Positions 1 through 39,154 of a stretch of 39,154 bases of DNA are shown here, piece after piece. The notes beneath the pieces were generated by a model, which searched no databases, was not told where the DNA came from, and worked only from the letters and a program-made list of their open reading frames with translations. Origin of the DNA: Bacilli bacterium (lineage in GTDB: Bacteria > Bacillota_I > Bacilli_A > RF39 > UBA660). The DNA is taken from NCBI GenBank assembly GCA_017397685.1, contig JAFQID010000027.1, forward strand, positions 1-39,154, given 5' to 3'. The translations under genes and the position numbers were made by a program. The stretch's first letter is position 1. Each line of letters starts with the position of its first letter.

Positions 1-61
1 ACCTTTTTAGCATGGAATCATTTTCCTTTTCATCATTTATTTTACTAAAATTTCATAAAAA

Positions 62-92
62 TACAAGAGAAAAAGTTGCTTTTTCTCTTGTA
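62..92 (-). terminator. Long perfect hairpin, probable terminator
   Basis: A 14-bp perfect inverted repeat with a 3-nt loop (arms 62-75 and 79-92). On the minus strand it is followed by a T-rich stretch (TTTTTATG), so it can end minus-strand transcription. It is the second hairpin after the 231-1858 gene group. The rest of positions 1-230 shows no convincing gene. Confidence 0.55.
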
Positions 93-185
93 ATTACAAT
101 CATTTGTTTATAAATTGCATTTTACTATTTAACTAACTTTTTTATCTGTTTTTGTGCGATAATTACTAGAAAATCATATATTTTT

Positions 186-211
186 AAAAAGTACACAACA
201 TTGTGCACTTT
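186..211 (-). terminator. Terminator of the methyltransferase-HD-YbaK operon
   Basis: Arms 188-198 and 201-211 form an 11-bp stem with a 2-nt loop. On the minus strand it has a single G-U pair and is followed by TTTTT. It sits about 20 nt beyond the stop codon of the YbaK-family gene. Confidence 0.8.
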
Positions 212-230
212 ATTTAAAATTCAACGTTTT

Positions 231-704
231 TTAAATAAACATTACACTATTACCGTGTTTTTCAATTATATCTTTAACGTCCTTAAACGCAAGGAAAATA
301 GTTGCTTTATTAGTATTAGGATGAAACCCAACATTATTTACATTTTTTAATTCCTTATCAAATACAAATATAACAGATTTACTTTCATCGTTAATAACAC
401 CGAATGGTGATACGTAACCATTTTCTAGTTTTAAATATTTTTCTAGTCTTTCAGCTGAACCGAAACTAAGTTTAGTAGAGCCTATTTTCTCAGCAACTTC
501 ATCAAGTCTAAGTGCTTTAGAATGATGACAAGAAACACAAAAATGCATATTACCTTTAGCATTTCTTAAAAATAAATTCTTACAAACATATCCTTTATCA
601 AGTAAACCTAACTTTTCCATATCTTCAATAGTATGAACTTCTTCATGTTCAATAAGCTCATACTTAATATTTTTACTATCTAATAATTCTAATACTTCTT
701 TCAT
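231..704 (-). CDS. YbaK/ProX-family prolyl-tRNA editing protein (ProXp-ala type)
   Basis: A 157-residue free-standing editing domain. The family hydrolyses mischarged aminoacyl-tRNA, mainly Ala-tRNA(Pro), after prolyl-tRNA synthetase errors. Visible marks are the conserved lysine in CKNLFLRN (around residue 42) and the GFHPNTNKATIFL block (around 126-138), which matches the family G-x-H-P loop. The length is normal for the single-domain PrdX/ProX type rather than an insertion within ProRS. It is the last gene of a three-gene operon, starting 1 nt after the HD gene stop, and is followed by a strong terminator. The family call is secure; whether the exact substrate is Ala-tRNA(Pro) or another mischarged tRNA cannot be decided from sequence alone. 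Confidence 0.87.
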   Translation of the reverse strand: MKEVLELLDSKNIKYELIEHEEVHTIEDMEKLGLLDKGYVCKNLFLRNAKGNMHFCVSCHHSKALRLDEVAEKIGSTKLSFGSAERLEKYLKLENGYVSPFGVINDESKSVIFVFDKELKNVNNVGFHPNTNKATIFLAFKDVKDIIEKHGNSVMFI

Positions 705-705
705 T

Positions 706-1269
706 TTATAAACCTAACCTTTCATCTATTTCACATAAAGCTTCTAGAGCAAGCGTAGAAAACTCTTCTAAACTAAGACCTAACTTTTCTATCGCAGACA
801 TATATTCTCTATTTGCACTTCTGCAGTACCTAGCTTCTTTAAATCTTTTTAAAATTGAAGATACCTTAACACTTCTTAATTTTTTATCAGGATATCCTTT
901 AGCGATTCCCATTATAAATCCACTCATTGGATCAGCTGATAATATACATATTTCCATATCACTTTTTGCGATATATCCATTAAGAGGATTATGAGCAAGT
1001 ATTCCATTATATAAAGTTTCATTTCCAAAACTTTCATTTTTTAAAATATCAACTGAGGCAGGACCATGCAAACTCATATCACTTCTCCAGTCTACCCTTT
1101 CCTCATCAAGATCATGAAGCAAGCCCGTAATGCCCCAAAGTTCTACATTTTCCGGATCAAATCTTAATGCAAGTTTTCTCATAATTGCTTCAACCGCTTC
1201 ACTATGAATAATATATTCTTCTCCTTTAACATATTTATTTAAAATCTCATATGCCTTATCTCTATCCAT
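706..1269 (-). CDS. HD-domain phosphohydrolase
   Basis: A 187-residue HDIG-type protein. The metal ligands are His22 (IIHSEA) and the His52-Asp53 pair (LLHDLD), with a further conserved histidine in the HGPAS and AHNP segments, as expected for a one-domain metal-dependent phosphohydrolase. Related small HD proteins act on nucleotides or other phosphorylated small molecules; the substrate cannot be named here. It overlaps the end of the upstream methyltransferase gene by 8 nt and is almost contiguous with the YbaK gene, so the three are probably co-transcribed. Confidence 0.8.
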   Translation of the reverse strand: MDRDKAYEILNKYVKGEEYIIHSEAVEAIMRKLALRFDPENVELWGITGLLHDLDEERVDWRSDMSLHGPASVDILKNESFGNETLYNGILAHNPLNGYIAKSDMEICILSADPMSGFIMGIAKGYPDKKLRSVKVSSILKRFKEARYCRSANREYMSAIEKLGLSLEEFSTLALEALCEIDERLGL

Positions 1270-1858
1270 TTTTCTTCACTCCTTTAAAAATATAAAATCC
1301 TTTATCTCTATCTATGAGTTCAATAAAATATTTTTCCTCTAAAATCTTCTTTATACTAAGTGCGCCTTGATCTTTACGAATCACAAAGAAAAGTTTTCCG
1401 TCATCTTTTAAATAATCATAAGCTCCACTAAGTATTTCAATTACTTTTGATTTGCCCGCTCTAATTGGTGGATTAGTGATAATCGTATCATACACACCAC
1501 TCACATTTTCATAAGCATCACTTTCAAACGCTCTAGCATTAACTTCATATTTATCAATATTCTTTTTAGTTAAATGAAGTGCCCTTTTATTTACATCTAT
1601 CATATCTACATAAGAATTATTTATCTTAGATATAACGATTCCAATAAAACCATAACCGCATCCAACATCTAAAACTTTTTCACTTACTTTAGTATCTTTT
1701 AAATAACTTTCTAAAAGAGCTTTCGATCCATAATCAATTTTATCTTTACTAAATACTCCATTATCACTTAAAAATTCAAAAGAAAAAGAGTCATATTTAT
1801 AAGAAATACTCCTAAATTCACTTTTAAGATTTCTATCATTTTCAAAATAATGACTCAT
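1262..1858 (-). CDS. RsmC-like 16S rRNA guanine-N2 methyltransferase (YbxB type)
   Basis: A 198-residue class I SAM-dependent methyltransferase. Motif I is VLDVGCGYG (62-70), the acidic end of beta-2 is MIDVN (86-90), and the catalytic motif TNPPIRAGK (128-136) has the NPP[IF] signature of N2-guanine or exocyclic-amine methyltransferases. Size and the NPPIRAGK block match YbxB/RsmC. In Bacillus ybxB lies directly downstream of rplL; here it also follows rplL, with one extra gene between, which supports the assignment. It heads the three-gene operon ending at 231, with an extended -10 promoter just upstream. The exact rRNA position modified is not shown by the sequence. Confidence 0.83.
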   Translation of the reverse strand: MSHYFENDRNLKSEFRSISYKYDSFSFEFLSDNGVFSKDKIDYGSKALLESYLKDTKVSEKVLDVGCGYGFIGIVISKINNSYVDMIDVNKRALHLTKKNIDKYEVNARAFESDAYENVSGVYDTIITNPPIRAGKSKVIEILSGAYDYLKDDGKLFFVIRKDQGALSIKKILEEKYFIELIDRDKGFYIFKGVKKNG

Positions 1859-1886
1859 ATATTTTCCCTTTCAATAAATAACATAT

Positions 1887-1896
1887 ATATTATAAC
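1887..1896 (-). promoter_or_regulatory. Extended -10 promoter of the methyltransferase operon
   Basis: On the minus strand TATAAT (1894-1889) is preceded by TGT, giving an extended -10 element about 30 nt before the methyltransferase start. No good -35 is seen. An SD-like GAAAGGG lies between it and the start codon. Confidence 0.5.
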
Positions 1897-1928
1897 ATTA
1901 ATTTAAAACAATTTGTTGTATTTTTTTA

Positions 1929-2372
1929 TTATTTATTTAATAATTTTTTTATCATTTCTTCATCAGAATAATTACCAATATTATTTTTATAAAAATTTCT
2001 TTTTTCCTCATATTCTCTATCAGAACAATTATAACTTTTGAAAACCATATTATTTTTTTCAAAATCTTCATAAGTAGAAAGAAACTCTATTCTATATTTA
2101 CCACAGTTTAAACAATAATAAACATTATATTGAAACTCTTCATCATTTTCATTTCCACATCTCAAGCTATCTACATCGAATGATCCATAATAATACCAAA
2201 TTAAATGGTTACATTCTTCACTTTTAGTTTTATCAACTCTCTTAATTTTATATTCAAAAGTAAGTTGTTCACTATTAGACATACTATTTAGTTCAGTAAT
2301 TAAAGCCTCAATTTCATTAATCTTTTCACTTATTTTATTAACATTATTCTTATATTTAAATACATTTTCCAT
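1929..2372 (-). CDS. Uncharacterised protein with paired Cys/His motif
   Basis: I do not recognise this 147-residue protein. The start is placed at 2372 because a strong SD (AGGGGG) sits 5 nt before that ATG; an in-frame ATG 24 nt further upstream lacks one. The N-terminal third is predicted helical or coiled-coil (KINEIEALITELNSM). The middle carries ECNHLIWYYYG followed about 30 residues later by YYCLNCGKYRIEF, so Cys-x-His plus Cys-x-x-Cys could form one zinc-binding site. It is separated from rplL by a terminator and sits where ybxB would directly follow rplL in Bacillus, so it looks like an insertion into a conserved neighbourhood. Confidence 0.6.
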   Translation of the reverse strand: MENVFKYKNNVNKISEKINEIEALITELNSMSNSEQLTFEYKIKRVDKTKSEECNHLIWYYYGSFDVDSLRCGNENDEEFQYNVYYCLNCGKYRIEFLSTYEDFEKNNMVFKSYNCSDREYEEKRNFYKNNIGNYSDEEMIKKLLNK

Positions 2373-2395
2373 AAATCCCCCTAAAAAATTAGTCA

Positions 2396-2422
2396 AAGAA
2401 AGCCTTATATTACATAAGGCTT
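2396..2422 (-). terminator. Terminator after rplL
   Basis: A 9-bp GC-containing stem (AAGCCTTAT / ATAAGGCTT, arms 2400-2408 and 2414-2422) with a 5-nt loop, followed on the minus strand by TTCTTTG. It lies 9 nt beyond the L7/L12 stop. Confidence 0.75.
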
Positions 2423-2430
2423 ATTAATAA

Positions 2431-2802
2431 TTAAACTAATTCAACAGTTGCGCCAGCTTCTTCAAATTTAGCTTTTAATTCTTCAGCTTCACTAGCAGAA
2501 ACGTTTTCTTTAACATTTCCTCCAGCATCAGCGATATCTTTAGCTTCTTTAAGTCCAAGACCAGTTATTTCTCTGATTACTTTAATAACTTGTAATTTTT
2601 GAGCTCCAGCATCTTTAAGTACTACAGTTTTATTTGAGCTATCAGCACTTTCCTCTTCAGCTTGAACAGGTGCAGCTGCAACAGCTACTGCAGATGGATC
2701 AACACCAAACTCCTCCTTCATCATATCAACTAGTTCTTTAACTTCTAGTATAGTTTTTTCTTTTAAAGCTTCGATAATATCTTTATTTTCTATTTTTGCC
2801 AT
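2431..2802 (-). CDS. rplL: 50S ribosomal protein L7/L12
   Basis: 123 residues. This is the stalk protein that recruits translational GTPases. It has an N-terminal dimerisation helix pair (1-35), an Ala-rich hinge (VAVAAAPVQAEEE) and a C-terminal domain with the highly conserved LQVIKVIREITGLGLKEAKDI block that contacts EF-Tu/EF-G. The start codon overlaps the rplJ stop by one base (TAATG), with GGAGAG just upstream, so translation is probably coupled to L10. That fits the need for several L12 copies per L10. It ends before its own terminator. Confidence 0.97.
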   Translation of the reverse strand: MAKIENKDIIEALKEKTILEVKELVDMMKEEFGVDPSAVAVAAAPVQAEEESADSSNKTVVLKDAGAQKLQVIKVIREITGLGLKEAKDIADAGGNVKENVSASEAEELKAKFEEAGATVELV

Positions 2803-3305
2803 TATTTCTCTCCTCCTTCTTCTAATTTTTCGGCATATAAATTAAGTGCAATACTCATATTTCTAACATGTTCTATTAAACCACCAGCGAACATAGTAAG
2901 TAACCCTTCCATACTTGGAATTGTTGCATATTCACTAATAACTTTAGTATCAGCGATTTTATCATCGATAAATCCAACTCTAATTTCAAGTGCTGGATGT
3001 TCTTTAGCGAACTTACTTACAATCTTTATTGGCTCGATAATATCCTTAGAAAATAAGTATGCGTTAGGTCCTTCCATATAATCGTATAATTCAATATTCT
3101 TTTCTTTTAATGCAAGATTTACAAGAGTATTTTTATATACTTTTACATCAGAACCTATTTCTCTTAGATCTTTTCTTAAAGTAGCTATTTCACTAACAGT
3201 TAATCCTTGATAATTTAATAGTAAAAATGTCTTAGACTCATCAAGTTTATTAACTATCTCTTTAACCACTTCTTTCTTTTGCTCAAGAATCTTAGCGCTT
3301 GCCAT
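2802..3305 (-). CDS. rplJ: 50S ribosomal protein L10
   Basis: 167 residues from the ATG at 3305, which has AAAGGAGAAGGT directly upstream; a longer in-frame extension to 3362 runs back into the regulatory leader and is rejected. L10 anchors L7/L12 dimers to 23S rRNA. Typical features are the N-terminal ILEQKKEVVKEIVNKL, LLLNYQGLTVSEIATLRKDLR, KVYKNTL and the C-terminal L12-binding helix (MSIALNLYAEKLEEG). It is followed by rplL with a 1-nt overlap. Control is expected through the L10 leader upstream. Confidence 0.97.
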   Translation of the reverse strand: MASAKILEQKKEVVKEIVNKLDESKTFLLLNYQGLTVSEIATLRKDLREIGSDVKVYKNTLVNLALKEKNIELYDYMEGPNAYLFSKDIIEPIKIVSKFAKEHPALEIRVGFIDDKIADTKVISEYATIPSMEGLLTMFAGGLIEHVRNMSIALNLYAEKLEEGGEK

Positions 3306-3425
3306 ACCTTCTCCTTTCTTTAAAATAAAAATTTCCTCGTGACAAGGAAACATAATAAACATTAAATGTTATCGCTTCCTCGGTAAGATTTACTTTTTTA
3401 CTTACTGTCTTTGGTCACTCAGTGA
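3306..3425 (-). ncRNA. Ribosomal protein L10 leader RNA
   Basis: The minus-strand 5' UTR of rplJ carries the hallmark pieces of the Firmicutes L10 leader: CCAAAGACAGTAAGT, then CTTACCGAGGAAGCG, then a terminal hairpin GTTTCCTTGTCACGAGGAAA. AGTAAG pairs with CTTACC-type sequence and CCTTGTC with the ACGAGG strand. Known function: the L10(L12)4 complex binds this RNA and represses its own operon. The boundaries are approximate, from the inferred transcription start to the SD. Confidence 0.8.
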
Positions 3426-3430
3426 TTTAG

Positions 3431-3459
3431 ATTATACAGCATTTACATAACTTTGTAAA
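3431..3459 (-). promoter_or_regulatory. Sigma-A promoter of rplJ-rplL
   Basis: On the minus strand, -35 TTTACA (3459-3454), an exact 17-nt spacer and -10 TATAAT (3436-3431). It is placed directly upstream of the L10 leader, so rplJL has its own promoter separate from rplKA. Confidence 0.85.
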
Positions 3460-3500
3460 GCATTTTTTTAATTTTATTCATATGAGCAATAAAATATAAC

Positions 3501-3523
3501 TAAAAAACACGCATAAAGCGTGT
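3501..3523 (-). terminator. Terminator after rplA
   Basis: Stem ACACGC/GCGTGT (3507-3512, 3518-3523), loop of 5, followed on the minus strand by TTTTTT. It begins 6 nt past the rplA stop, separating rplKA from rplJL. Confidence 0.88.
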
Positions 3524-3528
3524 AATTA

Positions 3529-4218
3529 TTATAATCCTAATGAACTTTTGTCTAGTTTAATTCCAGGACTCATAGTTGAAGATAAGCTAATGTTCTTAAT
3601 AAATGTTCCTTTTACAGTAGCTGGTTTAATTCTAACTATTTCATTAACTAAAGCTCTAAGATTTTCTTCTAAAGCTGTTTCAGTAAATGAAAGTTTACCA
3701 ATAGATACATGTAAATTTCCATAAGAATCATTTTTAAAATCAACCATACCTTTTTTAATGTTAGTAATAGCATCTTTTACATTAGTAGTAACAGTACCAA
3801 GTTTAGGGTTTGGCATTAAACCTTTAGGTCCTAAAACTTTACCTAATTTTCCTAGTGCTGGCATCATTTCAGGAGTAGCTACGATGATATCAAACTCGAA
3901 CCAATTTTCTTTTTCAATTTTTTCAAGGATATCTTCTGCTCCAACAAAATCAGCTTCAGTTGCTTCACTAGCTTTAGTTTTTGTTACAACTAATATTCTT
4001 TTAGTTTTACCAGTTCCGTTAGGAAGAACAAAACTTCCTCTTACGTTCATATCTGTTTTTTTCGCATCAATATTAAGTTTAATTGCTAAATCAACAGTTT
4101 CATCGAACTTTTTAGATTTAAGTGATTTTAATAATTTAATAGCTTCACTTACTTCATATAACTTAGCTTTTTCTACATTACCTGATGCTTCCACATACAT
4201 CTTACTACGATTCTTCAT
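3529..4218 (-). CDS. rplA: 50S ribosomal protein L1
   Basis: 229 residues, the normal length. L1 forms the mobile stalk at the E site and is a translational repressor of its own operon in many bacteria. Diagnostic blocks are the FDETVDLAIKLNIDAKK start of domain I, the LPNGTGKTKRILV strand, the signature ATPEMMPALGKLGKVLGPKGLMPNPKLGT (starting around 115) and the C-terminal SFTETALEENLRALV and KGTFIKNISLSSTMSPGIKLD. It follows rplK after a 56-nt gap and ends at an intrinsic terminator. Confidence 0.97.
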   Translation of the reverse strand: MKNRSKMYVEASGNVEKAKLYEVSEAIKLLKSLKSKKFDETVDLAIKLNIDAKKTDMNVRGSFVLPNGTGKTKRILVVTKTKASEATEADFVGAEDILEKIEKENWFEFDIIVATPEMMPALGKLGKVLGPKGLMPNPKLGTVTTNVKDAITNIKKGMVDFKNDSYGNLHVSIGKLSFTETALEENLRALVNEIVRIKPATVKGTFIKNISLSSTMSPGIKLDKSSLGL

Positions 4219-4274
4219 ATTAACCTCCTTATGCTGTGGTATCTTGGATTATATTTTCTCGCATATTATTTTTA

Positions 4275-4874
4275 TTATTCTTCAGTTTCTTCTTTATCGC
4301 TTTGAGCAGTAGTTTCAACTTCAACGCTAGCGCCTTCAGCCATAGCCTTAGCACTTTCTTCCATAGCCTCAAGATCAGCTTCTAATTTAGCAGCTTGTGC
4401 TTCTGCTTCCTTAGCTTCTTTTGCTTGCTCAGCAAGTTCAGCGTCAGTTAAACCTTTAATAGCTATACCCATATTTCTAGCGGTACCAGCAACTATTTTC
4501 ATTGCAGACTCTAAATCATAAGCATTTAAATCTGGCATCTTAGTTTCAGCTATTGCTTTAACATCTTCTTTAGTTATAGTAGCAACTACATTATTAGCAC
4601 CCTTATTACTTGCTTTAGTAATTCCAGCAGCTTTCATTAAAAGTGATGCAGTTGGTGGAGTCTTAAGTTCAAAATCAAATGATCTATCATCGTAAATAGT
4701 AATTAATACAGGAATAATATCTCCCATTTTTTCACGAGTAGCATCATTATACTTTGTACAGAACTCTTGAAGATTAATTCCAGCAGGACCTAAGATTGTT
4801 CCAACTGGTGGAGCCGGTGTTGCTTTACCAGCTTGTACATTAAGTTTAATTTGTTTAACAACATTCTTTGCCAC
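4275..4874 (-). CDS. rplK: 50S ribosomal protein L11 with acidic C-terminal extension
   Basis: 199 residues with a GTG start behind AGGAGGTG. Residues 1 to about 141 are ordinary L11: the KLNVQAGKATPAPPVGTILG N-terminal domain that binds the GTPase centre RNA, the proline-rich linker PPTASLLMKAAG, and a C-terminal RNA-binding domain ending near IVAGTARNMGIAIKG. About 55 extra residues follow, Ala/Glu/Lys rich (AKEAKEAEAQAAKLEADLEA), predicted to be a charged helix or coiled coil ending in an acidic tail. Standard bacterial L11 ends around 141 residues. First gene of the rplK-rplA unit. Confidence 0.95.
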   Translation of the reverse strand: MAKNVVKQIKLNVQAGKATPAPPVGTILGPAGINLQEFCTKYNDATREKMGDIIPVLITIYDDRSFDFELKTPPTASLLMKAAGITKASNKGANNVVATITKEDVKAIAETKMPDLNAYDLESAMKIVAGTARNMGIAIKGLTDAELAEQAKEAKEAEAQAAKLEADLEAMEESAKAMAEGASVEVETTAQSDKEETEE

Positions 4875-4919
4875 GAAAACACCTCCTATTTAAAATATAA
4901 AGTTTTTTATTTTTTCGCG

Positions 4920-4952
4920 AGTGGTTAACGATAATCCAACATTTCTCCCACT
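4920..4952 (-). promoter_or_regulatory. Structured rplK leader, possible L1 autoregulatory site
   Basis: In the minus-strand rplK leader, AGTGG (4952-4948) can pair with CCACT (4924-4920), enclosing GAGAAAT and a weak inner hairpin (GTTGG with TTAAC). A second 9-bp AT hairpin lies at 4957-4977. L1 is known to repress rplK-rplA translation by binding a leader mimic of its 23S site; that this is such a mimic is inference from location and shape. Confidence 0.3.
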
Positions 4953-4987
4953 TCTAATTTATATTAAAAATATAAATCGACTAGTAC

Positions 4988-5016
4988 ATATTACCACAAA
5001 CATACCTAAAACACAA
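4988..5016 (-). promoter_or_regulatory. Sigma-A promoter of rplK-rplA
   Basis: On the minus strand, -35 TTGTGT (5016-5011), 17-nt spacer and -10 TAATAT (4993-4988). The leader to the GTG start is a little over 100 nt. Confidence 0.7.
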
Positions 5017-5049
5017 GAAAAATCGTATCTCTTCACCCACAAATCAAAA

Positions 5050-5074
5050 TTTCCACTAAATATTTTAGTGGAAA
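5050..5074 (-). terminator. Hairpin terminator between the 5142 gene and rplK
   Basis: An 11-bp perfect stem with a 3-nt loop (5050-5060 / 5064-5074). TTTTGATTT follows on the minus strand and CTAATCTTTTTTT on the plus strand. It insulates the rplK promoter from upstream transcription. Confidence 0.7.
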
Positions 5075-5141
5075 CTAATCTTTTTTTATTCACTTTTTAT
5101 TCGCATCTATTTTATAGTTAGAACATTTTAATCAATATTTT

Positions 5142-5573
5142 TTAGATTACTTGTTTTAAAACTTTTGAATGTTTTTCAAGGTCTTTTATTTGATCAAAAC
5201 TATATGTGGTTTGTTCGTTTTGATCATATACTATGCTTTCTATTCCATTTTCGTTTATGTATGGCACTAAGATTTTGATGTTGTTTGAATATTTTACTAA
5301 AAAATTATCTAAATTTGTTAGATCACAGTTATTTCCTATATATAGAATTAGTTCATTAATTTTATATTGCGATTTTTTTAGCTCATTTAGAATGGTGCCA
5401 ATTAGTTTTGTTTCTTCTTCTTTAAAGTTTTGAATATGTATCATAAGTGATTTTGATTCACATTTTATTAGTAAAGCCGCTGAATTGTTTAATATTTTTA
5501 TTGCTAATGCGCACGTGTCTTCATCTGTTTCTTCAAAATCAGATATGTCTACTAGTTTAATTTTTTCTACCAT
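5142..5573 (-). CDS. Uncharacterised 143-residue protein
   Basis: I do not recognise this protein. It has a good SD (GAGGT) before ATG and a normal codon pattern for the genome. It looks like a small alpha/beta fold: alternating strands (AALLIKCESKSLMIHI, ELILYIGN, IKILVPYI) and amphipathic helices (EETKLIGTILNELKKSQ). There is no signal peptide, membrane segment, metal motif or nucleotide motif, so it is probably soluble and cytoplasmic. It lies alone between the thiI region and the ribosomal protein genes and ends at a hairpin terminator. Confidence 0.6.
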   Translation of the reverse strand: MVEKIKLVDISDFEETDEDTCALAIKILNNSAALLIKCESKSLMIHIQNFKEEETKLIGTILNELKKSQYKINELILYIGNNCDLTNLDNFLVKYSNNIKILVPYINENGIESIVYDQNEQTTYSFDQIKDLEKHSKVLKQVI

Positions 5574-5626
5574 TTTTACCTCACAAGTTAATATTATACT
5601 ACATAATTGTGAAAAAATAGTAAAAA

Positions 5627-5788
5627 TTATTTTCTTTTTGTAGGAAGTCCATTTATTCTTTCTATTTTATGAAAGTTATCTTCTTCTAAATCTTTGTCAA
5701 AATCATATTCTTCGTCTCTTAAATTGAGTTGTATATTTTGATATATTTTTTTATTTTTAGTACTAAATTTATTTAAATTTGAAAACAT
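5627..5788 (-). CDS. Possible small charged protein, 53 residues
   Basis: A short open frame (53 codons) immediately downstream of thiI. It begins MFSNLNKFSTKNKK and ends INGLPTKRK, with a basic N-terminus and an acidic middle (DEEYDFDKDLEED). The only SD candidate is GGTG, 8 nt before the ATG, and it lies in the loop of a hairpin whose arm contains the start codon. The composition looks coding rather than random. It could also be the end of an unrecognised larger protein or non-coding. Confidence 0.4.
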   Translation of the reverse strand: MFSNLNKFSTKNKKIYQNIQLNLRDEEYDFDKDLEEDNFHKIERINGLPTKRK

Positions 5789-5811
5789 ACTATTCACCAT
5801 TAAATAGTATG
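5786..5811 (-). promoter_or_regulatory. Perfect 9-bp inverted repeat covering the small-ORF start
   Basis: CATACTATT (5786-5794) and AATAGTATG (5803-5811) form a 9-bp stem with an 8-nt loop containing GGTG on the minus strand. It starts 11 nt after the thiI stop and is followed by TTTTC, so it may be a weak thiI terminator; alternatively it hides the SD and start of the 53-codon ORF. Confidence 0.45.
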
Positions 5812-5821
5812 CTCATGTTTA

Positions 5822-7009
5822 TTATAAATATTCTTCGTTATGTTTATTTTCTTTAGATAAATCTATTTCTTCAATTGTTTCTAATGCTTCAATTATTAGG
5901 TGATCAAAGTCTATTTTTGATTCTTCTTCATATATTGTTTTTAAACTTGGATTTATTATTGGATGTTTTGGAACAAATACTGTGCAGCAGTCTTCATATG
6001 GAAGAATAGATGTTTCGTATGTATCTATTTTTTTTGATATTTCTATTATTTCTTGTTTGTCAAATGAGCAAAGAGGTCTTAGTACTGGAAAGTTTGTTAC
6101 TTCATTTACTGCGAGCATACTACTGAGTGTTTGGCTTGCTACTTGACCAATACTTTCACCATTTACTAGTGCTAAGGCTTTTATAGATTTTGCTTTTGAA
6201 TGAGCTATTTTATACATCATTCTTCTCATTATTGTTATTAGGTATGTTTCATCTAAGTTTTTATATATTGTTTCTTGTATTTTTGTGAAGTTTACTATGT
6301 ATAGTTTTCCTTTGAATGAGTATTTTTCAAGTTTTTTTGCAAGTTCTATAACTTTATTTCTTGCTTCTATACTTGTGTGTGGTCTACTTTCAAAATATAT
6401 ATAGTCTAGTTTTACTCCTCTTTTTAGTGTTAGGTATCCTGCGACTGGACTATCTATTCCACCTGATAACATAAGAAGTGCTTTTCCAAGTGTTCCAACT
6501 GGATAGCCTCCTAATCCTTTAATACCTGATGTACTTAAGTAAACATTATCTTTTCTTATTTCTATATTTAGTATAACATCTGGATTATGTACATCTACAT
6601 TTATATTTTTTATATTTTTTAGTATATGTCCACCAACCATTTGACTAAGATCCATTGAATGAATTTCAAATGATTTATCACTTCTGTTAGTTACTACTTT
6701 AAAAGTTTTAAAATCATTTTGTTTTATTACTTCTAATGAAGAATCTAAAATAACATTTATATTTTTATTATTTATCATATAAGCAACTACTATTTCATAT
6801 ATTCCATAGATATTTTTTAATATTTCTATAATATTATGTATATCTTCTTCTTTAGCATTTATAAACATTCTGTAATAATCGTTTTCTATGGTTATTTCAT
6901 ATCCTAGTAATTTGCTTTCTATATTTTTTTTTAGTGTGTTTATAAAGAAGTTTCTGTTTCCTTTTTTTGTTGTTAGTTCTCCGTATTTTATTAATATTAC
7001 TTTTTTCAT
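5822..7009 (-). CDS. thiI: tRNA 4-thiouridine synthase ThiI
   Basis: 395 residues. ThiI adenylates U8 of tRNA and transfers sulfur from a cysteine desulfurase persulfide. It shows an N-terminal ferredoxin-like plus THUMP region (to about 165), then a PP-loop ATP pyrophosphatase with LSGGIDSP (181-188) and NGESIGQVASQTL (283-294). There is no C-terminal rhodanese domain, as in Bacillus ThiI. Cys314 and the Cys341-Cys342 pair (YEDCCTVF) lie where catalytic cysteines of rhodanese-less ThiI are found. The start codon overlaps the stop of the upstream desulfurase (ATGA), the same nifZ-thiI arrangement as in Bacillus, so the two form one sulfur-transfer unit. Confidence 0.96.
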   Translation of the reverse strand: MKKVILIKYGELTTKKGNRNFFINTLKKNIESKLLGYEITIENDYYRMFINAKEEDIHNIIEILKNIYGIYEIVVAYMINNKNINVILDSSLEVIKQNDFKTFKVVTNRSDKSFEIHSMDLSQMVGGHILKNIKNINVDVHNPDVILNIEIRKDNVYLSTSGIKGLGGYPVGTLGKALLMLSGGIDSPVAGYLTLKRGVKLDYIYFESRPHTSIEARNKVIELAKKLEKYSFKGKLYIVNFTKIQETIYKNLDETYLITIMRRMMYKIAHSKAKSIKALALVNGESIGQVASQTLSSMLAVNEVTNFPVLRPLCSFDKQEIIEISKKIDTYETSILPYEDCCTVFVPKHPIINPSLKTIYEEESKIDFDHLIIEALETIEEIDLSKENKHNEEYL

Positions 7010-8130
7010 TTGAACAGCAACTCACTATATACTTTTTCGAATTTTTTTATAAATTCATTTATTTCTTCTGATGTAGTTAGATGAGATATGCTTATTCTTA
7101 TTGATGTTGTAGATATTTCTTTGTTTCCATTTGATATTGCGTTTAATATTACGCTTTCTTCAAGAGATGAACATGCGGTTGTTGTTGAGATAAATATGTT
7201 TTCTCTTTCTAAGGCATGTACGAATGTTTCACTTTTTATTTTTAGTAAAGATAGATTTAGTATTTGAGGAACACATAGTTCGTTTGAGTTTATTTTTATA
7301 TTAAGTTTACTTAAATGTTTTATAAGTGTATTTTTGTGTTTTTCACATTTTTTGATATTTGTTTGAAGTGAATCGTTAGCAAGTCTTATAGCTTTTGAAA
7401 ATGAAGCTATTAATGGAAGTGCTGGAGTTCCTCCTCTAAAAGGGCAGTTTTCTGTTGTTCCATAAATTAACGTATCTATGTTTAAATCTTTTCTTTTATA
7501 AAGCAAACCTATTCCTTTTGGTGCGTATATTTTATGTGCTGAGAATGATGCTAGGTCTAAGTCACTAAGGTAAAAGTTTGTTTTTCCAAGGGCCTGAGTT
7601 AAATCACTATGAAATATTACGTTTGGATTTTTTTTGTTTATTACTTGTCTTATGGTTTTTAGAGGTTGTTTAAATCCTACTTCTGAGTTTACAGCGCATA
7701 TACTTAAAAGTATTGTGTCTTCTCTTATTAGGTTTTCTAGGTGTTTTAGGTCTATTTGACCATTTTCAAGTATATTTACAAAGTCTACTTCAAAACCTAT
7801 ACTACTTAAATATCCCATTGTTTCAAGGACACTTTTATGTTCTAGTTTTGATGTTATTATATGTTTTCCTTTTGATGCGTATTTAAAAGCTACTCCTTTT
7901 ATAGCTGATGAGTTTGATTCACTTGCTCCTGATGTGAATATTAATTCTTTTGGATGGCAGTTAAATATTTCTGCGATTTGATTTGTTGCGTTTATTAAAA
8001 GTTCTTTTGATTTTGTTCCAAGAGAATGTATTGAGTTAGCATTTCCTGGAAAGTCTTTTGTTACTTTTATATATGAGTCTAAAACTCTATCATCTACTGG
8101 TGTTGTAGCACTATAATCTAAATATATCAT
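7006..8130 (-). CDS. Cysteine desulfurase (NifS/NifZ type) partner of ThiI
   Basis: 374 residues, a class V aminotransferase-fold PLP enzyme that releases sulfur from cysteine as an enzyme persulfide. Visible features are LDYSATTPVD at the N-terminus, SGASESN (67-73), the PLP-stacking HSDLTQALGK, the PLP lysine in SFSAHK200IYAPKG, and the active-site Cys320 in STTTACSS. Its TGA stop overlaps the thiI ATG, so it most likely supplies sulfur to ThiI rather than to Fe-S assembly; no scaffold gene is nearby. This TGA stop also shows that the organism uses the standard code. Downstream of the RNase J gene by 11 nt. Confidence 0.93.
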   Translation of the reverse strand: MIYLDYSATTPVDDRVLDSYIKVTKDFPGNANSIHSLGTKSKELLINATNQIAEIFNCHPKELIFTSGASESNSSAIKGVAFKYASKGKHIITSKLEHKSVLETMGYLSSIGFEVDFVNILENGQIDLKHLENLIREDTILLSICAVNSEVGFKQPLKTIRQVINKKNPNVIFHSDLTQALGKTNFYLSDLDLASFSAHKIYAPKGIGLLYKRKDLNIDTLIYGTTENCPFRGGTPALPLIASFSKAIRLANDSLQTNIKKCEKHKNTLIKHLSKLNIKINSNELCVPQILNLSLLKIKSETFVHALERENIFISTTTACSSLEESVILNAISNGNKEISTTSIRISISHLTTSEEINEFIKKFEKVYSELLFK

Positions 8131-8141
8131 TTCTTTTCTCC

Positions 8142-9788
8142 TTATATTTCTTGAACTACTGTTAGTATTACTGGTTTACATGATGTTTGTTTGAATAAGT
8201 AGTTTCCTATTATTTCTCTCATATCATTTCTCATTTTTGCATAGTCTGCAAATTTTGATGAGTGTATGTTGTTTTTTATTATTTCTAATGATTTGTTTTT
8301 TATTTCTTCTAATAGTTCCATATTTTCTTTTGCATATATGAATCCTCTTGTTATTATTTCTGGTCCTAAAACAAGTGTTTTATCTTTTTTATTAAGTGTT
8401 GCACTTATAACTACTAAGCCATTATTACTTAATAATTCTCTATCTTTTAAAACTAATTCTCCTACATCTTCACTACTTTTTCCATCTATTAGTATGTCAT
8501 CTACGAATATTTTATCGTAGTTTTCTTTTAGTTTTCCGTTTTCAAAAGTTACTATTTCACCATTTTGCTTTAGTAAAATATTTTCTTTTTTTACTCCTAC
8601 TTTAGAGGCAAGATTTGCATTTTCAACTTGATAACGATATTCTCCTTTTATAGGCATATAGTATTTTGGATTGAATAGTTTTACAAGCAACATTATATCT
8701 TCACTTGATGCATGATGTCTTACACTTTTTTCTTTTGGAATTGTTACTATGTTAACACCTTTTATTGCTAGTTCATTCATTATTTTTACTACTGTTTTTT
8801 CATAAGCATCATAACTTGGTTCGGCAAAACATATTGTATCTGTTTGTTCAAGTGTTATGAATTTATCTCTTCCACCTATTATTCTATTTATATTACTATA
8901 AGGTGTTTCTCTATCATTACTTATAAGAATTACTGTATCTTTTTGTTTTAAATCAGTAAGATTTCCAAGTATATTTTCATCAATATTTAAGTATCCTTCT
9001 TTTATACATAGAGAAACTATGTTATGTAATTCTTTTCCCATAATTACGACTTTTCTATTTTTTCCAGCTAAAGCTTTAAATATTTCACTAATGGTATAAA
9101 TATGAAGTGGGAGTACCGTAAATATTATTCTTCCTTTATTTTTTTCTATCATAGATTTAAAGAACATTTCAAGTTTGTGATTTGGAGATGTATGTCCTTT
9201 TTTTTCTGCGAATACACTTTCACACATTAGGCAAAGTACACCTTGTTTTCCAATATATGCTAGTTTTCCAAGGTCCATGTCATAGTTTCCACTCATTGTT
9301 GGGTCTATTACAAAATCAGCCATGTAAATGATTGCACCATTTTTAGTGTTTATGCTGTATCCTAGAGTTTCTGGTGAAGAGTGTGTTACGCTAAAAGGAA
9401 ATACACTAAATTCTTTAAAATCTATTTTCTTATGTGCACTTATTATATTTAAATTATTTATTTTTATGTTTTCTTCTGCACATTCAAGTTTTATTATTTC
9501 ACTAGTATATCTACTTGCATATACATTAATATTTGGCAATGCTTTTATTAGATCTGTTAGAGCACCCATATTTTCTCTATGCGGGTGAGTTATGAATAGA
9601 CCTATTATTTTATCTTTATTTTCTATAAGATATGAAAAATCAGGTATGATATAATCTACTCCATACATTTTATCTGGTGCATATTTCATACCACAGTCAA
9701 ATATTAATAATTTATCGTTTATACTAACTATGTATAAATTTTTTCCGTTTTCATTTAGGCCACCTAAAGCCATTATATTTATTTTCAT
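8142..9788 (-). CDS. RNase J-family protein with degenerate metal site
   Basis: 548 residues with the full RNase J layout: metallo-beta-lactamase, beta-CASP and C-terminal domains. The family has 5'-3' exo- and endoribonuclease activity in mRNA decay. The metal-binding motif normally written H-x-H-x-D-H (THGHEDH) reads H68-P-H70-R-E-N73 here, and the P[VI]HGEYR block reads PIKGEYR. Other ligands remain: His in VTHSSPE, Asp in MADFVID and RHHASSED. The SDSTNAE-like block is also divergent (CESVFAEKKGHTS). Loss of several ligands suggests a weak or non-catalytic subunit, as proposed for some RNase J2 proteins, with an active J1 encoded elsewhere. Operon with the desulfurase and ThiI. Confidence 0.88.
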   Translation of the reverse strand: MKINIMALGGLNENGKNLYIVSINDKLLIFDCGMKYAPDKMYGVDYIIPDFSYLIENKDKIIGLFITHPHRENMGALTDLIKALPNINVYASRYTSEIIKLECAEENIKINNLNIISAHKKIDFKEFSVFPFSVTHSSPETLGYSINTKNGAIIYMADFVIDPTMSGNYDMDLGKLAYIGKQGVLCLMCESVFAEKKGHTSPNHKLEMFFKSMIEKNKGRIIFTVLPLHIYTISEIFKALAGKNRKVVIMGKELHNIVSLCIKEGYLNIDENILGNLTDLKQKDTVILISNDRETPYSNINRIIGGRDKFITLEQTDTICFAEPSYDAYEKTVVKIMNELAIKGVNIVTIPKEKSVRHHASSEDIMLLVKLFNPKYYMPIKGEYRYQVENANLASKVGVKKENILLKQNGEIVTFENGKLKENYDKIFVDDILIDGKSSEDVGELVLKDRELLSNNGLVVISATLNKKDKTLVLGPEIITRGFIYAKENMELLEEIKNKSLEIIKNNIHSSKFADYAKMRNDMREIIGNYLFKQTSCKPVILTVVQEI

Positions 9789-9824
9789 AAAAAATCACTC
9801 CTTAAAAGTTAAAACGTTATGAGT

Positions 9825-9830
9825 ATTATA
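9825..9830 (-). promoter_or_regulatory. -10 element upstream of the RNase J gene
   Basis: TATAAT on the minus strand about 37 nt before the start codon, preceded by an AT-rich stretch without a clear -35. A strong SD (AAGGAGTG) follows. It lies after the rpoZ terminator, consistent with an independent promoter. Confidence 0.5.
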
Positions 9831-9863
9831 CTATATTTTAATGAAAAAATCTAGTTATAATAG

Positions 9864-9888
9864 AAAAAATGGCTATTTTGCCATTTTT
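9864..9888 (-). terminator. Terminator overlapping the rpoZ stop
   Basis: Stem AAAAATGGC/GCCATTTTT (9865-9873, 9880-9888) with a 6-nt loop and a T-rich tail on the minus strand. The last codons of rpoZ form one arm of the hairpin. Confidence 0.8.
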
Positions 9889-10076
9889 ACAGTAATAAAT
9901 CCTTTTTCTACTTCTTCAAGAGCTCTTCCAATTTCTTTTTTTGATTTGTATTCATTTTCATTCATTTGAAAATGTTTATATTCTTTCATAACTTTTGCTC
10001 TATCTGCAGCTACATGTACAAGAATATATTTTGAATCAACTATGTTTAGTAGTTTATCTATTGATGGATAAATCAT
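9873..10076 (-). CDS. rpoZ: RNA polymerase omega subunit
   Basis: 67 residues. Omega binds beta-prime and helps assemble RNA polymerase. The family signature is clear: YPSIDKLLNIVDSKYILVHVAADRAKVM at the N-terminus, then the short helix SKKEIGRALEEVEKG. The length matches the short Firmicutes form. SD GAGGAG precedes the ATG. It stands alone, with its own promoter and a terminator that overlaps the stop codon. Confidence 0.95.
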   Translation of the reverse strand: MIYPSIDKLLNIVDSKYILVHVAADRAKVMKEYKHFQMNENEYKSKKEIGRALEEVEKGFITVKMAK

Positions 10077-10099
10077 TTTATCACTCCTCTTCTATTATA

Positions 10100-10128
10100 A
10101 ATATACTACTATGATTTTTTATGTACAA
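10100..10128 (-). promoter_or_regulatory. Sigma-A promoter of rpoZ
   Basis: On the minus strand, -35 TTGTAC (10128-10123), 17-nt spacer and -10 TATATT (10105-10100), about 25 nt before the ATG. Confidence 0.65.
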
Positions 10129-10165
10129 CTTTTATACATTATTTTTTACATTTTATTTACTTTTT

Positions 10166-12013
10166 TTATTCAACTAATTTTCTTAATCCTTTTAATATTT
10201 CTACCATTGCCCATGTATCTTGCTGACAATAAAGTATTAGTGCGTTGTATGCTCTTAGTCTTTGTTCATCTGTCATGTGTTCATATTTCGAATATTCTAC
10301 AAGGGCTTGTGTTCCATTTTGAACTTCTAGGTCCGTATATTTTAGATTTGTAAATAAAGGAAGTGTTTTTTTGATTGAATAACTTCCAGATTGATTTGAA
10401 TGATAGTAGTTTATTTCATTACATTCATCTTTATCAAAACCTAGTTCTTCATATAGTTCTTTATTATTTCTTATAAAGTAAAGTAAGTCAGTTGATTTTT
10501 CTCTTATTTTAAGTAAGTGTTCTTTATATTCAGGATATATTTCAGCTAATTCTTTTAATCTTCCTCTTTCAAATGTAACATTTTGAGCGAGCATTGTTCC
10601 ACCATTAAATATATCTATATTATCTACTAGCGCTTTTACTAGTTCTTCTCTTTCATCATTAAGTGATTTAGCAAGAAATACATAGTTATCTTTTTCTTTA
10701 TCACATACGCCTGGTTCTTTTTCTATATGAAGTGAAAATTCAAAACATGATTGTGTGTATGGTTTTTCTCCTTTAAATCTAGGCATTGGGCATGGAAAAC
10801 TTTCAAAATCTAGGTGGTATATTGGATATTCTATAGAGTTTAGACCCGCTTTTATTTTTTCTTTGTTTATGTGTATTTGGTCATAATCATAACAGTCTCT
10901 TTGTATTATTTGATTTTGATTAGTTATCCATTCTTTTGGTATATCATCAAGTTTATTATAACCAGCATTTACTAAATCATACTTGTTATATACACATCCA
11001 TTTAAGTCTTTGAATTGTCTAAAACCTATGTAGTTGAAACTTGCGTTTTTGGCAGGCACTTCTTTAAAACATATTGGTTTAAATTTACATTCTGTGTTTT
11101 GTTTTAATGCACACGCTACGCTTACTTTACATTTACTAGAATCAAGCTCAGTTAGGTAGTTTTCTAAGTCACTTGCATCTTTATCTATTATTTTTTGCAT
11201 TTGCTCAGTAAGATTATTTAATTCAAAAAGTGATATTATATCTTCTCCATCTATTTGTCTATATACTCTTTTATCATTTTCTTTATATCCATCATATACG
11301 TAATCTGCGTTTAATACCGCTAGGTAGTAATTTACTGGTTTTGTTATTCCATGTTCTTTTAAGTCTCTTTCGATTATGTATCTTTGAACAGAAAGGTCAT
11401 ATATATATTTACCACATCCATCAAATCTATTTTTTAATTTTTCATATTTTGAGTAATAGCTTTTTAATACTTTTTCTTCTGATGAAAGTGGTGCGCTTAT
11501 TTTGTATATTCCTTTTTCATCTCTAAGAAATAGTGGATATTTTTCTTTTCCATTTTCTCCGTATTCTAGTTTTTTGTATTTATTTGTGGTTGTTGCTTTT
11601 ACTTCTATTATATTTATTTCGTTATCGGTTTCACTGTATATGTCAACATAACAAAGATATCTTATACCATTTCTAACAAAGTCAAATGATTCTTGATCGT
11701 ATGTGTCTAGGCTATAAGTTAGTTTTCCACCTAGGAGTTTTTGAACTACTTTGGCCGCTTCTATTTCAACTTCTTTATAGTATGGCATCATTGCGTTTAG
11801 TTGTATATCTTCTTTGTATGTTAGATCTATGTCTTCTTCTTCACCTTCTTCGAACATATGTGAAAGAAGCTCTAGTACTTCTTCATCTTCCATTTCTTTT
11901 TTATATTCTTTTAGAGTCATTTTACTCATTTTCTTTTCTTCATGTATGTTTTCAAGTGCACAATATCTTCTACATCTTATGTAGTTTATAAAGTTTGTTT
12001 TTGTTATTGCCAT
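10166..12013 (-). CDS. DUF2779-type nuclease: Cas4/RecB-like domain fused to DnaQ-like exonuclease
   Basis: 615 residues in two parts. The N-terminal half looks like a Cas4/RecB-type PD-(D/E)XK nuclease: Cys14 and Cys18 (YIRCRRYCAL), Asp124 (YVDIYSE), then IIEVKATT (E137-x-K139), and a Cys cluster at 301, 309 and 315 that together could hold a 4Fe-4S cluster. The C-terminal half resembles a DnaQ/RNase H-fold 3'-5' exonuclease: HLDFESFP (Asp402, Glu404), AQNVTFERGRL and YCQQDTWAM near the end give a D-E-D-D pattern. DUF2779 proteins with this architecture are common in Bacillota but not functionally defined. Not next to a CRISPR array; it lies between rpoZ and trmL and ends only 10 nt from trmL, so they may be co-transcribed. 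Confidence 0.8.
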   Translation of the reverse strand: MAITKTNFINYIRCRRYCALENIHEEKKMSKMTLKEYKKEMEDEEVLELLSHMFEEGEEEDIDLTYKEDIQLNAMMPYYKEVEIEAAKVVQKLLGGKLTYSLDTYDQESFDFVRNGIRYLCYVDIYSETDNEINIIEVKATTTNKYKKLEYGENGKEKYPLFLRDEKGIYKISAPLSSEEKVLKSYYSKYEKLKNRFDGCGKYIYDLSVQRYIIERDLKEHGITKPVNYYLAVLNADYVYDGYKENDKRVYRQIDGEDIISLFELNNLTEQMQKIIDKDASDLENYLTELDSSKCKVSVACALKQNTECKFKPICFKEVPAKNASFNYIGFRQFKDLNGCVYNKYDLVNAGYNKLDDIPKEWITNQNQIIQRDCYDYDQIHINKEKIKAGLNSIEYPIYHLDFESFPCPMPRFKGEKPYTQSCFEFSLHIEKEPGVCDKEKDNYVFLAKSLNDEREELVKALVDNIDIFNGGTMLAQNVTFERGRLKELAEIYPEYKEHLLKIREKSTDLLYFIRNNKELYEELGFDKDECNEINYYHSNQSGSYSIKKTLPLFTNLKYTDLEVQNGTQALVEYSKYEHMTDEQRLRAYNALILYCQQDTWAMVEILKGLRKLVE

Positions 12014-12022
12014 ATTACTCTC

Positions 12023-12532
12023 CTAACTATTTTCTATAAAGTTTATTTCTTTGTGAGGTTCATCAAACAAAAGATTTGGATATCCTTGTTGTCTTAGTGC
12101 TTCATAAGTCATTATAGCTACTGTATTTGAAAGATTAAGCGCTCTTACTTTATTTGTCATAGGCATTCTCATACATCTATCTATATAAGGTTTTAGTATA
12201 TGAGGTGGGATTCCAGTTGATTCTTTTCCAAATATGAAGTAGTAATTTTTGTTTACATCACTATAATCAAAATCAGTGTGTGGTTTGTGTCCATATCTTG
12301 TTAGAAAATAGTATTCTCCTTTATTTTTTTCAAAGAATTCATTTATATTTTCATATACTGTGTAATTACATTTATCTATATAGTTTACTCCACTTCTTTT
12401 TATATATTTTTCATCTAAAGAAAAACCTAAAGGTTTTATTAAATGAAGATGAGAATTAGTTGCGACACATGTTCTCATTATGTTTCCTGTATTTCCTGGT
12501 ATTTCTGGTTCAAATAATACTATGTTTATCAT
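12023..12532 (-). CDS. trmL: tRNA (cytidine/uridine-34 2'-O)-methyltransferase TrmL
   Basis: 169 residues of the SPOUT superfamily. It methylates the ribose of the wobble nucleotide in some tRNA-Leu. The trefoil-knot motifs are visible: NIVLFEPEIPGNTGNIMRTC (2-21), FIFGKESTGIP (99-109, motif 2) and MRMPMTNKVRALNLSNTVAIMTYEALRQ (from around 122, motif 3). The length is typical. First gene of a likely operon with the DUF2779 nuclease gene; its promoter is divergent to the plus-strand gene at 12649. Confidence 0.95.
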   Translation of the reverse strand: MINIVLFEPEIPGNTGNIMRTCVATNSHLHLIKPLGFSLDEKYIKRSGVNYIDKCNYTVYENINEFFEKNKGEYYFLTRYGHKPHTDFDYSDVNKNYYFIFGKESTGIPPHILKPYIDRCMRMPMTNKVRALNLSNTVAIMTYEALRQQGYPNLLFDEPHKEINFIENS

Positions 12533-12566
12533 TTTTACTCCTTGCTAAAATAATTTTTATATTTTT

Positions 12567-12595
12567 ATTATAACTTATTTAGATTAATAAGTCAT
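12567..12595 (-). promoter_or_regulatory. Sigma-A promoter of trmL
   Basis: On the minus strand, -35 ATGACT (12595-12590), 17-nt spacer and -10 TATAAT (12572-12567). It is back to back with the plus-strand promoter beginning at 12603. Confidence 0.6.
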
Positions 12596-12602
12596 TTTAA
12601 AA

Positions 12603-12631
12603 TTGATTTTTTATATATTATAAGATATAAT
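12603..12631 (+). promoter_or_regulatory. Sigma-A promoter of the EF-Tu domain-2-like gene
   Basis: -35 TTGATT (12603-12608), 17-nt spacer and -10 TATAAT (12626-12631). Transcription should begin near 12638, leaving only about 11 nt of leader with a GGTGAT SD before the ATG at 12649. Confidence 0.75.
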
Positions 12632-12648
12632 TTTATTGGTGATGATAG

Positions 12649-13014
12649 ATGGGATTTTTAAGTAGTTTATTTAAGAAAGATAATTATGAAGAGGAGCTTA
12701 AAAAAGAGACAAGTAATTTAAATATTCAAAGGGAAATAGCTGATTTAAATAATAATAGTAGTGAGTTTTCTTTTGAAGTTGAGGATGTTTTTTCTATTAC
12801 TGGTAGAGGAACTATTGTTACTGGAAAAGTTTTAACTGGATGCGTTCGTTTAAATGACATGGTACAAATTAATGGAATTACCACTAGTGTCATAGGAATT
12901 GAAATGTTTAGAAAAGCTTTAGAGATTGCAAATGCTGGTGAAAGTGCCGGTTTACTTCTTAAAGATATTTCTAGGGATATGATTAATCGTGGTGATATTA
13001 TAAGAAAGTGTTAA
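12649..13014 (+). CDS. Free-standing EF-Tu domain-2-like beta-barrel protein
   Basis: 121 residues. Residues 1-40 are a charged, probably helical lead (LKKETSNLNIQREIADLNN). Residues 40 to the end read like domain 2 of elongation factor Tu: EFSFEVEDVFSITGRGTIVTGKVLTG, then the MVQINGITTSVIGIEMFRKALEIANAGESAGLLLKDI segment and RGDIIRKC. No GTPase domain is present upstream or downstream, and the gene has its own promoter and terminator, so it is a complete small gene and not an EF-Tu fragment. Function unknown; such domains bind RNA or protein in translation factors. It is the only plus-strand gene in the first 37 kb. Confidence 0.78.
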   Translation: MGFLSSLFKKDNYEEELKKETSNLNIQREIADLNNNSSEFSFEVEDVFSITGRGTIVTGKVLTGCVRLNDMVQINGITTSVIGIEMFRKALEIANAGESAGLLLKDISRDMINRGDIIRKC

Positions 13015-13038
13015 GGTTGATTTGTTCAATCTTTTTTT
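13015..13038 (+). terminator. Terminator of the EF-Tu domain-2-like gene
   Basis: Stem GGTTGA/TCAATC (13015-13020, 13026-13031), with one G-T pair, followed by seven T residues. It starts directly after the stop codon. Confidence 0.8.
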
Positions 13039-13046
13039 ATTGAACT

Positions 13047-13070
13047 AAAAAAGACAAATTAATGTCTTTT
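13047..13070 (-). terminator. Terminator of the interrupted coat gene
   Basis: Stem AAAAGACA/TGTCTTTT (13049-13056, 13063-13070), loop of 6, followed on the minus strand by a T-run (13052-13047). It lies 3 nt past the coat-gene stop, convergent with the plus-strand terminator next to it. Confidence 0.8.
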
Positions 13071-13072
13071 AA

Positions 13073-13201
13073 TTAAAATCTACCACAGCATCCTTCATTA
13101 ATATTACTTACCACATTTTCTTCTGTACATGTATAACAAGGACTATAAGTATGTTTATATATATGATGGTTAATTATTCTTGTATTTACTGGACATACAT
13201 G
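13073..13201 (-). pseudogene. 3' part of interrupted CotD-like spore coat gene
   Basis: An open frame without a start codon. From the core at 13201 it encodes 42 residues beginning (H)VCPVNTRIINHHIYKHTYS and ending EGCCGRF, then TAA and a terminator. The His/Cys/Tyr-rich composition and the NHH-YKH-Y pattern are typical of CotD-like spore coat proteins. Just upstream of the core the frame runs into a TGA within the element. The missing 5' part lies at 16312-16551. Joining both at the shared ACA gives CAT GAA GTT CCA CAT GTA TGT CCA, in frame, for a 119-residue protein. I interpret it as a reversibly interrupted gene, not a dead one. Confidence 0.85.
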
Positions 13202-13222
13202 TCATTGCCCTTTTTTGATAGA
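13191..13222 (-). other. Left recombination junction of the coat-gene element
   Basis: The crossover core, minus-strand ACA (13202-13200), separates coat coding sequence (13199 and below) from element sequence. On the element side TCTATCA (13222-13216) lies exactly 14 nt from the CA dinucleotide. This arm is the mirror of TGATAGA at the right junction. The recombinase stop codon is one base beyond the arm, the usual attP-next-to-integrase layout. Confidence 0.75.
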
Positions 13223-13223
13223 T

Positions 13224-14789
13224 TTATAGTTTACTAAAACTAACCTTAATATTTATTGTTTTATCTTCAAATATTTCTATTTTATCAATTAAATTAATTA
13301 TAAGTTCTCTATTAGGTACTTCCATAGATAAAAATTTATTTATATAATCATTAATCATTTTATTTTTAAATTCCTCATTGTTATTATCATTAATAAAAAT
13401 ATTTAACTCATTATATCTTTTTTGTTTTATATTTAATTCATTTTCTAATTTTACTTTTACTCTTTCAAATTGTTCCTCAGTTATTTTTTTATTTAACTTA
13501 TCAATATAAATGATATCTAAATTATCATTTATTTGTTTAATATCAGAAGTAAGTATTTCTAATTCCTTTTCACTATTAATTTTATTATTCTCATCTAAAT
13601 TATTTAAAGCATTATTTTTTATTTTATCTTTATTTATATATTTCAAACACATATTGGTTAAAGAATTAATTATAACCTTTTCTAATTCATCGTAATTATT
13701 CGAATGAGTTGTACAAAGTTTTTGTTTCATATAAGTTCTATAATAATTACAAATAGTATAACATCTATTATCTTTTTTTCTTCTTGCTTGTATAGAAATG
13801 CGATGTCCACAATCACCACAATATAAAAGTCCATCTAATAAATGATTTTCTTTCTTTTCGTTTCTACCAACATTTTTAGGTATTCTTTTTTGAACTTCAT
13901 AAAAAGAATCTTTATCAATAATTGGTTCATGTGTATTTTCTATTATTATATAGTCTTTAGGATTATTTCTAATAACTTTCTTAACTTTATAATTCACTTT
14001 ACTTCTTCTGTTTTGTACCATATCACCTATATACATTTGATTAGTTAAAATATCCCTTATTGTTTTAGAGTGCCACTGTCCATATTTTAAATTATAATTA
14101 TTTTTCCATTCAAAACTATAATATTGTGCAGGGGTTTTTACTCCTTCAATTGTTAGTTGTTTTGCTATTTTAAAGAAGGATAATCCTTCTAAACACATAT
14201 CAAATATTCTTTTTACAACTAGTGATTGTTCCTCATTTATTACCAAATGATTTTTATCATTTGGATCTTGATTATAACCAAATGGAGTTCTACCACCAAC
14301 AAATTTTCCTTCTTTTTGTTTTGCCCTTAAACTTGATTTAATTTTTTTAGAAATATCTTTAGCATACATATCATTCATTATTGCTTTAAATGGTGCTATA
14401 TCATTATTAGAATTATCCAAAAATGTATCTATATTATCAGTAACTGCTATATACCTAACATTATGTTCTGGAAAATACTTTTCAATTAAATTACCTGTAC
14501 CAATATAATCTCGACCAAGTCTAGACATATCTTTAGTAATAACCATATTAATTCTGCCCAATTCAATATCATTTAATAACCTATTAAAATCAGGTCTATC
14601 AAAATTAGTTCCACTATATCCATCATCAATATAAATATCATAAACTCTTAAATTATTTTCTTTTACATATTGAAGTAATAAACTCTTTTGATTTGTAATA
14701 CTTTCACTCATCATTTGTTTATCATTATCTTCACGAGATAACCTTATATAAATACCAACATTGTATATCTTATTTAAACTCTCTAACAA
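13224..14789 (-). CDS. Large serine recombinase (skin/SpoIVCA type)
   Basis: 521 residues. The resolvase catalytic domain comes first: YIRLSRED with nucleophile Ser18, the DDGYSGTNFDRPDF block and the arginine motif KDMSRLGRDYI. The recombinase DNA-binding domain follows (GRTPFGYNQDP to RDILTNQMYIGDMVQNR), then a zinc ribbon (LLYCGDCGHRI, CNYYRTY, LCTTH), a coiled coil (around 390-470) and a C-terminal segment. Large serine recombinases cut at a 2-bp core and integrate or excise without host factors, with direction set by a small partner protein. The gene overlaps the upstream small ORF by 7 nt, and its stop lies one base from the left att arm. It almost certainly moves the surrounding element. 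Confidence 0.95.
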   Translation of the reverse strand: MLESLNKIYNVGIYIRLSREDNDKQMMSESITNQKSLLLQYVKENNLRVYDIYIDDGYSGTNFDRPDFNRLLNDIELGRINMVITKDMSRLGRDYIGTGNLIEKYFPEHNVRYIAVTDNIDTFLDNSNNDIAPFKAIMNDMYAKDISKKIKSSLRAKQKEGKFVGGRTPFGYNQDPNDKNHLVINEEQSLVVKRIFDMCLEGLSFFKIAKQLTIEGVKTPAQYYSFEWKNNYNLKYGQWHSKTIRDILTNQMYIGDMVQNRRSKVNYKVKKVIRNNPKDYIIIENTHEPIIDKDSFYEVQKRIPKNVGRNEKKENHLLDGLLYCGDCGHRISIQARRKKDNRCYTICNYYRTYMKQKLCTTHSNNYDELEKVIINSLTNMCLKYINKDKIKNNALNNLDENNKINSEKELEILTSDIKQINDNLDIIYIDKLNKKITEEQFERVKVKLENELNIKQKRYNELNIFINDNNNEEFKNKMINDYINKFLSMEVPNRELIINLIDKIEIFEDKTINIKVSFSKL

Positions 14790-14959
14790 TTTTTACCTCC
14801 TTCTAGAGATAAATAAGTACATGATGATGCTACCTCACTTTTATCATTTTTACAAATCATCTGAATATATTTTTTTAATTTTTTATTTAAAACAATAATT
14901 AATATATCATTTATATCTTTTTCTTCATTAAATATATAATTTATTTTGTACTTATCCAT
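14783..14959 (-). CDS. Small recombinase-operon protein, possible directionality factor
   Basis: 58 residues from the ATG at 14959, which has GAGGTG 8 nt upstream; a GTG 15 nt earlier is also open. It begins MDKYKINYIFNEEKDINDI and continues with a hydrophobic-basic helix (IIVLNKKLKKYIQMICKND). It overlaps the recombinase start by 7 nt, so translation is coupled. Small proteins in this position are common beside serine recombinases of Bacillota mobile elements. Recombination directionality factors of serine integrases are small and often adjacent, so an RDF role is possible, but that is inference from location; I do not recognise a named family. Confidence 0.6.
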   Translation of the reverse strand: MDKYKINYIFNEEKDINDILIIVLNKKLKKYIQMICKNDKSEVASSCTYLSLEGGKNC

Positions 14960-15002
14960 AATTAAGCACCTCACTTAAACTTATGGATAAAATATTAATT
15001 TT

Positions 15003-15053
15003 AGTAATACTAAATCGTGTAAATATCACATTACACACTAATTTAGTATTACT
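15003..15053 (-). repeat. Two-tier palindrome in the recombinase operon leader
   Basis: Perfect outer arms AGTAATACTAAAT (15003-15015) and ATTTAGTATTACT (15041-15053), and inner arms GTGTAA (15017-15022) and TTACAC (15031-15036). There is no T-run on either side, so it is not an ordinary terminator. It lies between the promoter at 15148-15120 and the small ORF, and one arm overlaps the stop of a short leader peptide. It could be a repressor operator or an RNA switch. Confidence 0.7.
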
Positions 15054-15102
15054 TATAGGCATTCACCTCTTTAAAAATTATTCTTTTAGTTTTCATATAC
15101 AT
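15049..15102 (-). CDS. Possible 17-residue leader peptide of the recombinase operon
   Basis: An ORF reading MYMKTKRIIFKEVNAYK then TAA. A perfect SD (AAAGGAG) lies 3 nt before the first ATG and 9 nt before the second; the second spacing is optimal. The stop codon lies inside the outer arm of the palindrome at 15003-15053, so ribosomes finishing this peptide would open that hairpin. A role in translational or transcriptional control of the downstream ORF and recombinase is inference. Confidence 0.4.
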   Translation of the reverse strand: MYMKTKRIIFKEVNAYK

Positions 15103-15119
15103 CAACTCCTTTCACGATG

Positions 15120-15148
15120 ATGCTAGCTTATTAATTATTGTTTGTCAA
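15120..15148 (-). promoter_or_regulatory. Sigma-A-like promoter of the recombinase operon
   Basis: On the minus strand, perfect -35 TTGACA (15148-15143), 17-nt spacer and -10 TAGCAT (15125-15120). Transcription should begin just before the SD of the leader peptide. No clear sigma-E or sigma-K pattern was found, so sporulation timing, if any, may be set post-transcriptionally or by a partner protein. Confidence 0.6.
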
Positions 15149-15206
15149 ATCATATTTTATTAATTAAATTACTAATTCATCCTAATTATTAATAATTTTC
15201 ACTAAT

Positions 15207-15322
15207 TCTACAAAAGCAGGATAAGAAGTTTGCACAACAACACCAATTATTCCCTTATTCTATAAGGAATCGGTATGTGCAAATCTTATTTTGTACTTGC
15301 AAAATTCATCCTACTTTGTAGA
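15207..15322. repeat. Large nested imperfect inverted repeat inside the element
   Basis: This is the middle of a gene-free stretch (15126-15365). Outer arms TCTACAAAAGCAGGAT (15207-15222) and ATCCTACTTTGTAGA (15308-15322), middle arms TAAGAAGTTTGCACA (15222-15236) and TGTGCAAATCTTATT (15276-15290), and inner arms TTCCCTTAT (15250-15258) and ATAAGGAA (15262-15269). It may be a structured RNA, a binding site or a replication/recombination accessory site. No convincing ORF is present. Confidence 0.6.
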
Positions 15323-15365
15323 TCGATATATATAAGAAAAAGTTTATTTTATAAAAGATTAAAGC

Positions 15366-15417
15366 ATATAAAAAACATCCTACATTTAATAAATTAATTA
15401 TTTTTGTAGGATGTTTT
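15366..15417 (-). terminator. Terminator of the Fic gene
   Basis: A 13-bp stem, AAAACATCCTACA (15372-15384) with TGTAGGATGTTTT (15405-15417), loop of 20, and a T-run on the minus strand. It starts 7 nt beyond the Fic stop. The motif CATCCTAC recurs in the neighbouring inverted repeat. Confidence 0.75.
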
Positions 15418-15423
15418 ATTTTT

Positions 15424-16176
15424 TTAGTTATTTTCTTCTATTTCAAAATCTAATAATTCTTCACACATTTTTTCATATAAATCTTGTTCATGTCCAATAG
15501 TATCAATTAAGAACATTTTATCATTTTCATATTCTTTTAAACCTCTCATATAATAAGGTTTATCATCATCTAATACAATAAATGGCATAATATTATTTCT
15601 TAAGCATTCTTTAAACATAATAATTCTGCCAACACGACCATTTCCATCCCCAAATGGATGAATGCGTTCAAATCTATAATGAAAATCCACTATATCTTCT
15701 AAAGTAATATTAGTTTTACTATTATATTCATTTAACAATTCTTCTATTTCTTTTTCTACATCTTCTGGTGCGGTAGTGTTAATAACATTAACTACACCTA
15801 TTATATTAGGAACGACTTTAAATCCACCAACATTATATCTAGGGTTTTCTTCATCACTAGTATTTCTTTTTAATATCTTATTCATTTCAATTATCATATC
15901 TTTAGTTAATAAGTTATCAACATTATCTAACATATAATCAAATAATTTGAAATGATTTTTAGATTCAGTTAAATCATCTAATTTAATTAAATCATCACTT
16001 TTAGGAATAAAAGATGATGTATCGAATATTGCTTCAGTTTGTTCACTAGTTAATCTACTACCTTCAATCTTATTTGAATTATAAGCAAAATTAACTTGTG
16101 AATAATGATATATATTACCTTTAAATTTAGATTCTTTTTGATTAATCAATTCATTCTTAATTTTAATTATATTCAT
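15424..16176 (-). CDS. Fic-domain AMPylase with N-terminal inhibitory motif
   Basis: 250 residues from the ATG at 16176; a TTG start 18 nt upstream is possible, but AAAGTGAG is placed better for the ATG. The catalytic motif HPFGDGNGRVGR matches HPFx[DE]GNGRxxR exactly, so the enzyme should transfer AMP (or another nucleotide moiety) from ATP to protein hydroxyls. Near the N-terminus, SNKIEG matches the [ST]xxxE[GN] inhibitory helix motif, placing it among self-inhibited (class II) Fic proteins. Target unknown. It has its own extended -10 promoter and terminator and is cargo of the coat-gene element; a role in element maintenance, defence or sporulation is not shown. Confidence 0.9.
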   Translation of the reverse strand: MNIIKIKNELINQKESKFKGNIYHYSQVNFAYNSNKIEGSRLTSEQTEAIFDTSSFIPKSDDLIKLDDLTESKNHFKLFDYMLDNVDNLLTKDMIIEMNKILKRNTSDEENPRYNVGGFKVVPNIIGVVNVINTTAPEDVEKEIEELLNEYNSKTNITLEDIVDFHYRFERIHPFGDGNGRVGRIIMFKECLRNNIMPFIVLDDDKPYYMRGLKEYENDKMFLIDTIGHEQDLYEKMCEELLDFEIEENN

Positions 16177-16221
16177 AAAATCACTCACTTTCAAATCTCA
16201 ATTTATCTATTTACTATATAT

Positions 16222-16232
16222 CCATTATATCA
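16222..16232 (-). promoter_or_regulatory. Extended -10 promoter of the Fic gene
   Basis: On the minus strand TGATATAAT, with TATAAT at 16229-16224, about 48 nt before the ATG. No good -35. It lies just downstream of the terminator that ends coat-fragment transcription. Confidence 0.55.
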
Positions 16233-16235
16233 CAC

Positions 16236-16264
16236 AAAAAGACATTTCTTATAAAAATGCCTTT
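16236..16264 (-). terminator. Terminator just inside the element, after the coat 5' fragment
   Basis: Stem AAAGGCATTT with AAATGTCTTT on the minus strand (16264-16255, 16247-16238; one G-U pair), followed by TTTTT. It would stop sigma-K-driven transcription of the truncated coat gene before the Fic gene while the element is in place. Confidence 0.65.
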
Positions 16265-16297
16265 AATTTGTACTTATTTTCTCTTAAATATTTTTGG

Positions 16298-16330
16298 TCT
16301 ATCATAAATTATCACTCTTGTGGAACTTCA
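16298..16330 (-). other. Right recombination junction of the coat-gene element
   Basis: The second copy of the ACA core (16321-16319) lies inside codons CCA CAA of the coat fragment. On the element side TGATAGA (16304-16298) is exactly 14 nt from the CA dinucleotide, mirror-symmetric to TCTATCA at the left junction. On the coat side, TGGAACTTCAT read outward resembles TGTATGTCCAG on the left, as expected for the two half-sites of an attB. Confidence 0.75.
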
Positions 16331-16551
16331 TGACATATTTCTCTGTGTATACATCTTTCCTCTGGACATTCATATACTGGTGGGCATACTATTCCAGGCA
16401 TAGAATATGGCATGCATGAGTTCATATATCCTAAACCATAGTTTGATACATATGCACTTGATTCTTGCGTGCTTTGCATTTCTGGTGTTATTTTTACTTC
16501 TGCAGTTCCTTCAACATTGTAACCTTGGTACATTCCATAATTTTTTTGCAT
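16312..16551 (-). CDS. 5' part of interrupted CotD-like spore coat gene
   Basis: 79 codons ending in TGA, of which the last two plus the stop come from the element. Residues 1-77 are coat-protein-like: Gly/Tyr/Met-rich N-terminus, then PGIVCPPVYECPEERCIHRE and ICHEVP. The abrupt end after HEVP, with the natural continuation HVCPVNTRIINHH found 3.1 kb away, shows interruption. It has GGAGTG before the ATG and a sigma-K-like promoter. After excision it would give a 119-residue Cys/His/Tyr-rich outer coat or crust-type protein. The shortened product may also be made; whether it is functional is unknown. Confidence 0.85.
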   Translation of the reverse strand: MQKNYGMYQGYNVEGTAEVKITPEMQSTQESSAYVSNYGLGYMNSCMPYSMPGIVCPPVYECPEERCIHREICHEVPQE

Positions 16552-16575
16552 GATCTATTTCACTCCTTTTCATTA

Positions 16576-16601
16576 TATTTTATGATAAAGAAAAAAAGTG
16601 T
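16576..16601 (-). promoter_or_regulatory. Sigma-K-like promoter of the coat gene
   Basis: On the minus strand, -10 CATAAAATA (16584-16576) fits CATAnnnTA, with AC (16601-16600) 15 nt upstream as the -35. This is the late mother-cell sigma factor pattern, consistent with a coat gene. Confidence 0.55.
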
Positions 16602-16617
16602 ATAGGACACTTAGGAA

Positions 16618-17340
16618 TTATTTTTTCCTTAAACTTAACTTTTGATTTTTTGTATTTTCAATCACCCATTTAATATGTTGTTTATAAATTATACTATTTA
16701 AAAAAGTAGGATTATGTACGGCTTGTAATATTGATAAATTTATTTTATTATTTTTAAAAAACTCTATCCAATATTTTTCTTTATCAGATATAAAATCATA
16801 AAAATTTGGATTTTTATAGAAATTTAATTCTTCACCGAAAATAAGATTATCATTAACTTCAGCAAAATCTTTACTATAATAACCATATATAAACTCTTTT
16901 GGTAATAAATAATTAAACAATATATCATTAGCAATATTTACAGAATTAAAATATTGGTTATTTTCACCTATAAAATATTCTTTTTCTTTTATATGAATAA
17001 AAGTAGGTAAAATAACAATAATTACAAATGCTTTATTTTCACTAGTTTCTTCGTGGTGATAAATGTAATCAAATATTTTTGGTGATAATTGATTTACATA
17101 TCCTTTAATGCTAACTGTACTAGTTAGCCCCATACTTTTTTCACCTATATAAAGGCCATTATTTAATATATTTTCAACTATGTCTTTTTCTGTTATATTT
17201 TCTTTATTAATAACATATCTTTCTTTATTTTTTTTACAACTTGTACTTATTTTATGCGAAAGAACATTTACAGAATGTAACCCTAATTGGTACGTAGGGT
17301 CTAATTTTTCAATTTCTTTTAATAATTTATGGTTGTCCAT
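16618..17340 (-). CDS. Uncharacterised 240-residue protein
   Basis: I do not recognise this protein. The start is the ATG at 17340, preceded by AAAGGGG; an in-frame alternative 24 nt upstream has no SD. Lys/Asn/Tyr-rich and soluble, with a hydrophobic central strand (AFVIIVILPTFIHIK) and a C-terminal segment YKQHIKWVIENTKNQK. There is no signal peptide and no catalytic motif I can name. It has a near-consensus sigma-A promoter of its own and lies between the coat gene and ffh. Confidence 0.6.
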   Translation of the reverse strand: MDNHKLLKEIEKLDPTYQLGLHSVNVLSHKISTSCKKNKERYVINKENITEKDIVENILNNGLYIGEKSMGLTSTVSIKGYVNQLSPKIFDYIYHHEETSENKAFVIIVILPTFIHIKEKEYFIGENNQYFNSVNIANDILFNYLLPKEFIYGYYSKDFAEVNDNLIFGEELNFYKNPNFYDFISDKEKYWIEFFKNNKINLSILQAVHNPTFLNSIIYKQHIKWVIENTKNQKLSLRKK

Positions 17341-17366
17341 ATTAATCCCCTTTATTTCGAGCAATT

Positions 17367-17395
17367 ATTTTATTATATATTGTTTATTATGTCAA
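17367..17395 (-). promoter_or_regulatory. Sigma-A promoter of the 16618-17340 gene
   Basis: On the minus strand, -35 TTGACA (17395-17390), 17-nt spacer and -10 TAAAAT (17372-17367). It lies just past the ffh terminator. Confidence 0.75.
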
Positions 17396-17420
17396 TACGA
17401 ACGTAAATTAAATCTCAAAC

Positions 17421-17446
17421 AAAAAGATTTCTTAAATAGAAATCTT
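17421..17446 (-). terminator. Terminator of ffh
   Basis: Stem AAGATTTC/GAAATCTT (17424-17431, 17439-17446), loop of 7, and a T-run on the minus strand. One arm overlaps the ffh stop codon. Confidence 0.8.
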
Positions 17447-18752
17447 AAAATGGCATTTTAAATTTACCACTATTCATTTGTTTCATCATTTTTTTCATTT
17501 GTTCAAATTGATTAAGCAGTCTATTTACATCTTCTACTTTTTGTCCACATCCTTTTGCGATTCTTTGTTTTCTACTTGCTTTTATTTCTTCTGGATGTCT
17601 TCTTTCATAAGGTGTCATTGAAAGAACGATTGCTTCTACTCTTGGCATTACTTTTGGATCTATTGAAACCTTATTTAATCCCATTTTACTAGCACCTGGA
17701 AGAAGTTTAAGTAAATTTTCTAGTGGACCTAGTTTTTTGATTTGTCTCATAGTTGTTAAAAAATCTTCTAGATCAAACTTACCTTTTTGCATTTTTTTAG
17801 CGGCATCTAACATTTCATCGTTGTTAAGCTCTGCTTCTGTTTTTTCTATTATTGAAAGAATATCACCCATTCCAAGGATTCTTTCAGCCATACGCTCTGG
17901 ATAGAACTCACTTAATCCGTCTAACTTTTCTGAATCACCTATCATTTTTATTGGTACATTTGTTAAATGTCTTAGAGATAGTGCAACTCCACCTTTTGCA
18001 CAACCATCCATTTTTGTTAGTATGCAACCAGTTAGGTTTAATTTATCATTAAATCCAGTTATTACATTAATTGCATCTTGTCCTGACATTGCGTCTATTA
18101 CTAATAGTATTTCATTTGGATTAACTGCGTTATTTATTTCAACTAATTCATTCATTAGATTTTCATCTATTTGTAGTCTTCCTGCGGTATCTATAATAAT
18201 GTAGTCATAACCTTTTTCTTTAGCATAGTTTATTCCATTTTTTGCTATTTCTACTGGGTTTGATTTTCCTTCTTCATAAACTTCTATGTTTAAGCTTTTT
18301 CCTATAGTTTTTAGTTGATCTATTGCAGCTGGTCTATATACATCACACGCGATAAACATTGGCTTTTTTCCATGTCTTTTTCTAGCATAGTTTCCCAGTT
18401 TACCAGCGGTTGTTGTTTTTCCACTACCTTGAAGTCCTGACATTAAAACTATTGTAGGTTTTTTATCCATAACTAAGGGGGATGCGTTTCCTCCTAAAAG
18501 TTCAACTAGTTCATCTTTTAATATTTTTACGAATAAATCTCCTGGTTTTATACTCTTTTTAACTTCTTCTCCTAGGGCTTTTTCTTTTACTTTTTCAGTA
18601 AATTCACGTACTATTTTTATATTAACATCTGCTTCTAAAAGGGCAAGTCTTATTTCACGCATCATATCTGAAATGTTATCTTCATTTATTACTCCGTGTG
18701 ATTTTATATTACTTACTATTTTTTGTAGTCTTTCGCTTAAGTTTTCAAACAT
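17445..18752 (-). CDS. ffh: Signal recognition particle GTPase Ffh
   Basis: 435 residues: N domain (1-90), G domain with P-loop GLQGSGKTT (106-114), CDVYRPAAIDQL and DTAGRLQID, and a C-terminal M domain with methionine-rich helices ending QMKKMMKQMNSGKFKMPF. Ffh with SRP RNA targets nascent membrane proteins to FtsY. The M domain is somewhat short at its end. Unusual point: the G4 loop reads TKMDGCAKGG (246-255) where most Ffh have TKLDGD[AT]RGG, so Cys251 replaces the usual Asp and Lys the Arg. It follows ftsZ but is separated from it by a terminator. No ylxM homologue is seen next to it. Confidence 0.96.
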   Translation of the reverse strand: MFENLSERLQKIVSNIKSHGVINEDNISDMMREIRLALLEADVNIKIVREFTEKVKEKALGEEVKKSIKPGDLFVKILKDELVELLGGNASPLVMDKKPTIVLMSGLQGSGKTTTAGKLGNYARKRHGKKPMFIACDVYRPAAIDQLKTIGKSLNIEVYEEGKSNPVEIAKNGINYAKEKGYDYIIIDTAGRLQIDENLMNELVEINNAVNPNEILLVIDAMSGQDAINVITGFNDKLNLTGCILTKMDGCAKGGVALSLRHLTNVPIKMIGDSEKLDGLSEFYPERMAERILGMGDILSIIEKTEAELNNDEMLDAAKKMQKGKFDLEDFLTTMRQIKKLGPLENLLKLLPGASKMGLNKVSIDPKVMPRVEAIVLSMTPYERRHPEEIKASRKQRIAKGCGQKVEDVNRLLNQFEQMKKMMKQMNSGKFKMPF

Positions 18753-18795
18753 ATTTCATATCTCCTTTGTAAAAGTATTTTATCAAAAATAAATT

Positions 18796-18816
18796 AAAAA
18801 AGCCATAGATTGGCTT
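18796..18816 (-). terminator. Terminator of ftsA-ftsZ
   Basis: Stem AAGCCA/TGGCTT (18800-18805, 18811-18816), loop of 5, followed by TTTTTT on the minus strand; 18 nt past the ftsZ stop. Confidence 0.82.
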
Positions 18817-18833
18817 ATTTATTTGTTTTATTT

Positions 18834-19910
18834 TTAGAAATCTCTGTTTCTTAGGAATGCAGGCATTTCAAGTTCTTCATCTTCCTCTACTTTTTTGGTT
18901 TTAGCTTCTCCTTCATATGATCTATAAAGTGGTTCCGCTGAATCTTCAAATCCTGTTGCGATAACTGTAACAACTATTTCATCTGTTAATGCTTCGTTAA
19001 TTACAGCACCAAAGATAATATTTACATCTGTGTTAGCTACAGCTCTTACTACTTCTACAGCATCTTCAGCTTCAAATAATGTAAGAGATTTTCCTCCTGT
19101 TATGTTTACGATACAGTCTGTTGCTCCATTTATTGTTGTTTCAAGTAGTGGACTATTTACGGCTTGTTTAGCAGCTTCTACAGCTCTATTTTCACCAAAT
19201 CCAACACCTATACCGATAAGAGCATCTCCTCTTTTTTCCATTACTGTTCTAACATCAGCAAAGTCTAGGTTTACTAGTCCTGGTACACTTATTAGATCTG
19301 ATATTGATTGAACACCTAATCTAAGTACGTTATCTACTTCTCTAAACGCATCGTTAAGAGGTGTTGATCTATCTATTAGATCTCTTAGGTTATCATTTGG
19401 TATTACTACAATTGTATCTACATGTTTTCTTAGTTCATCTAAACCAATTAGTGCATAGTCCATTCTTTTTTTGCCTTCGAATCTAAAAGGTTTTGTAACT
19501 ATTGCTACTGTTAAGCATCCAAGTTTTTGTGCTATTTCTGCGATTACTGGTGCTGCTCCTGTACCTGTTCCACCACCAAGACCACATGTTACGAATACCA
19601 TATCAGCTCCTCTTAGAGCATCTTCTATTTCTTCTTTGCTTTCTAGTGCAGCTTCTCTTCCGACTTCAGGTCTTGTTCCAGCACCTCTTCCTTTTGTTAT
19701 TGTTTTTCCAATTTGCAATTTTTGTGGGGCTTTAGATACGTTTAAAACTTGCAAATCTGTATTAGCAACGATAAACTCTACTCCTCTAAGTCCACAGTCT
19801 ATCATTCTATTAACAGCGTTGCAACCTCCGCCTCCTACTCCTATTACTCTTAAATCTGCTATTTGGTCCATTTCAGGACGCATGTTTTCATAATCCATTA
19901 TTTTCATCAC
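18834..19910 (-). CDS. ftsZ: Cell division protein FtsZ
   Basis: 358 residues. A tubulin-like GTPase that forms the division ring. It has the N-terminal [14 protein letters not shown] loop, the tubulin signature GGGTGTG (112-118), the T7 synergy loop [11 protein letters not shown], a short charged linker ([16 protein letters not shown]) and the conserved C-terminal peptide [10 protein letters not shown] that binds FtsA and other partners. The start shown is one of three closely spaced ATGs; AAGGAG lies just before. It follows ftsA by 3 nt, so the two are co-translated. Ends at a strong terminator. Confidence 0.97.
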
Positions 19911-19913
19911 TCC

Positions 19914-21149
19914 TTAATTATCAAAGAAATATCCATGTATTTTTGCAAATAAATCATTCTTATTATTTTTTTTACTATTTAATATATCTTGTTGATATTC
20001 TTCATCTACCGTATATGCTAGTTTATCTCTAAAGCTTAATTTATTATGATAGTATTTTATTAAACCTAAGCATGAAGAATATTTACTATGTCTACATCCT
20101 ACTGTATTAACTTTTCCTAATATATAATCTTTTCCAAGATTTTCGTCTAATATTAGTTCAAAATCGTTAATTGATGCCACTCCCCCAGTTATTATTATAT
20201 AACGAATTTCTTTTTTTGTTAATAGATTTATTTGTTTTTTTATTAAATCTATTATTTCTTTTAGTCTTGATGATATTATTTCACTTATTTCATATTGATT
20301 TATTTTTATTATTTCATCACTTTTGTTTTTTACATCAACAGTTTCACTACTAGATGCATTTCTTTTTGATGCTAGTGCAAATTTTTCTTTTAATTCTCTC
20401 GCTGTTTTTTTTGGTATATCGTATATATAGCAAATATCTCTATCTATGTTTCTTCCACCTATTTCTAGGGTTTCTGTTTCTATTAAAACTCCTTTATTAA
20501 AAATACTTACCTCTGTTTTGCTTTCTCCGATATTAACTAGTGCACTATAATTAGAATCTGTTTCAATATTTCTAAATAGTTCATAGTCAGCAATTGAGCC
20601 GAGACATATGTCAACAACATTTATGTTTAGATTTTCTAAAAGTGATAGTGCTGTGTATACGTTTTTTTTAGGTGCTGATGCTAAAACAACTTTACAAGAT
20701 AGTTTAGATGCTTTTTTTCCTTTTGGATCTTTTACTTTTTCTTTGTCATTTATTAAAAATTCTACTGGTGTTATATTAATTAATTCTCTATTAGATGGAA
20801 TATTGTTATATATACTAGCTTGCATAGTTCTTACTAGGTCAACTGGCTGAACTTTTTCTTGTTCATTAGTTATAGTTGTACTTCCTTCACTTACACTAAA
20901 GGTCGTAAAGTAAGATGGCACAATTAATATTACTTTATTTATTGTTATATTTAAAGTTTCTTCTACTTCTTTGAATACTTGTTTTAAAGATATAAGTGTT
21001 TCTTCTGGATTTACTATAATTCCATTTTTTACACCCTTGCTTTTTGTTTCACTAACTGCAAGAACATGAACTTCATTTTTATAAACTTCGCCTACGATTA
21101 ATTTTATTTCATTTGTTCCTATGTCAAGGCTTGATATAATTTCTTTCAC
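19914..21149 (-). CDS. ftsA: Cell division protein FtsA
   Basis: 411 residues with a GTG start behind AGGAGGAATT. An actin-like ATPase that tethers FtsZ to the membrane. Blocks: SSLDIGTNEIKLIVGE (phosphate 1), the 1C subdomain (VNPEETLISLKQVFKEVEE), LVNIGESKTEVSIF (phosphate 2), IIITGGVASINDFE (adenosine motif), and a C-terminal linker ending DLFAKIHGYFFDN, an amphipathic membrane-targeting peptide. The sequence is more divergent than typical FtsA, with an inserted Ser/Lys-rich loop around 270. It precedes ftsZ directly. Confidence 0.93.
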   Translation of the reverse strand: MKEIISSLDIGTNEIKLIVGEVYKNEVHVLAVSETKSKGVKNGIIVNPEETLISLKQVFKEVEETLNITINKVILIVPSYFTTFSVSEGSTTITNEQEKVQPVDLVRTMQASIYNNIPSNRELINITPVEFLINDKEKVKDPKGKKASKLSCKVVLASAPKKNVYTALSLLENLNINVVDICLGSIADYELFRNIETDSNYSALVNIGESKTEVSIFNKGVLIETETLEIGGRNIDRDICYIYDIPKKTARELKEKFALASKRNASSSETVDVKNKSDEIIKINQYEISEIISSRLKEIIDLIKKQINLLTKKEIRYIIITGGVASINDFELILDENLGKDYILGKVNTVGCRHSKYSSCLGLIKYYHNKLSFRDKLAYTVDEEYQQDILNSKKNNKNDLFAKIHGYFFDN

Positions 21150-21172
21150 AATTCCTCCTTTAGTTTATTAAC

Positions 21173-21181
21173 ATTATACCA
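21173..21181 (-). promoter_or_regulatory. Extended -10 promoter of ftsA-ftsZ
   Basis: On the minus strand TGGTATAAT, with TATAAT at 21178-21173, in the 55-nt gap before ftsA. A poor -35 (TTTAAA) lies 18 nt upstream. Confidence 0.5.
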
Positions 21182-21204
21182 TAATATATTGTTTTTTTTA
21201 AATA

Positions 21205-21690
21205 TTAGTTTGTATTAAATTTTATATTTACATTATAAAAATTATTAACTGCGCTATTTCCATTATATTTTATATTAATTTTTAATCTTATTTTTTCTTT
21301 TGCATCTAACTGTGTATTATCTTTTAAAGAAACGTTTATATCTACTTTATCGGCTTCAAAACTGTTTATATTTCTTAATTCATAGTTAGTTAGTTGTAGT
21401 TTTTTATTACCTATATTAACTAAGTCTATGGTAAAGTAATTTTCTTCTTTAAAATCGTTTAGATTTTCTATATTTATTTTTATTATATTATTTTTCTCAT
21501 CTATACTAATATTAGATGTTGTTTTATTATTCATTGTTATATTTGTAAATAATAGTTTGCTATAGTTTTCTTTTGCGATTACATTGCCTTTTGTTTTCGA
21601 CTCTAATGTTATGAAAGTTATTGTTATTTGAAATACTAATAAACAAAACACTAATATTAAAGAAATTAATAATGGTATATTTTTTTTCAT
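21205..21690 (-). CDS. Membrane-anchored or secreted beta-rich protein of unknown family
   Basis: 161 residues with a long hydrophobic N-terminal segment (IPLLISLILVFCLLVFQITITFITL) without a lipobox, so an uncleaved anchor or signal peptide. The rest alternates short strands rich in Asn, Ile and Lys (ITMNNKTTSNISI, YFTIDLVNIGNKKLQLTNYELR) and resembles a small extracellular beta-sandwich; the VNIGN pattern is reminiscent of TasA/CalY-like proteins, but this is not a firm match. SD AAAGGAT. It lies between the lipoprotein gene and ftsA and may act at the cell envelope. Confidence 0.6.
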   Translation of the reverse strand: MKKNIPLLISLILVFCLLVFQITITFITLESKTKGNVIAKENYSKLLFTNITMNNKTTSNISIDEKNNIIKINIENLNDFKEENYFTIDLVNIGNKKLQLTNYELRNINSFEADKVDINVSLKDNTQLDAKEKIRLKINIKYNGNSAVNNFYNVNIKFNTN

Positions 21691-21744
21691 ATTCTTTTTA
21701 TCCTTTATATTATTAATATAACATAATTTTTTAAAAAAATCATT

Positions 21745-21765
21745 AAAAAAATCCCTTTTGGGATT
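21745..21765 (-). terminator. Terminator of the lipoprotein gene
   Basis: Stem AATCCC/GGGATT (21750-21755, 21760-21765) with a 4-nt loop and seven T on the minus strand; it overlaps the stop codon. Confidence 0.85.
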
Positions 21766-22756
21766 ATTTTAGGGATGATACTACTTGTGTAGATGATGCG
21801 ACTTTCAATAGTTCTTCGTTGCTTAAGTCTTTTCCAATTATATAATAGTCTTTTCCATTCATTGTCCATGTTAGTGATGTATCTGTCATACCACCTAGTA
21901 TGTTTTCATAGAAAACAAGTTCTCCACTACTTGACTCAATTTCAAATTCTTTTGGTATATTTGTTGTTTCTTCAATCATTATAAATGATTTATCTCCTGC
22001 GAATGTTAATATTACTCTTTCTGATTCTTCTGTTTTTACTGTTTCTTCACTTTTAAATGTTGTTCCTGATGGTAAGTACATTGGATATAGTACTTCATCT
22101 ATGCTAGAAGTTTCTTTTGTTTGATTTGTTGTACAATCTTTGCATACACTATTTTCTATATTGAAGTAATCATCTTCAAATTTTGCATCTAAGTCAATAC
22201 TAGTTATTTTAAATGTAATGTTTGCAATTCCTTCTTTGTTATATACTTCTACTTCTTTTGGCATCATGTCTTTATCAAATGTTATTTTTTGACTTAATAA
22301 TTGACTGTTATTTGGATAGTTTACTGTTGATGTTATAGTACACGTTTCTTCCTGCTGTTCAAATATTATATTAGAGTCATTTTCTATATCTTTGAGTAAT
22401 GATTCTAAGATATATGCTTGAGATGAGTTGTTTGGCCAATCACTTTGAAATTTAAAACTTTTATTGAGTGATGGATTTATTACGTATACTCCACTTTCAT
22501 TTTTTAATATTATTTGTTCATGTGCGTTATCTTTGTTTAGTAATGAAGCTTTATAATAGGTGCCTTTTTTGTAATCTACTTCTACGTTATAATGATATGA
22601 TTCTTCATTGCTTATTATTTCCATTTCACCTGTCATTTTATATGTTTCATTACTTTCTAGTAAGTCTTTAAACTTTTTTACTGCATCTGCTCCTGACATT
22701 TTTGAGCAACCAACTAAAAGTATACTAGTAATTAAGATTAATAATACTTTTTTTAT
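21764..22756 (-). CDS. GerS/YdcC-like (LolA-fold) lipoprotein, ATA start
   Basis: 330 residues if started at ATA 22756. The reading frame continues upstream of the first ATG (22699) through a perfect lipoprotein signal: KKVLLILITSILLVGC, lipobox LVGC. The only codon preceding it is ATA, then an in-frame TAA. GGAGGG (22769-22764) lies 7 nt before ATA, an ideal spacing. Starting at the ATG would remove the signal and lipid-attachment cysteine. The mature part (KYKMTGEMEII-type strands, YYKASLLNKDNAHEQIILKN, VYVINPSLNKSFKFQSDWP, VEVYNKEGIANITFKITSI) matches LolA-like sporulation/germination lipoproteins such as YdcC and GerS, with a C-terminal DUF4367-like region (YLPSGTTFKSEE, GKDYYIIGKDLSNEELLKVASS). 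Own terminator at both ends. Confidence 0.75.
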   Translation of the reverse strand: MKKVLLILITSILLVGCSKMSGADAVKKFKDLLESNETYKMTGEMEIISNEESYHYNVEVDYKKGTYYKASLLNKDNAHEQIILKNESGVYVINPSLNKSFKFQSDWPNNSSQAYILESLLKDIENDSNIIFEQQEETCTITSTVNYPNNSQLLSQKITFDKDMMPKEVEVYNKEGIANITFKITSIDLDAKFEDDYFNIENSVCKDCTTNQTKETSSIDEVLYPMYLPSGTTFKSEETVKTEESERVILTFAGDKSFIMIEETTNIPKEFEIESSSGELVFYENILGGMTDTSLTWTMNGKDYYIIGKDLSNEELLKVASSTQVVSSLK

Positions 22757-22821
22757 TTAAAATCCCTCCTTCGTTATAATAAATTATATAATTAAAAATA
22801 TTATTTATTCTTAATTGTTTT

Positions 22822-22855
22822 TAAAAAAAATATGTAAATTGATTTTTACATATTT
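22822..22855 (-). terminator. Terminator of cdaA-cdaR
   Basis: An 11-bp stem AAATATGTAAA/TTTACATATTT (22828-22838, 22845-22855) with a 6-nt loop and a run of T on the minus strand, directly after the cdaR stop. Confidence 0.88.
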
Positions 22856-24229
22856 TTATAGTTTTGTGATAACTACACTTATTTTTGTTACTCTTGATGA
22901 ATAGTTAAGTTTTAAATCAGTTCCAGTTACCATTACAGGTACTTCGTATGTTCCTTCAGCTAAGTCTGAAAGGTCAACATATGCTTTTATATCTTCTGGT
23001 TTTAAGTTTTCTAATATAGATGAAACTCCTTTCACTACTACATCCACTTTGGTATCATTTTCACTTGATGCGAGCGCTCTAAATTTATTTGTGTCAAGAT
23101 TTTCAAATACTATCGGTATATCTTTAAATTCTTTTGATGTTTCTGTTTCCATTGTTACTTTTATTGTAATAGCTGTGTCAGATATAGATCTTACTCCGTT
23201 TGGTTTTGTTATTGTTTCTTGATATGTTTTGTTTTCATTTAATCCATTAACATCTATTTCTACGTTTAATTCATCTATTTTTCCAAGTGTGTCTTCATCA
23301 CCATATAGAGTTACTTTTGTTACGTTGCTTGTTATTGATTTTATAGCACTTCCACTTGCTACTTCTCCAACTGGTACTATTTTTACAGGTACTACTTTAC
23401 TTGGTGAAGTTACTACTACGGTTGCTGCCGCTGTTTCTGGAACTATTTCAATATCATTTATTTCTGTTCCTTTTTCATCATAAGCTACTAATTTTACATT
23501 TTCTAACGTATATGTTCCTGCGGTATTTCCATTTAATGCATTTACATCAACTATCGCTTTTACACTTGCAACTGTTTCTAGTTTTTCTTCATATGATTTT
23601 ATTATTACTTCATCTCTATCAAGTGCTACAGAACTTATTACTAGTGTTTCATTAAGTTTGTCAGTATTTAGTATATCTGTTGTAAGAGTTCTTGATTCAC
23701 TTACTTTTGGATGAACTACAATTGTTACATTCGATGGGTCTAGTTTATAATCTAGAGATTTTATTTGTTTGTTATATTTAAGTGGTACTTTATGAGTTCC
23801 TGTTGATAAACCAGTTAAATCAATTATAAGATTATGTTCTCCTAGTTGTTGTGCTAGGTATAGTTCACTTTTTTTACCCATCAGTACTATATCTGCACTA
23901 TCTGGAAGACCTTCAATTACGTATGCTTCTTCGTTATATTCAACTGTTACTGGTTGATTTGTTAATACTACCGCTTCAGTTTCTACTAAGTTTATTACTT
24001 TTTTATCTATAGTTATAAATAATGTAAACGCACATATTAGTGATATATATAATAATGTGTTTGAGTTATTTAATAGTTTTTCAAATATACCAGATTTATT
24101 AGTAAATTTATCAGATATAAAGTAAGCTATTTTTGATAATGGTGTAACAATTATTTTGTCTATTATTTTATAAATAAACCCAAAAATTGCTTTAAAGAGT
24201 TTACCAATTGCTTTAAATATTTTTTTCAT
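22856..24229 (-). CDS. cdaR: CdaA regulatory protein CdaR (YbbR repeats)
   Basis: 457 residues from the ATG at 24229, which has GAGGAGG 6 nt upstream; an in-frame ATG 15 nt earlier overlaps this SD. CdaR binds and modulates the diadenylate cyclase CdaA at the membrane. A basic amphipathic N-terminus (KAIGKLFKAIFGFIYKII) leads to one membrane segment (NTLLYISLICAFTLFITI, around 60-77), followed by an extracellular array of YbbR domains recognisable by repeats such as PVTVEYNEEAYVIEGLPDSADIVLMGK and KVVPVKIVPVGEVASGSAIKSI. It overlaps cdaA by 17 nt. In Bacillus glmM follows; here a terminator and a lipoprotein gene follow instead. Confidence 0.93.
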   Translation of the reverse strand: MKKIFKAIGKLFKAIFGFIYKIIDKIIVTPLSKIAYFISDKFTNKSGIFEKLLNNSNTLLYISLICAFTLFITIDKKVINLVETEAVVLTNQPVTVEYNEEAYVIEGLPDSADIVLMGKKSELYLAQQLGEHNLIIDLTGLSTGTHKVPLKYNKQIKSLDYKLDPSNVTIVVHPKVSESRTLTTDILNTDKLNETLVISSVALDRDEVIIKSYEEKLETVASVKAIVDVNALNGNTAGTYTLENVKLVAYDEKGTEINDIEIVPETAAATVVVTSPSKVVPVKIVPVGEVASGSAIKSITSNVTKVTLYGDEDTLGKIDELNVEIDVNGLNENKTYQETITKPNGVRSISDTAITIKVTMETETSKEFKDIPIVFENLDTNKFRALASSENDTKVDVVVKGVSSILENLKPEDIKAYVDLSDLAEGTYEVPVMVTGTDLKLNYSSRVTKISVVITKL

Positions 24230-25049
24230 CAGTAACCTCCTCATCTTTGTCTAATTCTTCATCAGCATCATAGAATGTTTCTTTTTTAGGTTGAAGTTCT
24301 TCAAGCAATATCATTCTAGCATCATCTATTGATAAGTTATAATTTAGTGTGCTTTGTACTGCGATTGATATTCTCCCTGTTTCTTCTGATACAACTACTG
24401 CTATTGAGTCAGTTGTTTCACTTATTCCTAAGGCAGCTCTATGTCTTGTTCCGAGTCTTTTTGAAATGCTTGGATTCATACTTGTTGGAAATACTGCTCC
24501 AGCACATGTTATTTTATCTCCTTGTAGTATTACTCCACCATCATGAAGTGGGTTGTTTGGGAAAAATATTGATATTAATAGTTCACTACTAAGATCCGCA
24601 TATATTTTGTTTGCTGGTTCTATGTACTGTGCTAGTGAGTAGTCTCTTTCAATTACAATTAAAGCACCAATTCTATTTTTCTTTAAATATTCTATTGCAT
24701 TTGTTAATTCATATACTAATTTTTCTCTTTCATCTACTGTTAAGGTTTTATGTCTTCCTAGTAAGTTTGTTCTTCCTAGACTTTCAAGAACACTTCTTAT
24801 TTCTGGCTGAAATATTACTATAATTGCTATAGGTCCCCAGCTTATCGCATATTCTAGTATGCTACCTATTGTATTTAAACTTAACACATCACTAAGTATT
24901 TTTAGTAATGCTACAATTAATACTCCTTTAAATATAAGTACAAGTTTAAAGTTATTTCTAGAAAACTTTAAGATCTGATATATTATAAACCATACAATGG
25001 CTATATCTACTATATCTCTTATAGTACCTAAAATTGACATATAATCCAT
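24213..25049 (-). CDS. cdaA: Diadenylate cyclase CdaA
   Basis: 278 residues. It makes c-di-AMP from two ATP, a messenger controlling potassium uptake and osmotic balance. Three N-terminal membrane helices (around 10-28, 35-52, 66-82) are followed by the DAC domain: FPNNPLHDGGVIL (the canonical DGA is DGG here, residues 170-172), and GTRHRAALG (RHR 202-204), with VVVSEETGRISIA. The C-terminal tail is acidic (DADEELDKDEEVTDEK). First gene of the cdaA-cdaR pair. The Ala-to-Gly change in the motif is conservative and I expect activity. Confidence 0.94.
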   Translation of the reverse strand: MDYMSILGTIRDIVDIAIVWFIIYQILKFSRNNFKLVLIFKGVLIVALLKILSDVLSLNTIGSILEYAISWGPIAIIVIFQPEIRSVLESLGRTNLLGRHKTLTVDEREKLVYELTNAIEYLKKNRIGALIVIERDYSLAQYIEPANKIYADLSSELLISIFFPNNPLHDGGVILQGDKITCAGAVFPTSMNPSISKRLGTRHRAALGISETTDSIAVVVSEETGRISIAVQSTLNYNLSIDDARMILLEELQPKKETFYDADEELDKDEEVTDEKNI

Positions 25050-25074
25050 TTTATTCCTCCATATCTACTAGTCT

Positions 25075-25080
25075 ATTATA
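25075..25080 (-). promoter_or_regulatory. -10 element of cdaA-cdaR
   Basis: TATAAT on the minus strand, 25 nt upstream of the cdaA start with GGAGG in between. No convincing -35. Confidence 0.45.
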
Positions 25081-25136
25081 CTATATTTAATTATTATTTA
25101 CTATATTTTCTATTTATGAGTGTGTAAAGTTAATGT

Positions 25137-25772
25137 TTATTTTATTAACCTTAGAACTCTTTGAGATTCTTCTAGTTTCTCATTTAGTATATTATTTTCT
25201 AGTTCTTCATTATATTCTCTATTACCTTTATAATCATATAACTCTAATATTTTCATTAATTCTTGTGTTGACACAACTAAAAAGTTTTCTTGTTGAAATT
25301 CATTTAAATAAAATAAAGAAGATGGTATGTTAATTATATTTTCTATGTAATATATATCATAATTACATCCTATATAAGGGCTTAAGGGCATTAAATATTT
25401 TAAGTTTGTATCTTTTGAGTTCATTACTTTATATATTTTTTTATAATCAATGAGATTAAGATATTTATCTAAATACATTCTATGGGCTTCTTTTAAATAT
25501 TCTCCTTCTTCACTAGTTATTTTATGATATTCTTTTTTACCATTAATTTGTCCTGTCCAATTTAAATGTTCATAATCAACATAATCTTTCGATGATTGAA
25601 GAGGTTTTAAAGTTTCATCCGTAGTATAAGCCATAAATACTCTTTTTTCTTTTGGCAAGCATTCCATTTGTTTCTTTTTGTATTCATATATTTTTTTAGT
25701 ATTAGGCTCTACTAAATGTATATTTATTTTATTTCCATTTTTTTCATATATTTTTACTTCCATATTTATCAC
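25137..25772 (-). CDS. Uncharacterised 211-residue protein
   Basis: I do not recognise this protein. It may start at the GTG at 25772 or at the ATG 9 nt later (MEVKIYEKNG); a weak TAGTGAT precedes the ATG. Charged, Tyr- and Lys-rich and soluble, with a beta-strand start (MEVKIYEKNGNKINIHLVE) and a helical acidic C-terminus (NEELENNILNEKLEESQRVLRLIK). There is no catalytic motif, signal peptide or membrane segment. It lies between spoVS and cdaA on the same strand, but the spoVS terminator separates it from spoVS. Confidence 0.55.
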   Translation of the reverse strand: MINMEVKIYEKNGNKINIHLVEPNTKKIYEYKKKQMECLPKEKRVFMAYTTDETLKPLQSSKDYVDYEHLNWTGQINGKKEYHKITSEEGEYLKEAHRMYLDKYLNLIDYKKIYKVMNSKDTNLKYLMPLSPYIGCNYDIYYIENIINIPSSLFYLNEFQQENFLVVSTQELMKILELYDYKGNREYNEELENNILNEKLEESQRVLRLIK

Positions 25773-25803
25773 TACTAAAATATTATCATATTTTTTTGTA
25801 AAT

Positions 25804-25824
25804 AAAAAGCCCTTTTACTGGGCT
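25804..25824 (-). terminator. Terminator of spoVS
   Basis: Stem AGCCC/GGGCT (25808-25812, 25820-25824) with a 7-nt loop and TTTT on the minus strand; it overlaps the stop codon. Confidence 0.78.
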
Positions 25825-26087
25825 CTAACTATTAGTTTTATTGCTGTTTTTTCTTTACCGTCTATAACTATATCATAGAATGCTGGAGTGCATACTAGAT
25901 TGAGTCCTAGTGGTGCGACATATCCTCTTGATATTGCGATAGCTTTTATTGCTTGGTTGATTGCACCTGCTCCTACTGTTTGTATTTCAACTTCTTTAGC
26001 ACCCTCTCTAAATGAATTAGCTATGCTTCCTGCTACTTTTTGTGATACACTTTTACTTGATACTTTTATTATATCCATTTCTTTCAC
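25815..26087 (-). CDS. spoVS: Stage V sporulation protein S
   Basis: 90 residues, a small Alba-like protein required for coat assembly and spore core dehydration in Bacillus and also found in many non-Bacillus lineages. The match is strong over the full length: IIKVSSKSVSQKVAGSIANS, then EVEIQTVGAGAINQAIKAIAISRGYVAP and a C-terminal IDGKEKTAIKLIV. SD GAGGTG. A single gene with an overlapping terminator. With the YjcZ proteins and the coat gene it supports an endospore-forming host. Confidence 0.95.
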   Translation of the reverse strand: MKEMDIIKVSSKSVSQKVAGSIANSFREGAKEVEIQTVGAGAINQAIKAIAISRGYVAPLGLNLVCTPAFYDIVIDGKEKTAIKLIVRAQ

Positions 26088-26159
26088 CTCTAATTAGTTA
26101 TATGATAAAGGTGATTAAAAAATTAATATAAATTATTACAAATATTCATTTTACTATTT

Positions 26160-27749
26160 TTATTCCACTACGTATGGATTTGTGTACGTTCCATCACCTT
26201 GTGCGTTAACCATAGTTTCCGCTTTTAAGGAAACAGCAGGCACGAGCCCGAGGAGAGTAGTGTTCACATAGCTGTAGTCGAGGGTGCCCAGAAAGTTCAC
26301 AATGAACGAACCAGCATAAGAGCCATCCCAATAGAACGGACTAATTAGCCAATAATCGCTACTTGTGAATAAGTAATATGATGTATTATTTGATGAACCA
26401 CCACTTTGATAATATCTTCCTCCAGCAAATGCAACTTCATCCGCTGTTAGAAGTCCTATTGGTTTAGATAGTTTTCCATTCCCTCCCCAACTATCTCCTG
26501 CTACCGTATGTTTATCTTCAACATCTGCACATTTATATGTTGGATTTACTTCTCCTTTTGGTGCATATGTACTATTAGTATAAGTAATGTCTGCTAATCT
26601 ATTTGCTGCTCCATAAAATGTGTAATTTTTATATCCAGTTGTCGGATTACTCTTATCTGCACAATATGGTACATTTGCAATTTGGTCTTCATAATTAGAA
26701 AGTCCACTTGATATATACCATGCATCTATAATTGTTTTTGCATTGCTTTTACCAGTTCCGTCTTCCCATATATATTCATTATATTTTTCATTATTATAAC
26801 TTCCATAAAAATTATAATCAGAGTTATTTATTTTTACTTCTGTTCCTGTAACAGGACATGTTCCATTTGAATATTCTCCATTATATCTGAGTCTTACACT
26901 ACCATCTTCATTTGTTCTAACTATTCTCCAGCAGTATCCTCCAAATCTTACATTATTATTTGTTACCGTTCCTCTATAATAATATACTCGATCTCCAATA
27001 CCATCTTGATTATAATCTTCTGTTAACGATAAGTTAGATGTGTAATAAAGTCCATTTCCGTTAGTTGCTGATGATATTTGCCCAAAATCGATTGTAACAT
27101 CACTACTAGGTATCTGTGCTGTTATTATTTTACAGTTTAAATTATTACTTGAAGCTGTACATAAATCATACCATTTAGGTTTATATTCTACTATATTTAT
27201 TTTTGTACTAAAACGTTTCCCTTGATTATAGTCTTGATTATTATTCATTTCTTTAAATGTAAAAGTAAATGTATATTCATGTGTTATTGAACTTGCTATT
27301 GATATTTTACTTGTTATTACGCTATCCGTTGCCGATATTGAATAAGGCACTACTTGATTTGATAAACTATTACATGTTCCACTAACCTGTCCTTTATTCG
27401 TAGAACTTACATAATCTTTATAGCTAGTACATGTATAAGATACTACTAATTCATCTTTTGTTATTTCATTTATTAAATCTTTATATAATAAATCATATTC
27501 AGTATCTAATGTTCCAATATTTTTTACACTTACTACCTTAGTAACACTTTGTCCTGGATATGCTCTTGGAAGTGATACTCCATTGCCATCTATGTATTGT
27601 AATTCTAGTGTTCCAGCTGTTACAGTATTTTGCCTTCCTTCACCTGTTACACTAACAGAAAAGAATGAATATGATAGTCCTATTACTCCAAGTAATAATA
27701 CACTAATCACTATTCCAATTAATATTTTCTTATTCATTTTTAATACCAT
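26160..27749 (-). CDS. Secreted or anchored protein with probable DGR variable region
   Basis: 529 residues. The N-terminal hydrophobic segment (ILIGIVISVLLLGVIGLSYSFFS) is followed by SVTGEGRQNTVTAGTLELQYIDG and the PGQSVTKVVSVKNIGT strand, as in TasA/CalY-type exported proteins. The middle is Asn/Tyr/Ser-rich (WYISSGLSNYEDQIANVPYC, PTTGYKNYTFYGAANRLADI). The C-terminus (from YWLISPFYWDG to VPAVSLKAE) resembles the DUF6273/FGE-like C-type lectin fold used as target of diversity-generating retroelements (DGRs). The region coding for that end has about twice the GC of the surroundings. It is probably cell-surface and perhaps ligand-binding. No reverse transcriptase is visible in this window. 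Confidence 0.75.
   Translation of the reverse strand: MVLKMNKKILIGIVISVLLLGVIGLSYSFFSVSVTGEGRQNTVTAGTLELQYIDGNGVSLPRAYPGQSVTKVVSVKNIGTLDTEYDLLYKDLINEITKDELVVSYTCTSYKDYVSSTNKGQVSGTCNSLSNQVVPYSISATDSVITSKISIASSITHEYTFTFTFKEMNNNQDYNQGKRFSTKINIVEYKPKWYDLCTASSNNLNCKIITAQIPSSDVTIDFGQISSATNGNGLYYTSNLSLTEDYNQDGIGDRVYYYRGTVTNNNVRFGGYCWRIVRTNEDGSVRLRYNGEYSNGTCPVTGTEVKINNSDYNFYGSYNNEKYNEYIWEDGTGKSNAKTIIDAWYISSGLSNYEDQIANVPYCADKSNPTTGYKNYTFYGAANRLADITYTNSTYAPKGEVNPTYKCADVEDKHTVAGDSWGGNGKLSKPIGLLTADEVAFAGGRYYQSGGSSNNTSYYLFTSSDYWLISPFYWDGSYAGSFIVNFLGTLDYSYVNTTLLGLVPAVSLKAETMVNAQGDGTYTNPYVVE
26215..26234. repeat. Hairpin at the 3' end of the variable region
   Basis: GTTTCC (26215-26220) and GGAAAC (26229-26234) form a 6-bp inverted repeat with an 8-nt loop, directly after the variable region on the coding strand. 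In Bordetella phage BPP-1 a hairpin just 3' of the variable repeat promotes retrohoming; a similar role here is inference. Confidence 0.45.
26229..26345 (-). other. Probable DGR variable region (VR)
   Basis: A hand count gives about 52% GC over 110 nt in a genome below 30%. On the coding strand it encodes SPFYWDGSYAGSFIVNF and LGTLDYSYVNTTLLGLVPAV. Many codons (TTC, TAT, GGC, CTC, GAC, TAC, AGC, TAT) could each come from AAC/AAT by adenine substitution, while GTG, GGC and GCT framework codons are kept. This is the pattern of adenine-specific mutagenesis. The template repeat is not in the window. Confidence 0.6.
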
Positions 27750-27891
27750 CTTTCCTCTTTATTATTCACATATTACTTCTCTTTATTCTTTGCATATAAT
27801 ATGTACATATTTTCTATTAAATTAATGATACAATATTTTACTGTTTTATTCAAGTAGAATGTTTAACAGTAGAATTTTTACACAAAATTAA

Positions 27892-27917
27892 AAGAGAATT
27901 TGAATAACAATCCTCTT
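27892..27917 (-). terminator. Weak terminator after the PD-(D/E)XK pseudogene
   Basis: AAGAG/CTCTT arms (27892-27896, 27913-27917) with an inner short stem, followed by TTTTAATTTT on the minus strand. It lies 14 nt past the pseudogene stop. Confidence 0.4.
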
Positions 27918-27930
27918 ATAAAATATTTTT

Positions 27931-28796
27931 TTATCTTATTTTTTCTATTTCTTCGATAGACAAACCAGTTAATTCTGATATTAAAGATATATCCATATTT
28001 TTAGCAATCATATTTTTTGCTATTTCTATTTTACTTTGTTCTATACCTGTTTCAATTCCTTCTTCAATTCCTCTATCAGTTGCATACATTATTTCTGACT
28101 TTCTTATTATTTCTTCATCTTTTTCTTTAGTAAATATATCTTTGTAAATATCATTATTATTAAGTTCTATTGTTTCTTTTGCATATTCTTCCATAACTCT
28201 ATCTCCTTTACAATACTTAAGTAACTTTTCTTTATCTCTTATTGTTAACATTGATGAGTATTTAAATTCAAAGTTATCTCTATCACAAGTATAGCACAGC
28301 TCTTCTAATTTATCCATATTTATTTTATATATTACTATATACTCTTGAATAATAAATCTTTACTATTATTTTCCTCAAATAACATATACTTCTTTTTTGT
28401 TTCTTCATAGTTTGCTTCCCAGTCCAGATTTATTTGTATGCTTTTATTTATTTTATTATAGTTTTCACTCTCTCTAAACTGATTAATATGTTTAGTTAAT
28501 AAATATCTTAAATTTCTATCTCTTATTACTTGTGAATCACTAGTATTAACTTCGACATTTATTAATGAATCCTTTGTTCTTACCAAACAGTCTACTCTTT
28601 TACCTTTTTCTCCTAAACTTAACTTCTCAAGTTCACAGTTTATGATTTCTAAATCATCTATTTTAATTTTTAATATCTCTTCTAGTATAGCTTTTAAAAT
28701 ATGCTTTCCTTTTTCACATCCCACTACACTTTTAAATAATGCATCTGACCTACCGCATACGATTAAGTTCTCTTTTTTAATTTCAATTTTATTCAT
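27931..28796 (-). pseudogene. PD-(D/E)XK (Rpn/PDDEXK_2-like) transposase-nuclease, broken by two stops
   Basis: An N-terminal piece (ATG 28796 behind AAGGAGG; SDALFKSVVGCEKGKHILKAIL, KRVDCLV, INVEVNTSD) and a C-terminal piece (from 28317: MDKLEELCYTC, IEEGIETGIEQSKIEIAKNMI) lie in the same reading frame, separated by adjacent TAG and TAA codons (about 28337-28332). Together they have the roughly 290-residue size and architecture of Rpn/PD-(D/E)XK transposase-like proteins, including the catalytic D-x-x-x and E-x-N motifs and the C-terminal helical tail IAKNMIAKNMDISLISELTGLSIEEI. Probably inactivated by nonsense mutation. Confidence 0.8.
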
Positions 28797-28870
28797 AAAA
28801 ACCTCCTTGAAAAGAAGTATAACAAAGTAAAAATTATCAATCAAATCAGTATTTTTTAATTATAAATAAT

Positions 28871-28925
28871 AAAAAATATGTAAAATTAAATTATTATATT
28901 AATAACAATTATTTTTCACATATTT
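28871..28925 (-). terminator. Probable terminator of trpS
   Basis: A long imperfect stem pairing AAATATGTGA-type sequence near 28925-28916 with TTACATATTT near 28882-28873 and a T-rich tail on the minus strand. About 45 nt past the trpS stop. Arm lengths are approximate. Confidence 0.5.
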
Positions 28926-28969
28926 ATTTTCTCAAGTTTTTTAAAAATATATAAAGTTATACTTTTTAG

Positions 28970-29962
28970 TTATTTTTCTATACCTCTAAAAAGTCCCATC
29001 TTCTTCTTCATATCTTCATACTTTTTCTTAGCTATCTCTCTTGTAAACTCTCTACCTTTATCAAGTATTTCATCTATTTCTTTACTATTAATTATTTCAT
29101 TATATCTATTTTGTATTTTACTTACCTCACTTACTACCGCATCAGCTACCTCTCTTTTAAACTCTCCATAATTTTTACCTTCAAACATAAATTCAACTTC
29201 TTCTATACTTTTGCCAGTAATTGATGCATACATAGTAATTAAATTAGATATTCCGGGTTTATTAATAACATCATACTTAACACACATCTCACTATCCGTA
29301 GTAGCACTCATTATTTTCTTTCTAATACTATCAAGATCTTCAAGAAGCATAATAACACCCTTTTTATTTTCACTTGACTTACTCATCTTTTTAGTAGGAT
29401 CTTGAAGGTCCATTATCTTAGTTCCCACCCTGCTCATAACCGGAGTTGGAACTACAAAAGTATCACCATATTTTTTATTAAAACGAATAGCTATATCCCT
29501 AGCAAGCTCTACATGTTGTTTTTGATCTACCCCAACTGGTACAATATCAGTATCATAAATAAGTATATCTGAGGCCATTAATACAGGATAAGTAAATAGC
29601 CCACTAGTAAAGTTTTCATTTTTCATACTTTTATCTTTAAACTGAGTCATTCTAGATAACTCTCCAAAATAAGTATTACATTCAAGTAACCAAGATACAT
29701 TCGCATGATATTCATTTTCAGATTGAATAAATATCTTATTTTTATTTGGATCAATACCACAAGCAAGATACAAAGCAATTAAACTTCTTATTTTATTAGA
29801 AAGTTCACTAGGATCTTGATATACTGTTATCGCATGCATATCCGCAACAAACAAATAAGAATCATACATATCTTGATTATCAACCATTTGCTTAATCGAA
29901 CCAATATAATTTCCAAGAGTAATAACCCCAGTAGGCTGAAGCCCAGTTAACATTTTTTTCAT
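28970..29962 (-). CDS. trpS: Tryptophanyl-tRNA synthetase
   Basis: 330 residues, the normal length for bacterial TrpRS. A class Ic synthetase that charges tRNA-Trp. Motifs: GLQPTGVITLGNYIGSI (the HIGH-like signature), ADMHAIT, PVGVDQKQHVELARDIA, MDLQDPTKKMSKS (KMSKS at around 193-197) and the GISNLITMYA region. SD AAGGAAGTGG. It follows the ATP-grasp gene by 13 nt and may be co-transcribed. No T-box is seen directly upstream. Confidence 0.97.
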   Translation of the reverse strand: MKKMLTGLQPTGVITLGNYIGSIKQMVDNQDMYDSYLFVADMHAITVYQDPSELSNKIRSLIALYLACGIDPNKNKIFIQSENEYHANVSWLLECNTYFGELSRMTQFKDKSMKNENFTSGLFTYPVLMASDILIYDTDIVPVGVDQKQHVELARDIAIRFNKKYGDTFVVPTPVMSRVGTKIMDLQDPTKKMSKSSENKKGVIMLLEDLDSIRKKIMSATTDSEMCVKYDVINKPGISNLITMYASITGKSIEEVEFMFEGKNYGEFKREVADAVVSEVSKIQNRYNEIINSKEIDEILDKGREFTREIAKKKYEDMKKKMGLFRGIEK

Positions 29963-29975
29963 TTATTCCACTTCC

Positions 29976-30995
29976 TTAAAACTTCATATTAGGTAATATT
30001 TTTCTATAATAAGGCATCAAACCTTCTTTTTTACTATTATGCTCAGGTAATTGCCAGAACATATAATCAGTCCAGTTATTACCTTCAACTATCATCGGAC
30101 CATTTTCACTAATGCATACATCCCATCCAACTTGTCTAACCTCAGGAATAACCATCGCAGCTTCTTTAACAAGTTTAACAGCCTCTTTAAACTTAGGTAT
30201 TTTATATCCTTTAAATTTAACTTTAGTTGCAGGATGCTCACTAAACACTTTTCCATACATATCTTTTAAATCATACATAATCTTACCACATTCAAGGTCA
30301 ACTGGTCCACTAACAGAACCACCTCTGCCCATATTATCTACATAATCATTAGTAGTCCCAAACTTAACAACCGCATATAACACATCAACATTATCACCAT
30401 TAACAACGGTTACTAATCTCATACAATTAACCGCATTAGGATTAACTTTAGCCATATCCTTATGCTGTTTAATAGTTTCCTCAACAACACCAATATTCTT
30501 TTCTTTTATATAATTATACATATAAACAGCATTCTTAAAATCTTTTACATCAAGCTTTTCTATACCTTTTCCAGAATCTCCATCATAAGGTTTACAAAAA
30601 ACAACTGGATGCTTTTGAATAAAACTTTCAAACTCTTTTAAACTAACCTTTTTAATATCCAAAGCATCTCTCTTTATATAATCTTTAAACTTATCATTAA
30701 ATATAGCCTTATTATTAAAATATTCACTTTTATCTCCATCATTAAGCATTTCAATAATCTTTTTATTTCTAAACCTAGTTAAATAAGTATCTCTTTGTTT
30801 ACTATTCAAATCCCAAAAAGCAAAAGCTTTATAATCATTATGACCCGCACCATATTTAATTAAACACCAAAACATATCAAAAAAAATTATAAACTTACTT
30901 TTTCCACTTTTCTTATGAACAATATCAATACTTTTAAACAGTGCCTTCCAATTTCCTTTAAAAACAGCTTTAATCTTATATAAAAGTTTTTTCAT
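29976..30995 (-). CDS. Sugar-transfer-associated ATP-grasp protein
   Basis: 339 residues from the ATG at 30995, which follows GTGAGG; an upstream in-frame ATG at 31046 is less likely. It resembles PF14397 ATP-grasp proteins found with polysaccharide synthesis genes: an N-terminal helical region, VVFCKPYDGDSGKGIEKLDV (ATP-binding loop), GVVEETIKQH, AVNCMRLVTVV, KFGTTNDYVDNMGRGGSVSGPVDLECGKI (glycine-rich loop), and GWDVCISENGPMIVEGNNWTD with Mg-binding E and N. It likely ligates an amino or carboxyl group in cell-surface glycan assembly; the substrate is unknown. Confidence 0.82.
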   Translation of the reverse strand: MKKLLYKIKAVFKGNWKALFKSIDIVHKKSGKSKFIIFFDMFWCLIKYGAGHNDYKAFAFWDLNSKQRDTYLTRFRNKKIIEMLNDGDKSEYFNNKAIFNDKFKDYIKRDALDIKKVSLKEFESFIQKHPVVFCKPYDGDSGKGIEKLDVKDFKNAVYMYNYIKEKNIGVVEETIKQHKDMAKVNPNAVNCMRLVTVVNGDNVDVLYAVVKFGTTNDYVDNMGRGGSVSGPVDLECGKIMYDLKDMYGKVFSEHPATKVKFKGYKIPKFKEAVKLVKEAAMVIPEVRQVGWDVCISENGPMIVEGNNWTDYMFWQLPEHNSKKEGLMPYYRKILPNMKF

Positions 30996-31072
30996 CAGTT
31001 CCTCACTTTCATAAATAATTTTACTATTTTTTAAAAGAAATAACAATAAAAAGAAAAAAAGTTATTAATATT

Positions 31073-31888
31073 CTAATCTAACAATTCATTAAGACCAACT
31101 ATATTAATACCCAATCCATTAATATAATTTATCACAGAAGATAACTCCTCAGCATTAAATCTATTTTCCTTAATAAAAATAATATCTCCTTTATTAATAC
31201 TTCTTTTAATATTACTAAGTAAACTCATATTAATAATATCTTTAACTTTTATAGTATTTACCTCTTCATCAGCACATACACCAAGTATATTACTTTTATA
31301 TTCTGCACAAAATAAACTATAATCCTTATTATAACTTTTCAAAATTCTAGTAAACTTCTTATACTCTTCCTTATTACTTCCATTAAACAAAAAATTATTA
31401 TCATAAAACTTTTTTAAAACATCTTTATTATTTTCAAGAAAATTACTATTCATCATATAACTAAGTAACGCACCCTTACTTTTAGCAATATCATTAATCT
31501 CATCAATATAATCTAAACTATCAACAGCTATAACCAAAGAAACACTATTCTTAAGAGGATTACCTTTTAAAATATACTTATCATAATTATTTTCCTTATT
31601 TAAAATACATTCACTTTTCTTATATTCAATCAAATCCTTCTTATATCCAATTCCTTTCATATTAGAATAACTCTTTTGCTTATCAACTAAAATACCACTA
31701 ATACCAAGAACAATACCATCATCAGTAATATACCCTTCCCTGCACTTAGTATCATTTTCCTTAGAATACTCTATTATAGAAACCATAATAGAATCATTAA
31801 CCCTAGATAGTTCAATAACCCTATCTGTATAATAAAAACTAAACATTGCAAACGATAAAATACCAATATACTTAAAAAATATCTTCAT
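31073..31888 (-). CDS. Membrane-anchored protein, possible degenerate polysaccharide deacetylase fold
   Basis: 271 residues with an N-terminal membrane or signal segment (YIGILSFAMFSFYY). The rest is alpha/beta. Late segments KGDIIFIKENRFNAEELSSVINYINGLGINIVGLNELLD match the closing strands and helix of NodB-like polysaccharide deacetylases (GDIILxH... LxxIIxxLKxxGYxxVTLxEL), and VSLVIAVDSLDYIDEI is where the metal-binding TFDD motif would be. Catalytic His and Asp residues are not evident, so activity is doubtful. The SD is poor. It lies between an HExxH peptidase gene and the ATP-grasp gene, so an envelope role is plausible. Confidence 0.5.
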   Translation of the reverse strand: MKIFFKYIGILSFAMFSFYYTDRVIELSRVNDSIMVSIIEYSKENDTKCREGYITDDGIVLGISGILVDKQKSYSNMKGIGYKKDLIEYKKSECILNKENNYDKYILKGNPLKNSVSLVIAVDSLDYIDEINDIAKSKGALLSYMMNSNFLENNKDVLKKFYDNNFLFNGSNKEEYKKFTRILKSYNKDYSLFCAEYKSNILGVCADEEVNTIKVKDIINMSLLSNIKRSINKGDIIFIKENRFNAEELSSVINYINGLGINIVGLNELLD

Positions 31889-31921
31889 ACCTTATTATAT
31901 GAATATAATTACCAAATAGTA

Positions 31922-33031
31922 TTATTTTATAAGTTTCTTTCTCAAATTAATAAAAGGTTCTTTAATATAATCTTCAATTAAAACTCCACTTTCAAAAATA
32001 CCTTTTCCAAAACAAAAACCATTAGATAACTCTTCACTTGAAACTTCCCCTTTATTTTTCATAAAATAAGAAAATACGCTATTAAAATTATTCTTATCAT
32101 TATAATATAAATATTTTAAATGAAACGCATAATAAAAACCAAGTATATATATTAAAGTATCATAAAAAGCAAACTTATATTTTACTCCTTCTGCCCCATC
32201 ACATATAACATCACCATTTTTATTCATACTTTCAATTTCAAAATTATTGCATATTTCAAAAATACCAATATTATCATAATTAACAAGTATATCATTACAA
32301 AGTAATAAATCAGCCTCAATACTTGCTATTTTATTTCTTTTTAAATAATCAATAAACATTATCTGAAAAAATATTGGTGCTACTTCCTGCATATAAGAAG
32401 TTTTAAAATCAAAATAAGTATTATGATTATATAGTTTATAATCTAGAACATGCCCAAATTCATGAACAAGCACATAAAGATAAGGAATACCTTTATCCAT
32501 TTCATCTAAAGATATATAATATTTTTCTAAAGACTTTAAAACATGAGTATATCCAAGTGCATTATCACCAAGTATTAAATCATCAACAATACAGTTTCTA
32601 TTAAAAAAATCATTAACTAAATCATAATAACCAAACTCATTATAAAAACTCGTAACAATTTCTATTACCTCATCTTTATAAAATGTTCTTCTAGGTGAAT
32701 AATCATATATTTTAAACAAATCATTTTCTTCAACAATCCTATCATAAGAAGAAAAACACTCACCCCAAAAATCAAGTTGAGTCTTAGAATATTGTAAAAA
32801 CCTATCAGTCATCTTATATTCATAATTTGAAATTTTATTTTGCATCTCTTTAGTCATAAAATGTTTTAATGGTAAATCTTCACCAGTAATTAAACAAAAT
32901 AAATTACACGCTTCCTTTAAATCAGCAAAATACATTTTAAAACCACTATAATTATTATTTCTCCTAAGTTTATCAAATAATTTATTTATATCATTATAAA
33001 GTTCATTAACATCTATATCAAAATAATTTAT
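31922..33031 (-). CDS. M3-like zinc metallopeptidase, probable ATA start
   Basis: 369 residues if started at the ATA at 33031; 337 if started at the first ATG (32935). The 32 codons before that ATG are open, coding-like (NYFDIDVNELYNDINKLFDKL) and contain no ATG, GTG or TTG. The upstream gene stop is followed by AGGGGG (33045-33040), which lies 8 nt before ATA and 5 nt before an ATT (33034). The catalytic motif is HEFGHVLDY (H190, E191, H194 in the long numbering), with a glutamate 25 residues further (YMQEVAPIF) as third zinc ligand, as in M3/gluzincin oligopeptidases. Cytoplasmic; substrate unknown. Confidence 0.72.
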   Translation of the reverse strand: MNYFDIDVNELYNDINKLFDKLRRNNNYSGFKMYFADLKEACNLFCLITGEDLPLKHFMTKEMQNKISNYEYKMTDRFLQYSKTQLDFWGECFSSYDRIVEENDLFKIYDYSPRRTFYKDEVIEIVTSFYNEFGYYDLVNDFFNRNCIVDDLILGDNALGYTHVLKSLEKYYISLDEMDKGIPYLYVLVHEFGHVLDYKLYNHNTYFDFKTSYMQEVAPIFFQIMFIDYLKRNKIASIEADLLLCNDILVNYDNIGIFEICNNFEIESMNKNGDVICDGAEGVKYKFAFYDTLIYILGFYYAFHLKYLYYNDKNNFNSVFSYFMKNKGEVSSEELSNGFCFGKGIFESGVLIEDYIKEPFINLRKKLIK

Positions 33032-33043
33032 AATAAGCGCCCC

Positions 33044-33712
33044 CTATAACTTTTTCTTAAGAACAAAACTTTCATTTTTTAAAAACTCATCTAAAACATC
33101 CTTAATAACATCAGGTAAATCATCAATATTAACATACATCTTAGATAATATCTCATTACTTCCAAGTTCGATAACTTCATCAATTAAATCAGTATGTTTT
33201 ACATCTTTTAATTTAATATAATAATAAAATACAAGATCCGAGTCAAAAAATATTCCACTTCTAAATAGTTCATCTTCATATGTAGCAACATTACTTAATT
33301 TAAAAAAATCCTTAATTTCATGTAAACTATTTAATAAATCCTGTATTTCATGCTTATATTTATAAACAAGTTTTACATCAGCCTCATCATACACATCAAA
33401 AACAATATTTTCATTATCTACCCTAAAAATATCAATAAAACTTCTTTTATTTTTACGAACATACAAAAATATACCAACTCTGCCAAATTCATCAAACTCG
33501 CCACACGAAACACTATCAACAATAATTCTATCTTCAAAAAGTCCAAATCTTTTCTTAGGTCTTCTAAAACTTTCAAGCTTATCTTTATAAAAAGAAATCT
33601 TAAGATCTAAAACATCAAATAAATCTTTTAAACTAATCTCACCTATATCTAAATTATAATTATCATTTTCAATATAATCTTGAATTTTCTCTATTATATC
33701 ATTCTCATTCAT
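33044..33712 (-). CDS. Uncharacterised protein, paralogue of 35058-35732
   Basis: 222 residues, unrecognised. It shares a layout with the 35058-35732 product: an N-terminal helical region, ISLKDL around residue 22-27, a basic loop, a central beta region (FGRVGIFLYVRKNKRSFIDIFRVDN here) and a C-terminal LPDVIKDVLDEFLKNESFVL, which parallels LPFGIQELIGDYLRNNKLIL in the other. The two are probably diverged duplicates flanking an ATPase gene. No catalytic motif or signal peptide. AAGGGAGG SD; its stop overlaps the SD of the downstream peptidase gene, so the two are probably co-translated. Confidence 0.6.
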   Translation of the reverse strand: MNENDIIEKIQDYIENDNYNLDIGEISLKDLFDVLDLKISFYKDKLESFRRPKKRFGLFEDRIIVDSVSCGEFDEFGRVGIFLYVRKNKRSFIDIFRVDNENIVFDVYDEADVKLVYKYKHEIQDLLNSLHEIKDFFKLSNVATYEDELFRSGIFFDSDLVFYYYIKLKDVKHTDLIDEVIELGSNEILSKMYVNIDDLPDVIKDVLDEFLKNESFVLKKKL

Positions 33713-33742
33713 ACCAAAACCTCCCTTAAATAATAGTTAAAA

Positions 33743-34945
33743 CTAAAAATCTTCATTCATTAAAAAATCAAATATATTTAAATGGATAATACCATCCTCA
33801 GAATAATTTTCTTTATCCTTAGAAATAACATATTTTGGATAATTATCATTAATATTGCTAAAAGCTTTAAACTCTCTATTTCTTGTTTCATCATTAGTCA
33901 AATCATAACATACTTGAATATATTTAACTTTATCATCTTTAGTTGCAATAAAATCAATTTCTCCATCTTTACATTTACCAACATAAACTTCATACCCTTT
34001 ATTAATTAATTCATTATATACAACATTTTCTAAAGATTGAGAATAATTTACTTCCTTACGATTTGTTTTAATTTTTCTAACTCCCATATCAGTAGCATAA
34101 AACTTATTTAAAGATTTTAGTACATTTTTTCCTGCTATATCATATCTATAAACTCTATTAACTATAAATGTAGAACATAAAGCCTCTAAATATTTATACA
34201 AAGTATCAGTTGCTACTTTATTATCGTTTTTCTCTAAATATTCAAGTACATTGGAAGCAGAGAATTCTCTTGTTTCAGTTTCCAGAACATATCCTAATAT
34301 TTTATTAAATGAAGTAATATCAGTTATTCCAAGTCTATCAACTATATCTTTTAAAAGTATCGAATCATATACATCCCTAATATAATTTTCTCTTGAAGAT
34401 TTATTTTCAAACATAAATCTTTGAGGCAAAGTACCCCACTCAAATATATCTAACAACAAATCAAAATAATTTTCTTCCTTAGTATTAGTAAGCTCAACTA
34501 TCTCTCTAAAAGATAAAGGATTAATTCTAAAACTAACATATCTACCAGATAAATCCGTTGATAATTCCAAAAAAGTCATTTTGCTATTTGAACCAGTAAT
34601 AAAAATACTAAATTGATCAGTAATTCTCAAAGAATTTATCGCTTTCTCAAAATTTTCTACCTTTTGAACCTCATCTAAAAAAACATAATAGGTTTTATCA
34701 TCACTTACTAAGCTTTTAATATAATTATTAAGTTCACTAGCATTAGTTATATTTTCATAATCCAAAGATTCAAAATTAATATAAATTATATGTTTTTCAT
34801 CAATGCCAAAAGACTTAATTTCATCAATAATTTGATTAAGTATTACTGATTTACCACTTCTTCTTAATCCACACAAAATTTTTATTAAAGAATTAACATG
34901 ATAAAAATCCCTAATTTTCTTTAAATATCTTTCTCTTTTTAACAT
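33743..34945 (-). CDS. AAA ATPase with DUF4143 (DEXX-box type)
   Basis: 400 residues. An AAA_14 domain with Walker A GLRRSGKS (26-33) and Walker B YYVFLDEVQ (86-94), sensor TGSNSKM, followed by a DUF4143-type C-terminus: LSGRYVSFRINPLSF, ILKDIVDRLGI, winged-helix-like NVLEYLEKNDNKVATDTLYKYLEAL, and a nuclease-like end (SLENVVYNELINKGYEVYVGKCKDGEIDFIATKDDKVKYIQVCYDL). These are abundant in gut and archaeal genomes, often as stand-alone accessory genes; function unsettled. Upstream lies a pair of 29-bp direct repeats and a -10 element. Confidence 0.9.
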   Translation of the reverse strand: MLKRERYLKKIRDFYHVNSLIKILCGLRRSGKSVILNQIIDEIKSFGIDEKHIIYINFESLDYENITNASELNNYIKSLVSDDKTYYVFLDEVQKVENFEKAINSLRITDQFSIFITGSNSKMTFLELSTDLSGRYVSFRINPLSFREIVELTNTKEENYFDLLLDIFEWGTLPQRFMFENKSSRENYIRDVYDSILLKDIVDRLGITDITSFNKILGYVLETETREFSASNVLEYLEKNDNKVATDTLYKYLEALCSTFIVNRVYRYDIAGKNVLKSLNKFYATDMGVRKIKTNRKEVNYSQSLENVVYNELINKGYEVYVGKCKDGEIDFIATKDDKVKYIQVCYDLTNDETRNREFKAFSNINDNYPKYVISKDKENYSEDGIIHLNIFDFLMNEDF

Positions 34946-34991
34946 AGAACATTTCTCCTTTATTCAATTATACTATAAATTAAACAAAAAT

Positions 34992-35059
34992 AAAAGTTTT
35001 TTTGTTCAAATGGAAAAACTTTTTATTTTCAAAAGTTTTTTTGTTCAAATGGAAAAACT
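34992..35059. repeat. Two 29-bp direct repeats upstream of the DUF4143 ATPase gene
   Basis: Identical copies at 34992-35020 and 35031-35059, each containing TTTTTTTGTTCAAATGG flanked by short AGTTTTT/AAAAACT inverted arms, with a 10-nt spacer. The second copy overlaps the stop of the 35058-35732 gene. A TATAAT (34976-34971) lies just downstream on the minus strand. They may be operators or a duplication scar. Confidence 0.75.
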
Positions 35060-35732
35060 ATTTTGACAATATAAGCTTATTATTTCTTAAATAATCACCT
35101 ATAAGTTCTTGAATACCAAACGGTAACTCACAAACATTCACAGGAATTTTAGCAAATAATCTTTCTTTCTTCTCACCTAACATCAAATCAAAATCAATCG
35201 GTAATAAATCACTTTTATTAATATACTTATTATAAGCTTCATGCATAAAATTAATATGTATATCAGGCTCATTATAAGAGTAATAACTAAAACAAACATT
35301 TAATAAATCATCATTAAATCTTAAATCATAACTAGAAGGAATCTCTCTTAATCCTTCAAGTTCATCACAAATAAATAATAATTCATCCATAAAAGATTCT
35401 ACTACTTTTATACTTTCTTTATTTTTCAAATCATAATTAATACCTTCAAAACCATATTTTTTAAAAATTGGACCAATTAAATAATCAGAAGTATTAGTTG
35501 TAAAATAAAAACAAAATCCCTCTTCTTTATTAAGTATATTTTTTACTCCAGTAATTTTATTCTTAGTAAAAAAACTTTTCTTCTTATTATATTTAATACT
35601 ATTTATCTTCCTAAATCTTTCACTAATTATATTTCTAAGATCTTTTAAACTTATAACTTCTTCCCTCAAAGCTACATCTTCACTTTCTAAATACTCATTA
35701 ACTATTTTACATAACTCAGCGTATTTAAACAT
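35058..35732 (-). CDS. Uncharacterised protein, paralogue of 33044-33712
   Basis: 224 residues, unrecognised. N-terminal helices (YAELCKIVNEYLES), ISLKDLRNIISERF, a basic stretch (KKKSFFTKNK), a central beta region (GFCFYFTTNTSDYLIGPIF) and a C-terminal LPFGIQELIGDYLRNNKLIL that parallels the other copy. No signal peptide or catalytic motif. GAAGGAGG SD. It ends inside one of the 29-bp direct repeats, so the ATPase gene may have been inserted between a tandem pair. Confidence 0.6.
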   Translation of the reverse strand: MFKYAELCKIVNEYLESEDVALREEVISLKDLRNIISERFRKINSIKYNKKKSFFTKNKITGVKNILNKEEGFCFYFTTNTSDYLIGPIFKKYGFEGINYDLKNKESIKVVESFMDELLFICDELEGLREIPSSYDLRFNDDLLNVCFSYYSYNEPDIHINFMHEAYNKYINKSDLLPIDFDLMLGEKKERLFAKIPVNVCELPFGIQELIGDYLRNNKLILSK

Positions 35733-35756
35733 AACACTTTAGCCTCCTTCACAATG

Positions 35757-35779
35757 AAAAATAATAGTTCAAAACTATT
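35757..35779 (-). terminator. Terminator of serS
   Basis: Stem AATAGTT/AACTATT (35763-35769, 35773-35779) with a 3-nt loop and ATTTTT on the minus strand; 2 nt past the serS stop. Confidence 0.75.
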
Positions 35780-35780
35780 A

Positions 35781-37064
35781 CTATTTCTTTAAAATTATTT
35801 CTTTATCGCCCATATAAGGTCTTAATGCTAGAGGTATAGAAATACTCCCATCTTCATTATAATTGTTTTCTAAAAACGCTATAAGTCCTCTAGGTGTTGC
35901 TAAAACAGTATTATTTAAAGTATGAGGATATACACTCCCCTTTTCATTTTTATATCTAATTCCAAGTCTTCTTGCTTGCGCATCACCTAAAGTAGAACAT
36001 GAACCTACCTCAAAATATTTCTTTTGTCTTGGACTCCAAGCTTCAATATCACAAGATTTAACCTTTAAATCAGCAAGATCACCACTACAACACTCTAAAG
36101 TTCTAACAGGAATATTTAAACTTCTAAAAAACTCTACACTAAACTTCCACATTTTATTATACCAATCCATTGATTCCTCAGGCTTACATATAACAACCAT
36201 TTCCTGTTTTTCAAATTGATGTACTCTATAAAGACCTCTTTCCTCAAGTCCATGTGCACCAACTTCTTTTCTAAAACAAGGAGAATAACTAGTAAGAGTA
36301 ATTGGAAGTTCTTCTTCCTTAACCATTTGACCTTTAAACTTTCCAATCATAGAGTGTTCACTTGTACCTATCAAAAATAAATCTTCACCCTCTATTTTAT
36401 ACATCATCGCATCCATCTCAGCAAAACTCATAACACCACTTACAACATCACTTCTAATCATAAAAGGCGGAATGCAATAAACAAATCCTTTTTGGATCAT
36501 AAAATCCCTAGCATAACTAATCATCGCCGAATGAAGTCTAGCAATATCACCCATTAAATAATAAAATCCATTACCACTAGTTCTACCAGAAGAATCCTTA
36601 TCAAGTCCATTAAACATATCACATATATCCGCATGATAAGGTATTTCATAATCAGGCACCTTAGCCTCACCAAATCTTTCAATTTCAACATTTTCACTAT
36701 CATCTTTTCCAAGTGGAACACTTTCATCTATTATATTAGGAATAATAAGCATCTTTTCTCTAATTTCTTTTTCAAGCAAACTTTCTTTTTCCTCTAGGAA
36801 ATTAATTTCAGATTGAATCTCACTTACTCTTGTCTTTACTTCATTTGCCTCATCTATTTTCTTATCTCTCATTAATATTCCAATAGAATCACTAAGTTTA
36901 TTTTTCTCACTTCTTAAATTATCAGCCCTAAACTTAGATTCTCTATACTCTTTATCCAAATTAAATACTTCATCAACCAAAGATAATTTTTCATCTTGAA
37001 ACTTCTTCTTAATATTTTCTTTCACAAAATCAGCATTTTCTCTAATTAACTTAATATCGATCAT
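35781..37064 (-). CDS. serS: Seryl-tRNA synthetase
   Basis: 427 residues of a class II synthetase. An N-terminal long coiled-coil arm (around 25-110; ESKFRADNLRSEKNKLSDSIG) binds the tRNA-Ser variable arm; the catalytic core has motif 1, motif 2 (FRKEVGAHGLEERGLYRVHQFEKQEM) and motif 3 near the C-terminus, which reads TLNNTVLATPRGLIAFLENN. Most bacterial SerRS have LNGSGLAVGRTL there; the Arg is kept but the surrounding residues are divergent and recall organellar forms. It has a near-consensus promoter. No T-box leader is visible. Confidence 0.96.
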   Translation of the reverse strand: MIDIKLIRENADFVKENIKKKFQDEKLSLVDEVFNLDKEYRESKFRADNLRSEKNKLSDSIGILMRDKKIDEANEVKTRVSEIQSEINFLEEKESLLEKEIREKMLIIPNIIDESVPLGKDDSENVEIERFGEAKVPDYEIPYHADICDMFNGLDKDSSGRTSGNGFYYLMGDIARLHSAMISYARDFMIQKGFVYCIPPFMIRSDVVSGVMSFAEMDAMMYKIEGEDLFLIGTSEHSMIGKFKGQMVKEEELPITLTSYSPCFRKEVGAHGLEERGLYRVHQFEKQEMVVICKPEESMDWYNKMWKFSVEFFRSLNIPVRTLECCSGDLADLKVKSCDIEAWSPRQKKYFEVGSCSTLGDAQARRLGIRYKNEKGSVYPHTLNNTVLATPRGLIAFLENNYNEDGSISIPLALRPYMGDKEIILKK

Positions 37065-37099
37065 ACTATTCTTCCTTTCAAAACACTAAAGTTTATTTA

Positions 37100-37128
37100 A
37101 TAATACAATATTTTATAAATTAAATCAA
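37100..37128 (-). promoter_or_regulatory. Sigma-A promoter of serS
   Basis: On the minus strand, -35 TTGATT (37128-37123), 17-nt spacer and -10 TATTAT (37105-37100). Confidence 0.65.
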
Positions 37129-37135
37129 TAACCCA

Positions 37136-37162
37136 AATAAAAAGAGGAACTTATCCTCTTTT
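37136..37162 (-). terminator. Terminator of the yjcZ pair
   Basis: A 9-bp stem AAAAGAGGA/TCCTCTTTT (37140-37148, 37154-37162) with a T-rich tail on the minus strand, directly after the first yjcZ stop. Confidence 0.85.
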
Positions 37163-37163
37163 A

Positions 37164-37274
37164 TTACCATCCACCGCAGCCACAAGCACCAAAAATGATT
37201 GCTAGTAAGATGAATAGAATTAATATTATAAAGAAACTGTTAGATGCAAAACCTGAATTACATCCACATCCCAT
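37164..37274 (-). CDS. YjcZ-family sporulation miniprotein A
   Basis: 36 residues, too short for most gene finders. MGCGCNSGF at the start, one hydrophobic helix (SFFIILILFILLAIIFGA), then CGCGGW. This is the YjcZ pattern: Gly/Cys-rich ends around a single transmembrane helix. AAGGAGG lies before the ATG. Directly downstream of the second copy and ahead of a strong terminator; both are probably driven by the sigma-K-like promoter at 37441-37468. Likely a mother-cell membrane or coat component; function unknown. Confidence 0.75.
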   Translation of the reverse strand: MGCGCNSGFASNSFFIILILFILLAIIFGACGCGGW

Positions 37275-37292
37275 AATTACACCTCCTTTGTA

Positions 37293-37409
37293 TTAGATAA
37301 ATGCACTAAGTATTATTACAAGTAGAATAAATAGTACAAGGGCAAATGCCGCTCCTGAAATACCTCTTCCACTACCACCATAATTATTACATCCACAAGA
37401 TGAGTTCAT
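37293..37409 (-). CDS. YjcZ-family sporulation miniprotein B
   Basis: 38 residues: MNSSCGCNNYGGSGRG, then one hydrophobic helix (AAFALVLFILLVIILSAFI). The FALVLFILLVII core is the best YjcZ match in the window. AAGGAGGAATG lies before the ATG. It is the first of two tandem copies, 18 nt apart, under a sigma-K-like promoter. Confidence 0.8.
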   Translation of the reverse strand: MNSSCGCNNYGGSGRGISGAAFALVLFILLVIILSAFI

Positions 37410-37440
37410 AAACATTCCTCCTTTTTTATCTTTACACTTT

Positions 37441-37468
37441 TATAGTATGTATTTATAAGTTTTTTGTG
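37441..37468 (-). promoter_or_regulatory. Sigma-K-like promoter of the yjcZ pair
   Basis: On the minus strand, -35 CAC (37468-37466), exactly 16 nt, then -10 CATACTATA (37449-37441), which fits CATAnnnTA. This is a near-ideal late mother-cell promoter about 30 nt before the first yjcZ ATG. Confidence 0.7.
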
Positions 37469-37481
37469 CACATCATTATAC

Positions 37482-37510
37482 TTGCATTTAAAAATATTTT
37501 TTGCTAATAT
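37482..37510 (+). promoter_or_regulatory. Sigma-A promoter of prsA
   Basis: -35 TTGCAT (37482-37487), 17-nt spacer and -10 TAATAT (37505-37510), with GGGAGG before the ATG at 37534. Divergent from the yjcZ promoter. Confidence 0.7.
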
Positions 37511-37533
37511 AGTAAGAGTTAGGGAGGAAAAAC

Positions 37534-38511
37534 ATGAAAAAAACATTATTTTTATTACTTAGTATATTACTAATCACAGGTTGTAAAGATGTAAAACTAG
37601 AAAGTGGTGAAAATGCCATAGTTACTTTCAAAGAAGGAGGTATCTCAGCACAAGAACTTTATGAAACTCTAAAAGAAACATATGGAGCTGAAAAACTTAC
37701 AGATTTAATAGATTCTCATTTATTAAATGAGCTATATGAAGAAACTGATGAAGAAAAAAACTATGTAAAACAGTCTTTATCATCAGCAAAAGCTGCAGCA
37801 AAAGAAATGAATGCAGACTTTGATTTATATGTAAATTATTATTATGGAGTTGCTAATGAAGAAGCGTTCAAAAATTATATTGCACTAAACTATAAAAGAA
37901 GTCTTTGGATAGAAGATTATGGACAAGAATCTGTAACAGACAAACAAATAAAAGAATACTATGAAGATTACATAGTTGGAGACATGACAGTTAGTCATAT
38001 TCAAATAAACTCAAACGCTACTAGCGACATGAGCGAAGAAGATAAAGAAAAAGAAGAAAACAAAGCATACGAAGAAGCAAAAGACATAATTGAAAAATTA
38101 AAAAAAGGAGAAGACTTCTCAGCATTAGCAAAAAAATATTCTGACGATGAAGCAACATCTTCAAACGGTGGTAGTCTTGGAAAAATAAATGATGATAATG
38201 GAATTACTGAAATAGTTGATGCTGCTAAAAAATTAAAAGTTGGCTCTTACAGCTCTTCTCCAGTAAAAACATCTTACGGATATCACATTATTTATAAAAG
38301 TGCCGAGGATAAAAAACCTGAATTAAATGATGAAACAAAAACTAAAATAAGAGCGGTAGTTGGAAAAGAAATATCAAGTGAACCATCTTTCTATCTTATA
38401 GCTATGAAAGCACTAAGAGAAAAAAATGAAATGAAAATAACTGATTCAAAGTTAGAAAAAGCATATAACGACAACATCGCAAGAAATGAAGCAGCTTATA
38501 ATGCAAACTAA
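37534..38511 (+). CDS. prsA: PrsA-like foldase lipoprotein (parvulin peptidyl-prolyl isomerase)
   Basis: 325 residues. A lipoprotein signal with lipobox LITGC (MKKTLFLLLSILLITGC, Cys17), an N-terminal chaperone domain (TFKEGGISAQELYETLKETYG), and one PPIC rotamase domain: MTVSHIQINSN, EKLKKGEDFSALAKKYSDD, SSNGGSLGKI and TSYGYHIIYK (around 150-260), then a C-terminal helical lobe. PrsA folds exported proteins at the membrane-wall interface. It has its own promoter; no terminator is visible because an IS3-type element begins 18 nt past the stop. Confidence 0.93.
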   Translation: MKKTLFLLLSILLITGCKDVKLESGENAIVTFKEGGISAQELYETLKETYGAEKLTDLIDSHLLNELYEETDEEKNYVKQSLSSAKAAAKEMNADFDLYVNYYYGVANEEAFKNYIALNYKRSLWIEDYGQESVTDKQIKEYYEDYIVGDMTVSHIQINSNATSDMSEEDKEKEENKAYEEAKDIIEKLKKGEDFSALAKKYSDDEATSSNGGSLGKINDDNGITEIVDAAKKLKVGSYSSSPVKTSYGYHIIYKSAEDKKPELNDETKTKIRAVVGKEISSEPSFYLIAMKALREKNEMKITDSKLEKAYNDNIARNEAAYNAN

Positions 38512-38615
38512 AAAAATTAGCCTATAAATGAACTGCGCCCCTTAGAGTAGACATCAATAAAAAAAGTGGTTCAATAAAATGCTATAATACACTTCCGAAA
38601 GGAGGTGTATTTTTT

Positions 38616-38876
38616 ATGGCATCAAAAGGTCAAAAATTCAATAAATATTCTAATTCAATAAAAGAAATAATCATTTCTGAAATAAAGCAAGGTATATCAC
38701 ATAAATATATTTCAAAAAAATACAACATTCCACTTGGGACAATAGATACATGGGCTAGTAAATTATATTATCCTCAAAATTATCCTAGATATGGTCAAAA
38801 ACGTGGAAAACCTAAAGAAAATAATTTAACAAAAGAAGATTGGAAAGAAAGATATGAAATATTAAAAAAATACTAG
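38616..38876 (+). CDS. IS3-family transposase OrfA
   Basis: 86 residues with a helix-turn-helix: NSIKEIIISEIKQGISHKYISKKYNIPLGTIDTWASKLY. OrfA binds the IS ends. AAAGGAGGTG precedes the ATG. The 3' end carries seven A residues (38864-38870), a slippery site for -1 frameshifting to make OrfAB. Confidence 0.88.
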   Translation: MASKGQKFNKYSNSIKEIIISEIKQGISHKYISKKYNIPLGTIDTWASKLYYPQNYPRYGQKRGKPKENNLTKEDWKERYEILKKY

Positions 38877-39154
38877 GCCTTCCTCAAGGCACAACGAGAG
38901 AAAAAGTAACATTTATAAATTTATAGAGAGATTATTATAAACTTACTAACATGTGTGCCGTACTTAATCTAAGTCCTAAAACTTATTATAAATATAGAAA
39001 TAAGGAAGATACTGATTATTATGATTATTTAATAATAAAAGAAATATTTGATGATTCTAAAGGTACATATGGATATCGTAGGATTGTTGAAGGTCTACTC
39101 CTAAAATATGGTGTAGTTATGAATGGAAAGAAGGTTTTAAGAATAATGAAAAAA
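38864..39154 (+). pseudogene. IS3-family transposase OrfB start, in -1 frame, with internal stop
   Basis: After a -1 shift at the A7 run, the frame reads KKILGLPQGTTREKVTFINL, then TAG (38924-38926), then RDYYKLTNMCAVLNLSPKTYY and, toward the window edge, KGTYGYRRIVEGLLLKYG, the HTH_21 region that precedes the DDE domain. The TAG breaks the fusion, so this copy is probably inactive unless read through. The catalytic residues lie beyond the window. Confidence 0.75.

Follow-up and report, generated by a model that had tools for sequence, protein, structure and literature searches.

To our knowledge few elements of the skin kind have been described, namely those in sigK, spsM, spoVFB, gerE and yabG. 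The known examples are mostly phage-derived and come from a small number of cultured strains of the Bacillus and Clostridium type. In the skin element of C. difficile the recombinase is constitutive and driven by sigmaA, while timing is provided by a mother-cell-specific directionality factor, CD1234, which is under the control of sigmaE and SpoIIID (PMC5025042). The gin element in gerE of Bacillus cereus ATCC10987 is larger, at 28.6 kb, and encodes three recombinases, and its sporulation-specific excision has been tested (GirC and GirX) (PMC5595907).

The locus described here lies in a window of 39,154 nucleotides, the whole stretch of DNA that was analysed, and consists of a CotD-like coat gene split by a small element. 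Like gin, this is a non-phage element in a short mother-cell gene, with a serine recombinase, a short shared core and rejoining in frame, and the restriction-modification system of the gin cargo also occurs in some relatives of the window element; it differs in its size of 3.1 kb, its one recombinase, its cotD target and an excision that is predicted from sequence (PMC5595907). With C. difficile skin it shares the position of the recombinase gene, just ahead of the 3' half of the split gene, and a sigmaA-type recombinase promoter, and its small ORF is a candidate counterpart of the small directionality factor, whereas skin is prophage-like, has 19 genes and targets sigK, and control of the sigmaE/SpoIIID type was not found in the window family (PMC5025042). 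The yin element in yabG of C. botulinum V73 also has a large serine recombinase (LSR) with the same three Pfam domains, a split late spore gene and inverted repeats at its att sites, but is prophage-like and known from a single strain, whereas the window family occurs in about 39 genera (PMC10747680). SPbeta in spsM of B. subtilis is likewise a mobile element with a spore-envelope gene as its attB, which is restored by excision in sporulation; it is, however, an active phage, while the window family is without recognised phage structural genes (PMC4191935). Among NCBIfam models those for the fdxN-element XisF (103 bits) and SCC CcrB (106 bits) are nearest to the recombinase, but these scores are far below the model cut-offs and it is not a member of the XisF or CcrA/CcrB families. 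No earlier report of an interruption of cotD or spoIVA was found in the open-access literature, a body that leaves most subscription journals outside.

The split coat gene and its uninterrupted alleles

The coat gene of the window is interrupted by 3119 bp at 13202-16320, and all parts lie on the minus strand. The features are as follows.

16576..16611, minus: mother-cell-type promoter of the coat gene, TATACAC ... CATAAAATA
16321..16551, minus: coat gene 5' part, codons 1-77 (MQKNYG...ICHEVP), ATG at 16551; in sister genomes its homologue is the N-terminal portion of a single gene
13202..16320, minus: integrated element of 3119 bp, a length that counts the CA core once (from a border alignment of 36 elements)
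16297..16320, minus: left end, CA core, 14 bp, arm TGATAGAC (border alignment)
15424..16194, minus: Fic-domain gene, cargo (PF02661, 57 bits)
15120..15148, minus: sigmaA-like promoter, TTGACA-N17-TAGCAT (from the sequence)
14948..15096, minus: operon leader, with a 15-codon leader peptide (15096-15049), a hairpin of 20 bp and a second hairpin that occludes both the RBS and the start codon region of the small ORF
14783..14959, minus: small ORF of 58 aa (ATG start, MDKYKIN...); it overlaps the start of the recombinase gene
13224..14789, minus: large serine recombinase, 521 aa, TTG start, strong SD (PF00239, PF07508, PF13408)
13200..13222, minus: right end, arm TCTATCA, 14 bp, CA core (border alignment)
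13073..13201, minus: coat gene 3' part, 42 codons (HVCPVNTR...CCGRF), CAT at 13201 to TAA at 13073

The 5' part reads on into CAA GAG TGA within the element, and the 3' part, which is followed by a terminator-like hairpin, has an in-frame TGA directly before it and no usable start codon of its own. ACA is common to both borders, and fusion there gives one frame of 119 codons, with ...GAAGTTCCACATGTATGTCC... as the joined DNA and HEVPHVCPVNTR as the peptide across the junction. The preliminary description had placed the two halves about 3.1 kb apart around a serine recombinase, a small ORF and a Fic gene, with a shared ACA at which a 119-codon frame could be restored. All of this was borne out: the length is that claimed, the Pfam domains were detected and the joined protein is matched in sister genomes. 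We regard the structure, a split gene and its element, as solid. The locus thus shares several features of the skin, gin and yin kind, namely a split sporulation gene, a serine recombinase, a shared att core at which the frame is restored, and an uninterrupted allele.

That allele is found elsewhere in the genus. In 13 other genomes of the genus the joined 119-aa protein aligns with one uninterrupted gene, at 66-76% identity and each time as one aligned block spanning the junction, and in two of these loci (L039 and L047) the uninterrupted gene has ffh on one side and a trmL-like gene on the other, the same neighbours as the split gene. Two separate genes in relatives had been named beforehand as the outcome that would speak against a split; the opposite was found, one continuous gene. 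In one genome (G032) a Fic gene lies downstream of an intact cotD, and no att remnant was found at that locus. Within the window genome there are no other copies of the coat gene, the only two matches being the two halves.

The gene is labelled 'CotD-like' because the joined window protein scores under the curated cut-off of Pfam Spore-coat_CotD (PF11122; E=0.2, 12.6 bits against a cut-off of 22). From the window sequence alone the name is a weak one, suggested by the C-terminal pattern and the mother-cell-type promoter. CATAnnATA with a C/A-rich -35 is the form expected for the mother-cell sigma factors sigmaE and sigmaK, and this arrangement is conserved upstream of cotD genes, both intact and split. 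The window also contains an ordinary ribosomal protein L10 leader at 3317-3432 (Rfam RF00557, 51 bits).

Element ends, recombinase operon and cargo

The border alignment took in 36 elements with both ends present, and the core common to nearly all of them is CA. The consensus left end reads CA-AGTGTGATAATTTA-TGATAGAC and the consensus right end GTCTATCA-AAAAAGGGCAAGGA-CA. Placed head to tail, the ends have inverted arms of 8 bp lying 14 bp to each side of the core, giving a symmetric attP, GTCTATCA-N14-CA-N14-TGATAGAC; in the window copy the arms are 7 bp with one mismatch. This symmetry is the form expected for a serine integrase, and rejoining at the core is in frame. Among the 386 family genomes an attP-like sequence occurs only in tandem pairs of elements in two genomes (G090 and G293), and a search of the same 386 genomes for the circle junction returned nothing except these two arrays. 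The attP pattern was absent from IMG/VR.

Each of the three Pfam domains of the recombinase (Resolvase, Recombinase and Zn_ribbon_recom) is found above its cut-off. The small ORF of the window encodes 58-63 aa, is recognisable in most elements with sequence extending upstream of the recombinase, and had no match in Pfam, NCBIfam or PHROGs; it is a candidate directionality factor or regulator, and the best candidate for the directionality role. Its leader folds with a z of -4.9 relative to shuffles, and the hairpin over the RBS is retained in nearly all aligned elements, among which no covariation was found; Rfam gave no match to the leader RNA. The arrangement looks like leader control of the small ORF and recombinase, reminiscent of translational attenuation. 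A box similar to the sigmaA-like promoter of the window is found in many, not all, elements, and no promoter of the cotD type (sigmaE/K-type) was found on the coding strand inside the 36 elements with the single motif model used. The promoter of the recombinase operon looks vegetative.

Elements range from 2.8 to 11.6 kb. The smallest (L070, 2.8 kb) carries Fic, small ORF and recombinase only, and the window copy, with the same three genes, is among the smallest of the family. Fic is the commonest cargo, although many elements lack it or have a broken copy or a remnant of it (a broken copy or remnant in L176, L048 and L067). Other cargo comprises MazF/PemK-like, NERD, ASCH, SWIM-type, DpnII restriction-modification, acetyltransferase and ATP-grasp-like proteins, the SWIM, acetyltransferase and ATP-grasp-like names being assigned by eye. 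The cargo clusters examined contained no recognised phage structural family, and the window element has none of the structural or replication genes that would mark a prophage, as the claim of a minimal non-phage cargo had anticipated.

Recurrence, mobility and related insertion sites

Relatives of the recombinase were gathered from 386 family genomes and from named genome contigs, duplicates were removed and a right flank of at least 600 bp was required. Directly after all 70 deduplicated recombinases lies a cotD 3' half, intact, on the same strand and broken at the same codon (70/71 with L195 included), whereas beside more distant recombinases none was found (0/22). The sole exception, L195 (IMG/VR 3300031555_008153), has a recombinase 84% identical and a recognisable right end that abuts non-cotD DNA. 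Both cotD halves are on one contig in 49 distinct elements. Carriers make up 49 of the 386 family genomes (about 13%), in some 39 genera, the hosts being uncultured gut Bacilli that include Candidatus Faecimonas gallistercoris. At one locus (L037, G027 C94) two cotD 3' halves stand in tandem, the second behind the right end of the element and with amino-acid changes, with a MazEF-like pair between them.

Some elements are more alike than their hosts. Two loci (L054 and L055) share a 5.6-kb element with 98.5% identical DNA and 100% identical recombinases, and their cotD genes differ; in further pairs the recombinases are 91-99% identical although host Ffh is just 67-83% identical. Over 630 pairs the divergence of recombinase and Ffh is barely correlated (r=0.13), so many insertions may be recent. 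Three loci (L051, L115 and L119) belong to close hosts, yet two different elements occupy the site. These comparisons indicate that the elements jump between genera. The insertion site, recombinase, att symmetry and recurrence fit the site-specific skin-like element of the initial picture, but the window copy is one of a horizontally mobile family rather than a lone case.

Other sporulation genes are split in a similar manner. SpoIVA is essential for coat assembly in B. subtilis, and in several genomes spoIVA is split after W121 by elements that carry a different serine recombinase (L203-L209, L218, L221-L222), with arms GGGTATCAC/GTGATACCC around a TGG core. In one of them (L203 1586-8254, G198) the element is 5.2 kb and rejoining gives full-length SpoIVA; the recombinase of the spoIVA elements in G307 and G092 is 43% identical. 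In a sample of 145 family genomes spoIVA is broken near residue 121 in about nine and near residue 404 in two, the second site being seen in G120, G224 and G384. On the spoIVA contigs of two genomes (L210/L211 in G019, L212/L213 in G004) both sides stop exactly at the TGG core, as if the assembly had forked there, either into a joined and an interrupted form or into different strains.

A sister clade of recombinases (54-58% identity) adjoins LysM-domain ORFs (L093, L095-L097, L099-L106, L188-L189), and at L104 an Amidase_3-LysM gene is split, with Amidase_3 and LysM in the 5' part. The LysM gene of L099 may be split twice, and DpnII-type cargo occurs in several sister-clade loci, as in some cotD elements. 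The window genome itself holds a second serine recombinase, 40% identical (L224, G000 C13:29460-31004), beside an amidase-LysM ORF that seems to be without its N-terminal part.

Proposed excision in the mother cell and its alternatives

We propose that a small integrative element uses the CotD-like gene as its chromosomal attachment site, and that the large serine recombinase would have inserted a circle, with a symmetric attP and CA core, at codon 78. With the element in place, transcription from the mother-cell promoter would yield only a truncated product, the conserved C-terminal domain being untranslatable; precise attL x attR recombination would then release the 3119-bp circle and give back the 119-codon gene. 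If this took place in the doomed mother cell during sporulation, the spore would keep the element and the coat protein would still be made. Precise excision at sporulation is probable because the same kind of element is found in relatives from dozens of genera, always at this codon, and we give this developmental reading, in which the coat gene is rebuilt in the sporulating mother cell, a probability of about 0.72. The window genome (G000) has sigK-like, sigE-like and spoIVA genes, and spoIVA is matched in 46 of the 48 other split-cotD genomes, in 44 of them above the cut-off.

The halves could instead be relics of a coat gene that insertion turned into a pseudogene, which would fit the fact that the full protein cannot be made while the element is integrated. 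This is very improbable: at the 70 right borders all 3' halves are open and none is broken, one break codon is kept across about 39 genera, and in ten close split pairs changes in the 3' half are mostly synonymous (synonymous:nonsynonymous, for example, 8:0, 5:0 and, for L034/L076, 12:0). Median omega of the 3' halves is 0.36 between split genes, slightly above the 0.28 between intact ones, the split set spanning many more genera. Intact halves alone are no proof that the gene is used, and because insertions turn over quickly these data show that it has been kept functional, not when. Even more improbable is an assembly or binning artefact fusing unrelated contigs. All genomes analysed are metagenome bins and one (G384), with two ffh-cotD loci, looks mixed, but identical junctions and ends recur in dozens of independent assemblies, and 49 distinct elements have both halves on one contig.

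A more serious competitor, although we consider it unlikely, is an ordinary selfish integrative element for which cotD is merely the attB. Insertion would then knock out a coat gene that the cell can spare, and excision would occur rarely, at random or under stress, without a link to the mother cell. In favour of this view are the extensive horizontal transfer and turnover of the elements, a recombinase operon with a sigmaA-like promoter and leader-type regulation, the existence of tandem arrays, the lack of a mother-cell promoter inside the 36 elements and the right end of L195 beside non-cotD DNA. Against these stand the target, which is the sole cotD copy in the window genome, the 70 of 70 intact 3' halves, and carriage by about 13% of family genomes, nearly all with spoIVA. 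Related recombinases in spoIVA and in an Amidase_3-LysM gene are, moreover, hard to explain unless excision restores the genes.

Beyond the window, we lean slightly towards a broader proposal, in which mother-cell genes (cotD, spoIVA at two sites and the LysM amidase) would serve as attachment sites for a radiation of minimal, non-phage, cargo-shuffling elements in this family of small-genome uncultured gut Bacilli, hidden in genes of the dying cell and excised there at no cost. On that proposal, sporulation in this lineage would routinely involve DNA rearrangement, in some cells at several loci. A single recombinase family, whose elements can be as small as 2.8 kb, is found at one coat-gene codon in about 39 genera, moves between them, and has related recombinases in spoIVA and the amidase. 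This pattern suggests that mobile DNA prefers, as a safe niche, genes whose expression is confined to the terminal mother cell, an idea that junction-read counts from gut metagenomes already available could test.
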